Assembly: GCF_007474545.1 (NCBI RefSeq)
Contig: NZ_VKOG01000002.1
Span: 496,001-560,000, forward strand
Length of the DNA stretch: 64,000 nucleotides
Direction: 5' to 3'
Origin: Chryseobacterium binzhouense
Lineage (GTDB): Bacteria > Bacteroidota > Bacteroidia > Flavobacteriales > Weeksellaceae
Shown: in pieces, positions 1 to 64,000 of the stretch
How positions within the stretch are numbered: the first letter of the stretch is position 1
Layout: the number at the start of each line of letters is the position of its first letter
Program-made: the position numbers and the translations under genes
Notes under the pieces: model-generated
Told to the model about the DNA's origin: nothing
Database searches by the model: none
The model's input: only the letters and a program-made list of their open reading frames with translations

Positions 1-1
1 T

Positions 2-331
2 GTTACGATCAGTGCCGCCGTAGAAGCATGGAAAGTGGTCTTGGCGCAAGCTGGGTCTTCTTTAAAACGGGATGCGGTTGATAAACGGATCATCGGATAT
101 TTTAAAAGCCTTGGAAAGAAAGGCCAGATCTTTAAAACGGAAGTCGATGCCGGAGGGCAACCGGAAGTGAAGCAGGAGACATCAAAGCTGAAAGATACAG
201 ACGGCGACGGCATACCTGATGACTGGGAAAATAAAAACAGACTGAACTTGAATGATGCCGCAGACGGATCGGTCATCACTCTAACAGGATTTACTAATCT
301 GGAAAACTTTATCAATAGCCTGATCAAATAG
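2..331 (+). CDS. C-terminal fragment of a secreted pectate-lyase-like protein
   Basis: The reading frame is open to the left edge (it begins ...VTISAAVEAWKVV), so the gene is cut by the window. The visible ~109 residues have KRDAVDKRI, then the calcium-binding repeat DTDGDGIPDDWE, then GFTNLENFINSL. That order (end of a beta-helix, a thrombospondin type 3-like Asp repeat, then G[FY]TNLE..xNSL) is typical of the C-terminus of Bacteroidetes family PL1 pectate lyases and related polysaccharide lyases. No catalytic residues are visible. The gene converges on the efflux operon and shares a terminator with it. Substrate is inferred from family only. Confidence 0.65.
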   Translation, partial: VTISAAVEAWKVVLAQAGSSLKRDAVDKRIIGYFKSLGKKGQIFKTEVDAGGQPEVKQETSKLKDTDGDGIPDDWENKNRLNLNDAADGSVITLTGFTNLENFINSLIK

Positions 332-370
332 CAACATTCAATCATCGGAATTGCCCAGCACATAAAATAA

Positions 371-400
371 AAGGCAGAGGATCTTCGGATCTTCTGCCTT
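371..400. terminator. Bidirectional intrinsic terminator
   Basis: A 13-bp near-perfect stem (AAGGCAGAGGATC / GATCTTCTGCCTT, one G-U) with a TTCG tetraloop lies between two converging genes. An A-run precedes it and T-rich sequence follows, so it can end transcripts from both sides. Confidence 0.8.
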
Positions 401-404
401 TATT

Positions 405-1829
405 TCAGACCAAAAGAAAAGAATCTTCAGATCTTTTAATGTTAAAATTATTCTCAAGATAATATGTCATTGCTGTTATGGCATTAGATCCTGTCTCTGT
501 GCGGTTTTTTCCATATTTCTTTGGAACACCCTGCTCGGTGAGGAAAGCAACTTTGTAAACCTTGTCTTTTTGTAAATGTCTTCCCTGAAAATAGATTTCC
601 TGAATTCTGTAACCCGGCGGATTTTCAATGCGCATCAAAATTCTCAATCCGTTGCAACGCTTAACATAGCCTCCCATTTGTTTCATCGGCTCTGCGCAAA
701 AGGTCCTCTCCAGATTTTCTTCTAACATTTCGAAGATCTCTTTTCCAGTAAGCTCTGTGGTGGAAATAGGCGGATTCATCGGTACGATTTTGTATAAGTC
801 CCATAGGGTAATATTTCCGACATCTATAGGTGCACCATAGCGCCATCCATTGGAAAAGGAGATATCAACGTCCGTGGCAAAATTGACGGCAGACAGAAGA
901 AAGTCATCCATAGTAGAAGACAGCGTGGAATAGCGGTGCAAAATATGTTCTGTCGTCCCCAATACTGTACTTTTCATTTCAGAAAAAGACTGTAAACTTT
1001 TTTCAACCATATCTTTAACTTCTACATCTTCATCAAGACTGTCGTCAGTTTCAATGAGCTTGTAATCAAAATGTGTAATCATTCCATTTTCGACATCAAG
1101 CTTTAGATGTCCTACAAATGATCCGTGGCAGCCACATTGGATGATAATGCAGTTTCCTGCTTTTTCTGCTTCGTACATCCTCTTATGGGTGTGTGCACTG
1201 AGACAAATATCGATTCCTTCCACTTTTTTGAGCAGTTCGATATCTTGCGGATAACCATTGTGCGACAAAAGAATAATAATGTCCACAGCATCCTCTCTTA
1301 ATTCTCTGACGCATTGATTTGTCTCTTCAATTCCATCGGTCACCGTTATGCCTTCACTGAACTTCTCCGGCATTGTCTTATCGATAATATTGGAACAGAT
1401 CCCGATAATACCAATTACGAGTCCTCCAATTTCAGATATTTTGTAAGGTAGCAGAAATCGTTTTCCCTGCTCATCAAAAACATTGCAGCCCAAGACGGGA
1501 TAATTGAGCTGGCTTTCCAATTTTAACAGATGTCTTGGTGTATAGGCAAAGTCCCAGTGTCCTACCATTGCATCAAATCCAAGTTGGTTAAGTATGGGAA
1601 TCAAGACCTCTCCTTTCGACTGTACCACCGGAACTGTTCCGTGAAACGTATCCCCTCCGTCGAAGAGCAATGCGTTCGGATTTTCTGCCCTGATCTTTTT
1701 GAAGATGGTCTGAATTCTGGCATAACCTCCTGCACTTTTAACATATTCTTTCTGATAGTCATAAAACAGCTCTGGATGGGGTTCCATATAGCCGTGCACA
1801 TCGTTGATGAATCCTATTGATAATTTCAT
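405..1829 (-). CDS. Metallophosphatase/5'-nucleotidase family protein with SoxB-like motifs
   Basis: About 474 residues. The N-terminal calcineurin-like metallophosphatase domain shows DVH (10-12), DGGD (57-60), LLSHNG (188-192) and HTH (213-215), followed by a 5'-nucleotidase C-terminal domain. The usual GNHE metal motif reads GHWDF (90-94), and LSHNG and a Gln-x-Gly-Gly stretch also occur; these forms are characteristic of SoxB, the dimanganese thiosulfohydrolase. SoxB is periplasmic, but this protein has no signal peptide and is shorter than SoxB (~560). The ATG at 1829 is chosen over an upstream in-frame TTG at 1838. Last gene of the efflux/TlpA/DsrE operon, 11 bases after the DsrE gene. 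Likely acts on a sulfur ester or nucleotide; substrate unknown. Confidence 0.75.
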   Translation of the reverse strand: MKLSIGFINDVHGYMEPHPELFYDYQKEYVKSAGGYARIQTIFKKIRAENPNALLFDGGDTFHGTVPVVQSKGEVLIPILNQLGFDAMVGHWDFAYTPRHLLKLESQLNYPVLGCNVFDEQGKRFLLPYKISEIGGLVIGIIGICSNIIDKTMPEKFSEGITVTDGIEETNQCVRELREDAVDIIILLSHNGYPQDIELLKKVEGIDICLSAHTHKRMYEAEKAGNCIIIQCGCHGSFVGHLKLDVENGMITHFDYKLIETDDSLDEDVEVKDMVEKSLQSFSEMKSTVLGTTEHILHRYSTLSSTMDDFLLSAVNFATDVDISFSNGWRYGAPIDVGNITLWDLYKIVPMNPPISTTELTGKEIFEMLEENLERTFCAEPMKQMGGYVKRCNGLRILMRIENPPGYRIQEIYFQGRHLQKDKVYKVAFLTEQGVPKKYGKNRTETGSNAITAMTYYLENNFNIKRSEDSFLLV

Positions 1830-1840
1830 AATTTCCAATA

Positions 1841-2290
1841 TTATGGTTTAACTATTGCCCATCCTTCATCCTGTCTCAAAATCATCTCCCCATTTCCGCT
1901 GGGGGTGTAATTTACAAACTCAAATAATTCGGACTTTTCGATCTTTTTTTCACGAAGGGTATTTTCGCACTGTACCATCACTACCCCCTTATCTTGCAGA
2001 CCTGTAAGAAGTTCTCCATAGGGATTTTTCTTTCTGAACATTTCCACTCCGCCCCCAAAGGCCAGCAGTTCGACCTTCAGTTTGCCTTTCAGCCTGGGAT
2101 CTTCCATCGCGTTATTGATATTTCTGATAATGACTCTGATTTTCTGGTCATCACCTTCATTGATCACATACAAAGCCTTGTACTCCTTATTAATAGATTT
2201 TGCAGATTCGTAAACTGTTGCCTTTTGCGCAAAACCCATAAACCCTGTCAGGAAAACTGAGATGGTCAATATCTTAATTAAGTTTTTCAT
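1841..2290 (-). CDS. Exported DsrE/F-like sulfur-relay family protein
   Basis: 149 residues with a cleavable signal peptide (residues 1-21, ending GFAQ). The body has the DsrE-like pattern KALYVINEGDD, VELLAFGGGVEMF and a conserved single cysteine in VQCENT (Cys108), the position of the persulfide-carrying cysteine in many DsrE-family proteins. The start ATG overlaps by one base the stop of the TlpA-like gene upstream (TAATG), indicating translational coupling. The family binds or passes sulfane sulfur. Periplasmic sulfur handling next to two thioredoxin-like proteins is inferred, not shown. Confidence 0.75.
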   Translation of the reverse strand: MKNLIKILTISVFLTGFMGFAQKATVYESAKSINKEYKALYVINEGDDQKIRVIIRNINNAMEDPRLKGKLKVELLAFGGGVEMFRKKNPYGELLTGLQDKGVVMVQCENTLREKKIEKSELFEFVNYTPSGNGEMILRQDEGWAIVKP

Positions 2291-2895
2291 TATTTTTCAT
2301 TTAAAAGTTGATTGATTTCTTGATAGAATGATTCTTTGCTGTAGTCTGCCATTCCCGCATGATGCATCCTGATTTTTCCTGATCTGTCCAAAACGACGGT
2401 CGTAGGAAGCGAACCATTAAAAAAAGCAGTTGGAATCGAACCTTCTGCAACTAAAAACGGAACAGTGAATTGTTCTTTCTCAAGATACATCTTACCCAAG
2501 GCGGTCTGCTCATCCAGATTGACTGTAAGAAAAACAAGATCTTTATTGGGTTTAGATCGGTCGTAGAATGTCTGAATCGAAGGGAATTCCGCACGGCAAG
2601 GCGGGCACCAAGACGCCCAGAAGTTAATAAACACCACTTTTCCCTTGAGGTCAGAAGTATTGATGATCTCACCTTTATCATTCCTGACACTGAAGTTTTC
2701 AGTACTGGACAAAGGAGTCGACTCAACGGTCGGCTCTGTTTCCTTTTCTTCAATCTTTGAGTTCATAAGACCGGTAGAGATGATCTGGCGCATCAGCCAT
2801 GCTTTTGCATCGGGACTCACAAGCAACACGATGAATATTGACACCAAAAGTGCCGTACTCCAGTTCTTCCGAAGCCATATTTTAAATTTTTCCAT
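2290..2895 (-). CDS. TlpA-family thiol-disulfide reductase, membrane anchored
   Basis: 201 residues. One N-terminal transmembrane segment (about 12-28) anchors a periplasmic thioredoxin fold. The redox motif is WASWCPPCR (Cys97, Cys100), preceded by KGKVVFINF and followed by the cis-Pro region LPTTVV. Family members reduce disulfides outside the cytoplasm. It follows another TlpA-like gene by 18 bases and overlaps the DsrE gene by one base, so all three are probably one transcript with the RND pump. Confidence 0.88.
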   Translation of the reverse strand: MEKFKIWLRKNWSTALLVSIFIVLLVSPDAKAWLMRQIISTGLMNSKIEEKETEPTVESTPLSSTENFSVRNDKGEIINTSDLKGKVVFINFWASWCPPCRAEFPSIQTFYDRSKPNKDLVFLTVNLDEQTALGKMYLEKEQFTVPFLVAEGSIPTAFFNGSLPTTVVLDRSGKIRMHHAGMADYSKESFYQEINQLLNEK

Positions 2896-2913
2896 TGTTC
2901 TTATTTTAATAAA

Positions 2914-3456
2914 TTATTGTCCGGTTAACTTTTTCAGTGCTTCATAAATCTCAGGCTGGTCAAAATCTTGCCCTCCCTGCATCTGTGCTTCGAGTTCTCC
3001 TTTTTTATTAAAGATCAAAGTCGTCGGAATTGCTCCCTGAAAGTACTGCGAAGGAATAGTGTCGGCTGCGACATACACCGGAAGATCGTAGTTTTTATCC
3101 TTCATAAATTTCTTAGACTTTGTCAGGTTGGCTTCCACATTGAGAAGGACAAAAACGATATTGTCATTTCCCTTGAATTTGTCTTTCAGGTCTCTGATGC
3201 TCGGCATTTCTTCGACACAAGGCCTGCACCATGTGGCCCAGAAATTTACAAAGACCACTTTTCCTTTCAGTTCACTCAAAGCAATTTTCTTTCCGTTCTC
3301 ATCGATTAAGATGATATCCTCATTATCATTTACATTATTTTGTGGGATGGGCCCATCCTGATTCTCAACTCTTGATTGCATCGCACTCAAAGAAAAAGAA
3401 AACAGGGTCATCATAAGAATGAAAATAGGTGTTTTAAATTTTAAGGTCGTTATCAT
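2914..3456 (-). CDS. TlpA-family thiol-disulfide reductase, secreted
   Basis: 180 residues with an N-terminal hydrophobic signal (about 9-25). Thioredoxin-like fold with WATWCRPCVEE (Cys77, Cys80) and cis-Pro in IPTTLIF. It is the closest partner of the TlpA protein encoded 18 bases downstream, but with a different middle pair in the CxxC (RP versus PP), so the two may differ in redox potential. Its ATG overlaps the stop of the membrane-fusion gene by one base (TAATG). Confidence 0.87.
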   Translation of the reverse strand: MITTLKFKTPIFILMMTLFSFSLSAMQSRVENQDGPIPQNNVNDNEDIILIDENGKKIALSELKGKVVFVNFWATWCRPCVEEMPSIRDLKDKFKGNDNIVFVLLNVEANLTKSKKFMKDKNYDLPVYVAADTIPSQYFQGAIPTTLIFNKKGELEAQMQGGQDFDQPEIYEALKKLTGQ

Positions 3457-4562
3457 TATTTATTTTTTTTTGGGGTTGATATCTTTCCTTCCTCAATTTC
3501 TTCGGAAGGTTTTACTAGAACTTTGTCATGGCCGGATAGTGCACCAAAGACCTCGGTCATTTTTTCGTAGGTGATTCCTTCTTTCACAGCAACTCTGCTT
3601 ACCGTATTATCATTGAAGGTCATCACAAAGGTTCCGGATTGAGTCTGCAGAATACTTTTCGTGGGTACAAAAAATGTAGGTGCACTTCTTTTCAGATTGA
3701 GCTGGACCTGTGCATATTCTCCCCCTTTTAAGACAGTGCCCGGATTTGGAACGTCAAACTCAAGGGTCATCGAACGGTTTTCCTGACTGATAACACCGGA
3801 ATTCCTTGAAAGATGCGCTTCAAAATTTTTTCCTGGGATCGAGTTGACCGTAAATTGCGCCACTATCCCCTCATTGACACTTGATGCGTGTTTTTCAGGA
3901 AGAGATACCGTCAGTCTCAGCTTATTTTTCTGAGCGATACTGAAAAGAGCCATTCCTGAATTGGGACCAACCAAGGCTCCTACCGACAGATTCCTATCCA
4001 TTATCACACCACTGAAAGGTGCCGTGATCCTAAGGTACTGATTCATCTGTGAAGACCTACCGGTGCCCGCTTTTGATGCCTCGTATGTTGCTTTGGAACT
4101 CTGCATAATGCTTTTAGCCCTATCCAGTTCTATGTCCGCAACAGCTCCTTTTGTACTGGCAGCATCCTGCAATCGCTCAAAAGCCTGTTTAGCATAAAGA
4201 TAGTCGGTGTATGTTTTCTGCTGTGAAGATTTATCGGATAGGTAATCCTGATTCATTTCTGGTGCTTCCAGAACTGCAAGAAGCTGACCTTTGGTCACAA
4301 CTGAACCTCTGTCAACATAAATTTTCTTGATAAATCCGGCAACCTTCGCAAAGATCTGCACCGATTCATAAGGTTTCAGTTCGCCTGGAACGGAAATCTG
4401 ATAAGTGGGATTTATCAGCTTGATTTCTGTGGTCACGAAAGACCGAGCAGGCTGAACTGTTTTTTTTGTTTCATTTTTACTTTCCTTTTCGCCCGAGCAG
4501 GAAATCACTCCCAAAAGAACGACCGGAATAAAGATGTATTTTATTTTATTGATGATTTTCAT
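3456..4562 (-). CDS. RND efflux periplasmic adaptor (membrane fusion protein), lipoprotein
   Basis: 368 residues. Signal peptide with lipobox VISC (Cys ~22). The lipoyl/barrel-sandwich half YESVQIFAKVAGFI...VDRGSVVTKGQLLAVLEAPE, an alpha-hairpin (~105-165), the second lipoyl half APFSGVIMDRNLSVGALV and a beta-barrel/MP domain are in the standard HlyD order. It links the inner-membrane RND pump to the outer-membrane TolC-like protein. It lies 14 bases downstream of the pump gene. Substrate not readable from sequence. Confidence 0.9.
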   Translation of the reverse strand: MKIINKIKYIFIPVVLLGVISCSGEKESKNETKKTVQPARSFVTTEIKLINPTYQISVPGELKPYESVQIFAKVAGFIKKIYVDRGSVVTKGQLLAVLEAPEMNQDYLSDKSSQQKTYTDYLYAKQAFERLQDAASTKGAVADIELDRAKSIMQSSKATYEASKAGTGRSSQMNQYLRITAPFSGVIMDRNLSVGALVGPNSGMALFSIAQKNKLRLTVSLPEKHASSVNEGIVAQFTVNSIPGKNFEAHLSRNSGVISQENRSMTLEFDVPNPGTVLKGGEYAQVQLNLKRSAPTFFVPTKSILQTQSGTFVMTFNDNTVSRVAVKEGITYEKMTEVFGALSGHDKVLVKPSEEIEEGKISTPKKNK

Positions 4563-4576
4563 TATTTTTTAATTAT

Positions 4577-7500
4577 TTAAGATTGTACGAAAAATTTACT
4601 TTCCTCATCTTCCGGATCCAAGGAAGGATTTGAATGTCCTGCATTGGACATTACTGCTGCAAAAAAATGCGGAACCAAAAGCAGAATGGTAAGAGTGGAT
4701 GCGATGATACCACCGATAACAGCTCTACCAAGTGGAGCAACCTGCTCAGAACCTTCCCCGATACCGATTGCCATAGGAATCATCCCGGCAAGCATCGCCA
4801 AAGCGGTCATCAGTACAGGGCGGAGTCTGGACGCCGCTGCCATTCTCGCAGAATGAAGCGCACTGATATGGTAATGTTTACGGTAGTACTCTGCCTGATT
4901 GATAAGTAATACGGCATTTGAAACCGAAACACCGATGGACATAATCATCCCCATATATGACTGGAGGTTGAGCGTACTGCCGGTAATGAAAATCAAAACA
5001 AGACTTCCCACGATCACGGAAGGAATCACGGAAAGAACAACAAAAGGTACTTTAAATGACTGATAATAAGCAGAAAGCATTAGGAATATCGCTAGTACTG
5101 CCGCCAAAAGTCCCATTGCAAGACTGTCGAGTGTATCATCCAGTAGCTGCAGTGTGCCTTCTGTCCAGACAGAAACACTTTTTGGAGGTTTTCCGGTCTC
5201 ACTGATGGCATTTTTCACCGCTTTGGAAGCAGAGCCCAGGTCTTTTCCGTACACATTTCCGATAATCGTTAAATATCTCATAGGTCCCTTTCGGTTGACC
5301 TGTGCAGGTGCGGTCGTTTTTTTAACTGTAGCAATATCTTCAAGAACAGGTCTCGGGCTGTCTTTTTTCAGTGGAAGTGATTTCAGGATCTCTTCAGAGT
5401 TCATTATACTTTCTGGAATCTGGACCTGTGTCTGAAAGACAAGTCCTGATTTTGGGTCGACCCAGAGGTTCTTGTCAGTGTAGCGGGTTGAAGAGGTAGC
5501 GGTCACAAGACTGCGTGTCACATCCTGCATCGTCAGTCCGAACTGCGCAGCGAGATTTCGGTCTACGTTGATCTGTAACGTCGGATATTGAAGTGGCTCT
5601 GCAATGCGGACGTCTCGCAGGAAATCGTTACTTTTTAGCTTTTCCTCTATTTTTTTTGCGTGAGATGCCGCCAGTTTCAGATTCGGAGATCCTACCTTGA
5701 TTTCTATCGGGGTCATCGATCCCTGTCCAATGATTTTTTCGGTAAGTTCCATCGGTTCAAAATTGATTTGCGCTTCAGGATGCTTTTCAGCAATCGTCTT
5801 GCGGATCTTTTCTTTCAGATCTTCCATAGACCCTGAAAAGAACTCCTTATTTACAGAAACCTGCAAAACAGACTGGTGTGTTCCGTTGGTGAAAAGAAAT
5901 ATGGGATTAATCGGCGTTGCTGCCGGATGTAAACCGACATAGGCCGAACTGATGCTGACCGCATTTTCTGGCAAAATACCTTCAATATCTTTGAGAATAT
6001 CCTTCACCAGCTTTTCAGTTTTCTCCAGACGGCTTCCCTGTGGCGCATCAATTCTCATCTGAAAATCACCGCTGTTGGAAAGAGGCATAATATCGGTTCC
6101 CAATGAGCGCATCATTAAAAATATTAAAAGACCCGAGAAAATGATATAGGCCGAAAACAACACCAAAGTCCTTCCCGACCATTTTCTCATTTTGTGACTG
6201 TAGCCCGCTCTGAATCGATAGAAAAAACTCCTGTTTTTAACATAATGCTTCTCAATATGCTTATTCTTCATCATCCAGTTAGCCAGGATCGGAACGAAGG
6301 TCTGGGATGCCAGAAAGGAAGCTATCATTGCGAATGCAACTGCAAAAGAAAGCGGAAGAAACATATCTTTTGGAATGCCCGTCATAATGAAGGCAGGCGT
6401 AAGAACAGCCAAAATACATAATAATATCAGCACCTTCGGAATGGAAATTTCAAGTACTGCATCAAGAATGGCTTTGGGTTTGGTTTTCCTCATTTCCATA
6501 TGCTGGTGGATATTCTCGATCGTGACCGTGGCTTCATCTACCAAAATTCCGATGGATAAGGCTAACCCACTCAAGGTCATTATATTAATAGTATATCCTG
6601 CAAAATAGAGTACACAGACGGCTGTTAATATTGCTATGGGAATTGTAAAGACCACGATCAGTGCACCTCGAAGGTCACCAAGGAAAAGAATAATGACCAG
6701 TCCTGTAAAGAGTGCACCCAAAAGTCCTTCATGAATTAGATTTGAAAGGGAACGTTCAATATATTTTGACTGGTCAAATTCATAACTTACCTTCACATCA
6801 TCTGGAAGCTGATCTCTCAGTTTTGGCATTGCTTTTTTTAGATTTTCAACTGCTGTCAGTGTTGAAGCATCTGATTTTTTGATCACCGGGAGATACACAG
6901 AGCGTTTCCCATTGACCAATGCATATCCAGATGTCTGGTCAGCTCCATCCTGAACATTGGCTACATCACCCACGTAAAGAGTTCTACCGTCTTGGGTCTT
7001 TATCGGGATTTTAAGAAACTCCGCAGGATCTTTGGCTATGGAATTGATCGGTGCCATATAATTCGTTTCGCCCATTCTGATATTTCCTGCTGGCGAAGGA
7101 TGGCTGCTTTTTGTGATCGCCAAAGTAATTTCTTCCGGACTCAGTCCGTTACTCTGCATTGCAGCCGGGTCAATATTTACAACGATCGAACGGATGTTAC
7201 CCCCAAAAGGTGCCGGAGCCGTAATACCGGGAATCTCAACAAACATCGGCCGGATTTTGGTTAGGACCATTGTCTGAAGCTCTGTTACAGAGTGATTGTC
7301 ACTTTCAAAGACAAGTTGACCGACCGGAAGTGAATTACCGTCAAACCGCACAACCATGGGCGGTACTGCACCGGGTGGTAAAAATCCCATTGCCCGTGAA
7401 ACCTGCGTAGAAACCTCACCTGCAGCCTGAGCCATATCGGTGCCTGGATAAAAGGTCAGTTTCATTAAGGTCAGTCCCTGAACACTTTTGAAATCAATAT

Positions 7501-7735
7501 TCTTGACACCATTCACAAAGAGTAAAACTTTTTGAAATTCATTGGACATAAAACCATCCATATATTGAGGTGAAAGCCCTCCGTAAGGCATCGCAATATA
7601 CATTGACGGCAACTCTACCTCCGGGAAAATATCTACTTTTATTTTTTTTATAGCTGTAAGGGAAAGCACAATGACCGACAGGAAAACGACCATGACGGCA
7701 ATGGGCTTTCTGAGCGCAAAACGTATTAAATTCAT
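4577..7735 (-). CDS. RND efflux transporter permease
   Basis: 1052 residues, the usual length for AcrB/MexB/CusA-type pumps. Two repeats of TM1 + periplasmic porter loop + five to six TMs are visible (KKIKVDIFPEVELP near the N-terminus; GLLGALFTGLVIILFLGD; second half GLLAAVLAIFLMLSAYYQS). The TM4 proton-relay motif reads ILVDEATVTIENIH: Asp-Glu rather than the Asp-Asp of AcrB-type drug pumps or the CusA-type metal motif. It sits 9 bases from the TolC-like gene and upstream of the adaptor. The adjacent thiol and sulfur proteins suggest a sulfur or thiol-reactive substrate (inference). Confidence 0.92.
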   Translation of the reverse strand: MNLIRFALRKPIAVMVVFLSVIVLSLTAIKKIKVDIFPEVELPSMYIAMPYGGLSPQYMDGFMSNEFQKVLLFVNGVKNIDFKSVQGLTLMKLTFYPGTDMAQAAGEVSTQVSRAMGFLPPGAVPPMVVRFDGNSLPVGQLVFESDNHSVTELQTMVLTKIRPMFVEIPGITAPAPFGGNIRSIVVNIDPAAMQSNGLSPEEITLAITKSSHPSPAGNIRMGETNYMAPINSIAKDPAEFLKIPIKTQDGRTLYVGDVANVQDGADQTSGYALVNGKRSVYLPVIKKSDASTLTAVENLKKAMPKLRDQLPDDVKVSYEFDQSKYIERSLSNLIHEGLLGALFTGLVIILFLGDLRGALIVVFTIPIAILTAVCVLYFAGYTINIMTLSGLALSIGILVDEATVTIENIHQHMEMRKTKPKAILDAVLEISIPKVLILLCILAVLTPAFIMTGIPKDMFLPLSFAVAFAMIASFLASQTFVPILANWMMKNKHIEKHYVKNRSFFYRFRAGYSHKMRKWSGRTLVLFSAYIIFSGLLIFLMMRSLGTDIMPLSNSGDFQMRIDAPQGSRLEKTEKLVKDILKDIEGILPENAVSISSAYVGLHPAATPINPIFLFTNGTHQSVLQVSVNKEFFSGSMEDLKEKIRKTIAEKHPEAQINFEPMELTEKIIGQGSMTPIEIKVGSPNLKLAASHAKKIEEKLKSNDFLRDVRIAEPLQYPTLQINVDRNLAAQFGLTMQDVTRSLVTATSSTRYTDKNLWVDPKSGLVFQTQVQIPESIMNSEEILKSLPLKKDSPRPVLEDIATVKKTTAPAQVNRKGPMRYLTIIGNVYGKDLGSASKAVKNAISETGKPPKSVSVWTEGTLQLLDDTLDSLAMGLLAAVLAIFLMLSAYYQSFKVPFVVLSVIPSVIVGSLVLIFITGSTLNLQSYMGMIMSIGVSVSNAVLLINQAEYYRKHYHISALHSARMAAASRLRPVLMTALAMLAGMIPMAIGIGEGSEQVAPLGRAVIGGIIASTLTILLLVPHFFAAVMSNAGHSNPSLDPEDEESKFFVQS

Positions 7736-7744
7736 TCTAAAATT

Positions 7745-9112
7745 TTAAAGTTGGGTAAATAAATAATCAAAATCGCCGGTGAGTTCAGCCTTTGCTATGA
7801 CCTGCTCCCAGAATTCTTTTGCGGCATCGATCTGACTTTTTTCTGCATTTTCAAGAATCTGACGGATCTGTAACAGTTCAGTGAGGGTAATAAGCCCACT
7901 CTTGTATCTTGCTACATACATTTCGTACGCATCTGATGCGCCTTTCACAGAAGCACTTTCTTTCTTAAGTTGTTTTTGCTGTTCTACAATCCTGCTTTCA
8001 AGGGCTTTAATCTCAGTCTGCATTGATAGCTGATACTGGTTTTCGAGATAACCCAGACGTTCTGCTTCTTTTGACATCATATTGGCTTTTTGCCTGTTCG
8101 TATGAAGACTGCTGATATTCCACGTCAATCCAAGTCCAACAAGAGCATTGTTGGCAGAATTGGAGAAACCATCGGTAAATTTCCCTGAGACATTGCCATA
8201 TGGATCGGATCCTGAACCTCTGTAAGCATAACCTCCCAAGATCTTAAGCGACGGAAGTGATGATCTTCTCTCTGTTTCCGCTTTGGTCTGGTAGTATTCG
8301 GACTCCTGATGGACGGACTTTAAAAAAGGATGTGATGGATTAACCTTCTCACTGTTAAAAGAATTTATTTCAGGGTCAAGAAAATGACTGACCTGGTAAT
8401 CCTCTACTTTAAAATTATCAATGTAAAATTCCTTAAGTTTTTCTGTGGCTGCCTGCTGCTTTCCAAACCAATTATCTTGCATTGCCAATGCCTGAACGTA
8501 CGATGAATAGGTAAGTACAGAATCTGCTTCCGGTTTGAGACCGGCACGCGAAAGGGCTTTGCTTGAACTGTGGATTTCTTCGAGCCTCGTCGAGTTTCTC
8601 TCTGCCCATCTGAGCTTGGCGCCATTAAAGACATAGTCAAGATAACGTTGTGATAGCAATTTTTTGAGCCTCAGCAAATAGGATTCTTTATCTGTCCTGA
8701 GCTTTTGTGTGAACTCATTTGCTGATCTTTCCTCGGATCTCTGACGCCCGAAGTTGTAGATCTCGTACTCCGCAATGGCTGAGCCGAAATTGTTTGAGGA
8801 TAAAGAGGAGCCTGAATTCCTGTTTCCGGAAACATTAAAAAAACCGGACTGTGGGAAAAAACCACCACTGCTTCCCTCTAATGTTCCATAGGTATTTTGA
8901 TATTGAAGCTTTACCTGTGGTAATGCCTTGGATTTTACTGTCTCTTCGTTATATTCTGAAGATTCTATTGCAGACTCGGCTGCACGGATCCCTGAATAGT
9001 TTTTTTGTGTTTCTGTCCATATTTTACCCAAAAGTGATTCTTGCTGGGCATAAAGGACAGACTGTTGAGTAATCAGCCCAAAAATAAGGACTGAAAGACT
9101 TTTTCTTATCAT
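7745..9112 (-). CDS. TolC-family outer membrane efflux protein
   Basis: 455 residues with a signal peptide ending LYAQ. Two similar halves rich in coiled-coil helices (WTETQKNYSGIRAAESAIESSEYNEE; later WNISSLHTNRQKANMM...), and the C-terminal GLITLTELLQIRQILENAEKSQIDA typical of TolC/OEP proteins. Forms the outer-membrane channel of the pump encoded just downstream. No own -7 element was seen in the ~100 bases upstream, so it is probably transcribed with the small lipoprotein gene before it. Confidence 0.88.
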   Translation of the reverse strand: MIRKSLSVLIFGLITQQSVLYAQQESLLGKIWTETQKNYSGIRAAESAIESSEYNEETVKSKALPQVKLQYQNTYGTLEGSSGGFFPQSGFFNVSGNRNSGSSLSSNNFGSAIAEYEIYNFGRQRSEERSANEFTQKLRTDKESYLLRLKKLLSQRYLDYVFNGAKLRWAERNSTRLEEIHSSSKALSRAGLKPEADSVLTYSSYVQALAMQDNWFGKQQAATEKLKEFYIDNFKVEDYQVSHFLDPEINSFNSEKVNPSHPFLKSVHQESEYYQTKAETERRSSLPSLKILGGYAYRGSGSDPYGNVSGKFTDGFSNSANNALVGLGLTWNISSLHTNRQKANMMSKEAERLGYLENQYQLSMQTEIKALESRIVEQQKQLKKESASVKGASDAYEMYVARYKSGLITLTELLQIRQILENAEKSQIDAAKEFWEQVIAKAELTGDFDYLFTQL

Positions 9113-9216
9113 TGTATGAAAGATTAACAGTTACCGAAATGATTCCGATAAGGATTAATAAAAATTTAAAATCAATCGTTTGAGTCTCTACAAGAAGAGA
9201 CCAATTAAATTTTAAA

Positions 9217-9585
9217 TCAAATGATAAGTTTGCGGTATTGTATGAAGATGGGAACCGTATTTCCAATTTTGGAAGTACTGTAAAATGGATGTACTCTAAG
9301 ATTTATAAACAGAAATGCCCCTGCAAATAGAATGAATGTAAATGCAGCAAGCTCCTGAAAATCCGCCACTGAAAAATGGGTATCATTTTTAGCGGTAATT
9401 TCTCTTTCCTTGCAAAAGTTGCAGACAGAGGCCGTGGTTGTGTTGGTAGTAAATTTCTCCTTTGGTGCGGAGGTATGACTTTTAGCGGAAGGCTGCAGAC
9501 TGAGTAGGTTTTTGATACCGTATTTTACAGCGCAGGAAGAAATTAAAATACATATAATGAAAAACATTGAAATAACGCTTTTCAT
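9217..9585 (-). CDS. Small lipoprotein/membrane protein of unknown function, first gene of the efflux operon
   Basis: Not recognised. From the ATG at 9585 it has a clean SPII signal (MKSVISMFFIICILISSC), then a low-complexity Ser/Thr stretch, a CxxC pair in SVCNFCKE, one C-terminal membrane segment (FTFILFAGAFLFI) and a short tail ending PIFIQYRKLII. An upstream in-frame ATG at 9618 lies only 5 bases after a -7 element (TATATTTG, 9624-9631); either start is possible. The CxxC and its position before an RND operon suggest a metal- or thiol-linked accessory role (inference). Confidence 0.6.
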   Translation of the reverse strand: MKSVISMFFIICILISSCAVKYGIKNLLSLQPSAKSHTSAPKEKFTTNTTTASVCNFCKEREITAKNDTHFSVADFQELAAFTFILFAGAFLFINLRVHPFYSTSKIGNTVPIFIQYRKLII

Positions 9586-9623
9586 TATATGATTGGTATT
9601 TAATTTCTGATAAGTCATTCCTG

Positions 9624-9631
9624 CAAATATA
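9624..9631 (-). promoter_or_regulatory. -7 promoter element of the efflux operon
   Basis: Minus strand reads TATATTTG, a full match to the Bacteroidetes TAnnTTTG element, immediately upstream of the first gene of the run ending at 405. No other strong element was seen before the TolC-like gene. Confidence 0.55.
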
Positions 9632-9682
9632 AATTTTTAATTAGTAAGGTCAAAAACATTAACAGAATTTATATGAAATACA

Positions 9683-10387
9683 TTATTGTGCAATCTTGTT
9701 TTTCACTTCCTGCTCTGTTGCAAAACCTAAATTATCCCAGACTAATTTATCGTTTTTATATAGCTTCAGGACCGGTAGTGCAGAAACATTCAGTTCTTTG
9801 CAGAGTTCTGTATTTGCATCTGCATCTATTCTTAAAATTTTCACCTTATCCGGCATTTCAGCAGCCATCTTTTTAAGGTAAGGCTCCATCTTTTTGCAGG
9901 GAGCGCACCACTCGGCATAAAAATCTACCAGAACGGGAGTATTGGTTTTCAACATTTCCTTATATTGGGCAAGACTAATTCCTGCAGCAGTTGATGCTTT
10001 GATCTCCGGAAGCTCAGCGTTCCTCCACTTCATCATCCCTCCCTGCATTTCATATACATTTTTAAAACCCATTTCCTGAAGTTTTGCAGCGGCGGCCGTA
10101 CTTCTGGGTCCGCTCATACAATACACAAATACAGGTTTATCCTTATCGAGCGCTTTTGCTTTCTCTGTGAAGTCATCTGCATTCCAGTCGATGTTCATTG
10201 CACTTTTAAGATGACCGTTACGAAATTCTCCAGGTGTTCTTACATCAACCAATTGTGCATCTTTGGTCTGGTCCAATTTTTTAGAAAATTCTTTGGCAGG
10301 AAGACTGCTCTCGCTTTTGTTACTCTGAGCTTTTCCGCATCCTGTAATTGCGATGAGAAAAAATACAACTATTAGGTTTTTATACAT
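9683..10387 (-). CDS. Rhodanese-thioredoxin fusion lipoprotein
   Basis: 234 residues. Lipobox ITGC (Cys17) places it at the periplasmic face. Residues ~33-125 are a rhodanese domain with active Cys90 in VYCMSGPRS; residues ~138-234 are a thioredoxin domain with WCAPCKK (Cys161, Cys164) and cis-Pro in ALPVLKL. The two domains would let a rhodanese-bound persulfide be released by the attached thioredoxin. It starts 1 base after the stop of the thioredoxin gene and ends the six-gene sulfur operon. Confidence 0.88.
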   Translation of the reverse strand: MYKNLIVVFFLIAITGCGKAQSNKSESSLPAKEFSKKLDQTKDAQLVDVRTPGEFRNGHLKSAMNIDWNADDFTEKAKALDKDKPVFVYCMSGPRSTAAAAKLQEMGFKNVYEMQGGMMKWRNAELPEIKASTAAGISLAQYKEMLKTNTPVLVDFYAEWCAPCKKMEPYLKKMAAEMPDKVKILRIDADANTELCKELNVSALPVLKLYKNDKLVWDNLGFATEQEVKNKIAQ

Positions 10388-10388
10388 T

Positions 10389-10694
10389 TTAAAGGTTTTG
10401 CTTGATTAATCTTTCCAGTTCATCCGCCTGAAAAACACCGGATTGTTTCCATTTTACTTCTCCATTTTTGAAGATCATCAAAGTAGGAACACTTCGGATT
10501 CCGAACTGCGCTGCTACTGCCTGATTTTTATCGATGTCAATTTTAACAATGCTTGCTGCATCACCAATATTCTTTTTGAGATCCTGAAGAATAGGCGCCT
10601 GCATTTTGCATGGACCGCACCATTCTGCGAAGAAATCTACCAATACGGGTTTCTCCTGACTGATTAGTTCCTGAAATTTATTCATTTTACTCAA
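10389..10694 (-). CDS. Thioredoxin
   Basis: 101 residues, cytoplasmic, single thioredoxin fold. Motif AEWCGPCK and cis-Pro in VPTLMIF are both intact. It lies 3 bases after the DUF2892 gene and 1 base before the rhodanese-thioredoxin gene. In this operon it probably reduces rhodanese or MBL-protein persulfides. It is distinct from the housekeeping thioredoxin at 18769-19086. Confidence 0.92.
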   Translation of the reverse strand: MSKMNKFQELISQEKPVLVDFFAEWCGPCKMQAPILQDLKKNIGDAASIVKIDIDKNQAVAAQFGIRSVPTLMIFKNGEVKWKQSGVFQADELERLIKQNL

Positions 10695-10697
10695 TTT

Positions 10698-10931
10698 TTA
10701 TATAATTTCCTCGTAATGTACTTCATCATTGCTGTTTTTTAAATCACGAGTCGGCATCGAACAGTTTCCTGTTGTACAACAGCCTAGATTCAATAATGGC
10801 ATTGCAACAAAAATTGCTCCAATAGCCGCCAGCAACCACATTCCTGATTGTATCGATTCCACCATAAGAAAAATTCCCATTGCCAAACGAAGCATTCGTA
10901 CAAAGTTCCATTTTTTCAATAAATTATTCAT
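10698..10931 (-). CDS. DUF2892 (YgaP-like membrane domain) protein
   Basis: 77 residues from the ATG at 10931 (MNNLLKKWNF). An upstream in-frame start at 11000 would overlap the methyltransferase gene by more than 60 bases and is rejected. Residues ~10-50 match the short two-helix DUF2892 domain (RLAMGIFLMVESIQSGMWLLAAIGAIFVAMPLLNLGCC), which in E. coli YgaP is fused to a rhodanese. Here it is a free protein ending with CCTTGNC; the three cysteines on the membrane side could carry sulfur (inference). Confidence 0.78.
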   Translation of the reverse strand: MNNLLKKWNFVRMLRLAMGIFLMVESIQSGMWLLAAIGAIFVAMPLLNLGCCTTGNCSMPTRDLKNSNDEVHYEEII

Positions 10932-10938
10932 ACTTTCT

Positions 10939-11550
10939 CTATTTTTTTGTACCAAATAAACGCACAACCGATGCTTTTCCCTGATGATAAGGACCTTCAT
11001 TCAGTACAGTTTCGGATATAAATGCTTCCTGAAAATCAAAATCGAAAAAATCAGTTTTCAAATCTTCTATATCATAAAGCATTTCCGAATCTTTCGGTCC
11101 TCCTGCTTTTGGATTTTCTTTCTGAAACACGGAATGGTCTTTACTAAATCCTTCCAGAATAATCTTTCCACCTTTCCTGACAAGCGAAGAAAATTGCCTG
11201 TGCAGATCACGTCTCATTTTTTCAGGAAAATGGGCAAATATCATTACCAATAGGTCAAAACTCCCGTTTTCATAGTTGATTTGATCCGCCGAAACCGAAT
11301 TATAAGTAATGGTGACCGAATTTTTATCCGCAAGTCGCTCAGCTTTCTTTTTGCCTTCTTCACTCTGGTCGAAAGCATCGACTTCAAAACCTTTCGTCGC
11401 GGCAAAAACAGCATTTCTGCCTTCTCCTTCAGCGGGAAAAATTGCTTTCCCCAGTTTAAGTCCAGCCAATTTTTCTGCAAAATACACGTTGGGCTGATCG
11501 CCGTAAACGAAATCAGATTGCCTGTATCGTTCGTTCCAGAGGTCTTTCAT
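10939..11550 (-). CDS. Class I SAM-dependent methyltransferase (TehB-like)
   Basis: 203 residues. Begins KDLWNERYRQSDFVYGDQPN, the usual start of TehB/thiopurine-type methyltransferases. The SAM site is degenerate (FPAEGEGRNAVFAA) but the acidic loop FEVDAFDQSEEG and the motif FDLLVMIFAHFP are present. In sulfur clusters this family may methylate sulfide, thiols or chalcogen oxyanions; the substrate here is inferred. Its ATG overlaps the rhodanese gene stop. Confidence 0.82.
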   Translation of the reverse strand: MKDLWNERYRQSDFVYGDQPNVYFAEKLAGLKLGKAIFPAEGEGRNAVFAATKGFEVDAFDQSEEGKKKAERLADKNSVTITYNSVSADQINYENGSFDLLVMIFAHFPEKMRRDLHRQFSSLVRKGGKIILEGFSKDHSVFQKENPKAGGPKDSEMLYDIEDLKTDFFDFDFQEAFISETVLNEGPYHQGKASVVRLFGTKK

Positions 11551-11864
11551 TATTTTTCGATTAGTTTAATCATATTTTTTAGGCTTCCGCCATTAAAAAT
11601 TTTAGCAAGTCCGTTTCGCTCTAAAGTACCTTTTGCTATTGCACTTCGGGTTCCACTTTTACAAAAAACAATGATATTTTCCTTGTTTTTGAATTCTGAG
11701 AGTTGGTCTTTAATCATTCTCAGAGGAATGTTCACAGCTCCTTCTGCACTTCCTGAAGCAAATTCTCCGGGAGTTCTCACATCAACTAAAAAAGCACCTT
11801 CATCCAAAGCTTTTATCACAGCAGAATTATCCTTTTTGCCAAATAACAATGATAGTAAATCCAT
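11550..11864 (-). CDS. Single-domain rhodanese
   Basis: 104 residues. Rhodanese fold with VDVRTPGEFASGSAEGAVNIPL and the active loop CKSGTRS (Cys68). It lies 1 base downstream of the MBL-rhodanese gene and shares a base with the methyltransferase start. Transfers sulfane sulfur between thiosulfate or persulfide and acceptors such as thioredoxin; physiological partner inferred from the operon. Confidence 0.88.
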   Translation of the reverse strand: MDLLSLLFGKKDNSAVIKALDEGAFLVDVRTPGEFASGSAEGAVNIPLRMIKDQLSEFKNKENIIVFCKSGTRSAIAKGTLERNGLAKIFNGGSLKNMIKLIEK

Positions 11865-11865
11865 T

Positions 11866-13257
11866 TTATTTCTTTACAGGGTTAGCTTTTTCTGTCCATT
11901 CCTTCATTCCGCCTGAAAAATTTTTCACATTCACAAATCCATTTTTTTTCAGCAGTGAATATGCAATGGTGGCTCTATCACCGCTTTGGCAATGAATGAC
12001 CACCGGCTTACTACTGGATATCTCGTCAAGATTATCTTCCAATGTTCCTACAAAAACATTTTCGGCATTTTCGATATGTGCAGTTTCGTATTCCGTTTGA
12101 TTTCTTACATCTACTACCTGAATGTCATCTCTGTTCAGATATGATCTAAATTCTTCAATTCCTACAACGTCAGCGGTTTGGAGATCTAAGCCTAAATTTT
12201 CAACTGTAACGATATATCCCAACATTTGATCCATCCCGATTCTCATTAATTTCCGTGTAAGATCGTCCATTTTTTCTTCCGGAGCGATCAGAATGAAAGG
12301 TTCCGAGTAATCTACGAGCCATCCCACCCAAGTGGAAAAAGAATTATTCCCCTGAATATTAATACTGCTTGGAATAAATCCGTCAGCAAAATCTTCTTTG
12401 TTTCTCGTATCAATTATTTTAACGCCATTATGGTAAGCCTCCAAAAACACACCTTTGGAAAGTTTCTTATGTTTGGGAACTTCCGTCAATAAAGGCCTTT
12501 CCACTTTATTAAGCTTCTTCATCATTGCGAAATATTTTGGAGGTTCCGGCTGCCCTTCCAGCAGATAGTCTACAAAACCGTCCTCATCTTCGTCGTACTG
12601 GAAAGCCCAATTGGTTATCTTTTCGTAACCTACCGTAGAACTTGGAACTGCTCCCAAAGATTTTCCGCAAGCGGAACCAGCACCGTGGCCTGGCCAGACC
12701 TGGATAAACTCCGGCAGTTTAGTGAAATCCCTGACAGAATGAAACATTTCTTTCGCACCATCTTCCTGATTACCGACAATTCCGGCAGCCTTCTCCAACA
12801 GATCAGGTCTTCCTATGTCGCCAACAAAGATAAAGTCGCCTGTAAAGATCATTACCGGTTCGTCAGTAGCAGGATGGTCAGTCAAAAGAAAACTAACACT
12901 TTCAGGTGTATGTCCTGGTGTATGAATTACTTTTAGGCTAAGATTTCCAACAGTAATAATATCTCCGTCGGTTACACCAATATGCGGAAACTCATATTGC
13001 CAGTCCTCACCACCTTCATCCGAAAGATACATTTTAGCTCCGGTAACTTCCGCAAGTTCTCTGGAACCTGACAAGAAATCGGCATGAATATGGGTTTCTG
13101 CAATATGTGTGATCTTCAGATTGTTTTCATTGGCAACCTGTAGATAGGTATCAATATCTCTTTTGGCGTCTATTACGATGGCTTCGCCTTTCGCCTGACA
13201 ACCGATTAAATAACTGGCCTGCGCAAGGCTCTTATCGTAAATATGCTGAAAAAACAT
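11866..13257 (-). CDS. MBL-fold/rhodanese protein (persulfide dioxygenase-like)
   Basis: 463 residues. Residues 1-~240 are a metallo-beta-lactamase fold of the ETHE1/CstB type: THIHADFLSG, HTPGHTPES, FTGDFIFVGDIGRPD and WPGHG give the iron ligands. A first rhodanese-like domain (~265-350) has no cysteine in its loop and is probably structural; the second (~365-455) has the active Cys423 in CQSGDRA. This layout matches CstB-like enzymes that oxidise persulfides. First gene of the six-gene operon, with a predicted Crp-type site upstream. Confidence 0.88.
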   Translation of the reverse strand: MFFQHIYDKSLAQASYLIGCQAKGEAIVIDAKRDIDTYLQVANENNLKITHIAETHIHADFLSGSRELAEVTGAKMYLSDEGGEDWQYEFPHIGVTDGDIITVGNLSLKVIHTPGHTPESVSFLLTDHPATDEPVMIFTGDFIFVGDIGRPDLLEKAAGIVGNQEDGAKEMFHSVRDFTKLPEFIQVWPGHGAGSACGKSLGAVPSSTVGYEKITNWAFQYDEDEDGFVDYLLEGQPEPPKYFAMMKKLNKVERPLLTEVPKHKKLSKGVFLEAYHNGVKIIDTRNKEDFADGFIPSSINIQGNNSFSTWVGWLVDYSEPFILIAPEEKMDDLTRKLMRIGMDQMLGYIVTVENLGLDLQTADVVGIEEFRSYLNRDDIQVVDVRNQTEYETAHIENAENVFVGTLEDNLDEISSSKPVVIHCQSGDRATIAYSLLKKNGFVNVKNFSGGMKEWTEKANPVKK

Positions 13258-13298
13258 CCATTAATTTTTTAAAGGTTAAACTTTTAATTTTTATAGTA

Positions 13299-13347
13299 CA
13301 AATTTCAGTGTTTGTAAATTGCCATACCGCTACTTTTGTTACATAAG
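13299..13347 (-). promoter_or_regulatory. Operator A and promoter of the persulfide operon
   Basis: Minus strand has TGTAACAAAAGTAGCG within 13327-13343 and a degenerate -7 element ending in TTTG whose G is at 13299. The operator reads as TGTAA-N6-TAGCG, a CRP-type spacing with a good left half and a poor right half; its centre is 36.5 bases upstream of that G. The same distance is found at two other genes (14732/14768.5 and 15687/15723.5). Confidence 0.65.
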
Positions 13348-13596
13348 TTAATTTTTTTTAATCTATCAGTCGTCACTCTACTAAGATAACTATAATTGTT
13401 TTCTGATAGATCGTTTCCTGATCGGTATCCTCTATATTAGTTTTTAATATACAAATTAGTGAACGAATGCTACCCCTATTACCTAATACGTCAGGATGTG
13501 ACCTATTTGTCTGAAAATAATTTGATGATCTGATAATAAAGCAAGAAATACAGATCATCAACAGTGATAAACAAGACATATCCCTGAATAAAAAAA

Positions 13597-13624
13597 GAGA
13601 CTGCATCCAAGCCGAACCAGTCTC
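13597..13624 (-). terminator. Terminator of the YeeE/YedE operon
   Basis: Minus strand forms GAGACTG...CAGTCTC (7 bp) with a 14-base loop followed by a run of seven T, 30 bases after the stop of the second YeeE/YedE gene. Confidence 0.65.
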
Positions 13625-13653
13625 AAAGAATTAGATTTTTACTGAAAAATATA

Positions 13654-14136
13654 TTAGTGGGGTAATTTATCCCTCAAATATCCATAGACCCAGGTTCCTA
13701 AAATAGCACTGATTAAAGTAACGACAACTGCCAATGCTCCCGTTCCGATCTGTGCAAAAAGGGGTCCCGGGCAAGCCCCTGTAATCGCCCAGCCAAAACC
13801 GAAAATCAATCCGCCATAGATCTGCCCTTTGTTAAATTTCTTCGGTGCAATTGAAATCTTTTCCCCATAAATTGTTTCGATGTTGAATTTCTTAATAATA
13901 AACACTGAAATCATTCCTGTAAGAACTGCACTACCGATTACGCCGTACATAAAAAACGACTGCAAACGGAACATCTCCTGAATCCTGAACCAGCTGATGA
14001 TCTCTGCTTTTACAAAAACAATTCCGAATGCTACTCCCACAAAAAGGTACTTCAGATTGTAATACCATTTTTGAGTCAAATAGCTTTGTGTTGCGCCAAC
14101 GCTGTCCTGTGGACTTAAATCTTTTTCTTTTGTCAT
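13654..14136 (-). CDS. YeeE/YedE-family (DUF6691-like) half-transporter
   Basis: 160 residues, about four membrane segments. The key element is TGACPGPLFAQIGTG, the Cys-containing half-motif of YeeE/YedE (TsuA) thiosulfate transporters. Full-length YeeE has about 350 residues; here the protein is split into two genes, this one giving the second half. It follows the other half by 11 bases. Together they likely import thiosulfate or a related sulfur species. Confidence 0.85.
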   Translation of the reverse strand: MTKEKDLSPQDSVGATQSYLTQKWYYNLKYLFVGVAFGIVFVKAEIISWFRIQEMFRLQSFFMYGVIGSAVLTGMISVFIIKKFNIETIYGEKISIAPKKFNKGQIYGGLIFGFGWAITGACPGPLFAQIGTGALAVVVTLISAILGTWVYGYLRDKLPH

Positions 14137-14147
14137 CTTATTTCAAA

Positions 14148-14711
14148 TTAAAGTGAAAGAATAATCGGCAAAATCACATTCGCCATTAAAAAACCTCCTG
14201 CCATAAAACAAATGGTTGCAATGAGTGATGGCAACTGTAAATTTGACAATCCCATAATAGCATGTCCACTGGTGCAACCACCCGCATAGCGTGTTCCGAA
14301 ACCTACCAGAAATCCACCGACAACCATTGTGATGAAACCTTTTAAAGTTAACAGACTGGCAAAATTCATTAACTGAACTGGAACGAGATTGCTGTAATCG
14401 GTAATTCCGTACGTTGCTAACTCAGCTTTTAAGTTGGGATTGACAGAGATTTCTCCCGGATTCATCAGCCACTGGGAAGCAATGATTCCACCTAGTACAA
14501 TTCCGAAGACGAAAAACAAATTCCAGAGTTCTTTTTTCCAGTCGTATTTGAAAAAATTAATGTTGGCAGGAATACACGCTGCGCAAATATGCCTTAAAGA
14601 GGAACTGATTCCAAAAGATTTGTTGCCCACTATCAGCAAAGCCGGAACTGTAAGCCCTATTAACGGACCCGCTATATACCACGGCCAGGGTTGTTTTATA
14701 ACTTCTATCAT
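14148..14711 (-). CDS. YeeE/YedE-family half-transporter
   Basis: 187 residues, about five membrane segments. It carries AGGCTSGHAIMGLSNL, the conserved Cys/Gly motif of YeeE/YedE thiosulfate carriers. It starts MIEVIKQPWPWYIAGPLIGL, as is usual for Bacteroidetes first-half proteins. Promoter with an exact -7 element and a Crp-type site lies directly upstream. Expected partner: the 160-residue protein encoded next. Confidence 0.87.
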   Translation of the reverse strand: MIEVIKQPWPWYIAGPLIGLTVPALLIVGNKSFGISSSLRHICAACIPANINFFKYDWKKELWNLFFVFGIVLGGIIASQWLMNPGEISVNPNLKAELATYGITDYSNLVPVQLMNFASLLTLKGFITMVVGGFLVGFGTRYAGGCTSGHAIMGLSNLQLPSLIATICFMAGGFLMANVILPIILSL

Positions 14712-14731
14712 TGTACTTAATTAATTTATTT

Positions 14732-14776
14732 CAAAATTATATCTTTAGGATTACTATTACGGTTACTTTTGTTACA
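14732..14776 (-). promoter_or_regulatory. Operator B and promoter of the YeeE/YedE pair
   Basis: Minus strand: TGTAACAAAAGTAACC (14761-14776), then a perfect -7 element TAATTTTG (14732-14739), then a leader of about 16 bases to the ATG at 14711. The operator centre lies 36.5 bases upstream of the last G of the -7 element, placing it near -41.5 if transcription starts 5 bases after the G. Confidence 0.7.
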
Positions 14777-14873
14777 GAAGAGTTATTATTTCTTTTTCGC
14801 TCTATTGCAAAAAATAACGAAGATGGATGTATTAATTCTTTGCCAAAATTATACTGCAAAAGTCGCTTAACAG

Positions 14874-15668
14874 TTACAAGAAAATTTCTCTTACGATGAT
14901 GAAAATTCCCATTGTTAGAATGAACCAGCCGAAAGCAGGTTTGAGTTTTCCACCGTCTATTTTTTTTGACAATTGTGCCCCTATGATAATCCCTAATATA
15001 GAGATGGATGAGACCGTTGCAAGTAGTTTCCAGTTGATGGGAACATTATGCATTGAAGTAAAAAATCCAATAAGGGAATTGAGGGAAATGATGACGAGCG
15101 AGGTACCGATGGCCACCTTCATTGGGGTTTTTAGGAGATTGACGAGTGCTGGAATAATCATAAAGCCCCCACCCGCACCGACCAAACCAGTCAACACCCC
15201 AACTGCAGAACCTTCTCCCAATACTAAAAGAGTGCTGTTTTTATCGGAATGAATGGTTTGTATTTGCAGTGCTTCGCTTTTATAAATCATTTTATAGGAA
15301 GCGAGGATCATTAATACTGCAAAAATCAGAAGTAATAAGATATCTTTGGTCACCACCAAAGTACTGATTGTAAAAACCTCATCGGGAATCAGTGGCAAAA
15401 TAAGATTTCTGGTCAAAAAAATAGAAATTATTGACGGAATGCCAAAAACCAAAGCGGTTTTCATATTGACCAGCCCTTTTTTAAAATAGGAAACTGAACC
15501 TACCACACTGCTGATTCCAACTATGAAAAGTGAATATTCTGTGGCTACGAAGGCATCTATACCAAAGAGATATACTAAGACAGGCACAGTAAGAATACTT
15601 CCCCCTCCTCCTATCAGCCCTAAGGAAATACCAATAAATATTGCGGCAATGTATCCGAAAATTTCCAT
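14874..15668 (-). CDS. TauE/SafE-family sulfite/sulfur-anion exporter
   Basis: 264 residues from the ATG at 15668 (MEIFGYIAAIFIGISLGLIGGGGS). An in-frame TTG at 15689 overlaps the presumed -7 region and is rejected. Eight hydrophobic segments; both GLIGGGGS and GLVGAGGGF repeats of the TauE/SafE family are present. Predicted to export sulfite or other sulfur anions formed by the persulfide pathway. Own promoter and operator; it is followed by a 160-base gap to the YeeE genes. Confidence 0.88.
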   Translation of the reverse strand: MEIFGYIAAIFIGISLGLIGGGGSILTVPVLVYLFGIDAFVATEYSLFIVGISSVVGSVSYFKKGLVNMKTALVFGIPSIISIFLTRNLILPLIPDEVFTISTLVVTKDILLLLIFAVLMILASYKMIYKSEALQIQTIHSDKNSTLLVLGEGSAVGVLTGLVGAGGGFMIIPALVNLLKTPMKVAIGTSLVIISLNSLIGFFTSMHNVPINWKLLATVSSISILGIIIGAQLSKKIDGGKLKPAFGWFILTMGIFIIVREIFL

Positions 15669-15686
15669 CTCTTTACTTTTATATGA

Positions 15687-15735
15687 CAAAAATGGATATT
15701 TCGTGTTTACTGCACCGCTACTTTTGTTACATAAG
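15687..15735 (-). promoter_or_regulatory. Operator C and promoter of the TauE/SafE gene
   Basis: Minus strand shows the same TGTAACAAAAGTAGCG as operator A within 15716-15731, and a near-consensus -7 element (CATTTTTG, 15687-15694). The spacing between operator centre and final G of the -7 element is again 36.5 bases. The site lies between the exporter gene and the Crp/Fnr gene, so the regulator and its proposed target are adjacent. Confidence 0.65.
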
Positions 15736-15741
15736 AAAATT

Positions 15742-16374
15742 TTAATTCAGATCTGAAACAATAATTTTGTTTCTTCCCAATTTCACTTTTCCAGAATCTT
15801 CCAATTGCTTTAGAAGTCGGGAAACAACAACTCTTGCTGTTCCAAGTTCATTCGCAAGTTGCTCGTGAGTAACGACTATAGTATTTGAATTTGCTATTTC
15901 TGCTTTTTTAGTAAGAAGATTTAGTAGTCGCTCATCTACCTTTTTAAAAGCTATAGCATTAATAATATCCAGTAATTCTTCAAAGCGTTTGTGATATAGT
16001 CTGAAAATATAGTCCAGCCATTCCGGATATTCTTTGATAAAGAGCGACACCTTTTCTACAGGTAAGAAAAGTATTTCGGAATCTTCTTCAACTTCTGCCT
16101 TTACAATACTCTTTTCATTATGCATTCCACCAAGAAAAGACATAATGCAGCTTTCACCTGCTTTAATATAGTATAATAATATTTCTCTTCCATCTTCTTC
16201 CGTTCGTATTACTTTCAACAATCCCTTCATTACAATTGGTATAGAGCGGATCGAAGCATTTTCATCTAGAATGATTTCACCTTCCCGGTAGGTTTTTAGA
16301 TTACCATTTTGGTAAAGCTTATCAAGTAATTCCTGTGAAGAAATGACATCGGAAGAAAATGCAGTATGTTCCAT
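15742..16374 (-). CDS. Crp/Fnr-family transcriptional regulator
   Basis: 210 residues. N-terminal cyclic-nucleotide-binding-type beta-barrel (~20-120), a dimer helix, and a C-terminal winged helix with VTHEQLANELGTARVVVSRLLKQLEDSGKV. It lacks the N-terminal cysteine cluster of FNR; its only cysteine is in GESCIMSF, on the sensor domain. It is the likely activator for the three operators at 13336, 14769 and 15724, given adjacency and the CRP-like geometry. The -7 element is only 2 bases before the ATG (see findings). Confidence 0.9.
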   Translation of the reverse strand: MEHTAFSSDVISSQELLDKLYQNGNLKTYREGEIILDENASIRSIPIVMKGLLKVIRTEEDGREILLYYIKAGESCIMSFLGGMHNEKSIVKAEVEEDSEILFLPVEKVSLFIKEYPEWLDYIFRLYHKRFEELLDIINAIAFKKVDERLLNLLTKKAEIANSNTIVVTHEQLANELGTARVVVSRLLKQLEDSGKVKLGRNKIIVSDLN

Positions 16375-16376
16375 TG

Positions 16377-16384
16377 CAAAAATA
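16377..16384 (-). promoter_or_regulatory. Possible -7 element of the Crp/Fnr gene
   Basis: Minus strand TATTTTTG matches TAnnTTTG, but only CA separates it from the ATG at 16374. Either the mRNA is essentially leaderless, or the true promoter is further upstream. Confidence 0.4.
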
Positions 16385-16498
16385 TTTCATCTAATATAAT
16401 GTAATTCTTCTGAATGTAAACCGTCAATATGTAACCTAGAACATTTTATCTTGTTGCAAATTGCTAATCGATAAAAAATCTATTTCAAACTTAATTTG

Positions 16499-16506
16499 TA
16501 AATTTG
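16499..16506 (+). promoter_or_regulatory. -7 promoter element of the DUF202 gene
   Basis: TAAATTTG, a full TAnnTTTG match, 41 bases before the ATG at 16548. No clear -33 TTTG at the usual distance. Confidence 0.45.
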
Positions 16507-16547
16507 GTATTGTTAGCTATTGTGGGCAAGATAAATTTTAATAAGAT

Positions 16548-16928
16548 ATGAATAAAGATAAACCTAATCATACCAGTGAACATTTGGCAAATGAAAGAAC
16601 ATTTCTTGCGTGGATGCGAACATCGATAGCATTGATGGGTTTCGGATTCGTATTAGTTAAATTTTCCTTATTTCTTAAGCAGATATCTTTAGTTGCAGAA
16701 GCTAAAAACATAGTTCACTTTCAAAATGGACATTCCAGTCTTGTAGGGATTATAATTGTAATTGTTGGAGCTATAGTTTTATTATTTTCATATATTAACT
16801 ACTACAATAACAAAAAACGTATTAATAATAATACATTTTACGAGAACAACATTTTCTTGCTCATAGTCACCATTGTTTTATTTTTGCTGAGCATTTTTTT
16901 AATACATTATCTATTAAATAACATATAA
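16548..16928 (+). CDS. DUF202 (YidH-family) membrane protein
   Basis: 126 residues. N-terminal [28 protein letters not shown] is the signature of the DUF202/YidH family; three membrane segments follow the pattern ~26-46, ~64-84 and ~100-122. Function unknown in the family. The only plus-strand gene in the left 36 kb apart from the edge fragment, divergent from the Crp/Fnr gene. Confidence 0.85.
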
Positions 16929-16978
16929 ATGATACTCACAGATTTCAATTAATTAGCTATTATAAATCAATAAAAATC

Positions 16979-17056
16979 GAAAGAGTGCTTCGTATAGATG
17001 ATGGGAAAACGCAGTCCGATTTCCTTGAAATTAAGTTTGTTCCCAAAGTTCAGTAG
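16979..17056 (+). pseudogene. Possible remnant of a coding sequence
   Basis: The frame from 16979 reads ERVLRIDDGKTQSDFLEI then KFVPKVQ and stop. It looks like the end of a real protein (the [VIL]xFVP ending recalls protein-L-isoaspartate methyltransferases) but has no start or upstream domain in the 179-base gap. Could be chance; low confidence. Confidence 0.2.
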
Positions 17057-17107
17057 ATAATCTTTATTATTACAATTATCAAAAATCCTTCAGCAAAACC
17101 GAGCTAC

Positions 17108-18343
17108 CTAAAAAATTACAACAGTTTCCTTGTTAGTAAATTTTTGTTTCAATTCCATCATATCCTTACTGACTTTTTTATCAAGTATTTTCGCATAATG
17201 CTGTGTTGTCTTAATGCTCTTGTGACCTAGCATTTTACTAACACTTTCAATGGAAACCCCATTAGACAAAGTGATTGTAGTTGCAAAGGTATGTCGTGCA
17301 ATATGATAGGTCAATTCTTTGTTAATTCCGCACAAGTCAGCAATCTCTTTAAGATATGCATTCATTTTTTGATTACTAAGAATGGGCAGCAACTTTCCAT
17401 TATTAAGACATACTGGATGATTTTTGTATTTTTCAATAATTTTCTCTGTTTGAGAAAGCAAGGGAATATTAGAAGTAGTTTTAGTTTTCTGACGTTTTGT
17501 ATAAATCCATTGAGAGCCATCAAGTCCCAAATTGATATTTTGATATGTTAGTTTTTGAGTATCAATGTACGCTAGTCCGGTGAAACAGCTGAACAGAAAA
17601 ATATCTCTTACCAAAGACAATCTTTCATTGTTAAAATCTTTGGCAAAAAGTACTTCTATCTCCTTTTCATTAAGGAACATTCTTGTCACTTCATTAAACT
17701 TAGAATGATAGTTCATAAAAGGATCTCTTTCCAGCCATCCATTTGCAAGACAGATACGAATAATCTTACCAAAATTCTTGATATATTTTACTGCAGAATT
17801 ATTATTACAGGATTTTTCAGTCCTTAAAAAAAATTCAAAATCGTTTAGAAAAGCATAATCGATCTTTTTTATTTCAATGTCGGTAATACTGTATTTCCAT
17901 TTCAAAAAATCTTTGGTATGTTTCAGACAGGTCTTATAACGGGTTAATGTTCCTTGGGCAAATTCTTTGTCTATAAGTTTCTCCATTCGATCATTATGAT
18001 CCTGAAAAACGGGAATGAGTGTTCGGGTTATTCTACCTCTACCTACTAACTTATTCTTAAGAGCCTCAGAAGTTACTGTTTCGTTATCTCTGATTAATTC
18101 GTGATAGGTGTCGTAAACTTTCTGCTCAAATGTTTTCAAATAATAATTAAGGGATCTGCAATCTTCTGAAGAACCACTAACCTTCTGCATTGCAGAATTC
18201 CATTTCGTAGGCTTTACTGTACGCTTTGTGCTTACCTCGGTTATTTTGCCGTCGATGGTAATCCGCAAATAAATAGGAGACTCTCCTACAGAATTGATTT
18301 TAGCTTTTTTTACATAGAAAAGTAAATTGAATGTCTTGTTCAT
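17108..18343 (-). CDS. Tyrosine site-specific integrase, CTnDOT/Bacteroidetes type
   Basis: 411 residues: arm-binding domain (~1-95), core-binding SAM-like domain (~110-205), catalytic domain (~220-400). Visible catalytic residues are Lys286/288 region, His347 and Arg350 (HIARHTFAT), His374 (LGHKSIKTT) and nucleophile Tyr383. The first catalytic Arg is missing: the TGLR motif reads TGLA (Ala258), as is known for IntDOT-type enzymes. It lies 250 bases from the 3' end of tRNA-Asp, in the same direction, a classic arrangement for island integrases. No relaxase or transposition genes follow in the window. Confidence 0.9.
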   Translation of the reverse strand: MNKTFNLLFYVKKAKINSVGESPIYLRITIDGKITEVSTKRTVKPTKWNSAMQKVSGSSEDCRSLNYYLKTFEQKVYDTYHELIRDNETVTSEALKNKLVGRGRITRTLIPVFQDHNDRMEKLIDKEFAQGTLTRYKTCLKHTKDFLKWKYSITDIEIKKIDYAFLNDFEFFLRTEKSCNNNSAVKYIKNFGKIIRICLANGWLERDPFMNYHSKFNEVTRMFLNEKEIEVLFAKDFNNERLSLVRDIFLFSCFTGLAYIDTQKLTYQNINLGLDGSQWIYTKRQKTKTTSNIPLLSQTEKIIEKYKNHPVCLNNGKLLPILSNQKMNAYLKEIADLCGINKELTYHIARHTFATTITLSNGVSIESVSKMLGHKSIKTTQHYAKILDKKVSKDMMELKQKFTNKETVVIF

Positions 18344-18442
18344 ATTGTTTAGCGTTTAAGATTTAAAATTAACCTTAGCAAAAACTTATCACAAGATATT
18401 CAGTTGCTGAACTAGCTGCTGAACAGGGTTTGTCTGAATTTC

Positions 18443-18489
18443 CAGTGACCTTTTTTAACCTGTTTCAACAGGTCACTGAATAGGTCACT
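18443..18489. repeat. Clustered inverted/direct repeats upstream of the integrase
   Basis: CAGTGACCT (18443-18451) is inverted as AGGTCACTG (18470-18478), enclosing CCTGTT-tc-AACAGG, and AGGTCACT recurs directly at 18482-18489. Such clusters beside an integrase start can be arm-type binding sites or an attachment-site relic; function is inferred from position. Confidence 0.4.
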
Positions 18490-18534
18490 TTCAGATTGTG
18501 ATTTTTTAGTTCTCTTTGAACATACATAAAACAA

Positions 18535-18568
18535 AAAAAGCTTTAAAACGTATGTTTTAAAGCTTTTT
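18535..18568 (-). terminator. Terminator of tRNA-Asp
   Basis: A 15-bp perfect stem (AAAAAGCTTTAAAAC / GTTTTAAAGCTTTTT) with a GTAT loop, followed on the minus strand by a T-run, 24 bases after the tRNA. Confidence 0.8.
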
Positions 18569-18591
18569 GTACTACTTTGATATTGTAGTTG

Positions 18592-18665
18592 CGATCCGGA
18601 CGGGACTCGAACCCGCGACCTCCGCCGTGACAGGGCGGCATTCTAACCAGCTGAACTACCGGATC
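18592..18665 (-). tRNA. tRNA-Asp (anticodon GTC)
   Basis: 74 bases on the minus strand. Acceptor stem GATCCGG/CCGGATC, D arm AGTTCAGCTGGTTAGAAT, anticodon loop CTGTCAC with GTC, T loop GGTTCGAGTCC. Discriminator G, as expected for tRNA-Asp. No encoded CCA. Confidence 0.95.
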
Positions 18666-18722
18666 ATTTTGGTACTGCAAAAATACACTTTTTAACTTAT
18701 TTTACAAACATCAGATCAAAAA

Positions 18723-18748
18723 AATGCTTCCCGAATCCGGAAAGCATT
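18723..18748 (-). terminator. Terminator of the housekeeping thioredoxin gene
   Basis: AATGCTTCC...GGAAAGCATT hairpin followed on the minus strand by seven T, 20 bases after the thioredoxin stop. Confidence 0.65.
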
Positions 18749-18768
18749 CATTATCAAATTAATTATTT

Positions 18769-19086
18769 TTATAAGTGTGCACTTAATTTTTCTGCAATAA
18801 CTTCTTTTGGGGCTACTCCTACCAATTTATCTACCACTTCTCCGTTTTTAAAAATCAATACTGTAGGAATATTTCTGATTCCGTACTGCATAGAAATTTC
18901 CTGATTGTTGTCTACATCTACTTTTCCTACTACAGCTTTTCCTTCAAAATCGCTGGCTACTTCTTCAATGATTGGTCCTAATGTTCTGCATGGTCCGCAC
19001 CATACTGCCCAAAAATCTACCAATACCGGTTTATCTGATTTTAAAACTGTTTCCTGAAACGAGCTATCTGTAATTTCTAAAGCCAT
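18769..19086 (-). CDS. trxA: Thioredoxin (housekeeping)
   Basis: 105 residues. AVWCGPCRTLGP and cis-Pro in IPTVLIF, with the DVDNNQ motif typical of TrxA. Own -7 element (TAAATTTG, 19126-19133) and own terminator, so it is a single-gene unit. General cytoplasmic disulfide reductant. The next gene upstream is cysteine desulfurase, another thiol/sulfur gene. Confidence 0.93.
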   Translation of the reverse strand: MALEITDSSFQETVLKSDKPVLVDFWAVWCGPCRTLGPIIEEVASDFEGKAVVGKVDVDNNQEISMQYGIRNIPTVLIFKNGEVVDKLVGVAPKEVIAEKLSAHL

Positions 19087-19125
19087 GTTTTTATTTTTTA
19101 TTATTAATATTCTAATTTATAGATA

Positions 19126-19133
19126 CAAATTTA
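19126..19133 (-). promoter_or_regulatory. -7 promoter element of trxA
   Basis: Minus strand TAAATTTG, 40 bases before the trxA ATG. Confidence 0.5.
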
Positions 19134-19152
19134 CAACTATTGAGCCATAAGA

Positions 19153-20328
19153 CTATCTATGCTCAACATTTGTATTTTCTATAACAAAATCTTTTGAAAT
19201 CTCTTTCAAAGCCTGTACAAGTGCATCAATATCACTTTTTGTAGTTAAGTGACTGAAAGAAACACGCAGCGGTGTACAATGATCCATTTCGTCCTCAGAC
19301 AACACCATCATCATGACCATAGATGGCTTAGAAGCTCCCGAAGAACAGGCACTCCCCTGCGAAACTGCGATACCCTTCATATCTAACTGCAATCCGATAA
19401 GCGGATTTTTGTACGGAAGTAAAATGCTTATTACTGTATATAAGCTCTTCTCAGCTTCTGCACTTCTACCATTAAATTTTATTCCGTGAATTTCATCAGA
19501 AAGTTTTTCTACAGCATATTTTTTAATGCTTTGCATATGATCAGCATAATCTTCCATATTTTGGATGGAAAGTTCCAATGCTTTTCCTAAACCTGCAATT
19601 CCTGCAACATTTTCCGTTCCTGCTCTCAGGCTTCTTTCCTGTGGCCCTCCTGTAATAATGCCTTTCAAACCTGTTGCTTTACGAACAAAAGCAAATCCGA
19701 TCCCTTTCGGACCATGGAATTTATGTGCACTGGATGAAGCAAAATCTACAGGAATATCAGAAAAATCAAGGTGCATGTGAGCCATTGTCTGCACAGTATC
19801 TGAATGAAACAATGCATTATTTTCTTTGCAAATTTGTGCAGCCTTTTTCAAATCAATAAGGTTTCCTATTTCATTATTGGCGTGCATTAAACTTACCAGT
19901 GTTTTTTTATCTGAAGATTTTAGAAGTTCTTCTAATTTTGCCAGATTAATATCTCCTTTTTCATTGGGACGAATATAGTTTACCTCTACTCCTTTTCTGC
20001 TTTTCATATCCAGAATACTTTCGGAAACACATTTATGTTCCATCGGAGAACTTATAATTCTTTCTACGCCGAGATGCTCTACACAAGATTTAATAATCAT
20101 ATTATTGGACTCTGTTCCGCATGAAGTAAAAATAATTTCAGCAGGACTTACATGAAGATAATCTGCGACCTGTCTTCTCACATTTTCTATCAGGATTTTT
20201 GCTTCCTGACCAAAACTGTGGGTAGATGACGGGTTTCCGAAATTGATTTTCATGGTATCAATCATTGCATCAATTACCTCATCAGAAAGAGGTGTTGTTG
20301 CAGCGTTATCCAAATATATTTTATTCAT
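19153..20328 (-). CDS. Cysteine desulfurase (NifS/IscS family)
   Basis: 391 residues from the ATG at 20328 (MNKIYLDNAATTPLS); a longer frame from 20397 runs into the upstream gene and is rejected. PLP-lysine motif SSAHKFHGPKG, RAGTENVAG, and the active cysteine loop SQGSACSSGASKPS, all standard. It mobilises sulfur from cysteine for Fe-S clusters and tRNA thiolation. Starts 2 bases after the PrcB-like gene, as the last gene of the ubiA-dprE1-dprE2-HAD operon. The short catalytic loop suggests the NifS-like (group II) type. Confidence 0.9.
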   Translation of the reverse strand: MNKIYLDNAATTPLSDEVIDAMIDTMKINFGNPSSTHSFGQEAKILIENVRRQVADYLHVSPAEIIFTSCGTESNNMIIKSCVEHLGVERIISSPMEHKCVSESILDMKSRKGVEVNYIRPNEKGDINLAKLEELLKSSDKKTLVSLMHANNEIGNLIDLKKAAQICKENNALFHSDTVQTMAHMHLDFSDIPVDFASSSAHKFHGPKGIGFAFVRKATGLKGIITGGPQERSLRAGTENVAGIAGLGKALELSIQNMEDYADHMQSIKKYAVEKLSDEIHGIKFNGRSAEAEKSLYTVISILLPYKNPLIGLQLDMKGIAVSQGSACSSGASKPSMVMMMVLSEDEMDHCTPLRVSFSHLTTKSDIDALVQALKEISKDFVIENTNVEHR

Positions 20329-20330
20329 TT

Positions 20331-20789
20331 TTACTTTGAAGATTTTAGTTGTACAGAAGTGAATTGGTAACTCTCCGGAACCGAAAACACAAACCAAGGA
20401 TTTGACATTACCTGAATTGCCATTCCACCAGATTCATATTCGGGTATTTCTATAAAAAGGGTATTATTTTTTACTGAAATATTTTTAATTTCATTGACTT
20501 GGTGATCTCCGGAACTGAAAGTTCCCATATAATAAACCACTACTTTCTTATCTTTCGGGAAAGCGGGTGTTTCTATTATAGGACTTTGTCTGGATGCAGT
20601 ATATCTGTCTTTGATTTCGTCTGCCAATTCCTGTCGGTTATTTAAAATTCTGAATCCTTGTTTTTCTGTTCCGCCCTGAGTTTCAGAAACAAGAATTTCT
20701 GCCTGATTTTGCATACTCGAAGTTTTTTGTGCTGTAGTTCCTGTACAACTCAGTATTGTTGCAAAAAACAAAATTAGCAATTTGTTCAT
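20331..20789 (-). CDS. PrcB C-terminal-domain-like lipoprotein
   Basis: 152 residues. Lipobox TILSC near residue 15. The C-terminal half, KKVVVYYMGTFSSGDHQV...ISVKNNTLFIEIPE...NPWFVFSVP, fits the PrcB_C domain (known from a Treponema protease complex and widespread in Bacteroidetes). No catalytic residues; function unknown. Between the HAD gene (24 bases) and cysteine desulfurase (2 bases). Confidence 0.7.
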   Translation of the reverse strand: MNKLLILFFATILSCTGTTAQKTSSMQNQAEILVSETQGGTEKQGFRILNNRQELADEIKDRYTASRQSPIIETPAFPKDKKVVVYYMGTFSSGDHQVNEIKNISVKNNTLFIEIPEYESGGMAIQVMSNPWFVFSVPESYQFTSVQLKSSK

Positions 20790-20813
20790 TTTATTTTTAT
20801 TGATTCTTCAAAA

Positions 20814-21401
20814 TTAATGAAAAAATCGGTAATGACCTTCATCTGCCCATTTTAACATTGCCTTATCCCCGGAAGTATCACCGAAAGCAATGATTTTATC
20901 ATACTTATGTCCGGAAATTTCTTTTTTTATTCTTTCCAGCTTTTCATTTCCGTTACAATTAATGCCAATAAAATTTCCTGTAAAAATACCATTTCTGAAC
21001 TCTGCCTGAGTAGAAACCAGCTGCATCTTCAGTTTTTCTGCAAAAGGCTTAGCCCAAATATCAAGAGATGCAGTTACCATAAGACTGTGAGTATTTTCTC
21101 TGTCTATATTGTTAATAAAATCTAAAGCGTTTTCTCTGATGATTTTAGGATAATTTTCCTCAAAAAATTTTTCAGCTTTCTCTTCTATTTTTGACTGAAG
21201 CTGACCTCTCAGAACAGAACCAATGAAACTTTTTTTCACTTTTTCAGTATCTGCCAGTTTCAATTTTAAAAGAACAAACAGCGGAATATGCCTGATAAAA
21301 TGCATTCTGAATTTCACCGGATTATAATATCGGAGAAACAAGAACATTGTGTCTTTATAGGTAATTGTTCCGTCAAAATCAAAACAATACAGTTTTTTCA
21401 T
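20814..21401 (-). CDS. HAD-IB family phosphatase, candidate phosphatase of the DPA-type pathway
   Basis: 195 residues. HAD motifs: FDFDGT (Asp8 nucleophile, Asp10), MVTASLDIW (motif II), a Lys in the RIKKEI stretch, GDTSGDKAML (motif IV). Similar to SerB-like HAD-IB enzymes. It begins 3 bases after the DprE2-like gene. In the mycobacterial pathway a phosphatase must remove the 5-phosphate of decaprenylphosphoryl-phosphoribose; this gene is placed to do that (inference). Confidence 0.85.
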   Translation of the reverse strand: MKKLYCFDFDGTITYKDTMFLFLRYYNPVKFRMHFIRHIPLFVLLKLKLADTEKVKKSFIGSVLRGQLQSKIEEKAEKFFEENYPKIIRENALDFINNIDRENTHSLMVTASLDIWAKPFAEKLKMQLVSTQAEFRNGIFTGNFIGINCNGNEKLERIKKEISGHKYDKIIAFGDTSGDKAMLKWADEGHYRFFH

Positions 21402-21404
21402 TAC

Positions 21405-22130
21405 TTAAAGCTTTAATTTTTTAAAAATGAACTCTGGAATATTGCGGATAATCATCATGATAATTCCCCACACCGGCAAAACATACACAACGTCTTTCTG
21501 CTTTTTGTATGCTTTAAAAATGAATTCTGCCGCCTGCTTGGGAGTTGCTGTCAATTTTGGATTAAGTGGCAGACCTTCTGTCATTTTTGTAGCCATGAAG
21601 CCTGGTTTTACTGTCATTACATGGACTTTCTTTTCAAAAAGAAAATTTCTCAGTCCGCTCAAATAAGCTGTGAATGCCGCTTTTGCACTTCCGTAAATAA
21701 AATTACTCTGCCTTCCTCTTTCACCTGCAACAGAAGAAAGCCCGATGATGGTTCCTGATCTTCTGCTTTCAAACTTTTTGGCAAAATAATTAATCAGAGG
21801 AACAAGCTTGGAGTAATTAATTTCGATAATCCTTTCTGTATTTTTATTATCGTATAAACCCTCTTCCGTTCCTTCTCCTAAATACCCTGTTGCACAAAAT
21901 AATACATTCGAATTGATGTGCTCAAACTCAGAATATTTTATTTCTTTTGTTAAATCTAATTCAATAACTTCTGATTGCTGTAAGAATTTCACATCAATAT
22001 GTCTGGCAAATCTTTCTGCAGACTCCAGATTTGATGTGAAGAGATAAATTTTTTCAAACTTTTCCCCTTCCTGCAAAGCTTTTTCTACAAAAGCCTGGGC
22101 AACTTCGGATGTTGTACCGAGAACAATCAT
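21405..22130 (-). CDS. SDR oxidoreductase, DprE2-like
   Basis: 241 residues. Rossmann start IVLGTTSEVAQ, SSVAGERGR (catalytic Ser), YGSAK (Tyr146, Lys150). The block SSVAGERGRQSNFIYGSAKA and the C-terminal IIRNIPEFIFKKLKL closely follow mycobacterial DprE2 ([35 protein letters not shown], from memory). DprE2 reduces decaprenylphospho-2'-keto-arabinofuranose. Its start codon directly abuts the stop of the DprE1-like gene (TAAATG), as expected for an enzyme pair. Confidence 0.85.
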   Translation of the reverse strand: MIVLGTTSEVAQAFVEKALQEGEKFEKIYLFTSNLESAERFARHIDVKFLQQSEVIELDLTKEIKYSEFEHINSNVLFCATGYLGEGTEEGLYDNKNTERIIEINYSKLVPLINYFAKKFESRRSGTIIGLSSVAGERGRQSNFIYGSAKAAFTAYLSGLRNFLFEKKVHVMTVKPGFMATKMTEGLPLNPKLTATPKQAAEFIFKAYKKQKDVVYVLPVWGIIMMIIRNIPEFIFKKLKL

Positions 22131-23438
22131 TTATTTATTATTTAAGATTCTTTTATGCTGCAGAGATACAAACTTTGAGCTTTCTACATTTCGCAGATAG
22201 TCCGTTAAAGAAGACTTGCTCATGCTGTCTTTGGCAAGATAAATTCTTCCGCCAAATTCTTCTACAATATGATCAAGCTCAGCCACAAGTTTTTTTAATT
22301 TATTATTAACCTTAAAATCTAATGCTAAAGTGTAACCCTCGAATGGAAATGAATTATATGCCATTGGATTGTTTTTACCAATAAATTTGAGAACTGCCAA
22401 AAAAGAGCCGTTCCCAGAATTAGCAATAGTTTCCAATATTCTTCTCATTCCTTCCTTTCCTTTTTCTTTAGGAATAACCATTTGGTATTGTATGAAGCCG
22501 GACTTACCATAAATTTTATTCCAGTCTTCTACAATATCAAGGGGATAAAAAAAGCTTTCGTAGGGTATTATATTCTTTACAATTTTATTTTTTTGCTTAT
22601 TGTAAATTAAAAAATTGAAAATTTTTACCGTAAGATTGTTAAGTACAAAACCCGGAAAATAAAATGGCACGGCTGGTAATTTTTTTGTTTTCAAACGAAG
22701 CGGCTTTCCTTTAAATTTTTCCGGAAGCTCATTTTTCAAAGCAAATTCACCTCTTTGCAGTACACTTCTTCCAATGTTTTCACCTTTTTGAAGGCAGTCA
22801 ATCCATGCTACATTATAGGTCCAGCTTTCGCATTCTTTAAACAATTCAAAAATCTCATCCAGATTTTTCGCTTTTATACTTTCCTGACGAATATACGCTG
22901 TTTCAATTTTTTTAAGCCTGAATTTTGCCGACAGAATAATTCCAGTAAGTCCCATTCCTCCAATTGTTGCCCAAAATTTCTCAGAATTTTCATCCCTTGA
23001 ACACTTTAAAACATCTCCACTTTCATTCATCAGACTAAACTCTATAAGACATTCTGAAAAACAGTGAATCCCTTTTCCGTGCACGTCTGAAGCAATAGCC
23101 CCGCCAATTGTAATGAATTTGGTTCCGGGTGTCACCATTAAGAAATAACCTTGCGGAACAGAAATTTCCAAAACATCTGACAAAAGAACCCCAGATTCAC
23201 ATTCAATAATTCCGTTTAACCTATCAAAGCTGATAAACTTATTGAGCTTTTTGGTTGAGAAAATATTTTCACCCAAAGAAGCATCACCGTAACATCTTCC
23301 GTTGCCTCTTGCGATAACTTCATTGTGGTCTTGAATAAATTCTTTAATTTTTCTAAAGCTGTCTTCCGACTTCATTTGCTTTTCCACCACAGGAAAATTA
23401 CCCCAGTTTGAAACTTTTTGTGTGAAATCCGGCTTCAT
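22131..23438 (-). CDS. FAD-dependent oxidase, DprE1-like
   Basis: 435 residues. FAD-binding PCMH domain with ARGNGRCYGDASL (44-55) and SDVHGKGIHCFSECLIEF (118-134), then a substrate domain. GYTLALDF (368-375) aligns with GWNICVDF of mycobacterial DprE1, and AKDS (402-405) supplies the catalytic Lys403 (Lys418 in M. tuberculosis). The interval is 31 residues in both. The benzothiazinone-target cysteine (Cys387) is Ala372 here. The gene overlaps the UbiA-type gene by one base. Confidence 0.87.
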   Translation of the reverse strand: MKPDFTQKVSNWGNFPVVEKQMKSEDSFRKIKEFIQDHNEVIARGNGRCYGDASLGENIFSTKKLNKFISFDRLNGIIECESGVLLSDVLEISVPQGYFLMVTPGTKFITIGGAIASDVHGKGIHCFSECLIEFSLMNESGDVLKCSRDENSEKFWATIGGMGLTGIILSAKFRLKKIETAYIRQESIKAKNLDEIFELFKECESWTYNVAWIDCLQKGENIGRSVLQRGEFALKNELPEKFKGKPLRLKTKKLPAVPFYFPGFVLNNLTVKIFNFLIYNKQKNKIVKNIIPYESFFYPLDIVEDWNKIYGKSGFIQYQMVIPKEKGKEGMRRILETIANSGNGSFLAVLKFIGKNNPMAYNSFPFEGYTLALDFKVNNKLKKLVAELDHIVEEFGGRIYLAKDSMSKSSLTDYLRNVESSKFVSLQHKRILNNK

Positions 23439-24322
23439 TATTTAAAATAGATTAAAATTAAAAATGCAGCTACCCACAATATTAAAGTAACCTGTATGTA
23501 ACGGTCTTTATAAACTATTTTGGTTGGCGATTCGGTACGATTGTACACTAAAGTCTGCTGTAGGTATCTCAAAAAAGCAAATACAACAAAAATAACCGTA
23601 TAAAAAACCGCAGAATGCAGCCTTCCCTGAATTTCTGGTGATAAAGTAAACATCAGATAGCAGACAATTGCCAGAGCCACCGAAATTGAAAGCGTGATAT
23701 CTGCAAACTGAACATTGTAACCATCTAAGGACTTTCTGGTTTTACCTGAAATCTGTGCATTAATCAGCTCTCCTCTTCTTTTGCCTATTGCTAATACCAA
23801 TGCTAAAACAAATGTGAGCAATGTTGCCCATTGTGATATGAAAATTCCTGTAATATACCCTCCTGCCTGAACACGAAGGACAAAGCCTATGGCGATAATA
23901 AAAATATCTATAATAGGAACATGTTTCAGCTTGAAAGTATATGCCAGATTCATCACAAAATAAAAGATGATGATTAAAGCAAATCTCCACACCTCAATAT
24001 GAAAGAAAAAGTGAGCAAATAATACTAAAAGAATATCTGTAATAATCAATCCGGTAAGAATGGCTATTGCTTTCTGTTTGGAAACAGCTCCGCTTGCCAA
24101 CGGCCTTGTTCTCTTTTCCGGATGTTTTTGATCTGCTTCAATATCATTATAATCGTTCAGAATATAAACAACTCCGGCAGCTAAAGAAAATATGACAAAA
24201 GCAAAAATACTTTTGGACAGTAAATCTATATTATTAATATTCCCGGAAAAGAATAATGGTACAAAGACAAACAGGTTTTTCACGCATTGTTCTACACGAA
24301 GCAGCTTTAGATATTTCTTCAT
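23438..24322 (-). CDS. UbiA-family prenyltransferase, DPPR-synthase-like
   Basis: 294 residues, about nine membrane helices. First Asp motif NDYNDIEADQKHPEKRTRPLASG (from residue 56) and second motif YTFKLKHVPIIDI with GFVLRVQAGG both follow the mycobacterial decaprenyl-phosphate phosphoribosyltransferase rather than ubiquinone or menaquinone prenyltransferases. Predicted reaction: polyprenyl phosphate + PRPP to polyprenylphosphoryl-5-phosphoribose. First gene of the operon, preceded by a -7 element at 24340-24347. Confidence 0.87.
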   Translation of the reverse strand: MKKYLKLLRVEQCVKNLFVFVPLFFSGNINNIDLLSKSIFAFVIFSLAAGVVYILNDYNDIEADQKHPEKRTRPLASGAVSKQKAIAILTGLIITDILLVLFAHFFFHIEVWRFALIIIFYFVMNLAYTFKLKHVPIIDIFIIAIGFVLRVQAGGYITGIFISQWATLLTFVLALVLAIGKRRGELINAQISGKTRKSLDGYNVQFADITLSISVALAIVCYLMFTLSPEIQGRLHSAVFYTVIFVVFAFLRYLQQTLVYNRTESPTKIVYKDRYIQVTLILWVAAFLILIYFK

Positions 24323-24339
24323 TTATGTAGTTTCAGGTG

Positions 24340-24347
24340 CAAAAATA
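24340..24347 (-). promoter_or_regulatory. -7 promoter element of the ubiA-dprE1-dprE2 operon
   Basis: Minus strand TATTTTTG, full TAnnTTTG match, 17 bases before the ATG at 24322. Confidence 0.55.
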
Positions 24348-24381
24348 CAGATTTATAAAATATTCACGTATAAAAATACAA

Positions 24382-24405
24382 AAAAAACCGCCATGGCGGT
24401 TTTTT
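24382..24405 (-). terminator. Terminator of the OmpA-family gene
   Basis: AAAAAACCGC / GCGGTTTTTT hairpin with a CATG loop, 27 bases after the OmpA-family stop; T-run on the minus strand. Confidence 0.75.
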
Positions 24406-24431
24406 GAAATAATATTTATTTATTAAATGTA

Positions 24432-25121
24432 TTACTGACCGTTTTGAGCGTCATTAATCATTTTTTCATTTGCAGTAATAGCAAACTCAACTCTTCTGTT
24501 TTTTGCTCTTCCTTCATCAGTATCATTTGATGCGATTGGCATTGCCTCACCCTCTCCTAAAGCAAACATTCTGCTTGCCGCAATACCTTTTGATACTAAA
24601 TATGATTTTACAGCATTGGCTCTTCTTTCAGAAAGCTTTTGGTTGTAATCATCAGAACCTTTACTGTCCGTATGACCATAAATATTGATATTCGTATCCG
24701 GATTATTAACTAATACCTCTGATAATTTATCAAGATTAGTCTTTGCCAAAGCAGTAAGATTGGAAGAATCGAATGCAAAAGTAACAATACTTTCATTTAA
24801 AGTAATTTTGATACCGTCACCTACTCTTTCAACTTCCGCACCAGGAAGAGTGTCTTTAATCTCTTTTGCCTGCTTATCCATTTTACTGCCAATAACATTA
24901 CCTGCAACACCACCAATAACTCCTCCTAAAACTGCACCTAAAGCCGCATTTTTCCCTTTTCCTACATTATTTCCTAAAATCCCGCCAATTACTGCACCAG
25001 AAGCCACACCTACTGCGGTACCTCTCTGCTGATGATTGGAGTTTTTTACTGTTTCACAGCTTGTTAAAATTAAAGCTGAAGATAAAAATAATGCGCTAAT
25101 ATATGTTTTATTAAATTTCAT
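24432..25121 (-). CDS. OmpA-family lipoprotein with glycine zipper
   Basis: 229 residues. Lipobox ILTSC; residues ~40-80 are a glycine-zipper (GAVIGGILGNNVGKGKNAALGAVLGGVIGG); the C-terminal ~110 residues are an OmpA peptidoglycan-binding domain (NINIYGHTDSKGSDDYNQKLSERRANAVKSYL). Anchors the outer membrane to the cell wall. Encoded 18 bases after the lipocalin-like gene, probably co-transcribed. Confidence 0.92.
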   Translation of the reverse strand: MKFNKTYISALFLSSALILTSCETVKNSNHQQRGTAVGVASGAVIGGILGNNVGKGKNAALGAVLGGVIGGVAGNVIGSKMDKQAKEIKDTLPGAEVERVGDGIKITLNESIVTFAFDSSNLTALAKTNLDKLSEVLVNNPDTNINIYGHTDSKGSDDYNQKLSERRANAVKSYLVSKGIAASRMFALGEGEAMPIASNDTDEGRAKNRRVEFAITANEKMINDAQNGQ

Positions 25122-25139
25122 TGTAAATATTTTTAAAAA

Positions 25140-25637
25140 TTATCTGGTAAAATCCATACCTGTTCTCTGAAAATTGTACACGACCTTAATTGTGTTGCCC
25201 TCAAATGGAACATTCTGTTCTAAAGAAAACTCATCTGTACCTCTATCAATTAGATTTAATGTATATCCTGCCGTGTTCTGTTTAGCTTTTGTTCCCTCTG
25301 CAATTTTTTTAAAACTAAATACATTGGATTTGATATCAACCTTAATCGGCTGGATAAGTTTTGGACAAGATCCGCCACCGTTCAATGTGTACGATCCTGA
25401 ATAATTATTAGGAATAAATCTCCAGTGACTGCCAATAAAGCATTGAGCATCGGCTCCTTCGTCAAAAGGCTTTATTTTATAAGACTTATCGTAGTCTATA
25501 CTAACGATTTGCCAATCACCTTTCATTTTCAGAAATTCAGCTCTTTGGTTCTGTGCCTCACCTGCCTTTTTAACTCCGGAACAAGACACTGCAAAAAGTG
25601 AAGTTCCCACTATGCCTGCAAGTAATAGTTTTTTCAT
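25140..25637 (-). CDS. Lipocalin-like lipoprotein
   Basis: 165 residues. Lipobox AVSC (Cys19). Body contains GDWQIVSIDYDKSYKIKPFDEGADAQCFIGSHWRFIPNNYSGSYTL, the WxI...F.GS.W.F.pn..GsY pattern of Bacteroidetes lipocalin-like domains. Ligand unknown. First gene of a pair with the OmpA-family lipoprotein. Confidence 0.8.
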   Translation of the reverse strand: MKKLLLAGIVGTSLFAVSCSGVKKAGEAQNQRAEFLKMKGDWQIVSIDYDKSYKIKPFDEGADAQCFIGSHWRFIPNNYSGSYTLNGGGSCPKLIQPIKVDIKSNVFSFKKIAEGTKAKQNTAGYTLNLIDRGTDEFSLEQNVPFEGNTIKVVYNFQRTGMDFTR

Positions 25638-25771
25638 AGTTTAATGTTTATTATTAATGTTAAAGTAAATCAAAAGCATTTATTACAATAGATTCACTTT
25701 CCGTTTATTTATTTTAACATTTAAAGATACTACAAAAAACCGTGCCAATTTAATTCATGAACAAAAAAATA

Positions 25772-25791
25772 AAGCCTGTAAAAACAGGCTT
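25772..25791 (-). terminator. Terminator of the S8 protease gene
   Basis: AAGCCTGT-aaaa-ACAGGCTT hairpin followed on the minus strand by TATTTTTTTG, 32 bases after the protease stop. Confidence 0.8.
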
Positions 25792-25823
25792 AAATAAATT
25801 ATTCTTTTAAAACTAACTGATAA

Positions 25824-27503
25824 CTATCTCTTTACAGATTTTCTTGAAGTTTTTTTCTTATTGCCAGTTTTTGAGTTCTGAGATGAAGCTTTTCCATCAT
25901 AGAAATTGCTATAAGCATATTCTGCTGCTTTCTTAACATCAATTACGCCACCTGCCTGAGATTTTTCTCCAAATTCATTTTCTTTACTGATGTTGCTTGT
26001 TTTCACTAAAGCTTCTATGATCTGATGAGGTTTCAGATTGGGCATATAAGCCAGCAGAACTGCCGCTGCTCCAGCTGCAACAGGTGATGCCATTGAAGTT
26101 CCCTGCTGATAACTGTAATCATTTTTAGGAACCGTAGAATAAATTTCTTCACCAGGAGCAAAGACATTTACCATTTTTTTGTTATAGTTAGAAAACCCTG
26201 CTCTCAGATCCTCGTTTCTATTCGTACTGGCTCCTACAACCATTACATTATTTACAAAAGGAGCTGCATCACTAACGTTTTTAAAGTTAGTAGGATAAGC
26301 CAGATGTTCTGCAACATCCTCATTCTCGTTACCTGCCGCTTTTACCAATAAAACACCTTTATTTTCTGCATATTTGAAAGCATCCCAAACCACATTCTTC
26401 CCTGGAGAAACAGGTTTACCGAAACTCATATTTAGAATTTTAGCTCCATTATCCACAGCATACCGGATAGCATTGGCTACATCTTTATCTCTCTCATCGC
26501 CATTAGGAACTGTTCTTACCGTCATAATTTTTGCTACTCTGGAAGCTACTCCATACTGTACTTCTTTTCCCTGGGGCAATCCTGCAATAATCCCGGCTAC
26601 GTGTGTTCCGTGTTCTGCATCAGGACCTTCGTAATGATTGTTCCCGTATGCTTTTTCAGAATAATCATCATAATTATCCCCTACAATTTCTTTACGCGGA
26701 TCAAAACTTAAATCATATTGTTTTGCCATCGGACCAAAATGATCAAGCGCAGGTTTTATTTCTTTTGCAATCATATCACCTACTTCCTGCGGAGATTTAC
26801 CCGTAAATTCAGGATTTCCTGCCAGACTTTTAAGAATTTCCAATGCAATTGCCTCTTCCTGTTTTTTCGGAGTAATTCCTTTAATGTTTTCTGTTGTCAA
26901 AGGCTTTCCATTTAAAAGTGATACTATCGTTGGAATCGACTGACTAATCATTTCGAATTGCTTGAACTGCTGTTTTCCTTCTACACTTTTCTTATTGAAA
27001 ATTTCCTTAGATTTCATATACATTGCAAATTCCTCCGGCATTTTTGCCTGGTTTGCCTTATTTTTTGTAGAGTCATCTCCTTCAAAAACAGGTTTGTATT
27101 TTGCAACAACACGGGTAACTTCCATATTATCAACACCAATATCTCCATTTTTCCCTCCGATGAAATTCCATCCGTGGATGTCATCTATATATCCGTTTCC
27201 GTCATCGTCTTTTCCATTTCCTGGAATTTCGTTAGGATTTGTCCACATGTTTTTTACTAAGCCTGGATGATCAACCTGAACACCACTATCTAAAACACCT
27301 ACAACAATAGTTTGAGGTTTTAAACCTTTTGATTCTAAAAACTTGTATGCATTTTCTGTATTTACTCCATACACATTTGACGTCGCAAAATCTTTGTGAT
27401 ACCACGTCATCAAATCTTTATCTTCTTTTTTATCAGAAATCTGCTGAGCAGATGAATAGGTAAAACCTACTAAAAAAACCGCTGCTAAAAATACCTTTTT
27501 CAT
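25824..27503 (-). CDS. Secreted subtilisin-like serine protease (S8)
   Basis: 559 residues with a signal peptide ending SSAQ. Catalytic triad motifs: VVGVLDSGVQVDH (Asp72), EHGTHVAGI (His ~300) and QGTSMASPVAAG (Ser ~470). About 230 residues separate Asp and His motifs, far more than in classical subtilisin; the insertion (~100-280) is helical and is seen in Bacteroidetes S8 proteins. Basic C-terminal tail (NKKKTSRKSVKR) without an obvious type IX sorting domain. Single gene with its own terminator. Confidence 0.92.
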   Translation of the reverse strand: MKKVFLAAVFLVGFTYSSAQQISDKKEDKDLMTWYHKDFATSNVYGVNTENAYKFLESKGLKPQTIVVGVLDSGVQVDHPGLVKNMWTNPNEIPGNGKDDDGNGYIDDIHGWNFIGGKNGDIGVDNMEVTRVVAKYKPVFEGDDSTKNKANQAKMPEEFAMYMKSKEIFNKKSVEGKQQFKQFEMISQSIPTIVSLLNGKPLTTENIKGITPKKQEEAIALEILKSLAGNPEFTGKSPQEVGDMIAKEIKPALDHFGPMAKQYDLSFDPRKEIVGDNYDDYSEKAYGNNHYEGPDAEHGTHVAGIIAGLPQGKEVQYGVASRVAKIMTVRTVPNGDERDKDVANAIRYAVDNGAKILNMSFGKPVSPGKNVVWDAFKYAENKGVLLVKAAGNENEDVAEHLAYPTNFKNVSDAAPFVNNVMVVGASTNRNEDLRAGFSNYNKKMVNVFAPGEEIYSTVPKNDYSYQQGTSMASPVAAGAAAVLLAYMPNLKPHQIIEALVKTSNISKENEFGEKSQAGGVIDVKKAAEYAYSNFYDGKASSQNSKTGNKKKTSRKSVKR

Positions 27504-27543
27504 ATTTAGATTTATTGTTCTTTTTGAAAATTAATTTAAATAA

Positions 27544-28152
27544 TTACTTTATCTCTTTAAGATAAGTAACAGATTCCGGACCTTTGTTACAAATAAGATC
27601 TAAAATCGACAAATCTTTTAGAAAACCCATCTTATCAGAAAATGTCTGGTAATATTCATTCATTTCGTATTCTGAAGGATTTTTTGCCGAAAATCTTTCT
27701 CTAAAGTTAACTTCTTCCGGAAATTTAACATACTCATTATTCAAAGAGTATGCCTTTTCTATTTTTAAAATATTCTGAACGATCTCAATACTTTTCAGAT
27801 TGAAATCAAGTAAAAACTTACTTCGGCTTTCGTACAGCTTAATCAGTTTAGCTTCGTAATATTCAAAATATGGCGAGCTTTGATACGCTGTTTTTATAGA
27901 CTTCCAATGAAGTTTTTGCCAATCTTCCCTGTAAGAAATTTCTATATCCTTAAAAATTCTGCTTCCGTTATGATTGATTGGGATAATTAATGAAAGTTTC
28001 CCGTTCGCTCCGTAGATATTGGTTCTGTTTCTGTAGGTTTGCTTAGGAAAATTTTCAAACTGCTCAAAAATGATTTCATTTTCAGCATTTAAAAATTCTG
28101 AAAACCATGAAACAGGCGGTAAATAAAATACGGGTAGTAATATATTCTGCAT
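27544..28152 (-). CDS. WbqC-family protein
   Basis: About 202 residues from the ATG at 28152 (MQNILLPVFYLPPVSWFSEFLN), the start usual for the family; an in-frame ATG at 28194 would add 14 residues. Conserved segments NRTNIYGANGKLSLIIPI and HWKSIKTAYQSSPYFEYYE define the WbqC family, found in polysaccharide loci but often next to lepB in Bacteroidetes. Biochemical role unknown. It follows lepB closely. Confidence 0.85.
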   Translation of the reverse strand: MQNILLPVFYLPPVSWFSEFLNAENEIIFEQFENFPKQTYRNRTNIYGANGKLSLIIPINHNGSRIFKDIEISYREDWQKLHWKSIKTAYQSSPYFEYYEAKLIKLYESRSKFLLDFNLKSIEIVQNILKIEKAYSLNNEYVKFPEEVNFRERFSAKNPSEYEMNEYYQTFSDKMGFLKDLSILDLICNKGPESVTYLKEIK

Positions 28153-28215
28153 AGTCTTTATAGAAAAATGAAGTACTTTATTCAAATACTTCATTTATTT
28201 TTTTTAAAATTATCA

Positions 28216-29859
28216 TTAAATCTCGTCGCTGTCTTTCTTTTTGCTGAATAATTTCACAAAATATTCCCATCCGAAAAACAATATAAGAATCATTGCCGCA
28301 ATCCACCAATAAGATGTTTTATTAGCTTCTCCTGTGTTGGTCGCCTTAAACATTCTGTCAAAACGAATTTTGAATGGAGCCTGATAAGATGAGCTTTTAT
28401 CTGAAAATGCTCCTTGCAAACTCATCCACGTAAACATTGGTTTTCCAACAATATTTTCTTCAGGAACAAAACCAAAGAATCTTGCATCCAATGAAGCATC
28501 ACGGTTATCTCCAACCATCATATAATAATCCTGCTGAATCGTGTATTGATTGGCTTCTTTTCCATTGATGAAAATTTTACCGTTTTTATTTTCAAGTGTA
28601 TTGTGCTCGTAATTTTTAATGATCCACTGATATTCCGGCAAAGTTTCCTGATTGATGGTAACTACATCTCCTTTCTTAGGAATCTTTAGCGGTCCGTACT
28701 GATCCTGATTCCAAGCTTTATTAATCGGAAAAATAGAATTTGTAGTATCTATTTTTGACTTTGTCTCATTATTATAATATGCAATAGCAGATTCACCTTT
28801 AGGCTGAATGTCCTCTTTCATTTCAACAACTTGAGGAAGCTGTTTAATTTCTGCAGCAACCTTATTCGTCAAACCCTGAAATGCATATATAAAACCATTC
28901 CCATTCTGAATTTCCTGTACAGGCAAAAATCCATAAATATTATACAAACCCGGAATATCAAGCTGGCTTCCGGTACTAACGATATATCTATGCTGAACTT
29001 CCTGATCTCCCAAAACTGTTTCCGGTTTTCCGTTCACAAACATTCTGCCGTCTCTCATCTCAAATGTATCTCCTGCAACAGCAACGCATCTTTTTACATA
29101 GGGATCGGCTCTGTCTAATGAAACGTGCACAGAATCACGTGGATAATTGAAAACAACAATATCATTTTTTTGCGGTTTGTTAAACTGAAAAATTCTTTCG
29201 TAAGGTAATTTTACAGCTTCTACATAAGATTTTCCGTCATTTTTGGGGTTACCATCCTTTTGGAAGTCATAAATTGTTCCTTGTAAAAAAGGAATTGCTA
29301 GTGGACGCATTGGCAGCCTGTAACCGTAGCTCCATTTATTCACGAAAAGAAAATCTCCAACCAGCAAAGTTCTTTCCATTGAACCGGTAGGAATTCCGAA
29401 AGGCTGAGTAACAAAAGTATGAATGATGGTAGCAAAAACAACAGCAAAAGTAATAGATCCCATAAAGGAATCTTTCTTTTTTGCTTCTTTTTCTTCCTGA
29501 GTCAGATAGATTTCGTTTTCATCCTCTATCTCAGCATCTCTTGAATAATTTACTGTTGCCATATAGATAAAAGGCAAGATTACGGTCAGCAACTGATCTT
29601 TAAAAAGAGTTTTCCCAAACTTTTTCATCAGATACAAGTGAAAAACGCTCATCATAATAGGTCCCACAATTGGTAAATATGATAAAACCGCCCACCATTT
29701 CGGATGTTTTGTCTCTTTAAGGATAATAAAATAATTATAAAAAGGTATGAATGCAAAAAGCGGACTGTACCCTAGTTTCTTAAACAGTTTCCATGTAGAA
29801 ATCCCCATCAGTATTGACAAAATGAGGACATAAACTGTATACGTTAAAAAGTAATTCAT
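28216..29859 (-). CDS. lepB: Signal peptidase I, with N-terminal membrane extension
   Basis: 547 residues, much longer than E. coli LepB (324). An N-terminal ~110-residue membrane domain (DUF5684-like, KLFKKLGYSPLFAFIPFYNYFI) precedes the catalytic domain: PTGSMERTLLVGDFL (Ser nucleophile), YVKRCVAVAGD (Lys general base), and the late box VGDNRDASLDARFFGFVP. Between the Lys box and the late box is a ~170-residue insertion, common in Bacteroidetes. A C-terminal membrane helix (TSYWWIAAMILILFFGW) ends the protein. Cleaves Sec signal peptides. Confidence 0.93.
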   Translation of the reverse strand: MNYFLTYTVYVLILSILMGISTWKLFKKLGYSPLFAFIPFYNYFIILKETKHPKWWAVLSYLPIVGPIMMSVFHLYLMKKFGKTLFKDQLLTVILPFIYMATVNYSRDAEIEDENEIYLTQEEKEAKKKDSFMGSITFAVVFATIIHTFVTQPFGIPTGSMERTLLVGDFLFVNKWSYGYRLPMRPLAIPFLQGTIYDFQKDGNPKNDGKSYVEAVKLPYERIFQFNKPQKNDIVVFNYPRDSVHVSLDRADPYVKRCVAVAGDTFEMRDGRMFVNGKPETVLGDQEVQHRYIVSTGSQLDIPGLYNIYGFLPVQEIQNGNGFIYAFQGLTNKVAAEIKQLPQVVEMKEDIQPKGESAIAYYNNETKSKIDTTNSIFPINKAWNQDQYGPLKIPKKGDVVTINQETLPEYQWIIKNYEHNTLENKNGKIFINGKEANQYTIQQDYYMMVGDNRDASLDARFFGFVPEENIVGKPMFTWMSLQGAFSDKSSSYQAPFKIRFDRMFKATNTGEANKTSYWWIAAMILILFFGWEYFVKLFSKKKDSDEI

Positions 29860-29879
29860 AAATTTTGTGCCTAAATCTA

Positions 29880-29950
29880 TATAAATGATTAATGATGAGC
29901 GATAGATGATAACAGATTTACTATTTGCATATTATCATTCATTGTTATTA
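29880..29950. repeat. Degenerate 7-bp repeat array between dapB and lepB
   Basis: Consecutive heptamers beginning GAT: GATTAAT, GATGAGC, GATAGAT, GATAACA, GATTTAC (29887-29921), followed by an AT-rich right part with ATCATTC-type heptamers that could pair with the left part. Same 7-bp periodicity as arrays at 36220, 39394, 39549, 42007 and 42219. Confidence 0.55.
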
Positions 29951-29979
29951 GTTTGCAAGGTAGGAATTTTGTTACAAAA

Positions 29980-30681
29980 CTAAAGTCCTAAAACATCTTT
30001 CATGGTGAAATTTCCTTTTTTATCTTTGATCCACTCTGCTGCAACAACTGCTCCCAATGCAAAACCATTTCTGTTGAAAGCGGTATGCTTAATTTCTATT
30101 TCGTCTACTTCACTTCGGTAATAAACGCTGTGTGTGCCCGGAACTTCATCTTCTCTTACCGCGAAAATACCCAATTGTTTTTCCTGAGTTTCTTCGAGCT
30201 TCCAAGCATCATATTTGTCCGAATTACCGATAATTCCTTCTACCAAAGAAATAGCTGTTCCGCTTGGCGCATCCAGTTTGTGAATATGATGAATTTCTTC
30301 AATCTGACAGGTGTATTGATCAACATTTTTCATGAGTCCTGCCAGTTTTTCGTTTAAAGCAAAAAATAAATTTACACCCAAACTGAAATTGGAGCCATAT
30401 AAAAATGCCGTGTCATTCTGAACAGTAATATTTTCAATTTCTGATTTTCTTTCCAGCCAGCCGGTTGTACCGCAGATTACGGGAATTTTATTTTCAAGAC
30501 AAGATTTAATATTATCAAAAGCAACTTCCGGCAACGAAAACTCTATGACAACATCTGGATTATTTAGGTTTTCCGCAGTCGGTGTTTCCTTCAGTCTGGC
30601 AACAATTTCGTGACCTCTTTTAGTGGCAATATCGTCTATAATTTTGCCCATTCTTCCATATCCGACTAGTGCTATTCTCAT
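29980..30681 (-). CDS. dapB: 4-hydroxy-tetrahydrodipicolinate reductase
   Basis: 233 residues. N-terminal Rossmann motif VGYGRMGKII; IEEIHHIHKLDAPSGTA is the DapB active-site signature (His/Lys acid-base and substrate-binding residues); CGTTGW binds cofactor. Step of lysine and diaminopimelate synthesis for peptidoglycan. Follows DUF5683 by 22 bases. Confidence 0.95.
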   Translation of the reverse strand: MRIALVGYGRMGKIIDDIATKRGHEIVARLKETPTAENLNNPDVVIEFSLPEVAFDNIKSCLENKIPVICGTTGWLERKSEIENITVQNDTAFLYGSNFSLGVNLFFALNEKLAGLMKNVDQYTCQIEEIHHIHKLDAPSGTAISLVEGIIGNSDKYDAWKLEETQEKQLGIFAVREDEVPGTHSVYYRSEVDEIEIKHTAFNRNGFALGAVVAAEWIKDKKGNFTMKDVLGL

Positions 30682-30703
30682 TCTAGTAAAATCTTTTTTT
30701 TCT

Positions 30704-31342
30704 TTAAAATCTATAGGTAAATGCCAATCCTGTTTTAGGCGGGTTTAAATTGTAATCATCGTAAATTACTGCAGGCGTAAAGGTGAGATCCGGGTCTTTT
30801 CTTCCTTCATATAAATGAGCATCTACCACTGCATCAACAATATTTAAAATATATATCAATCCTGTAATTGCAATGGCATAATCTCTTTGCCTTTTTGCAC
30901 GATCCTGTGCATTTCCTAAAGCAACGGCGTCAAGATTCGGAAATCTCGTCAAAAATTCATTTGGAGTTCCGTTTAATTTTGCAATATAATACTCCCGGTA
31001 TTCTTTGTATCTGTTCTGGTTCCAGATGGCAATTCCCACTCCGGTTCCTACAGCTCCCCAAACAATAGGAATTTTCCAGTATTTTTTGTTATAAGTCTGT
31101 CCTAAACCCGGAAGTACCGCAGAATATAAACCTGCTTTTGTAGGATTTAGTTTAGATACCCTGTCTTTTGCAGGTGCATTTACTCTCTCTATTTCCTGAA
31201 TAACTTTTGCAGGAGCCTGAGGTTTCGCCGCAGGAATACTGTCGGTAGCGTAATGTTCAAGTCTTATACTGTCTCTCGGGTTGATTTGTGAAAAAACCAG
31301 ACCTGATAAAAAAATAAAGAAAGTGAAAAGATTTTTTTTCAT
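30704..31342 (-). CDS. DUF5683 membrane protein
   Basis: 212 residues. Signal peptide (FIFLSGLVFSQ), then a segment rich in Ala/Pro, then the core KAGLYSAVLPGLGQTYNKKYWKIPIVWGAVG and NRYKEYREYY with two or three membrane spans. This is the DUF5683 pattern found between parB and dapB in many Bacteroidetes. Function unknown. Start codon lies one base after the parB stop. Confidence 0.82.
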   Translation of the reverse strand: MKKNLFTFFIFLSGLVFSQINPRDSIRLEHYATDSIPAAKPQAPAKVIQEIERVNAPAKDRVSKLNPTKAGLYSAVLPGLGQTYNKKYWKIPIVWGAVGTGVGIAIWNQNRYKEYREYYIAKLNGTPNEFLTRFPNLDAVALGNAQDRAKRQRDYAIAITGLIYILNIVDAVVDAHLYEGRKDPDLTFTPAVIYDDYNLNPPKTGLAFTYRF

Positions 31343-32233
31343 TTATTTAATATGCGATAAGATATATTCCAGCTCATCTTCATTTTTAAAATCTAAAACA
31401 ATTTTACCCTTCTTTCCGCTGCCAGTCGTTTTAATTTCTACTTTTACATCAAGAATATCTGCAATTGTTTTTTGTGCTCTTTTATAGTTATTAGAAAGCT
31501 CTGCTTTTGCTCTTTTTGCAGCAGGAGATTTAGGATTTTTCAAAGCAATAGCTGCCTGTTCAGATTGGCGGACATTCAGCTTTTCTTTGATGATCATATC
31601 AAAAAGTGCTTTCTGATGCTCTTCGCTTTCGAGGCTGATAATTGCCCTTCCGTGTCCTGCAGAAATCTCTCCGCTTCTGATAGCATTCTGAATATCCGGA
31701 CTTAATCGCAGTAATCTTATAGAATTGGTAATAGTACTTCTGTCTTTACCTACTCTCTGACTTAGATTTTCCTGGGTAAGACCTATTTCTTCCAAAAGTC
31801 TGTGATATGTTAAAGCAATCTCAATAGCATCCAGATCTTCACGCTGGATGTTTTCAACCAAAGCCATTTCTAAAAGCTCCTGATCATTTACCAGACGGAT
31901 GTATGCCGGAATAGAAGACAGACCTGCAATTTTACTCGCTCTGAATCTTCTTTCTCCCGAGATAATCTCGAATTTTTCACCGTCTTTTCTAAGAGTAATC
32001 GGCTGAATTACGCCAAGATTTTTAATAGACTGTGCTAACTCATTCAATGCTTTTTCGTCGAAATAAGTTCTTGGCTGCGTAGGATTAGGATAAATATCTT
32101 CTATCGGAACTTCCATAATGTTTCCAACAAATTTATCTGCACCTTCATCGGTCGCCGTATTGACTGTAGCTTTGGATTCTGCACTCAGGATAGCTCCTAA
32201 ACCACGTCCCATTGCTCTTTTTTTGTCCTTCAT
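31343..32233 (-). CDS. parB: Chromosome partitioning protein ParB
   Basis: 296 residues. N-terminal MGRGLGAIL, ParB box I/II (IYPNPTQPRTYFDEKAL; ISGERRFRASKIAGL), HTH around QRVGKDRSTITNSIRLLRLS, and the C-terminal dimer domain. Binds parS and CTP; forms the segregation complex with ParA encoded just upstream. Typically close to oriC. Confidence 0.95.
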   Translation of the reverse strand: MKDKKRAMGRGLGAILSAESKATVNTATDEGADKFVGNIMEVPIEDIYPNPTQPRTYFDEKALNELAQSIKNLGVIQPITLRKDGEKFEIISGERRFRASKIAGLSSIPAYIRLVNDQELLEMALVENIQREDLDAIEIALTYHRLLEEIGLTQENLSQRVGKDRSTITNSIRLLRLSPDIQNAIRSGEISAGHGRAIISLESEEHQKALFDMIIKEKLNVRQSEQAAIALKNPKSPAAKRAKAELSNNYKRAQKTIADILDVKVEIKTTGSGKKGKIVLDFKNEDELEYILSHIK

Positions 32234-32295
32234 TCTTTATAAATGATTATTATAAATGATAATTGATGAATTAATTATTCACTACAAAAATCATA

Positions 32296-33069
32296 TTAAT
32301 TTTTAACTAATTTTTCGTTTTTTAATAAAACTTCTTCTGCCAGCTGAATGTATTGAATTGCGCCTTTACTTTCTGCATCGTAATTCAGGATACTTTCACC
32401 AAAACTTGGAGCTTCACTTAATCTTACATTTCTACTGATGATGGTCTCAAAAACCATTTCAGGAAAATGAGAATTCACTTCTTCCACCACCTGATTAGAA
32501 AGTCTCAAACGGCTGTCATACATCGTAAGCAACAAACCTTCAATATCAAGATCTTTATTATGTATTTTCTGTACGTTTTTAATAGTATTCAAAAGTTTCC
32601 CCAAACCTTCAAGGGCAAAATATTCGCACTGGATAGGAATAATAACAGAATCTGCCGCTGTAAGAGCATTTACTGTAATCAAACCCAAACTTGGTGCACA
32701 GTCTATGATGATATAGTCATAATCATCTCTAACTCCTTTTAATGCTTCTTTAAGCATATATTCCCGATTCTCTTTATCAACCAATTCAATTTCCGCCGCA
32801 ACCAAATCAATGTGAGAAGGTACAATATCTAAATTTGGAGTAGTGGTTTTCTGAATACAGTTTCTGGTATCGACACTATGCTCCAGAAGATTATAGGTAG
32901 AATACTGCACTTCTTCCACACCCAAACCAGAAGTTGCATTTGCCTGCGGATCTGCATCAATAATAAGAATTTTCTTTTCTAATACACCTAATGCTGCGGC
33001 TAAGTTGACGGCGGTTGTTGTTTTTCCTACACCCCCTTTCTGATTAGCGATACCTATAATTTTTGCCAT
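32296..33069 (-). CDS. parA: Chromosome partitioning ATPase ParA (Soj)
   Basis: 257 residues. Deviant Walker A KGGVGKTTTAVNLA near the N-terminus, Walker A' DADPQANATSG, Walker B DYIIIDCAPSLG. Short (no N-terminal HTH), so chromosomal Soj-type rather than plasmid P1-type. A -7 element (TATTTTTG, 33088-33095) lies 18 bases before the ATG. Confidence 0.95.
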   Translation of the reverse strand: MAKIIGIANQKGGVGKTTTAVNLAAALGVLEKKILIIDADPQANATSGLGVEEVQYSTYNLLEHSVDTRNCIQKTTTPNLDIVPSHIDLVAAEIELVDKENREYMLKEALKGVRDDYDYIIIDCAPSLGLITVNALTAADSVIIPIQCEYFALEGLGKLLNTIKNVQKIHNKDLDIEGLLLTMYDSRLRLSNQVVEEVNSHFPEMVFETIISRNVRLSEAPSFGESILNYDAESKGAIQYIQLAEEVLLKNEKLVKN

Positions 33070-33087
33070 TGCTCAAACTTTAATGCT

Positions 33088-33095
33088 CAAAAATA
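33088..33095 (-). promoter_or_regulatory. -7 promoter element of the parAB operon
   Basis: Minus strand TATTTTTG before parA; the run parA-parB-DUF5683-dapB is closely spaced and could depend on it. Confidence 0.5.
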
Positions 33096-33179
33096 CACTT
33101 TTTTCTCTGCTATTAAAGAATAGCTAAAACGAAAATTGAGTTAAAATATTGTTAATAAGAAGATTACATCGTAAAAAAA

Positions 33180-33209
33180 TTATCCACAAAAAAAATTCTT
33201 TGTGGATAA
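33180..33209 (-). terminator. tonB terminator made of two inverted DnaA-box sequences
   Basis: TTATCCACAAA (33180-33190) and TTTGTGGATAA (33199-33209) form an 11-bp perfect hairpin, 25 bases past the tonB stop, followed by seven T on the minus strand. Each arm contains a perfect TTATCCACA, the DnaA-box consensus. The terminator reading is the simpler one; see findings. Confidence 0.65.
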
Positions 33210-33234
33210 CTATATATATAGGTTTTTATGTAAA

Positions 33235-34077
33235 CTAACTATCAAATTTCATTGAGATAGGAAATTTAAATAAACTTCTCACGGGTTCACCTTTTTTATT
33301 TTTACCTGGAATCCATTTTCCTTTTACTGCTTTTATTGTTCTAACAGCTTCAGCGTTAAATCCTGCATCTTTCCCGTTGGTTTTAATATTTGAAATTGTT
33401 CCGTCTTTTTCTACAACAAATGTAACGGTTGTGCTTATACTTCCTTCATCCTGAAATGGTGATATATCAAACTTATTCATTACCTTATTTCTGAATGCAT
33501 TAATTCCCCCTTCAAAATCTGCATTTACAACAAGTATGTCCGGATTTTTCACTGCATCATCAGAATCGCTTTCAGCAGGAGGAACAATCTTTGGAGGAGC
33601 AATTGTACCCAATCCAGAGTTAACACTTACCGGAATGTAGATATTCTGGTCAGCAGGTTTTGCCTCAAAATCATTTTTTAATCCCGCAATCGCATCCTTT
33701 GGTATTTCCGTTACCAAATTACTTTCATCTGCATTTCTGGTGGGAGTTACGACCTGTGAATCGTACTGTTTCACACTTGGTGGTGGAGTTACAGTTTGAG
33801 TAGGAGCTACAGCAGGTGGATCTTCTTGTACATCTACTATCTGCATTGGAGGCGGCAAAACAAAAGGTGGCGGAGCAGTTTCAGTTGTTTTAAAAGCGTT
33901 AATTAAGAGCGGAGTTACAGCTACAGCGGCTAATAAACTAGCTCCAATGACAAGTGCTTTAGTTAAAATTCTGTTTGATTCGTTTCTTAAAGCGTACGCA
34001 CCATACGCTTTGTTACGGTTTTGGAAAAGAATTTCATTAAGCCGAAATTCCTGGTTGTGTTCTAGGTGTTTCATCAC
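33235..34077 (-). CDS. TonB-family energy transducer
   Basis: 280 residues. N-terminal NEILFQNRNKAYGAYALRNE is the usual cytoplasmic start of Bacteroidetes TonB proteins; one membrane helix (~42-62); a Pro-rich periplasmic linker (~68-110); C-terminal TonB domain (ISTTVTFVVEKDGTISNIKTNGKD...VRTIKAVKGKWIPGKNKKGEPV). Couples proton motive force to outer-membrane receptors such as the one at 59.2 kb. Single gene. Confidence 0.92.
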   Translation of the reverse strand: MMKHLEHNQEFRLNEILFQNRNKAYGAYALRNESNRILTKALVIGASLLAAVAVTPLLINAFKTTETAPPPFVLPPPMQIVDVQEDPPAVAPTQTVTPPPSVKQYDSQVVTPTRNADESNLVTEIPKDAIAGLKNDFEAKPADQNIYIPVSVNSGLGTIAPPKIVPPAESDSDDAVKNPDILVVNADFEGGINAFRNKVMNKFDISPFQDEGSISTTVTFVVEKDGTISNIKTNGKDAGFNAEAVRTIKAVKGKWIPGKNKKGEPVRSLFKFPISMKFDS

Positions 34078-34282
34078 AGTAAAATTTAATTGTTAAGATG
34101 AACAATTATCAGTTTTCAATAAATCATTCAATTATCATGATTAATATCAAAATATTTGCCAAATCATTAACACAAAACAAATAATTAAATTAAAACCGTA
34201 ATAAAAATAAAATTTAACTATCCGTTGAATAATAATTAGAATATGATGAAAAAGGGTTACATTCTAATGAGCACAGTTTATT

Positions 34283-34380
34283 AGCCCCGATTGAGCGGCA
34301 TGTCTGAGCTCTTTTCTAATTCCGGAGGAAAAGCCGCCGAAATTAGAAAAACCGAGTAGCGATAGCGGGAATTAGCTCCA
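34283..34380. repeat. Interspersed palindromic element (REP-like)
   Basis: Composite hairpin element with 10-bp perfect arms and GC-rich flanks in an AT-rich gap. No other copy was found in this window, so its repetitive nature is inferred from resemblance to intergenic elements of related genomes. Confidence 0.4.
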
Positions 34381-34381
34381 A

Positions 34382-34417
34382 AAAATAAGAGACCACCAAA
34401 TGACAGTCTCTTATTTT
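34382..34417 (-). terminator. purA terminator
   Basis: 12-bp perfect stem AAAATAAGAGAC / GTCTCTTATTTT with a 12-base loop, 15 bases after the purA stop. Confidence 0.8.
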
Positions 34418-34431
34418 ATATTTTTGAAATA

Positions 34432-35718
34432 TTAAAACAACTCTTTTCTGATAATGTTCTGGCTTCTTTCAGGGCCTACCGAAACGAGATAGACATTAAT
34501 TCCTAAATATTCCTCTATAAATTCTATGTATCTCTGAGCATTTAAAGGAAGTTCATCATAACTTCTTGCTTTGGTTATGTCTTCTGTCCAGCCCGGAAGC
34601 TCTTCATACATCGCTTCGTAATCATATAGCTTGGTAGTGGAAGATGTAAAATAATCTATGATTTTACCGTCTTCTGTTTTGTATTTTGTAGCAATTTTAA
34701 TGGTGTCTATTCCTGTCAGTACGTCTAGTTTTGTAATCACTAAATTGTTGATACCATTGATCATACAAGCATGTTTTAATGATACTAAATCTAACCAGCC
34801 TGTTCTTCTTGGCCTGCCTGTCGTAGCACCGAATTCATGCCCAATTTGTCTGATCTTTTCACCCAATTCATTATCAAGTTCAGATGGAAACGGTCCGTTA
34901 CCTACTCTAGTACAGTAAGCTTTTGCTACACCAATTAGATTCTTGAGCGAAGTCGGCGGAACTCCGGCTCCGGTACAAACTCCTCCTGTTGATGGAGAAG
35001 ATGATGTCACATAAGGATATGTCCCGAAATCAATATCCAGCATTAGAGCTTGTGCACCTTCAAAAAGTACATTTTTACCCTGCTGAATAGCTTCATTCAG
35101 TTCAATTTCAGTATCAACAATTCTGTCCTGAAGCTGTTTTCCGATTTCTAGAAATTCGTTATAGATCTCTTCAACATCTAATGTCGGTTTTCCGTAGTAT
35201 TTTTCAAAAAGAGAATTTTTTACTTTTAGGTTTTTTTCAATTTTTTCTCTTAAAATTTCAGGATTAAGTAAATCTACCATTCTTATTCCTACTCTTGCAA
35301 TCTTATCTTCGTAACAAGGTCCGATCCCCTTTTTGGTAGTTCCAATCTGTGTGCCTCCATGCTCTTCTTCACGGTAAGTATCCAAGAGAATATGATACGG
35401 CATAATTACGTGAGCTCTTCTGCTGATAAAAATATGGTCCGTTTTAAGACCTTTTTCTTCAATCTGCCCCACTTCTTTCATGAAGGCTTTAGGATTAACA
35501 ACTACTCCATTGGCAATAATACATTTGCCTTTACACTGAAGAACTCCGGAAGGAAGAAGATGTAAAACAAATTTTTCATCTCCTACATAAACCGTATGAC
35601 CTGCATTATCGCCTCCTTGGAAACGTACAACATAATCTGATTTTGCAGATAAAACATCTGTGATTTTACCCTTCCCTTCATCTCCGTATTGAAGACCTAC
35701 AACTACGTAAGTTGACAT
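34432..35718 (-). CDS. purA: Adenylosuccinate synthase
   Basis: 428 residues, normal length. GLQYGDEGKGKI (catalytic Asp and P-loop), GGDNAGHTV (catalytic His), GPCYEDKIARVGIR, and the PurA signature FEGAQALMLDIDFGTYPYVTSSS. Converts IMP + Asp + GTP to adenylosuccinate. Well-formed promoter upstream (35742-35773) and terminator downstream: single-gene unit. Confidence 0.97.
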   Translation of the reverse strand: MSTYVVVGLQYGDEGKGKITDVLSAKSDYVVRFQGGDNAGHTVYVGDEKFVLHLLPSGVLQCKGKCIIANGVVVNPKAFMKEVGQIEEKGLKTDHIFISRRAHVIMPYHILLDTYREEEHGGTQIGTTKKGIGPCYEDKIARVGIRMVDLLNPEILREKIEKNLKVKNSLFEKYYGKPTLDVEEIYNEFLEIGKQLQDRIVDTEIELNEAIQQGKNVLFEGAQALMLDIDFGTYPYVTSSSPSTGGVCTGAGVPPTSLKNLIGVAKAYCTRVGNGPFPSELDNELGEKIRQIGHEFGATTGRPRRTGWLDLVSLKHACMINGINNLVITKLDVLTGIDTIKIATKYKTEDGKIIDYFTSSTTKLYDYEAMYEELPGWTEDITKARSYDELPLNAQRYIEFIEEYLGINVYLVSVGPERSQNIIRKELF

Positions 35719-35741
35719 ATTTACTTTATTTTAGATTCATG

Positions 35742-35773
35742 CAAAATTAGTTTTAAAAATATTGGTGGGCAAA
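35742..35773 (-). promoter_or_regulatory. purA promoter (TTTG-N20-TAATTTTG)
   Basis: On the minus strand TTTG (35770-35773), 20 bases, then TAATTTTG (35742-35749): an ideal Bacteroidetes -33/-7 pair, 24 bases before the purA start. Confidence 0.75.
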
Positions 35774-36047
35774 TTTGTGACTATTTTTATTGTAGAAGAA
35801 ATTTAAAATAATCTTATCCTGAATATTATAAATATTTTTAAAAGCTGATTCTAATCTAATCTACTTTTTGCTTTGCTTTGAGTAAACACCTTAGATTAGA
35901 TGTAAATAGTTTGAGGTAGTAAATTTTTAGTATGAGTCTGTGATTGTTACTCTATCATTATCCTGCTGTTTCAAACAGTTTTGAACAGGATAATAGAACA
36001 AAGAAGAAGGAAATGAGAAGGAAAGAAGGAAGAAAAAGGGCATAAAA

Positions 36048-36075
36048 AAACCTCATACATTTGTGTATGAGGTTT
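36048..36075 (-). terminator. rRNA operon terminator
   Basis: 12-bp perfect stem AAACCTCATACA / TGTATGAGGTTT with a TTTG loop right after 5S; T-run on the minus strand. Confidence 0.8.
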
Positions 36076-36084
36076 GAATAAAAA

Positions 36085-36192
<108 letters not shown>

Positions 36193-36219
36193 AGGCTGTA
36201 TATAAGATATCAGAGGGAA

Positions 36220-36282
36220 GATTTCAGATTTCAGATTTAAAAAAACTCTGTTATCTGATGTCTCATATCTGGCATCTGTTTT
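36220..36282. repeat. Heptamer array with inverted arms, 23S-5S spacer
   Basis: Left arm: AGATTTC, AGATTTC, AGATTTA (36220-36240). Right arm: TCTGTTA, TCTGATG, TCTCATA, TCTGGCA, TCTGT (36248-36280). Both arms keep strict 7-bp phase and are roughly complementary, giving an imperfect hairpin. A second such element lies at 39394-39456 on the other side of 23S. Confidence 0.65.
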
Positions 36283-36354
36283 TATCGGTAAATTTCATCA
36301 CAAAGGCAAAACCTTGATTGCACTTATAAGGCTTGTTTTAATGTAAACCAATAG

Positions 36355-39115
<2,761 letters not shown>

Positions 39116-39310
39116 TTTAGGTTACTCAAGCACTTATAAGTGCTCGGTTTTCTCTTTGTGATGTCTTTACCGTTAATGTCAATGATCTTTTTTCTTGTAC
39201 TAATGTAATATGTAAAATGTATTAATGACGGCTCCGTCACTATGCAGTACACATTTCCTGATATTACCCTCATACATTATATCTTGTACTTTCGTACATC
39301 ATACAATATG

Positions 39311-39384
39311 TGGAGAATAAGGGAGTCGAACCCTTGACCTCCTGCGTGCAAGGCAGGCGCTCTAGCCAGCTGAGCTAATTCCCC
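39311..39384 (-). tRNA. tRNA-Ala (anticodon TGC)
   Basis: 74 bases, minus strand: GGGGAAT acceptor, AGCTCAGCTGGCTAGAG D arm, loop CTTGCAC with TGC, GGTTCGACTCC T arm, discriminator A. In the 16S-23S spacer. Confidence 0.95.
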
Positions 39385-39393
39385 TCTAGTAGA

Positions 39394-39456
39394 CTTCAGA
39401 TGTCAGATTCTAGATTTCAGACTTAAAATCTGGTGTCTAATATCTCACATCTTCCC
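39394..39456. repeat. Heptamer array with inverted arms, 16S-23S spacer
   Basis: Left arm in 7-bp phase: CTTCAGA, TGTCAGA, TTCTAGA, TTTCAGA, CTTAAAA (39394-39428); right arm: TCTGGTG, TCTAATA, TCTCACA, TCTTCCC (39429-39456). CAGA units face TCTG units, as in the array at 36220-36282. Confidence 0.65.
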
Positions 39457-39469
39457 GTCTTATAATTAG

Positions 39470-39543
39470 TAGTCTCGGGCAGGCTCGAACTGCCGACCTC
39501 TACATTATCAGTGTAGCGCTCTAACCAGCTGAGCTACGAGACT
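39470..39543 (-). tRNA. tRNA-Ile (anticodon GAT)
   Basis: 74 bases, minus strand: acceptor AGTCTCG/CGAGACT, D arm AGCTCAGCTGGTTAGAG, loop CTGATAA with GAT, T arm AGTTCGAGCCT, discriminator A. First tRNA after 16S in the operon. Confidence 0.95.
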
Positions 39544-39548
39544 CTTTG

Positions 39549-39583
39549 TGTTCCGTGTTCCGTGTTCTTGGTTCCGGGTTATC
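39549..39583. repeat. Heptamer tandem repeat (TGTTCCG)
   Basis: TGTTCCG, TGTTCCG, TGTTCTT, GGTTCCG, GGTTATC in uninterrupted 7-bp phase between tRNA-Ile and 16S. Confidence 0.55.
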
Positions 39584-39745
39584 CGTATCCATTAACTCGT
39601 ACCCCGTCTCTCTGTTCCCTGATACTAATTTCTAGTGGGTTTTGTATTTTTTAATATATCAACCAAATAAAAAACTAAAGCTTTAACTTTAAGTAAGTTT
39701 TTTGTGTATTGCTACACTAATTTTGTTTAACGTTCTTCAACGCTC

Positions 39746-41565
<1,820 letters not shown>

Positions 41566-41579
41566 CGTATTTGCGAGTG

Positions 41580-41611
41580 CAAAAGTAAAAAATTATTTCT
41601 TATCAGCCAAA
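41580..41611 (-). promoter_or_regulatory. rRNA operon promoter (TTTG-N20-TACTTTTG)
   Basis: Minus strand TTTG (41608-41611), exactly 20 bases, then TACTTTTG (41580-41587): a consensus Bacteroidetes promoter directing transcription through both leader copies. Confidence 0.8.
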
Positions 41612-42006
41612 TGTTTCTCAAGAAAATTTTAAAGTTTTTTTATTAACCCTAACTCCTCAATCCCATTAAACCAACAATCTCCTGCGCTCCCCGTATCGGG
41701 ACTGCAAAGATACAAATCTTTTTTATTCCGGCAAGCTTTATTTTTAAAAAAATATTTCCAAAATAACCAGCCGCCCAAAGATTCATACCCCCTCTACTCT
41801 TACCCTTAAGTAATCCGTAAAAGAAAAGATCATAATTCTCTCCGCTTTTCAATGCTCTTCTGCGCTACCCTTAACTCTCGTCTTAAGTCCGGCAAAAATA
41901 CCAACTATTTCCTTTAAATTCCAAAATTATTTAACATAAAATTCATATTTAATCCATATTCACCCCTAACTAACTGGTTATTCGAAAGAAAAATTTTACA
42001 AAAGGG

Positions 42007-42041
42007 GAATGGTGAATGGTGAATGGTGAATGGTGAATGGT
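42007..42041. repeat. Five perfect GAATGGT heptamers
   Basis: Five uninterrupted copies of GAATGGT, then a degraded GGAGGATGGTGAAG. The most regular heptamer array in the window. Confidence 0.85.
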
Positions 42042-42218
42042 GGAGGATGGTGAAGAAAGAGGGAGGCTACAGACAGGAAGTGAGGGGCAGTCCGTAGGAC
42101 TGCTATATTGAAAATGTCAATTTGATTTACTTTACACTTAAGGCACCTAATGATTACTTATCCAAACAAGCTCAGTTATTGAAATTCTTTCCTCTTACCT
42201 TCTTATTTATAACTCTAA

Positions 42219-42253
42219 CTAACTCCTAATTCCTAACCCCTAACTCCTGACAT
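42219..42253. repeat. Degenerate CTAACTC heptamer array
   Basis: CTAACTC, CTAATTC, CTAACCC, CTAACTC, CTGACAT in strict 7-bp phase. Confidence 0.65.
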
Positions 42254-42408
42254 CTCCCCCAAATAGACCCAAGTGAAACAGCTTCCTTTTTCTGAAACAC
42301 CACCAAAAAACGCCGCTCAAAAAGATACAGCCTAAAACGGAAGAGAGATAAGGATAAAAGTTGAAACTTAAAATTTCAGGCAAATTTCTCAGAATTGTTT
42401 TTTTTATA

Positions 42409-42416
42409 TATCTTTG
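42409..42416 (+). promoter_or_regulatory. -7 promoter element of rpsP
   Basis: TATCTTTG, with TTTC (one mismatch to TTTG) 20 bases upstream at 42385-42388; leader about 45 bases to the ATG. Confidence 0.55.
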
Positions 42417-42464
42417 CACACTTAAATATTTAACCGGGACGAGTTCCCATAACAATCAAACATT

Positions 42465-43025
42465 ATGTCAGTAAAAATCAGATTACAAAGACACGGTAAA
42501 AAAGGTAAGCCTTTCTTTCACATCGTGGTTGCAGATTCCAGAGCAAGAAGAGATGGTAGATTCATCGAAAAAATAGGAACTTACAACCCAGTTACTAACC
42601 CTGCTACTATTGACTTGAACGTTGATGCTGCTGTAAAGTGGTTAAACAACGGAGCTCAGCCAACTGATACGGCAAGAGCTATTCTTTCTTACAAAGGTGC
42701 TCTTTACAAAAAACACTTACAAGGTGGTGTTGCTAAAGGTGCTTTTGATGAAGCTGAAGCAGAGAAAAGATTCAATGCTTGGCTTGATGCGAAAGATGCA
42801 AAAGTACAAGGTAAAGTTGATGGTTTGGCAACTGCTAAAGCTGATGCGAAAAAATCGGCTTTAGAAGCTGAGCAAAAAGTAAATGAAGCTAGAATTGCTG
42901 CTGCTGCACAGGCAGAAGCAGATGCAAAAGCTGCTGAAGAAGCTGCTAATGCTCCAGCTGAAGAGACTGCTGAAGGTGAAGCTCCGGCTGCTGAAGCAGA
43001 AGGAACTGAAGAAACTCAGGCTTAA
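42465..43025 (+). CDS. rpsP: 30S ribosomal protein S16 with long acidic C-terminal tail
   Basis: 186 residues; S16 proper is ~80-90. The N-terminal part ([40 protein letters not shown]) is a standard S16. After ~115 the protein is a low-complexity Ala/Glu/Lys tail, probably a charged helix ending in [17 protein letters not shown]. Tails of this kind occur in Bacteroidetes S16. Own promoter and terminator; rimM follows. Confidence 0.95.
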
Positions 43026-43043
43026 TCTTTTTAAGAAATACAA

Positions 43044-43070
43044 AAAAGGCACGAAATAATCGTGCCTTTT
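43044..43070 (+). terminator. rpsP terminator
   Basis: 10-bp stem AAAAGGCACG / CGTGCCTTTT with a 7-base loop followed by T-rich sequence, 19 bases after the stop. Confidence 0.85.
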
Positions 43071-43114
43071 TTATTTTAAACTTTCAGATTCACAAAAAAT
43101 TTGATCGTTTCTCT

Positions 43115-43122
43115 TATATTTG
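43115..43122 (+). promoter_or_regulatory. -7 promoter element of rimM, next to the start codon
   Basis: TATATTTG followed by CAAT and then the ATG at 43127. With start of transcription 4-6 bases after the G, the mRNA would have almost no leader. Confidence 0.55.
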
Positions 43123-43126
43123 CAAT

Positions 43127-43669
43127 ATGAAAAAAGAAGACTGCTATTTACTAGGAAAAATAACCAGAAGACATGGTCTTGCCGGAAATGTAATCCTAAA
43201 ACTTGATACAGATCAACCAGAAATTTATAATAAACTTGATTCTATTTTTATAGAAATCAATGGGTTGCTGGTTCCTTTTTTTATTGCTAAATCTTCCTGG
43301 AGCAAAAATGATGCGTTGAATATTGCTTTTAAAAACTCCACTGAAGCATTGGTAGACCAGTCTTTAGGAAAAAATGTCTACCTACCCTTATCTACCCTTC
43401 CAAAACTTACCGGAAAGCAATTTTATTATCATGAAATTATTGGCTTTGAAATTTTGGATGATGCCGGAAACAATTGTGGCGTGATAAGATCTGTAAACGA
43501 TCAGACTGCTCAAAACTATTTTGTAACTAATCTGGATGGAAAGGAAGTGGTAATCCCGATCATTAAGGACTGGATTCTTGAAGTGAACAGAGAAGAAAGA
43601 TTCATCAAAATGCAGCTTCCGGAAGGTCTTATTGATGTTTTTTTGGCTCCTTCTAAAAAGGACGAATAA
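43127..43669 (+). CDS. rimM: Ribosome maturation factor RimM
   Basis: 180 residues. N-terminal YLLGKITRRHGLAGNVILKL and the C-terminal PRC-barrel (GFEILDDAGNNCGVIRSV...VVIPIIKDWILEVNREERFIKMQLPEGLIDV) are the RimM pattern. Needed for 16S maturation near S19. In many bacteria rpsP and rimM form one operon; here a strong terminator and a separate -7 element lie between them. Confidence 0.94.
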   Translation: MKKEDCYLLGKITRRHGLAGNVILKLDTDQPEIYNKLDSIFIEINGLLVPFFIAKSSWSKNDALNIAFKNSTEALVDQSLGKNVYLPLSTLPKLTGKQFYYHEIIGFEILDDAGNNCGVIRSVNDQTAQNYFVTNLDGKEVVIPIIKDWILEVNREERFIKMQLPEGLIDVFLAPSKKDE

Positions 43670-43678
43670 TTCAGTAAT

Positions 43679-44623
43679 CTAAAACCACATTCCAGTTAAT
43701 AATTTTTGTTCTAAAGCCTCAATCTGACGATACATTTTATTAAAGAATATTTTACGGTCGCGGTTGCCGGAGGTATTCAGCGATTTTGAATTTTTGATCT
43801 GGTGTTCAAAATAATTATGAGTTTCCTTACAGGTTTTCTCGTTATTAATTAAGAGATAACCAAACATATTTGTTGGAATTGCAAAAAGTGACCGTTGCGG
43901 ATGATGAAAAAAAATGTCATTGGAAAGATGCATCAGCTCATTTTCGTACAACTGAAATTTTGGATTGTTTTCTATTTTGTCTTCGATATATCTTATAAGT
44001 TCTTTCAGCTCAAAAAGGATAACCTGTGCTTCGTTCGTTTTCAGGTGTCCCGTTTCCGCATAGAATATAATCTGTTGTAAAATACTGGACACCGTCATAT
44101 CATTCCATAATTCAACAATATTCTGTTCTTCATATTTTTTCTTTAACTCCTGTGTGTCCAATTCAAAATCAGGTGGCGAAAATTCCAGAAAAGGAATAAA
44201 CACCTGCTTCGCATTCAGCAGATTCATCCATACATAAATTTTAAAACGGGAAAGCATGGAATCTGAAAGTGTATAAAAAAAAGGAATGTCTTTAGCAGAA
44301 TAATAAATCGTCATCTCTTCGGAAAGAGGAAGACTTTCAAAAACATTCAGATTATTCTGAAAAAAAGATTTTAGATCTTCTGTTCGTTTTACAGCTGTTG
44401 TTCTTTTAACCAAAATATGATGATCAGAATTTTGAAACTGATCCAGAGAAATCTGGAAATATCTTGCAAGTTCCAAAGCTTCTTCAAGACTGAACTTAGC
44501 CTTCAAAGATGTTCTTCTGTGTGCCGCATCATAACTGATATTAAGAATATTCGCAATCTCATCATTAAGAGATTTGTCGCCTATTTTTCTTCTAATTTCT
44601 TTAAGTAAAAGCTCCTGAAACAC
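43679..44623 (-). CDS. HTH-domain protein of unknown function
   Basis: 314 residues. Residues ~5-62 (LKEIRRKIGDKSLNDEIANILNISYDAAHRRTSLKAKFSLEEALELARYF) look like a Cro/BetR-type helix-turn-helix. The remainder (~90-314) is a helical region with no recognised domain. Such proteins are frequent in Chryseobacterium and probably act as regulators. Ends 10 bases from the end of rimM; own transcription unit. Confidence 0.65.
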   Translation of the reverse strand: MFQELLLKEIRRKIGDKSLNDEIANILNISYDAAHRRTSLKAKFSLEEALELARYFQISLDQFQNSDHHILVKRTTAVKRTEDLKSFFQNNLNVFESLPLSEEMTIYYSAKDIPFFYTLSDSMLSRFKIYVWMNLLNAKQVFIPFLEFSPPDFELDTQELKKKYEEQNIVELWNDMTVSSILQQIIFYAETGHLKTNEAQVILFELKELIRYIEDKIENNPKFQLYENELMHLSNDIFFHHPQRSLFAIPTNMFGYLLINNEKTCKETHNYFEHQIKNSKSLNTSGNRDRKIFFNKMYRQIEALEQKLLTGMWF

Positions 44624-44730
44624 AATTTGCGATTTTCACAAATTTAGGCATTTATTTTAATTTTTTATCGCATTCATTTTTGTGCTTTCTGCCAATAATT
44701 TTGAATTATAAAATTTTAAAATTCTGAACT

Positions 44731-45297
44731 ATGAAAAACTTTTTTTTAATTCTACTTCTTGCACTGTTTTTTAATTCCTGTGTTTCTTTTGATCGCAAAT
44801 TGATTAAAGATGATATGACAACACTTAAAAAAGAAAATGTTTCATTGATTAATGGAGAGTTTGAGTTTAAAGGATATGAGCACATTAATGCAGGAAACCA
44901 GAAATCTGACAGACTGCGAACTGTTGCGGAAATGCTTAATATAAAAAATCCCAATATTTCAGAATCTGATAAAGTATCTGTAAAAGCTGTTTCAAATTTA
45001 AAGGATAAAAGCTATGAAGTACAATTCAGGATCTTAAAAAATGACTCACTCAAATATTCATTTAAATATGACGCAAAACTTAAGAAAGGAGTATTGGTAT
45101 TAAAGAATCATACTGTAAAATGTCACGGAATTCCTTATTTGCTGGGCGGTTGTCTGGGATTTAAATCACAAATAGGACTTACCGGTAAGAACGGTTTATT
45201 TATACAGGATTATTATAATAACGACGGAGCCTTTCTCTTAATTATGGGATCGGGATATAGCATCAATTATGTAGAAAAATATAAAAGAATCCAATAA
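44731..45297 (+). CDS. Lipoprotein of unknown function
   Basis: 188 residues. Lipobox LFFNSC (Cys ~17). The rest is beta-rich (SYEVQFRILKNDSLKYSFKYDAKLKKGVLVL) with a GCLGFKSQIGLTGKNGLFIQDYYN segment; no family recognised. Alone between an HTH gene on the other strand and the CDP-alcohol phosphatidyltransferase, 26 bases from the latter. Confidence 0.65.
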   Translation: MKNFFLILLLALFFNSCVSFDRKLIKDDMTTLKKENVSLINGEFEFKGYEHINAGNQKSDRLRTVAEMLNIKNPNISESDKVSVKAVSNLKDKSYEVQFRILKNDSLKYSFKYDAKLKKGVLVLKNHTVKCHGIPYLLGGCLGFKSQIGLTGKNGLFIQDYYNNDGAFLLIMGSGYSINYVEKYKRIQ

Positions 45298-45323
45298 TGT
45301 TATTTTTAAATAAAATATAAAAC

Positions 45324-45923
45324 ATGAAAAATATACCTTATATTCTCATTGCCATACGCTTCATTTTAGCCCCTGTCATACTCTTATTAGCCTATTTCCA
45401 GAGTGAAGATTCCCAATTTTTAATTTTAGCTTTAATGTATTTCGGTTTATTAACTGATATCTTTGATGGAATTATAGCCCGAAAAATTGGTGTTTCATCC
45501 GAAAAATTAAGAAGACTCGACAGTCAGGTAGATTTGTTTTTCTGGCTATCATTAGGTTTTGCAGCCTATTTCCTTAATCCGGAAATAATAAAAAACGAAT
45601 GGAAAGGAATTGCTTTAATTTTCTTTATGGAAGCACTTTGTTATATCATAAGCTGGATAAAATTCGGAAAGGAAACCTCCACTCATGCATGGCTTTCAAA
45701 GTTATGGGGATTGAGTTTACTTTTAGCATTAACATATTTAATAGGGTTGCAAAAAGCCGACTGGACTTTCATCTTAACAATAATTCTGGGATTTATCTCT
45801 CATCTTGATGTTATTCTGATTATTTTAATTCTTCCAAAATGGCAATATGATGTTCCCAGCTCTTATCATGCATGGAAAATCAGGAAAGGAAAAGAGAGAA
45901 AGAAGTCTATCTTCTTCAACTGA
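45324..45923 (+). CDS. CDP-alcohol phosphatidyltransferase family protein
   Basis: 199 residues, about six membrane helices. The CDP-AP motif is D48-G49-xx-A52-R53-x8-[62]-xxx-D66-xxx-D70; position 62 is Leu where Gly is almost invariant. The four acidic residues are intact, so catalysis may be kept. Family members include PgsA and PssA; the alcohol acceptor is not readable. Confidence 0.82.
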   Translation: MKNIPYILIAIRFILAPVILLLAYFQSEDSQFLILALMYFGLLTDIFDGIIARKIGVSSEKLRRLDSQVDLFFWLSLGFAAYFLNPEIIKNEWKGIALIFFMEALCYIISWIKFGKETSTHAWLSKLWGLSLLLALTYLIGLQKADWTFILTIILGFISHLDVILIILILPKWQYDVPSSYHAWKIRKGKERKKSIFFN

Positions 45924-46012
45924 TTCATATTGAGAGCATAGTTTTTTCATCAAATAATGGATAAATAAATTGAATTAAAACAGCCTAATCCTCAAATTGC
46001 GCTGTTTTTTTG

Positions 46013-46020
46013 TAACTTTG
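46013..46020 (+). promoter_or_regulatory. -7 promoter element of asnS
   Basis: TAACTTTG, full TAnnTTTG match, about 40 bases before the asnS ATG. Confidence 0.55.
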
Positions 46021-46060
46021 CGCACATTAATTTTTAGACAAAAAATTTTATTATCAACAA

Positions 46061-47509
46061 ATGAAAAAGCAGACAATTAAGGAAATCCTACAGGATTACA
46101 AAAAAGTATTACATCATGACATTACGGTTTACGGCTGGGTAAGAGCTTTCCGTTCTAATCGCTTTATTGCGCTAAATGATGGTTCTACAATTAATAATTT
46201 GCAAATTGTTGTTGATTTTGAAAATTTCGATGAAGAAATAATTTCTAAAATCAGTACAGCAGCTTCTCTCAAAATTGTTGGTGAAGTTGTTGAGAGCCAG
46301 GGAGCGGGACAAACCGTAGAGATTCTGGCGAAAAAAATTACCATTTTAGGAGATAATTTTACCGAAGAAAGAGATAAAACAATTCTTCAGCCTAAAAAAC
46401 ACTCATTGGAAACTTTGAGAGAGCAGGCGCATTTAAGATTCAGAACCAATTTATTCGGAGCTGTTTTCAGAGTACGTCATGCGGTGAGTTTTGCCGTTCA
46501 TTCTTTCTTCAACCAAAACCAGTTTTTCTACATCAACACACCAGTTATTACAGGAGCCGATGCGGAAGGAGCCGGAGAAATGTTTGGAGTGACCAACTTT
46601 GATCTAAATAATATTCCAAGAGATGAGCAGGGAGATATTGATTTTTCTCAGGACTTTTTCGGAAGAAAAACCAATTTGACGGTTTCCGGACAGCTTGAAG
46701 GAGAAACAGCAGCAATGGGATTGGGAAGAATTTATACTTTCGGACCGACATTCCGTGCAGAAAATTCAAACACAACACGTCACTTAGCAGAGTTCTGGAT
46801 GATTGAGCCTGAAGTGGCTTTCAATAATCTGGAAGATAACATTGATCTTGCAGAAGATTTCTTAAAATATGTAATTCAATATGTTCTGGATCACTGCAAA
46901 GATGACCTGGATTTCCTAGACAAGCGTTTCGCAGAAGAACAAAAATCTAAACCTGAAAAAGAGAGAGCAAAAGAAGGTCTGATTGAAAAGCTTGAAAATG
47001 TAGTTTCTAAAAGATTCAAAAGAGTTTCTTACACAGAAGCTATTGAGATCTTAATGAACTCAAAGGAGAATAAAAAAGGAAAATTCCAATATCCGGTGGA
47101 GAATTGGGGAACCGATCTTCAGTCTGAGCATGAAAGATATCTGGTTGAGAAACATTTTGAAAGCCCGGTAGTATTATTTGATTATCCGAAAGAAATCAAA
47201 GCATTCTACATGAAACTGAACGACGACAATAAAACGGTTGCTGCAATGGATGTACTTTTCCCGGGAATTGGTGAAATAATCGGTGGTTCCGAAAGAGAAG
47301 CAAGATTAGATGTTCTAAAAACAAAAATGGCAGAAATGCACGTTGATGAGCACGAATTGTGGTGGTATTTAGATACCAGAAAATTCGGTTCTGTACCGCA
47401 TGCCGGATTTGGATTAGGATTAGAAAGACTGGTTCTTTTCGTAACGGGAATGACGAACATCAGAGACGTAATTCCGTTCCCAAGAACACCGAAAAACGCT
47501 GAATTTTAA
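46061..47509 (+). CDS. asnS: Asparaginyl-tRNA synthetase
   Basis: 482 residues. OB-fold anticodon domain at the N-terminus ([20 protein letters not shown]), then the class II core: motif 2 [25 protein letters not shown] and motif 3 [10 protein letters not shown], with [12 protein letters not shown] typical of AsnRS rather than AspRS. Charges tRNA-Asn. Own promoter and terminator. Confidence 0.96.
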
Positions 47510-47523
47510 TTTTTAAAACATAC

Positions 47524-47550
47524 AATGTCTCTGAAATTTCCAGAGACATT
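47524..47550 (+). terminator. asnS terminator
   Basis: 10-bp stem AATGTCTCTG / CAGAGACATT, 7-base loop, followed by TTTTATTT. Confidence 0.85.
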
Positions 47551-47687
47551 TTTATTTGCTGATTATTGAAATTAAATTAATTTTACTTTTTATTGTTAAA
47601 TAAATTCAAACTTTGCTGGATAATTATAATTAAATTTTTACCAAATATTTAATGATCGGATTATTCAGCACTTGACCTATCGAAAGA

Positions 47688-48242
47688 ATGACCAAAAACG
47701 AAACCTTCAGAAACTGGATTGATCAGTATTCGGCTCCTTTACTGAAACGTGCCGTTTTTCTACTTTCAGACAAAACAGAGGCAGAAGACATTGTACAGGA
47801 CGTTTTTGTTGCTGCCTTTCATTCTTATGAATCTTTTGAAGGCAAAAGCAAGCCTTTAACGTGGCTTATGGCAATTCTTCAAAGAAAAGTTTCTGATTTT
47901 TACCGAAAAAAATACAAATCTGAACCTCATATCAGTTTTGATCATTATTTTGATGAAACGGGCTCATGGAGAAATGATGATGTATTGGCAGAATGGAACA
48001 TTTCAGATAAAGAAAACGAGCTGTTGAATGATTCTGATTTTAATCAAATATTTGATAGTTGTATAGAAAATTTACCGGAAAGATGGAAAATTCCCATAAA
48101 ATTGTATTATCTTCAAGAAAAAAAAGGAGAAGAAGTCTGTCAGGAATTAAAACTTTCTGCGACTAATCTTTGGAAGATTCTACAAAGAAGCAGGCTACAG
48201 CTAAGAGAGTGTTTGGAACTCAATTGGTTTTTGTCCACATAA
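47688..48242 (+). CDS. ECF-type RNA polymerase sigma factor
   Basis: 184 residues. Region 2 (LSDKTEAEDIVQDVFVAAFHSYESFEGKSKPLTWLMAILQRKVSDFYRK) and region 4 (ENLPERWKIPIKLYYLQEKKGEEVCQELKLSATNLWKILQRSRLQLRECLE). The linker is longer than in short ECFs. Followed 11 bases later by a zinc-finger anti-sigma-like gene and then DUF417 and msrAB, so it probably drives an oxidative-stress regulon (inference). Confidence 0.92.
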   Translation: MTKNETFRNWIDQYSAPLLKRAVFLLSDKTEAEDIVQDVFVAAFHSYESFEGKSKPLTWLMAILQRKVSDFYRKKYKSEPHISFDHYFDETGSWRNDDVLAEWNISDKENELLNDSDFNQIFDSCIENLPERWKIPIKLYYLQEKKGEEVCQELKLSATNLWKILQRSRLQLRECLELNWFLST

Positions 48243-48253
48243 ATGAACTGAAA

Positions 48254-48520
48254 ATGCTAAAAAAACTAATTCATAAACTCTTTCTACCATGCAGCACCGC
48301 TACCCTGCTCATGGAAAAAAGTATTGCAAAAACGATCTCTTCCAAAGAACAAAAACAGCTCAATATTCATCTGAAAATATGCAGATGGTGCAGATCTTAT
48401 CAGGAAAAATTGAAAATTTTGGATGATATTTTAAAAAGAAAAATTCAGTCCGAAAGATCAACTGATTCAGTTGATATTCAGAATTTTAAAGAAAAAACGA
48501 TGAAAAATCTGAAAATATAG
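48254..48520 (+). CDS. Short zinc-finger (zf-HC2-like) anti-sigma-type protein
   Basis: 88 residues from the ATG at 48254; longer frames overlap the sigma gene by over 70 bases. LPCST...HLKICRWCRSYQEKLKIL fits the C...H-x3-C-x2-C metal site of ZAS anti-sigma factors. No membrane helix, so it would be a cytoplasmic redox-responsive anti-sigma factor. Assigned by position and motif. Confidence 0.72.
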   Translation: MLKKLIHKLFLPCSTATLLMEKSIAKTISSKEQKQLNIHLKICRWCRSYQEKLKILDDILKRKIQSERSTDSVDIQNFKEKTMKNLKI

Positions 48521-48528
48521 AAAAAAGC

Positions 48529-48564
48529 TGTCAGGATTTTATTCTTGTTCCGACTATACTTTTG
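48529..48564 (+). promoter_or_regulatory. Promoter region of the DUF417-msrAB pair
   Basis: Contains TGTCAGGATTTTA (48529-48541) and CCGACTATAC about 20 bases on, resembling a two-part ECF promoter, overlapped by a standard -7 element TACTTTTG (48557-48564). Both readings are possible; the first would tie these genes to the adjacent sigma factor. Confidence 0.45.
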
Positions 48565-48597
48565 AAAATAAAAGTATTCATTTAAAAACTAAAAAAA

Positions 48598-49035
48598 ATG
48601 AGCGGAACAACATCAGTTAAAAACAAAACGTACCAAACAGGCTACACTATTTCCTTATTAGGAGCTTCTTTAATCTTGCTGTGGATAGGGCTTTTTAAAT
48701 TCACTCCTACAGAAGCCAACGCAATAAAACCCTTATTGGAAAACCATTTCCTTACTTTTTTCGTTTATGATTATATAAATGTTCAATCGGTATCAAATGC
48801 TATCGGAACGATAGAAATTATCATTGCAATTGTATTATTGTTTAGTGCGAAATTTGCAATGCTGAAAAGGTTTGCAGGAATCGGAATGATTGCAGTGTTC
48901 ACCGTAACACTAAGCTATCTCTTCACAACTCCCGGAATATGGAAAGTTGTTGACGGATTTCCTGTTACAGATTTTTTCATTCTGAAAGATTTGATGCTCT
49001 TGGGATTTGGATTAATGATTTTAAATGATAAATAA
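48598..49035 (+). CDS. DUF417 (RclC/YkgB-like) membrane protein
   Basis: 145 residues, four membrane segments. [34 protein letters not shown] and [12 protein letters not shown]-type text match DUF417; E. coli RclC of this family is induced by hypochlorous acid. Its stop overlaps the msrAB start (TAATG), linking it to methionine-sulfoxide repair. Confidence 0.88.
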
Positions 49036-50153
49036 TGAATTTAAATAATAAGAGAAAAATGAAAAGTATATTAATGTTATTCGGATTAAGCTTCGGAATA
49101 GCTGTGTTTGCAGGAAGTTGTGGAGATGCAAAACCAAAATCCACAGAAAATAAAAAAGAAAATAACACCATTATGAACAGTAAAAACTTAAAAGAAATCT
49201 ATTTTGCAGGAGGATGTTTTTGGGGAACCGAGCATTTTTTTCAACAAGTTCGAGGAGTGGTAAAAACTGAAGTAGGATATGCCAACGGAAATACTAAAAA
49301 TCCTACTTATGAAGAAGTCGTAAGCCACACTACGGGTTTTGCCGAAACGGTAAAGGTACTTTATGATCCTGAGCAGGTAGATCTTAAACTTTTAATTCAT
49401 CTGTATTTTAAAACTATTGATCCTACAAGTATAGACAAACAGGGAAATGACAGAGGAAACCAGTACCGGACAGGAATTTACTCAACAGACAAAGAGACTG
49501 AAGCGATTGTGAAAGCTGAAGTGGAAAAACTAGCCAAAAACTACAGCAAACCGGTAGTGGTAGAAACTATTCCTTTGAAAAATTTCTATAAAGCAGAAGA
49601 TTATCATCAGGACTATCTGGACAAAAATCCGGGAGGATACTGCCATATTGAGCCGGGTCTTTTTGAAATGGCAAGAAATGCAAACCCACTGCCTAAAAAA
49701 GAGGTAAAATACCAAAAGCAGGATAAGAAAGTTTTGAAAGAAAAACTTACTGCCGAACAATATAATGTAACGCAGGAAAACGGAACTGAAAGACCATTTC
49801 AAAATGAGTATTGGGACGAAACAAGAGAAGGAATTTATGTAGATATTACCACCGGAGAGCCTTTGTTTATCTCAACCGATAAATTTGAATCAGGCTGTGG
49901 ATGGCCAAGTTTTTCTAAGCCGATTACCAAAAAGCTGATTGATGAAAAATTAGACCGTTCTCACGGAATGACCAGAGTTGAAGTAAGAAGCAAAACAGGA
50001 GATGCACATTTGGGACATGTATTTAACGATGGTCCGGCAGATAAAGGCGGACTTCGCTACTGCATCAATTCAGCCTCGCTGAAATTTATTCCGAAAGCAG
50101 AAATGGAACAGAAAGGATACGGAGAGTATATTTCGCTTTTAGACAAAAAATAA
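49035..50153 (+). CDS. msrAB: Bifunctional methionine sulfoxide reductase MsrA/MsrB lipoprotein
   Basis: 372 residues. Lipobox AGSC (Cys29) after a signal; MsrA domain ~52-200 with [11 protein letters not shown] (Cys61); MsrB domain ~225-370 with SGCGWPSF and catalytic [11 protein letters not shown]. The two CxxC zinc sites of classical MsrB are absent (the first reads [11 protein letters not shown]). An internal ATG at 49059 gives an equally good signal peptide; 49035 overlaps the DUF417 stop. Repairs both sulfoxide epimers in the envelope. Confidence 0.92.
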
Positions 50154-50171
50154 TAGATCTAAGATATTTAA

Positions 50172-50207
50172 AAAATTCGGCGCGCCTCGCAGAGGTGCGC
50201 CGAATTT
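50172..50207. terminator. Bidirectional terminator between msrAB and clpP
   Basis: GC-rich 16-bp stem (AAAATTCGGCGCGCCT / AGGTGCGCCGAATTTT, one G-T) with A/T tails on both sides, between converging genes. Confidence 0.88.
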
Positions 50208-50227
50208 TATTTTGTTCGAGGAAAAAA

Positions 50228-50911
50228 TTATTTCTCTTTTGATCTGTGTAAAACCTCATCTACCATTCCAAATTCTTTTGCTTCAGAAGAAGTCATCCAA
50301 TAATCTCTGTCAGACGCTTTCTCTACCCATTCGTACGTCTGTCCGGAATGTTCAGAAATAATATCGTACAATTCTTTTTTCAGCTTAAGCATTTCTCTCA
50401 GATTAATTTCCATATCCGAAGCTACACCTTGTGCACCGCCGCTTGGCTGATGAATCATCACTCTGGAATGCTTCAAAGCAGAACGTTTTCCTTTCTCACC
50501 GGCAACCAAAAGAACCGCTCCCATAGAAGCTGCCATTCCGGTACAGATAGTTGCAACATCAGGCTTAATGATCTGCATGGTATCATAAATTCCCAAACCT
50601 GCGTAAACACTTCCCCCCGGAGAATTGATGTAAATCTGAATATCTTTATTAGGATCAGAACTTTCCAGGAATAATAACTGTGCTGTTACAATATTCGCAA
50701 CCTGATCATCTATTCCTGTTCCAAGGAAAATAATTCTGTCCATCATCAATCTGGAAAAAACATCCATTTGCGCTACGTTCATTCTTCTTTCCTCCATAAT
50801 GTAAGGTGTAAGATTGGTAGGATTGAATGCTCCCATATATTGATCGGTTACCAAACCGCTGTTTCCCAAATGTTTTACTGAGAAATCTCTGAATTCTTTT
50901 TTAATGTCCAT
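50228..50911 (-). CDS. clpP: ATP-dependent Clp protease proteolytic subunit
   Basis: 227 residues. Catalytic Ser129 (TGMAASMGAVLL), His154 (MIHQPSGG) and a downstream Asp in the expected place; INSPGGSVYAGLGIYDTMQ is the ClpP signature. N-terminal ~20 residues are probably a propeptide. Degrades unfolded proteins with ClpX/ClpC. Confidence 0.96.
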   Translation of the reverse strand: MDIKKEFRDFSVKHLGNSGLVTDQYMGAFNPTNLTPYIMEERRMNVAQMDVFSRLMMDRIIFLGTGIDDQVANIVTAQLLFLESSDPNKDIQIYINSPGGSVYAGLGIYDTMQIIKPDVATICTGMAASMGAVLLVAGEKGKRSALKHSRVMIHQPSGGAQGVASDMEINLREMLKLKKELYDIISEHSGQTYEWVEKASDRDYWMTSSEAKEFGMVDEVLHRSKEK

Positions 50912-50966
50912 ATCTATTGGTATAATTTCTTAAAATTTACTGATACCTAAATTACAATTTTTATTC

Positions 50967-52940
50967 CTAAAATTTTATAGGACTTTTTGTCACAGGCGAC
51001 CATCCTAACTTATCAATAATATGTTTAGAAAATTCTGTAAGCATCATGATCTTTTTAATGTTCTCAAAATATTTCTGCTGATCTGTATCACGGTACAGCT
51101 CCAATTCCTGTGTCATTTTTTTAATTATAAAATGAATATAGTAATATTTGTGAATCAGAATATCAGCTTCTACTTCAGTAGAAACAAAATCACCGATATT
51201 TGGCGGAAAAATATTCCGGGTTGTCCAGTCACTCAGCTCATTTGGAATCATAAGAGCATCTGCAACCTTATGAGTAATATTTTCATCCATCATTTTAAGG
51301 AAAAAATTACCTGAACGCAGTTCTTCATTTTCAATTCCTTCTTTGATGGACTCAATAATTTTTTGGTTGATTTCTATTTGAAATTCATAGTTTTCCTCTT
51401 CAAAATGATGGAGAATTTCTTCAATCACCGTAATCTCATACTTTTGTTTCTCTTCATTGGTGCGTTGCAGGACAACATCCCCAAACATCATCATCAGATT
51501 AATAAGTTTATTTTCCTGATGAAAAATATTAAACTGAACAGAATCAACCTCCAGCTCAGGTTTAGGAACAATTTCAAGCTTGGCAGGTTTTTGCTCTTTC
51601 TGCTGAACTCTTTGGTTTTGATTCTCGGTAATTTGCCGCTGCACATCCAGCTCGTTGAATAGACTCTGCTCAGACAGACCGAACTTGCCGGAAACTTCTT
51701 TTAAATAAATTTCTTTCTTTAAAGCATTCTGTACAAAAGAAACAGATTTTACGATATTTCTTATTGCTTCTGCTTTTTTGATAGGATCATTTCCAGCATC
51801 TTTCAGAAGAATTTCAGCTTTAAAATCTATAAAATCTGTAGCTTCGTTTTCGATAAATTTTTCCACATAATCCTGCGGATGTTTTCGGGCAAAAGAATCC
51901 GGATCATCACCTTCAGGAAAAAGCAAAACACGAATATTCATCCCTTCTGCCAAAAGCATATCAATACTTCTGAAACTCGCTTTAATTCCTGCATTGTCCC
52001 CATCAAAAAGGATGGTGACATTTTCTGTCAGTCTTTTGATCAGCTTAATCTGTTCCGTTGTGAGAGAAGTTCCTGAACTCGCCACTACATTCTCAATTCC
52101 TGAAAGATGCAGAGAAATCACATCCATATATCCTTCCACCAAAAGGCAGACATTTTTTCTGGAAATCGCCTGTTTACTTTGGTTTAAACCATACAGAACA
52201 TTAGATTTGTGATAAATTTCTGTTTCAGGCGAGTTGAGATATTTGGCAGTTTTTACATTGCTTTTTAAAATTCTGGCTCCAAAGCCTAAAACTCTCCCCG
52301 AAAAACTATGAATCGGAAAAATCACTCTTTCCCTAAAACGGTCGATACCGCCGGGAGAATTTTCAGGAAAAATAGAAAGTCCTGATTTCTCCAGAACCTC
52401 CTTGGTGTATCCTTTTTCGAGTGCAAATTCGGTAAAAGCATTCTTTTTTTCGGGAGAATATCCGAGCTGAAATTTTTTGATAATATCGTCTTTCAGTTCC
52501 CGTTCTCTGAAATAAGACAGACCAATTGATCTTCCTTCTTCATTTTCCCAAAGAACATTCTGGAAAAACTCATTGGCAACTTCATGAATTTTGTAGAGTA
52601 AATCTCTTTCTGACTGCGCAATTTTGGCTTCTTCAGAAAATTCCCGTTTGTCTTCTTCAATTTCAATTCCGTATTTTTTAGCTGCATGGCGAAGCGCTTC
52701 CGGATAAGTGAAATTTTCGATTTCCATTAGAAATGAAATCGCCGTTCCACCTTTTCCTGTTGAGAAATCTTTCCAGATCTGTTTGCTGGGAGAAACGATA
52801 AAGCTGGGCGATTTTTCTTCATGAAACGGACTCAGCCCTTTAAAGTTGGATCCTGCTCTTTTCAGCTGCACATATTCACCAACAATCTCTTCTACCCTGA
52901 TTGTGGAAAATATTTTATCTATCGTCTGCTTGGAGATCAT
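50967..52940 (-). CDS. dnaG: DNA primase lacking zinc-ribbon cysteines
   Basis: 657 residues from the ATG at 52940 (MISKQTIDKIFST); a longer frame to 53009 crosses the promoter. The N-terminal zinc-ribbon fold is recognisable but metal ligands are gone: GLSPFHEEKSPSF has Ser37 for Cys (His40 kept) and WKDFSTGKGG has Asp58 and Thr61 for the last two Cys. The TOPRIM core is intact (LLVEGYMDVISL; LFDGDNAG). C-terminal helicase-interaction domain is present. Synthesises replication primers. Confidence 0.95.
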   Translation of the reverse strand: MISKQTIDKIFSTIRVEEIVGEYVQLKRAGSNFKGLSPFHEEKSPSFIVSPSKQIWKDFSTGKGGTAISFLMEIENFTYPEALRHAAKKYGIEIEEDKREFSEEAKIAQSERDLLYKIHEVANEFFQNVLWENEEGRSIGLSYFRERELKDDIIKKFQLGYSPEKKNAFTEFALEKGYTKEVLEKSGLSIFPENSPGGIDRFRERVIFPIHSFSGRVLGFGARILKSNVKTAKYLNSPETEIYHKSNVLYGLNQSKQAISRKNVCLLVEGYMDVISLHLSGIENVVASSGTSLTTEQIKLIKRLTENVTILFDGDNAGIKASFRSIDMLLAEGMNIRVLLFPEGDDPDSFARKHPQDYVEKFIENEATDFIDFKAEILLKDAGNDPIKKAEAIRNIVKSVSFVQNALKKEIYLKEVSGKFGLSEQSLFNELDVQRQITENQNQRVQQKEQKPAKLEIVPKPELEVDSVQFNIFHQENKLINLMMMFGDVVLQRTNEEKQKYEITVIEEILHHFEEENYEFQIEINQKIIESIKEGIENEELRSGNFFLKMMDENITHKVADALMIPNELSDWTTRNIFPPNIGDFVSTEVEADILIHKYYYIHFIIKKMTQELELYRDTDQQKYFENIKKIMMLTEFSKHIIDKLGWSPVTKSPIKF

Positions 52941-52945
52941 AACCG

Positions 52946-52979
52946 CAAAAGTAGTGAAAATAGGAATTAAAGTAACAAA
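52946..52979 (-). promoter_or_regulatory. dnaG promoter (TTTG-N22-TACTTTTG)
   Basis: Minus strand TTTG (52976-52979), 22 bases, TACTTTTG (52946-52953), then CGGTT and the ATG. Leader of 0-2 bases predicted. Confidence 0.6.
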
Positions 52980-52995
52980 TATGACAGTTTTGTTA

Positions 52996-53003
52996 TAATT
53001 TTG
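52996..53003 (+). promoter_or_regulatory. -7 promoter element of tsaE
   Basis: TAATTTTG on the plus strand, 15 bases before the chosen tsaE ATG at 53019; divergent from the dnaG promoter. Confidence 0.5.
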
Positions 53004-53018
53004 CAACAAATAAAATCA

Positions 53019-53426
53019 ATGAATTTCAGCATAAAAAACATCAACGACTGGCAAAAGGTCACAGATGCAATTTTACCTGAGCTACAGCATAATATTCTTT
53101 TGTTAAAGGGGAATTTAGGAGCCGGAAAAACAACTTTTACCCAGTTTTTACTTAAAAATCTGGGGAGTACAGATGAAGTAAGCTCACCTACCTACTCTAT
53201 CGTCAATGAATACAGTTCTCCGAAAGGAAAGATTTTTCATTTTGATTTATACCGTCTCAAAAATATTGATGAAGTTTACGACATTGGAATTGAAGAATAT
53301 CTGGATAATTCTTTTTTGTGCATCATAGAATGGCCCGAAGTATACGAGGATGAACTTTACGGTCTGAAGTTTCACTCAATGAGCATACAGAATACCGGCG
53401 AAAGCAGAGAAATCACATTCGATTAA
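53019..53426 (+). CDS. tsaE: tRNA threonylcarbamoyladenosine synthesis ATPase TsaE
   Basis: 135 residues from ATG 53019; a TTG at 53001 lies inside the promoter and is rejected. Walker A GNLGAGKTTFTQFLL, SPTYSIVNEYSSPKGKIFHFDLYRL, and IIEWPE are the TsaE signature motifs. Acts with TsaB/TsaD in t6A modification. Confidence 0.94.
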   Translation: MNFSIKNINDWQKVTDAILPELQHNILLLKGNLGAGKTTFTQFLLKNLGSTDEVSSPTYSIVNEYSSPKGKIFHFDLYRLKNIDEVYDIGIEEYLDNSFLCIIEWPEVYEDELYGLKFHSMSIQNTGESREITFD

Positions 53427-53473
53427 AAATTATATCTTTGCTGAACAAAATGGTAAGTCATAATTGAATAAAA

Positions 53474-54667
53474 ATGAGTACTACAAATATTTTTACGCCT
53501 TTTTCAGAAGAAGAACTGATGCCGAAAGAGGAAAAGCTGGAAGTAATCAAAAAGGGCAAACAATTCAGTATCGGAATTCCAAAAGAAACGTGTCTCAACG
53601 AAAGGAGAACATGTATAACTCCCGATGCAGTGCAGGTTCTTATAGAACATGGCCACGAAATCATTGTAGAATCAGGCGCAGGACAAGGCTCATTTTTTAC
53701 AGATTTACAATACTCAGAGTCAGGTGCCAAAATTACTCAGGATCCCAAAGAAGCATTTGCACAGGATCTTGTTCTTAAAGTAAATCCTCCTACTGAAGAG
53801 GAAATAGAATATCTGAAACCCAGTTCGTATCTTGTTTCTGCACTTCAGATCAATCTCCGTGACAAAGATTATTTCATGAAGCTTGCCGAGAAAAAAATCA
53901 ATGCTATTGCTTTTGAATTTATTGCGGATGAATACAAACAGCTTGCACTGGTAAGATTAATCGGAGAAATTGCAGGAAGCGTTTCTATTCTTTATGCATC
54001 AGAACTATTAGCTTTATCCAACGGATTGATGCTTGGCGGAATCACCGGTGTAAGACCAACCGAAGTTGTGATTCTGGGAGCCGGTATTGTCGGCGAATTT
54101 GCAACCAAAGCAGCCATCGGATTGGGAGCCAGCGTAAAAGTTTTTGATAATTCACTTTCCAAACTCAGAAGATTACATACTTTGGTAGACAGCCGAGTTC
54201 CGACTTCTATTATTGACCCTAAAGAACTCAGCAAAAGCATCCGAAGAGCTGATGTAGTAATCGGCGCTTTACCAAGACTCAACATGCAGCCTATCGTCAC
54301 AGAAGAAATGGTGATGAAGATGAAAAAAGGAAGCGTAATTATTGATATTGTTATTGACAACGGTAAAGCCATAGAAACTTCCGAACTTACTACGATGGAA
54401 GATCCTTACATCATCAAGCATGGTGTTATCCACTGCGGACTTCCGAATCTAACTTCTAAAATGCCAAGAACTACAACCAAAGCGATTTCAAATTTCTTTT
54501 TATCATATATCCTGAATTATGACGAAGAAGGAGGTTTTGAAAATATGCTTTTACGAAAAAATGAAATGAAGCAAAGTCTTTATATGTACAAAGGCAGACA
54601 TACTAAAAAAGTAATCTGCGACCGCTTTGGACTTACTTATCATGACATCAATCTTTTAATTTTCTAA
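53474..54667 (+). CDS. ald: Alanine dehydrogenase
   Basis: 397 residues. N-terminal FSIGIPKETCLNERRTCITPDAV, lysine/histidine substrate region, then Rossmann VVILGAGIVGEFATKAAIGLGA, and RADVVIGALPRLNMQPIV. Interconverts alanine and pyruvate + ammonia with NAD(H). Length and the GLTYHDINLLIF end match Bacteroidetes enzymes, which are longer than E. coli-type homologues of ~370. The NAD(P) transhydrogenase alpha subunit shares this fold and is the alternative. The next gene overlaps it by one base. Confidence 0.87.
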   Translation: MSTTNIFTPFSEEELMPKEEKLEVIKKGKQFSIGIPKETCLNERRTCITPDAVQVLIEHGHEIIVESGAGQGSFFTDLQYSESGAKITQDPKEAFAQDLVLKVNPPTEEEIEYLKPSSYLVSALQINLRDKDYFMKLAEKKINAIAFEFIADEYKQLALVRLIGEIAGSVSILYASELLALSNGLMLGGITGVRPTEVVILGAGIVGEFATKAAIGLGASVKVFDNSLSKLRRLHTLVDSRVPTSIIDPKELSKSIRRADVVIGALPRLNMQPIVTEEMVMKMKKGSVIIDIVIDNGKAIETSELTTMEDPYIIKHGVIHCGLPNLTSKMPRTTTKAISNFFLSYILNYDEEGGFENMLLRKNEMKQSLYMYKGRHTKKVICDRFGLTYHDINLLIF

Positions 54668-55038
54668 TGAAAAAGCTAAAATTCTTTATGATTGGTCTTG
54701 TTCCGGGGCTGATTATTGTTTTTTTCGTACTTAATAAAAAAGGCGTAAGCTGCAGCGGATATCTTCCTAACAGCCGTGTTATCGCCGAAACACTTTCTAA
54801 AGACTTTGAATATTCTGATCAGTTTAAATCTGAAATGAATGCTTTGAAAATAGATGAAAAGTTTCTGAAAGACAGTATCATCACCAACGGAAAAATTGAT
54901 TTTGACCGCAGTAATGCACAAAAGAAGCCATGTCCGGATTATCTTCTGTCTTATCCTGAAAAAAAACCTTCTTTCGAAATCACTTTTGAAAAGTGTGAAG
55001 AAAAGGCGGTTTTGCTTTCCCTGAAAAAACTGAAATAA
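54667..55038 (+). CDS. Membrane-anchored protein of unknown function
   Basis: 123 residues. One N-terminal membrane helix (FFMIGLVPGLIIVFFVL), then a periplasmic domain with cysteines in SCSGYLPNSRV, CPDYLL and EKCEE; may be a DUF4258-type protein (unsure). Start overlaps the ald stop by one base, suggesting a shared transcript. Function not known. Confidence 0.6.
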   Translation: MKKLKFFMIGLVPGLIIVFFVLNKKGVSCSGYLPNSRVIAETLSKDFEYSDQFKSEMNALKIDEKFLKDSIITNGKIDFDRSNAQKKPCPDYLLSYPEKKPSFEITFEKCEEKAVLLSLKKLK

Positions 55039-55181
55039 CTTGAATTAAATCATTAACATGGTTAATCTCTGTCCTAAATATTGGGAATTAAGTGTGGTTT
55101 TAAAATGACAAACAGTAAGTTTAAATTTCTTTTACAGGATTGAAGGTATACAACCCTGTTCTGATCAGTTTAAAATAAAAA

Positions 55182-55577
55182 TTATTCCGAGATCTTAATT
55201 CGGTAAATATCTGATGTATTTCTTTTAATCGACTTAACAAAAAAGCCACCTTCTTCGGGAATAACTTCTTTAAAATCAAAGCTTTTACAATCCTTAGGTA
55301 AGCCTGAAAAAACCAATGTAAACCAGAAGTCTCTCATAAAAGGAACGGGAGTCCAGTTAGGATAAATGCTGATATTTTCTGCATGAATAAGTTTGCTTCT
55401 GTGTCCGGAAGTCTCATCAATAAGATATGTGGTATTCCAAATTCTGATAAGATTTCCCCAAAAGGGAGATGCGGGAAAGCAACAGTGTACAATGACCTGT
55501 TTCTCCTCCTCTATTTTTGTCTGGAGAGATTCCAGCAGTTCTTTCGCAATAATTGGTTTTGTGATAACTTCTTCCAT
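55182..55577 (-). CDS. Uncharacterised cytoplasmic protein
   Basis: 131 residues from the ATG at 55577. An in-frame ATG at 55622 is rejected because a perfect -7 element (TAATTTTG, 55610-55617) lies inside that longer frame. No signal peptide. Text such as VIVHCCFPASPFWGNLIRIWNTTYLID...HAENISIYPNWTPVPF and FTLVFSGLPKDCKSF suggests a compact beta-rich domain; family not recognised. Confidence 0.65.
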   Translation of the reverse strand: MEEVITKPIIAKELLESLQTKIEEEKQVIVHCCFPASPFWGNLIRIWNTTYLIDETSGHRSKLIHAENISIYPNWTPVPFMRDFWFTLVFSGLPKDCKSFDFKEVIPEEGGFFVKSIKRNTSDIYRIKISE

Positions 55578-55609
55578 AGCAATGGGCAGTGAGTAATAAT
55601 GTAGTATTA

Positions 55610-55617
55610 CAAAATTA
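55610..55617 (-). promoter_or_regulatory. -7 promoter element that decides the start of the 55577 gene
   Basis: Minus strand TAATTTTG, 33 bases upstream of the chosen ATG. Confidence 0.5.
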
Positions 55618-55905
55618 CTCATTTTTTAAAACTACATCTTTACTCATCTTAGTATTTTAGTTCTAATTTTTCCTTACTGTAGCTATCATTTGATTTGTCA
55701 ACTCACCATTCTCGGAGAATTTTGTCCATAAAAAAATCATTTCAAATGCCAATATATATCAAATTTATATTTGTTTAACTTAACCGAAAATTGATAGTTA
55801 GGACTTCAAAGCATTTTTCTAAACAGAATCGAAACAAAATTTTGCTGAATTCAAAAAGATGATGACAAAATATGCGACCAACTTAAAGAGTAGAAATTTA
55901 GTACA
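55618..55905. other. Intergenic region without recognised features
   Basis: AT-rich stretch between the promoter of the 55577 gene and the HxlR gene; no gene, hairpin terminator or repeat was recognised. Confidence 0.5.
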
Positions 55906-56286
55906 CTATTCCTTTTGCTTTTTCATTCTATATTCATAGCCCCAATCAGCCATTGATTGCATGATAGGTGATAAGGTAAGCCCAAATTCAGTCAAAGTGT
56001 ATTCTACTCTTGGAGGAATTTCTGCATAGATTTTTCGGTTAATAATTCCATCATCTTCTAACTCTCTCAATTGAGAAGTGAGCATTGATTGGGTTATTCC
56101 TTTTACACTTCGCCTCAATTCTCCAAATCTTGCAGGAGAGGTATGATAGATAGCATTAATTAATATTGCTTTCCATTTTCCGCCCAAAACTTTCATTGTT
56201 GCTGTTACGGGACAAGACTTTTCATCAAAAATGATTTTTTTTTCTGACTTATCTTCCTTATTTTCAGTAATAGTACTATTTTCCAT
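55906..56286 (-). CDS. HxlR-family transcriptional regulator
   Basis: 126 residues. CPVTATMKVLGGKWKAILINAIYHTSPARFGELRRSVKGITQSMLTSQLRELEDDGIINRKIY and PPRVEYTLTEFGLTL are the HxlR winged-helix signature, with the conserved first Cys. Divergent from the azoreductase gene 123 bases away; regulators of this family usually control such neighbours and sense electrophiles or quinones. Confidence 0.93.
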   Translation of the reverse strand: MENSTITENKEDKSEKKIIFDEKSCPVTATMKVLGGKWKAILINAIYHTSPARFGELRRSVKGITQSMLTSQLRELEDDGIINRKIYAEIPPRVEYTLTEFGLTLSPIMQSMADWGYEYRMKKQKE

Positions 56287-56409
56287 ACTTACACGTTTTA
56301 AATGTCCTACTTTTTTTATTTAACTTAACTCTGCATATTTGCAATACAAAAATAAATAAAACTAAACAAAAAATAGAAAATCAATTACTTCATTTCAATT
56401 CTTTTTATC

Positions 56410-57036
56410 ATGACTAACAACTCTTTCATCCGCCCTCTTGAAATTCTGCGCTTAGACAGCAGCTCGCGTTATGCCGATTCAGTGTCCCGACATCTGACCG
56501 ACCACTTAGTCACTCGCTTGTTGCGGGAATATCCTGAGGCTAACGTTACGACCCGAGATTTAGCGACAGGCTTACCACTCCCAAATGAGGCTTTTGTTGA
56601 TGGAAGTCTGTATTCCATGCAAAACCCAACTTCAGTCATGCAGGAGGCTATGCAGCTTTCTAACGAGATGGTTGCCGAACTTATTACCGCAGACGTGGTG
56701 GTGCTTGGCATGCCACTTTACAACTGGACTGTTCCTTCTACTTTTAAATCATACGTCGACCATGTCAGCCGTCTCAATACGACCTTTGAATACGTAGACG
56801 GTGTTTCGCAAGGTCTACTCCGAGCCCGCAGCGTTTACATCCTGTTTACCAGCGGCGGTACTGGCATAGGCAGCGAGAAGGATTTCGCAACTCCGTATGC
56901 AAAGTATTTATGGCAGACATTGGGTATTCAACACGTCCAAATTATTGATGCTTCCGGACTTTTGTTTAATCCTGAGGAGAAAATACGCAATGCCAAGACA
57001 CAGATTGATCAGTTGGTGTTACCTGTATTTGGGTGA
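56410..57036 (+). CDS. FMN-dependent NADH-azoreductase/quinone reductase
   Basis: 208 residues. Flavodoxin-like fold of AzoR: ILRLDSSSRYADSVSRHLTD, DVVVLGMPLYNWTVPSTFKSYVDHVSRLNTTFEY and TSGGTG near the flavin. Reduces quinones or azo compounds. Its G+C content is clearly higher than that of its neighbours (about half G+C by eye versus about one third), with codons such as CGC, CTG and CGG, suggesting recent acquisition. No obvious Bacteroidetes -7 element was found upstream. Confidence 0.9.
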   Translation: MTNNSFIRPLEILRLDSSSRYADSVSRHLTDHLVTRLLREYPEANVTTRDLATGLPLPNEAFVDGSLYSMQNPTSVMQEAMQLSNEMVAELITADVVVLGMPLYNWTVPSTFKSYVDHVSRLNTTFEYVDGVSQGLLRARSVYILFTSGGTGIGSEKDFATPYAKYLWQTLGIQHVQIIDASGLLFNPEEKIRNAKTQIDQLVLPVFG

Positions 57037-57214
57037 TTTGTTAGCGAGTTAAATACTAAAAGGCATTTTTTTCCTAAAAATCCCATCATTTTCGTGCAAA
57101 CTTTTAAAAGACTCCGCCGAAACACATAGACAATGCAGAACAGTTAAACTATAAGTAAACTTTGCTAATTCTTAACAAACTAAAAAAAATAAAAACAAAT
57201 AAAAATTTATAAAA

Positions 57215-57583
57215 ATGGTCAATACTCTAAATTGGTTTGAAATCCCTGCAATAGATTTCGCTAGAGCAAAAACATTTTATGCTACAGTGTTAGATGCTCA
57301 AATTCATGAAGACCCTAATATGCAATATGCATATTTACCGTCTGATCCACAAAAAGGCGGATTTGGCGGAGCAATTGCTATCGGTGAGAAATTCGTTCCT
57401 TCAATGACTGGCACAACCGTATACTTAGATGGAGGAAAAGACCTTTCGATTCCGTTAAGCAGAGTAGAAAGTGCTGGTGGCACAATTATTCTTCCGAAAA
57501 CTAATATTGGTGAAAACAGAGGCTTTATTGCGCTTTTTATCGATACAGAAGGAAACAAAGTTGGATTCCATTCAATAGGATAA
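57215..57583 (+). CDS. VOC-family (glyoxalase-like) protein
   Basis: 122 residues. NWFEIPAIDFARAKTFYATVLDAQI begins the first beta-alpha-beta-beta-beta module; IILPKTNIGENRGFIALFIDTEGNKVGFHS closes the second. Metal ligands by pattern: the N-terminal Glu and the C-terminal His region. Dioxygenase, lyase or isomerase activity cannot be told. Composition is normal AT-rich, unlike the azoreductase before it. Confidence 0.88.
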   Translation: MVNTLNWFEIPAIDFARAKTFYATVLDAQIHEDPNMQYAYLPSDPQKGGFGGAIAIGEKFVPSMTGTTVYLDGGKDLSIPLSRVESAGGTIILPKTNIGENRGFIALFIDTEGNKVGFHSIG

Positions 57584-57610
57584 AACAGAATTCTCACTCA
57601 CCTTAATATA

Positions 57611-57647
57611 GCTGATAAAAGTGTTGTTCATTGATACTTTTATCAGC
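57611..57647 (+). terminator. Terminator of the VOC gene
   Basis: 12-bp perfect stem GCTGATAAAAGT / ACTTTTATCAGC, 13-base loop, then TTTG. Confidence 0.7.
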
Positions 57648-57767
57648 TTTGTGCTATATCCATAAAGACATTACTAAACATCAATAACAGTATCGACAGA
57701 CAAAACAATTGCACCAAAGATTTTGTGGCAGTTAAAATACATTTATAGCACGAAGTTTAGCCCCAAT

Positions 57768-57801
57768 AAAAAACATCAGCAATAATTTACTGATGTTTTT
57801 T
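57768..57801 (-). terminator. hmgA terminator
   Basis: 12-bp perfect stem AAAAAACATCAG / CTGATGTTTTTT, 18 bases after the hmgA stop; T-run on the minus strand. Confidence 0.8.
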
Positions 57802-57819
57802 ATTAAATTAAAATAAAAG

Positions 57820-59007
57820 CTACTCTTGCAAACGATCTTTTAAACTGTGGTCTTCGCTTTCCAGCCAAGAGGTCTTATAAGATGGATCTTCAACTTTCAA
57901 TGCTTCCTCAGTAATTTTTAATGGTTTAAAAGGATCTACCATTAAGGCATATTCTTCGGTAAATTTCTTTCCGATACTTCTTTCCATTGCTCCCGGATGC
58001 GGTCCGTGAACAATTCCTCCAGGATGAAGCGTAAAATCCATCAGATCAATATGATTCCGGCTCATAAAATCACCCTCGGTATAAAACAAAACCTCATCAG
58101 AATCAATATTTGAGTGATTATAAGGCGCAGGAATTGCCTGCGGATGATAATCGTACATTCTTGCACAGAACGAACAAACTACATAATTGTGTCCTTCAAA
58201 ATTCTGATGAACCGGAGGCGGCTGATGAATTCTTCCTGTTATCGGTTCAAAATTTTTAATATTGAATTTATACGGATAAAAGTATCCATCCCAGCCTACG
58301 ACATCAAACGGATGTGTTGCATAGATGAAATCTGTAATCTGATTTTCTTTTTTAACCTTAATCAAAAATTCACCCTTTTCATCTTTTGGTTCAACAAATG
58401 TGGGTGCAATAATGTCTCTTTCGCAAAAAGGCGAATGTTCCAGCAGCTGACCAAACTCGTTTCTGTACCTTTTTGGAGTATAAATCGGAGAATGACTTTC
58501 CAGAACAAACAATACTGTATCATCAGAATTCAGCTCAACCTGATAAATCGTTCCTCTCGGGATAATCAGGTAATCACCTACAGAAAATTCCAGATTTCCG
58601 ACAAAAGTTTTCAGAATTCCTGCTCCTTGATGTACAAACAAAAGCTCATCGCATTCTGCGTTTTTATAGAAATAATTCATTGACTTTCTCGGTTTTGACA
58701 GTCCCATTTTCAGGTCGTTGTTGACCATCAGAAATTTACGGCTGTCCAAAAAGTCGTCTTCAGGAGTTACATTCATTCCCTTAAACATCCTTGGAGTTAC
58801 ATTCTTCTCAATTGCAATTTTCGGAGCAACATCTTTTGCTTCCCCGATTGATTTGATCTGGGTGGGACGGTGAATATGGTATAAAAGGGAAGAAATTCCG
58901 TGAAAACCTTCCGTTCCGAAAAGCTGTTCGTAATAGAATTTGTCTTCCGGTGATTTGAAAATGGTATGTCTTTTTTGAGGGATATTTCCCGACTGATGGT
59001 ATCTCAT
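57820..59007 (-). CDS. hmgA: Homogentisate 1,2-dioxygenase
   Basis: 395 residues; animal and Pseudomonas enzymes are ~430-445, so this is the shorter Bacteroidetes form. MRYHQSGNIPQKRHTIF at the start, iron-site region NHSNIDSDEVLFYTEGDFMSR (His/Glu ligands), TLHPGGIVHGPHPGAMERSIG (catalytic and ligand His). Opens the ring of homogentisate in tyrosine/phenylalanine breakdown. No other pathway gene is adjacent. Confidence 0.93.
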   Translation of the reverse strand: MRYHQSGNIPQKRHTIFKSPEDKFYYEQLFGTEGFHGISSLLYHIHRPTQIKSIGEAKDVAPKIAIEKNVTPRMFKGMNVTPEDDFLDSRKFLMVNNDLKMGLSKPRKSMNYFYKNAECDELLFVHQGAGILKTFVGNLEFSVGDYLIIPRGTIYQVELNSDDTVLFVLESHSPIYTPKRYRNEFGQLLEHSPFCERDIIAPTFVEPKDEKGEFLIKVKKENQITDFIYATHPFDVVGWDGYFYPYKFNIKNFEPITGRIHQPPPVHQNFEGHNYVVCSFCARMYDYHPQAIPAPYNHSNIDSDEVLFYTEGDFMSRNHIDLMDFTLHPGGIVHGPHPGAMERSIGKKFTEEYALMVDPFKPLKITEEALKVEDPSYKTSWLESEDHSLKDRLQE

Positions 59008-59142
59008 TTTACTTGGTATATGTGATTCTCAAATTTAACATTTTTAAATGAAATGAATGAAAACAATTTAAATCACATTTTTTAAGCATCAATTTCTATA
59101 AATTAATTTTGACAATATTTAGTTTTTATATTCTAAAAATAA

Positions 59143-59162
59143 TTGTTAGTTTTGTCTAACAA
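59143..59162 (+). promoter_or_regulatory. Promoter and operator-like palindrome of the TonB receptor gene
   Basis: TTGTTAG (59143-59149) and CTAACAA (59156-59162) are inverted around TTTTGT, overlapping the -7 element TAGTTTTG (59147-59154). Extending one A/T pair each side gives longer arms. The TTAG-N6-CTAA core recalls DtxR/MntR-type metal-dependent operators; the regulator itself is not in this window. Confidence 0.5.
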
Positions 59163-59172
59163 TTTTAATTTT

Positions 59173-61245
59173 ATGAGGCAAATATTATTTCCTTTTATGT
59201 TTTTGTCTTTATTTTGTTTCTCTCAGGAAACAGATAGCTTAGCTGCTCAACAATTAAAAAAAACAGATTCGGCTGCAATTCCTAAAAAGGAAGAGCTAAA
59301 TACTAAAGAAATTGATGATGTTGTCATTACGGGAACAATAAAGCCTGTCAGTAAATCAAAAAGTCCTGTTGCGGTAGAAATTTATTCCCAAAAATTCTTT
59401 CAGAAAAATCCGACACCTAATATTTTCGAAGCCATCTCGATGGTAAATGGCGTGCAGCCACAGCTGAATTGTTCGGTCTGTAATACTGGAGACATCCACA
59501 TCAACGGACTGGAAGGACCGTACACGATGATTTTAATTGACGGAATGCCCATTGTAAGCTCACTTTCCACCGTTTATGGTTTAAGCGGAATTCCAAACAG
59601 TTTAATAGACAGAGTTGAAGTTGTGAAAGGTCCGGCTTCATCTATTTACGGCTCCGAAGCAATGGGCGGAGTCATCAATATCATCACTAAAAATGCTTTG
59701 ACAGCACCCAAATTAAGCATTGATGTAATGACTACAAGCTGGGCAGAAAATAATCTTGATCTGTCTACAAAATTTAATTTGGGTAAAAATACAGCTTCAT
59801 TACTGAGTCTGAATTATTTTAATTTCACCAAGAGATTTGACGAAAACAATGACAACTTTACAGACGGAGCTTTGCAAAACAGAATTTCGGTTTTTAACAA
59901 ATGGAATTTTAGAAGAAAAGAAAATCGACAGGCAAGCTTTGCGCTGAGATACTTATACGAAGACCGTTTTGGAGGAGAAATGCAGTGGAACAAATCTTAC
60001 CGCGGCAGTGACCAAATCTATGGAGAAAGCATTTACACAAATCGTTTTGAAGCTTTTGGTATTTATCAGCTTCCTTTTAAAGAAAATATTATGACGCAGT
60101 TTTCATATAATTTTCATGATCAGAATTCATTTTATGGGAACAACTCCTATCTCGCTACGCAAAAAACAGCTTTTATTCAGACTTACTGGGATAAAAAAAT
60201 ACAAAATCATGATTTTATTTTGGGACTGACCTACAAAAAAACTTTTTATGATGACAATACACCAGGAACTTTATCTTCAGACGGACTAAATAATGAACCG
60301 ATGAATTCACCAATCTTTGGCGCTTTCATTCAGGATCAGTGGGAAATCAATGAAAAAAATACGTTGCTTCTCGGGTATAGATTTGATTATGACAAAATAC
60401 ATCAGAGTGTACATTCACCAAGGTTTGCCTGGAAACTTTCACCCAATCCTTTTCATACATTGAGATTTAATTTCGGAACGGGTTTCCGGGTAGTAAACCT
60501 GTTTACCGAAGACCATGCTGCTTTGACGGGTTCCAGACAGGTAATAATTAAGTCTGATCTTCAGCCGGAACGATCAGTAAACGGAAATTTGAATTACATG
60601 TGGAAAATTCCTGCCGGAAATCAGCTGATCAATCTTGATGCATCGGCTTTTTATACCTATTTCAGCAATAAAATTGTGGGTGATTTTGACTCAGATCCTG
60701 AAAAGATTATCTATGATAATCTCAATGGCTACGGTATTTCGAGAGGTGTTTCTCTAAATGCAGATTTTGCCCTGAGCTTTCCTTTGAGCATCAATCTGGG
60801 AATAACGTATCTTGATGTTTACCAAAAATTTGATGATGAAAGGCAAAAGTCACAGCAGCTTCATGCACCAAAATGGAGCGGAACTTACAGCTTAACGTAT
60901 AAATTTAAAAATAATCTGACTGTAGATTTTACGGGACAACTGTATGGTCCTATGAGACTGCCGATTTTAGAAAATGATTACAGACCGGAATATTCTCCGT
61001 GGTATTCTTTAGCAAATATTCAGGTTTCAAAAAGTTTCAGATCTGGGTTTGAAGTGTATTGCGGAATTAAAAACTTATTCAATTTCACCCCAAAAGATCC
61101 TATTATCAGACCGTTTGATCCATTTGACAATCAGATAAACGATCCAATAAACAACCCGAACCGATATACATTTGATACAACTTACGGATTTGCACCGATG
61201 CAGAGAATCAGAGGTTTTTTAGGCGTCAAATATAATTTGAAATAA
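59173..61245 (+). CDS. TonB-dependent outer membrane receptor
   Basis: 690 residues from the ATG at 59173 (MRQILFPFMF); a 59143 start would lie inside the promoter. Signal peptide ending CFSQ; TonB-box/plug (VVITGTIKPVSKSKSPVAVEIY...NIFEAISMVNGVQPQ), then the 22-strand barrel. The plug has an unusual CSVCNTGDIHINGLEGPY, a CxxC loop, and IYGSEAMGGVINIITK. No N-terminal carboxypeptidase-like domain, so not a SusC type. Paired with a thioredoxin-like gene; substrate probably a metal or metal complex (inference). Confidence 0.9.
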   Translation: MRQILFPFMFLSLFCFSQETDSLAAQQLKKTDSAAIPKKEELNTKEIDDVVITGTIKPVSKSKSPVAVEIYSQKFFQKNPTPNIFEAISMVNGVQPQLNCSVCNTGDIHINGLEGPYTMILIDGMPIVSSLSTVYGLSGIPNSLIDRVEVVKGPASSIYGSEAMGGVINIITKNALTAPKLSIDVMTTSWAENNLDLSTKFNLGKNTASLLSLNYFNFTKRFDENNDNFTDGALQNRISVFNKWNFRRKENRQASFALRYLYEDRFGGEMQWNKSYRGSDQIYGESIYTNRFEAFGIYQLPFKENIMTQFSYNFHDQNSFYGNNSYLATQKTAFIQTYWDKKIQNHDFILGLTYKKTFYDDNTPGTLSSDGLNNEPMNSPIFGAFIQDQWEINEKNTLLLGYRFDYDKIHQSVHSPRFAWKLSPNPFHTLRFNFGTGFRVVNLFTEDHAALTGSRQVIIKSDLQPERSVNGNLNYMWKIPAGNQLINLDASAFYTYFSNKIVGDFDSDPEKIIYDNLNGYGISRGVSLNADFALSFPLSINLGITYLDVYQKFDDERQKSQQLHAPKWSGTYSLTYKFKNNLTVDFTGQLYGPMRLPILENDYRPEYSPWYSLANIQVSKSFRSGFEVYCGIKNLFNFTPKDPIIRPFDPFDNQINDPINNPNRYTFDTTYGFAPMQRIRGFLGVKYNLK

Positions 61246-61361
61246 GTTTTAATGTAAAGATTCAATTTTTCAGCAAAGAACTTCAATAACTAAAGTAATT
61301 GAGTTTTATTAAAGTTATAAATATTGCTTTAAATTAGGTATGAAATTAAATATCAGTCAAC

Positions 61362-61823
61362 ATGAAATTTTCACTCATTATAATGTTAACCATTTCAGGG
61401 TTTTATTTTTCACAGTTAAAACAACATTCTTTTTCGGAGGTAGAAACTCTGCAAAAGAATAATCCCAAACCTGTAATTATTCACATTTATACCGACTGGT
61501 GCTCGGTTTGCAAAATTGAATCATTCAAACTCAATAAGGATAAAGAATTAACTCAGTTTATTAATGATCACTTTTACTTCATCAGTTTTGAAGCAGAAAA
61601 AACAAAAGAAACGATCAGTTTTCAGGAAAAAGAATTTACATACTTGCCCAATGGAAATTCAGGAATTCACGAGCTTGCCACGGCTTTAGCTAAAAACAAA
61701 AATCAGCCTGTTTACCCTTTGTGGATTATATTAGATAAAAATCAGAAACTTATTGATTACCATGAAGGATTGCTTACCCCTAAAAATATGGCAGAAAAAC
61801 TGAAAAAGATTCTGTTACCTTAA
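61362..61823 (+). CDS. Secreted thioredoxin-like protein
   Basis: 153 residues. Signal peptide (IIMLTISGFYFSQ); thioredoxin fold with DWCSVCKIE (CxxC) and cis-Pro region QPVYPLWIILDKNQKLIDYHEG. Same strand and next to the TonB receptor whose plug also has CSVC, 116 bases apart. May reduce or deliver the imported cofactor or metal (inference). Confidence 0.85.
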   Translation: MKFSLIIMLTISGFYFSQLKQHSFSEVETLQKNNPKPVIIHIYTDWCSVCKIESFKLNKDKELTQFINDHFYFISFEAEKTKETISFQEKEFTYLPNGNSGIHELATALAKNKNQPVYPLWIILDKNQKLIDYHEGLLTPKNMAEKLKKILLP

Positions 61824-61875
61824 TTCATAAATTTTGATCCATTTGAATAATGATTCTGAACAATATTCAACTAAT

Positions 61876-62241
61876 TTATTTTAAAAGCACAGCAATAATT
61901 GCTACAATTGCGGGAAGCGCCTGAACAAAGAAAATCTTTTTTGTCGCAGAAACAGCACCGTAAATTCCGGCTACCGCAACACATGCCAAGAAAAACAATG
62001 CAATATTGGTTTGCCATTTCGGATCTTCAATAAAAAATGACCAGATCAATCCGGCAGCCAAAAAACCGTTATACAAACCCTGATTTGCTGCTAAACCTTT
62101 TGTTGGTTTAAATAATTCTGCCGGTAACGCTTTTTTAAAAACTTCCTTTCCTTTAGGTTCCCATGCAAACATTTCCATCCAGAGAATATAAAGATGTTCT
62201 GCAGCTACAACTGCAATCAGAATTTGGGCGACGATTTCCAT
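61876..62241 (-). CDS. DUF1304 membrane protein
   Basis: 121 residues, four membrane helices. QILIAVVAAEHLYILWMEMFAWEPKGKEVFK and LAANQGLYNGFLAAGLIWSFF are the DUF1304 pattern. Function unknown. Stands alone, convergent with the thioredoxin-like gene. Confidence 0.9.
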   Translation of the reverse strand: MEIVAQILIAVVAAEHLYILWMEMFAWEPKGKEVFKKALPAELFKPTKGLAANQGLYNGFLAAGLIWSFFIEDPKWQTNIALFFLACVAVAGIYGAVSATKKIFFVQALPAIVAIIAVLLK

Positions 62242-62353
62242 TGTTGAGTGTTTTTGAACTGTAAAGCTAAGAAATAAAATAAATCCGTTTCAAAAAATTT
62301 AGAACTTATTATTCATTTTAAATATGAACCTATTCCTACAGAACAGAAGTAAA

Positions 62354-62382
62354 AATAGCTTTTCAAAAACTGAAAAGCTATT
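62354..62382. terminator. Hairpin terminator between two minus-strand genes
   Basis: 12-bp perfect stem AATAGCTTTTCA / TGAAAAGCTATT with a 5-base loop, 29 bases after the lipoprotein gene stop at 62412. Confidence 0.7.
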
Positions 62383-62411
62383 CCCTAATATAAAATTTAA
62401 CTGATTTAAAA

Positions 62412-62927
62412 TTATCTTACAGGAACACTGCTGAAATTGAGTGTTACTTTGATATTCATGTCTGAAGAAGTCTGATTCTTCAATTCATAAACCGTTCTTA
62501 CAGAAAGTCCGGAACTCTTTACAATGCTGTCTAAAAATCCTGTTTCGCTGTTAAGATCTAAGTTTAAACTGGATGAATTGGTAGAAATATCATTTCTTGA
62601 AGCAACCAGTCTTTCACTTGTTCCGGTAGAAGAAATGTATACTTTTACTGATTTTAATGCGCTTAAATTTCCTCCTGTAGGAGAAACTACCGAAATTTTT
62701 GCATCAGAAATTCTTACATCTTTAATCTGAGCATTATTATTGCCTCCTACCCAAGTCTGCACATTGGAAGCCGTAGAGGTAGACGAAACTTCTTTATTGG
62801 CAGGAACTCCCGTTGATATAAGAACATTGGTTGTATACGGAAATGTATTCTGAACAATAGACTGTACTGCACCACAGCTCGTCAAAAAAACCGACGATAC
62901 AATGGCTATTGAAAATACCTTTTTCAT
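62412..62927 (-). CDS. Lipoprotein of unknown function
   Basis: 171 residues. Lipobox FLTSC (Cys ~18). Body rich in Ser/Thr/Asn with repeated IS...VKVYIS and MNIKVTLNFSSVPV segments, as in a beta-sandwich domain. No family recognised. Single gene with a terminator. Confidence 0.7.
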   Translation of the reverse strand: MKKVFSIAIVSSVFLTSCGAVQSIVQNTFPYTTNVLISTGVPANKEVSSTSTASNVQTWVGGNNNAQIKDVRISDAKISVVSPTGGNLSALKSVKVYISSTGTSERLVASRNDISTNSSSLNLDLNSETGFLDSIVKSSGLSVRTVYELKNQTSSDMNIKVTLNFSSVPVR

Positions 62928-63035
62928 AAGTAGATTTTTAATGATTTAAATTGCGTGGAATTGTTTATGACGATTTATATCGCAAAGACCTATCCCTATT
63001 TTTGATTAAAATTCTAGTTACAGAAATTATACCAA

Positions 63036-63536
63036 TTACTCTACCGTTACCGAAAAATCTCCTTCAACTGCTCCTTCAGCCATCAGATTTTTGCCGATGA
63101 TCAGCCAGACTTCACCTTTATTTTTAATCTGGTAAGAAATTTCTTTTCCAAAGGGACCGTCATAAGTCCCGTCAGGTAATTTGATCTGATTGAAGCGAAC
63201 ATTCATATTATTCTTTTGCGGGGAAATGCTTCCATGAATTTCAGGTTTGCTGTAATTGGGAATCCTGATCACCAGCTTCTGGATTTTAGCATCAAATTTC
63301 TGATCAATGGTACACGGAAGTTTTTCGGCATTCAGAATTTTTACTGTTTCGCCTGCATTTTTTACTTGTTTTGTTTGTAAAGAATCTTCAACAATTGGTT
63401 TAGAAACAGAATCTTTCCTTTTTACATCCGTATTGACCACAGATGTGAGTGAATCTTCTTTTTGTTGAGCTTCTGAACTTTGTTTGCTGCATGAAGCCAT
63501 CAGTAGAGGAATAATTAAGAGAACTGACTTTTTCAT
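63036..63536 (-). CDS. Lipoprotein of unknown function
   Basis: 166 residues. Lipobox LMASC (Cys ~16), a charged Ser/Lys/Glu linker to ~70, then a small beta domain (KLVIRIPNYSKPEIHGSISPQ...GEVWLIIGKNLMAEGAVEGDFSVTVE). No family recognised. Lies 13 bases after the DUF4173-type gene and may be co-transcribed. Confidence 0.68.
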   Translation of the reverse strand: MKKSVLLIIPLLMASCSKQSSEAQQKEDSLTSVVNTDVKRKDSVSKPIVEDSLQTKQVKNAGETVKILNAEKLPCTIDQKFDAKIQKLVIRIPNYSKPEIHGSISPQKNNMNVRFNQIKLPDGTYDGPFGKEISYQIKNKGEVWLIIGKNLMAEGAVEGDFSVTVE

Positions 63537-63549
63537 ATTGATATAGTTT

Positions 63550-64000
63550 TTAGTTTAGTGTTTTATAATACAGAATCTGAGAAAGAAAAGAAGCTGACTG
63601 ATGCTCTTTGACTCTTTCTGAAATTTTATTTTTCAGCGATGTATCATTATGATCTTCAGCATATTTCAAAAGCTGTTTTTCGCTGAAATTGATGCTGTTC
63701 AGATGATAATTTACCGCAAAATCTTTTCTTTTCATATTTTGGGAAGTGATGACACCACCCCAATTAATAAAACTGCATACTAAAATTATTCCATAAAAGC
63801 TCCAGCTCATTGAATTGAAAAGGAATGCATTGGTTTTTCTATACTGAATTTTGATGAAAGTAAGCGTCAATCCGATCAATGACAAAAGCAGAAAAGCGTA
63901 CACCCCAAGTCTTTTGTAGGTAAAACCATAATTGCTGATGTATTCTGAATTTTTTAAAATTGCCGAAAAAATCAGGACAACATTGAGCAGCAACCATACT
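63550..64000 (-). CDS. C-terminal part of a DUF4173-like membrane protein (cut by the window edge)
   Basis: The frame is open to the right edge (...VWLLLNVVLIFSAILKNSEYIS), so the start is outside. Visible ~150 residues: two to three membrane helices and YGFTYKRLGVYAFLLLSLIGLTLTFIKIQYRKTNAFLF, the typical DUF4173 region, then a soluble helical tail. Family function unknown. Confidence 0.65.
   Translation of the reverse strand, partial: VWLLLNVVLIFSAILKNSEYISNYGFTYKRLGVYAFLLLSLIGLTLTFIKIQYRKTNAFLFNSMSWSFYGIILVCSFINWGGVITSQNMKRKDFAVNYHLNSINFSEKQLLKYAEDHNDTSLKNKISERVKEHQSASFLSQILYYKTLN

Follow-up and report, generated by a model that had tools for sequence, protein, structure and literature searches.

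The persulfide regulators named in the available part of one review are of the CsoR, ArsR and Fis types, with no Crp type among them (PMC9774590). In Acinetobacter baumannii, circuits built on FisR and BigR control pdo, tauE and a yeeE-yedE-pdo2 operon, and the Crp protein of this organism was found to be persulfidated, with a conserved cysteine placed opposite the ligand pocket, according to the excerpts of that study at hand (PMC7315123). The sulfide and persulfide regulators named in the portion of the literature available to us come from phyla other than the Bacteroidota, and a limited search of open-licence literature, in the excerpts it returned, found no Crp/Fnr regulator of persulfide genes. 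Here we describe a cluster of sulfur genes in Chryseobacterium binzhouense that adjoins a Crp/Fnr gene, for which a first-pass annotation had proposed that the regulator activates three transcription units from one and the same operator.

In the window (the whole 64,000-nucleotide stretch of DNA that was analyzed), the Crp/Fnr gene (15742..16374, minus strand) was found by Pfam and alignment to encode a regulator of 210 amino acids with a single cysteine, Cys76, and the recognition helix RVVVSR (residues 181-186). A DUF202 membrane protein gene (16548-16928) lies divergent to it. The cluster genes are likewise on the minus strand and include: (i) a TauE/SafE family transporter (14874..15668; Pfam TauE, 4e-42), whose ATG is downstream of the predicted transcription start; (ii) a pair of YeeE/YedE family genes (Sulf_transp by Pfam; first 14148..14711, second 13654..14136); and (iii) an MBL-fold protein with two rhodanese stretches, predicted to be of the persulfide dioxygenase type by Pfam and by its likeness to 3tp9/3r2u (11866..13257), a rhodanese (11550..11864; Pfam), a TehB-like SAM methyltransferase (10939..11550; Pfam), a small open reading frame (10698..10937) that had no Pfam or NCBIfam match and that we take to be DUF2892-like, a thioredoxin open reading frame with WCGPC noted by eye (10389..10694), and a rhodanese-thioredoxin fusion (9683..10387; Pfam). 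Over nearly its full length the MBL-rhodanese protein matched PDB 3tp9 (E 7e-122) and 3r2u (E 5.5e-113), the latter presumably CstB, and its arrangement of an MBL domain followed by rhodanese domains places this predicted enzyme among the CstB-like proteins.

Class II CRP-type activators bind at -41.5, and the three promoters of the window were compared with this arrangement. The 16-mer reported in the first-pass annotation was recovered by a scan of the window as exact copies at 13328-13343 (site A), 14761-14776 (site B) and 15716-15731 (site C), all on the minus strand; these were the exact members of a set of seven window matches with at most three mismatches, against 2.46 expected. Motif scan and conservation together define operators of 22 bp at 13325..13346 (A), 14758..14779 (B) and 15713..15734 (C), all minus strand, which contain the 16-mers as their cores. 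On the same strand, the -7 elements were placed at 13299..13306 (GAAATTTG), 14732..14739 (TAATTTTG) and 15687..15694 (CATTTTTG), with TTTG ending at 13299, 14732 and 15687; each operator centre is thus 36.5 bases upstream of the last G, and the claim of one operator at one spacing held at all three promoters. The annotated -7 elements themselves stood in part: TTTG is at the fixed distance in all three, but the full TAnnTTTG occurs at site B only, with A and C lacking its first T. The available part of the transcription start maps of Flavobacterium psychrophilum puts the sigma-A box TAnnTTTG at -12 to -5 (PMC9723704). Taken as a ruler, these mapped promoters place the last G of the -7 element at -5 and therefore the operator dyad centre at -41.5, as in class II promoters, with predicted starts at 13294 (A), 14727 (B) and 15682 (C); the expectation of a start 4-6 bases after the -7 G is consistent with this ruler. 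A perfect inverted repeat was ruled out, as dyad positions matched by eye at three of six in A and C and at four of six in B; the operator of this group is an asymmetric variant of the palindrome GTAAC-N4-GTTAC.

A census of the 3.61-Mb genome was used to locate further sites. The genome contains just six exact copies of the 15-mer TGTAACAAAAGTARC, split evenly between the window and a second cluster, and the composite of site plus TTTG has seven matches with no more than one mismatch (three in the window and four in the second cluster), all of which precede cluster genes. Beyond these seven, the next best composite matches in the genome carry three mismatches, for a total of 10 matches at up to three, while the reversed control gave 11 at up to three mismatches that were undivided by mismatch level. 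A looser palindromic composite returned the same seven sites at one mismatch or fewer, against three for its reversed control. The scan called for by the first-pass annotation thus found seven sites, all at sulfur clusters, and sites before many unrelated genes were not seen. With only seven sites in the whole genome a global regulator is ruled out, and a chance or promoter-intrinsic motif is ruled out by the genome-wide counts and the reversed controls.

The second cluster, on contig 1 of the same genome (L009, 5503-14646), is a diverged copy of the whole cluster with four sites. It encodes TauE, YeeE-YedE, MBL-rhodanese, rhodanese, methyltransferase, thioredoxins and a second copy of the regulator, together with a further MBL-rhodanese gene that is distinct (34% identity) and has a site of its own. 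Its three matching promoters share 66-75% identity with their window counterparts and retain the site and TTTG, one site there bearing one mismatch. This divergence of paralogous promoters, and the repetition of the pattern at distant and unlinked loci, rule out recent duplication alone as the source of the likeness. In G316 and G357 the same site was noted by eye in front of an unlinked operon that encodes a rhodanese, a small membrane protein and a thioredoxin, and G409 has the same kind of 45-mer as those unlinked-operon sites; it was also noted by eye before an SQR-like gene (L085) and an OsmC-like gene (G643). Predicted sites precede MBL-rhodanese, TauE, YeeE and rhodanese genes, and the "sulfur regulon" of the first-pass annotation could be kept in a narrower form, since sulfur genes do stand behind the sites but point to the handling of sulfide and persulfide.

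The spacing was next examined across related loci, sampled as 60 stretches, best first, from among the matches listed. In 61 loci and the window, 92 sites scored at least 13/15, of which 38 (36 scoring 13 and two scoring 14) were excluded as not being 20-260 bases upstream of a same-strand cluster gene. Among the 54 sites kept, TTTG begins at base 42 in 52; in a set of 80 named loci, 140 distinct sites reached a score of 14/15 or more, and 128 of them have it at that position. Eight of the 80 had no composite match; six of these have TTTA at the same place, and the record of one (L177) ends just after the regulator. In the eighth, from Nubsella (L241), no site was found near a regulator that is a close homologue. 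Conservation over the 54 sites spans 22 bp, TTnTGTAACAAAAGTARCnGTA, with the promoter-distal GTAAC invariant in all 54, though the sites were picked by likeness to it. The first T of the -7 box is present in only six of the 54. Flavobacterial promoters usually carry TTG in the -33 region; at these sites GTA of the conserved operator occupies -33 to -31.

Sites with the same spacing were detected in records of Pedobacter, Emticicia, Fluviicola, Flavobacterium, Taibaiella and Chitinophagaceae. Phylum-wide, the strict composite occurred in 10 of 296 genomes, and its reversed control gave zeros among the rows listed; in seven of the 10 it was at a sulfur cluster, and G439 was left unassigned. In G064 (L252) and G191 (L253), of the Flavobacterium group, a composite site with one mismatch precedes a gene for a 174-aa lipoprotein-like protein, and no cluster gene was found in the 3-kb locus around it. 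A blind palindrome search in the distant group returned GTAAC-N4-GTTAC in 11 of 23 loci, against one in the background, while the closest group gave no clear winner because the site there is lopsided. More distant relatives (L077-L099) carry full palindromes, either GTAAC-N4-GTTAC or GTGAC-N4-GTCAC. Sister regulators with REAVSR or REATSR helices are encoded beside a rhodanese gene in L068-L076; their sites pair a GTAAC half with a GTGAT half, the spacing being unchanged, and in L071 and L073 such sites were also noted by eye in front of a TolC-like gene.

Co-occurrence of site and regulator was examined across the genus group (149 genomes). In 106 of them the composite site (no more than one mismatch) was detected, 224 times in all, against 10 occurrences for the reversed control, and the regulator was found in 104 (E at most 1e-80). 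Both were present in 104 genomes, the regulator alone in none, the site alone in two (G088 and G345) and neither in 43; the site is thus in 104/104 genomes with the regulator and 2/45 without it (Fisher p 1.8e-35, relatedness ignored). G345, which is 75% complete, has two sites, and the regulator was not found there. In G088 (L264) a perfect site precedes the MBL-rhodanese gene and the regulator was again not found, which may mean that the regulator was lost recently or that some other protein reads the site. YeeE was found in 107 of the 149 genomes, and by eye the three of these without the regulator are G383, G384 and G088; no site was found in the stretch examined of G383 or G384.

By profile, the regulator is a member of the Crp/Fnr superfamily, scoring 44.6 bits for PF00027 (cNMP_binding; cut-off 27.5), 43.1 for PF13545 (HTH_Crp_2; cut-off 27) and 24.6 for PF00325 (cut-off 21). 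It falls outside the named equivalogs, with NCBIfam scores of 53.6 for CRP (cut-off 266), 37.1 for NtcA (cut-off 244.95) and 19.1 for Fnr (cut-off 228), and its single cysteine likewise sets it apart from FNR. Arg181 and Arg186 of the recognition helix are invariant in 41 diverse relatives. In E. coli CRP, Glu181 is one of three residues listed for base contacts, together with Arg180 and Arg185, in the accessible part of the source (PMC12531629). By eye, residue 182 of the regulator, a valine, aligns with this glutamate.

Residue 182 could be read in 79 of the 80 named loci. Any site of the modelled types was present in 35 of 45 Val182 loci and 13 of 17 Glu182 loci. At Val182 loci, 58 of 61 such sites have no GTGA-type half and the remaining three carry a GTGA/GTCAC half, whereas at Glu182 loci 19 of 20 have a GTGA-type half and one does not; reversed sequences gave no site. 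Two further cases point in this direction: (i) the Ala182 regulator (G643) has TGTGAC in all three of its sites, the third without full TTTG; and (ii) L240, the one regulator with Thr182 among the 79 read, has two sites, of which one contains TGTGAC. L185, a Val182 locus, has one GTGAC site beside two GTAAC sites. A tree was made from 50 of 63 rows, with site types entered for 36, and the residue 182 label changes four times on it, two of these changes being forced by well-supported branches. As there are only two to three independent Val/Glu pairs, a sign test is powerless and the Fisher p of 2e-14 for residue 182 against half-site is overstated given shared ancestry. The alignments nonetheless support co-variation of residue 182 with the half-site, Val probably pairing with GTAAC and Glu with GTGAC/T, over few independent changes. 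CRP mutants E181V/L/K change preference at this base.

Cys76, the only cysteine of the regulator, is invariant in 63/63 homologues, down to 35% identity, as well as in all 79 regulators read of the 80 named, and it is among the 15 invariant columns of 41 diverse sequences. Twelve of the 13 Crp-type proteins of this genome could be read, and ten others have no Cys in this column; three of these ten have one in the next column. In an AlphaFold monomer model (mean pLDDT 89.1, pTM 0.67) Cys76 is just before helix 77-84, at what we take to be the place of the CRP phosphate-binding cassette. Of the 63 homologues, 53 have K or T and one has R at position 88, presumably the counterpart of the cAMP-phosphate Arg in CRP; the neighbouring Ser89 is invariant (63/63), and an acidic residue (E or D) stands at position 74 in 58. 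Because the only cysteine is invariant, persulfide sensing is the best guess for the signal, and we put the chance that persulfide acts through Cys76 at about even. About 20 of the 63 relatives have extra cysteines at 82 and 83, which suggests some other chemistry in these homologues. Most regulators of L077-L099 have these two cysteines beside Cys76, perhaps as a dithiol version of the sensor.

Taken together, the co-occurrence, the fixed spacing, the rarity of unrelated sites and the co-variation of residue 182 support the earlier reading, and the Crp/Fnr protein very probably acts as the class II activator for a regulon of sulfide and sulfane-sulfur genes. As a dedicated activator of the cluster, the protein encoded at 15742-16374 would bind as a dimer to the 22-bp operator TTnTGTAAC-N4-GTARCnGTA at -41.5 of sigma-A promoters, where it would take up the -33 region next to a -7 box mostly without its first T, and would aid RNA polymerase in starting three units: (i) TauE/SafE; (ii) YeeE-YedE; and (iii) MBL-rhodanese, rhodanese, methyltransferase and thioredoxins. 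Sulfane sulfur, as persulfide or polysulfide, may react with Cys76 in the region that binds nucleotide in CRP, and the products of the regulon would then oxidize, transfer and move sulfane sulfur. The wider proposal, that this Crp/Fnr branch is widespread in the Bacteroidota as a single-Cys persulfide/polysulfide sensor and class II activator of sulfide oxidation, is tentative, and we hold it at slightly below even chances.

Three rival explanations bear on different parts of this model. The same regulator and regulon might respond to some other signal, whether a small ligand (cyclic nucleotide, thiosulfate or other), a metal centre or the redox state; this is a serious possibility, if on balance somewhat improbable. 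The invariant Ser89 and the acidic position 74 would fit a pocket that remains in part, but Cys76 is one of few invariant residues, position 88 is hardly ever arginine, and the regulon is made up of sulfur genes. How the protein acts could also be read in the opposite sense, with the operator covering the -33 region and sulfur releasing a repressor. The persulfide regulators CstR, SqrR and BigR are repressors in the accounts available to us, and the overlap with the -33 region fits such a role; yet a position fixed at -41.5 over wide divergence and a -7 box as weak as that found here are features expected of class II activation that repression would not need, and we regard repression as very unlikely.

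The class II activator reading also assumes that the adjoining gene encodes the protein that reads the site. A Crp paralogue or a sigma factor could do so instead, the Crp/Fnr gene being incidental, and G088 and G345, with sites and no regulator found, count in favour of such a reader. Set against this are the 104/104 co-occurrence, the loss of the sites, in the stretches examined, from two of the three genomes where YeeE is present but the regulator is not, and the co-variation of regulator residue 182 with the half-site, which together leave another reader extremely improbable. The link between site and adjoining Crp/Fnr gene drawn in the first-pass annotation was supported in the same way, by co-occurrence, fixed spacing and co-variation; to that reading are added the recognition code, the spread, the likely signal, the second cluster, Cys76 and a mobile setting.

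An integrase gene (17108-18343, by eye) stands between the cluster and a tRNA-Asp gene (18591-18665), and 11.5 kb (window 7168-18673) are 99.9% identical in G331, whose compared stretch ends there; G331 also carries additional copies, of 78-85 bp, of the tRNA region. The cluster looks like part of a mobile island that carries its own regulator and promoters, and no match was found in the plasmid records searched. In a large, less studied phylum, genes of this kind appear to be under a different family of regulator. The regulon is small, discrete and portable, and its window copy is located on an island next to a tRNA gene. If true, this would extend the folds of reactive-sulfur sensors beyond the CsoR, ArsR and Fis types covered in the available part of the review (PMC9774590), and would offer a readable recognition code, with residue 182 deciding between TGTAAC and TGTGAC. 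A single recognition residue that co-varies in nature with a single base would be a clean case of altered specificity in the Crp family.

In comparison with known systems, the regulator and E. coli CRP at class II promoters have in common the fold family, a dimeric operator of about 22 bp centred at -41.5, and the counterparts of the base-contacting Arg180 and Arg185, the contacts being those given in the accessible part of the source (PMC12531629). They differ in that the regulator has Val for Glu181, has TGTAAC for TGTGA, and is dedicated to one gene set. NtcA, the cyanobacterial nitrogen regulator, has a similar recognition helix (R-V-T-V-T-R in the alignment), and its site form, GTA-N8-TAC, resembles the operator described here, but the targets of the regulator are sulfur and not nitrogen genes. 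The closest solved relative by profile is PDB 3dv8 of the Crp/Fnr family (E 7e-38), which has a cysteine aligned with Cys76 but a different recognition helix, REVITR in place of RVVVSR. The FisR and BigR circuits of Acinetobacter baumannii have target genes of the type found in this cluster. Unlike the regulator, neither FisR, a sigma-54 activator, nor BigR, an ArsR-type repressor, is of the Crp/Fnr family in the excerpts that describe them, and the persulfide sensors described there use two or three thiols where a single thiol is found here. The cst operon of Staphylococcus aureus, controlled by CstR, shares with this locus a target of the persulfide dioxygenase-rhodanese type, whereas CstR itself is a tetrameric repressor of the CsoR type that has dithiol sites, as given in the available part of the review (PMC9774590).
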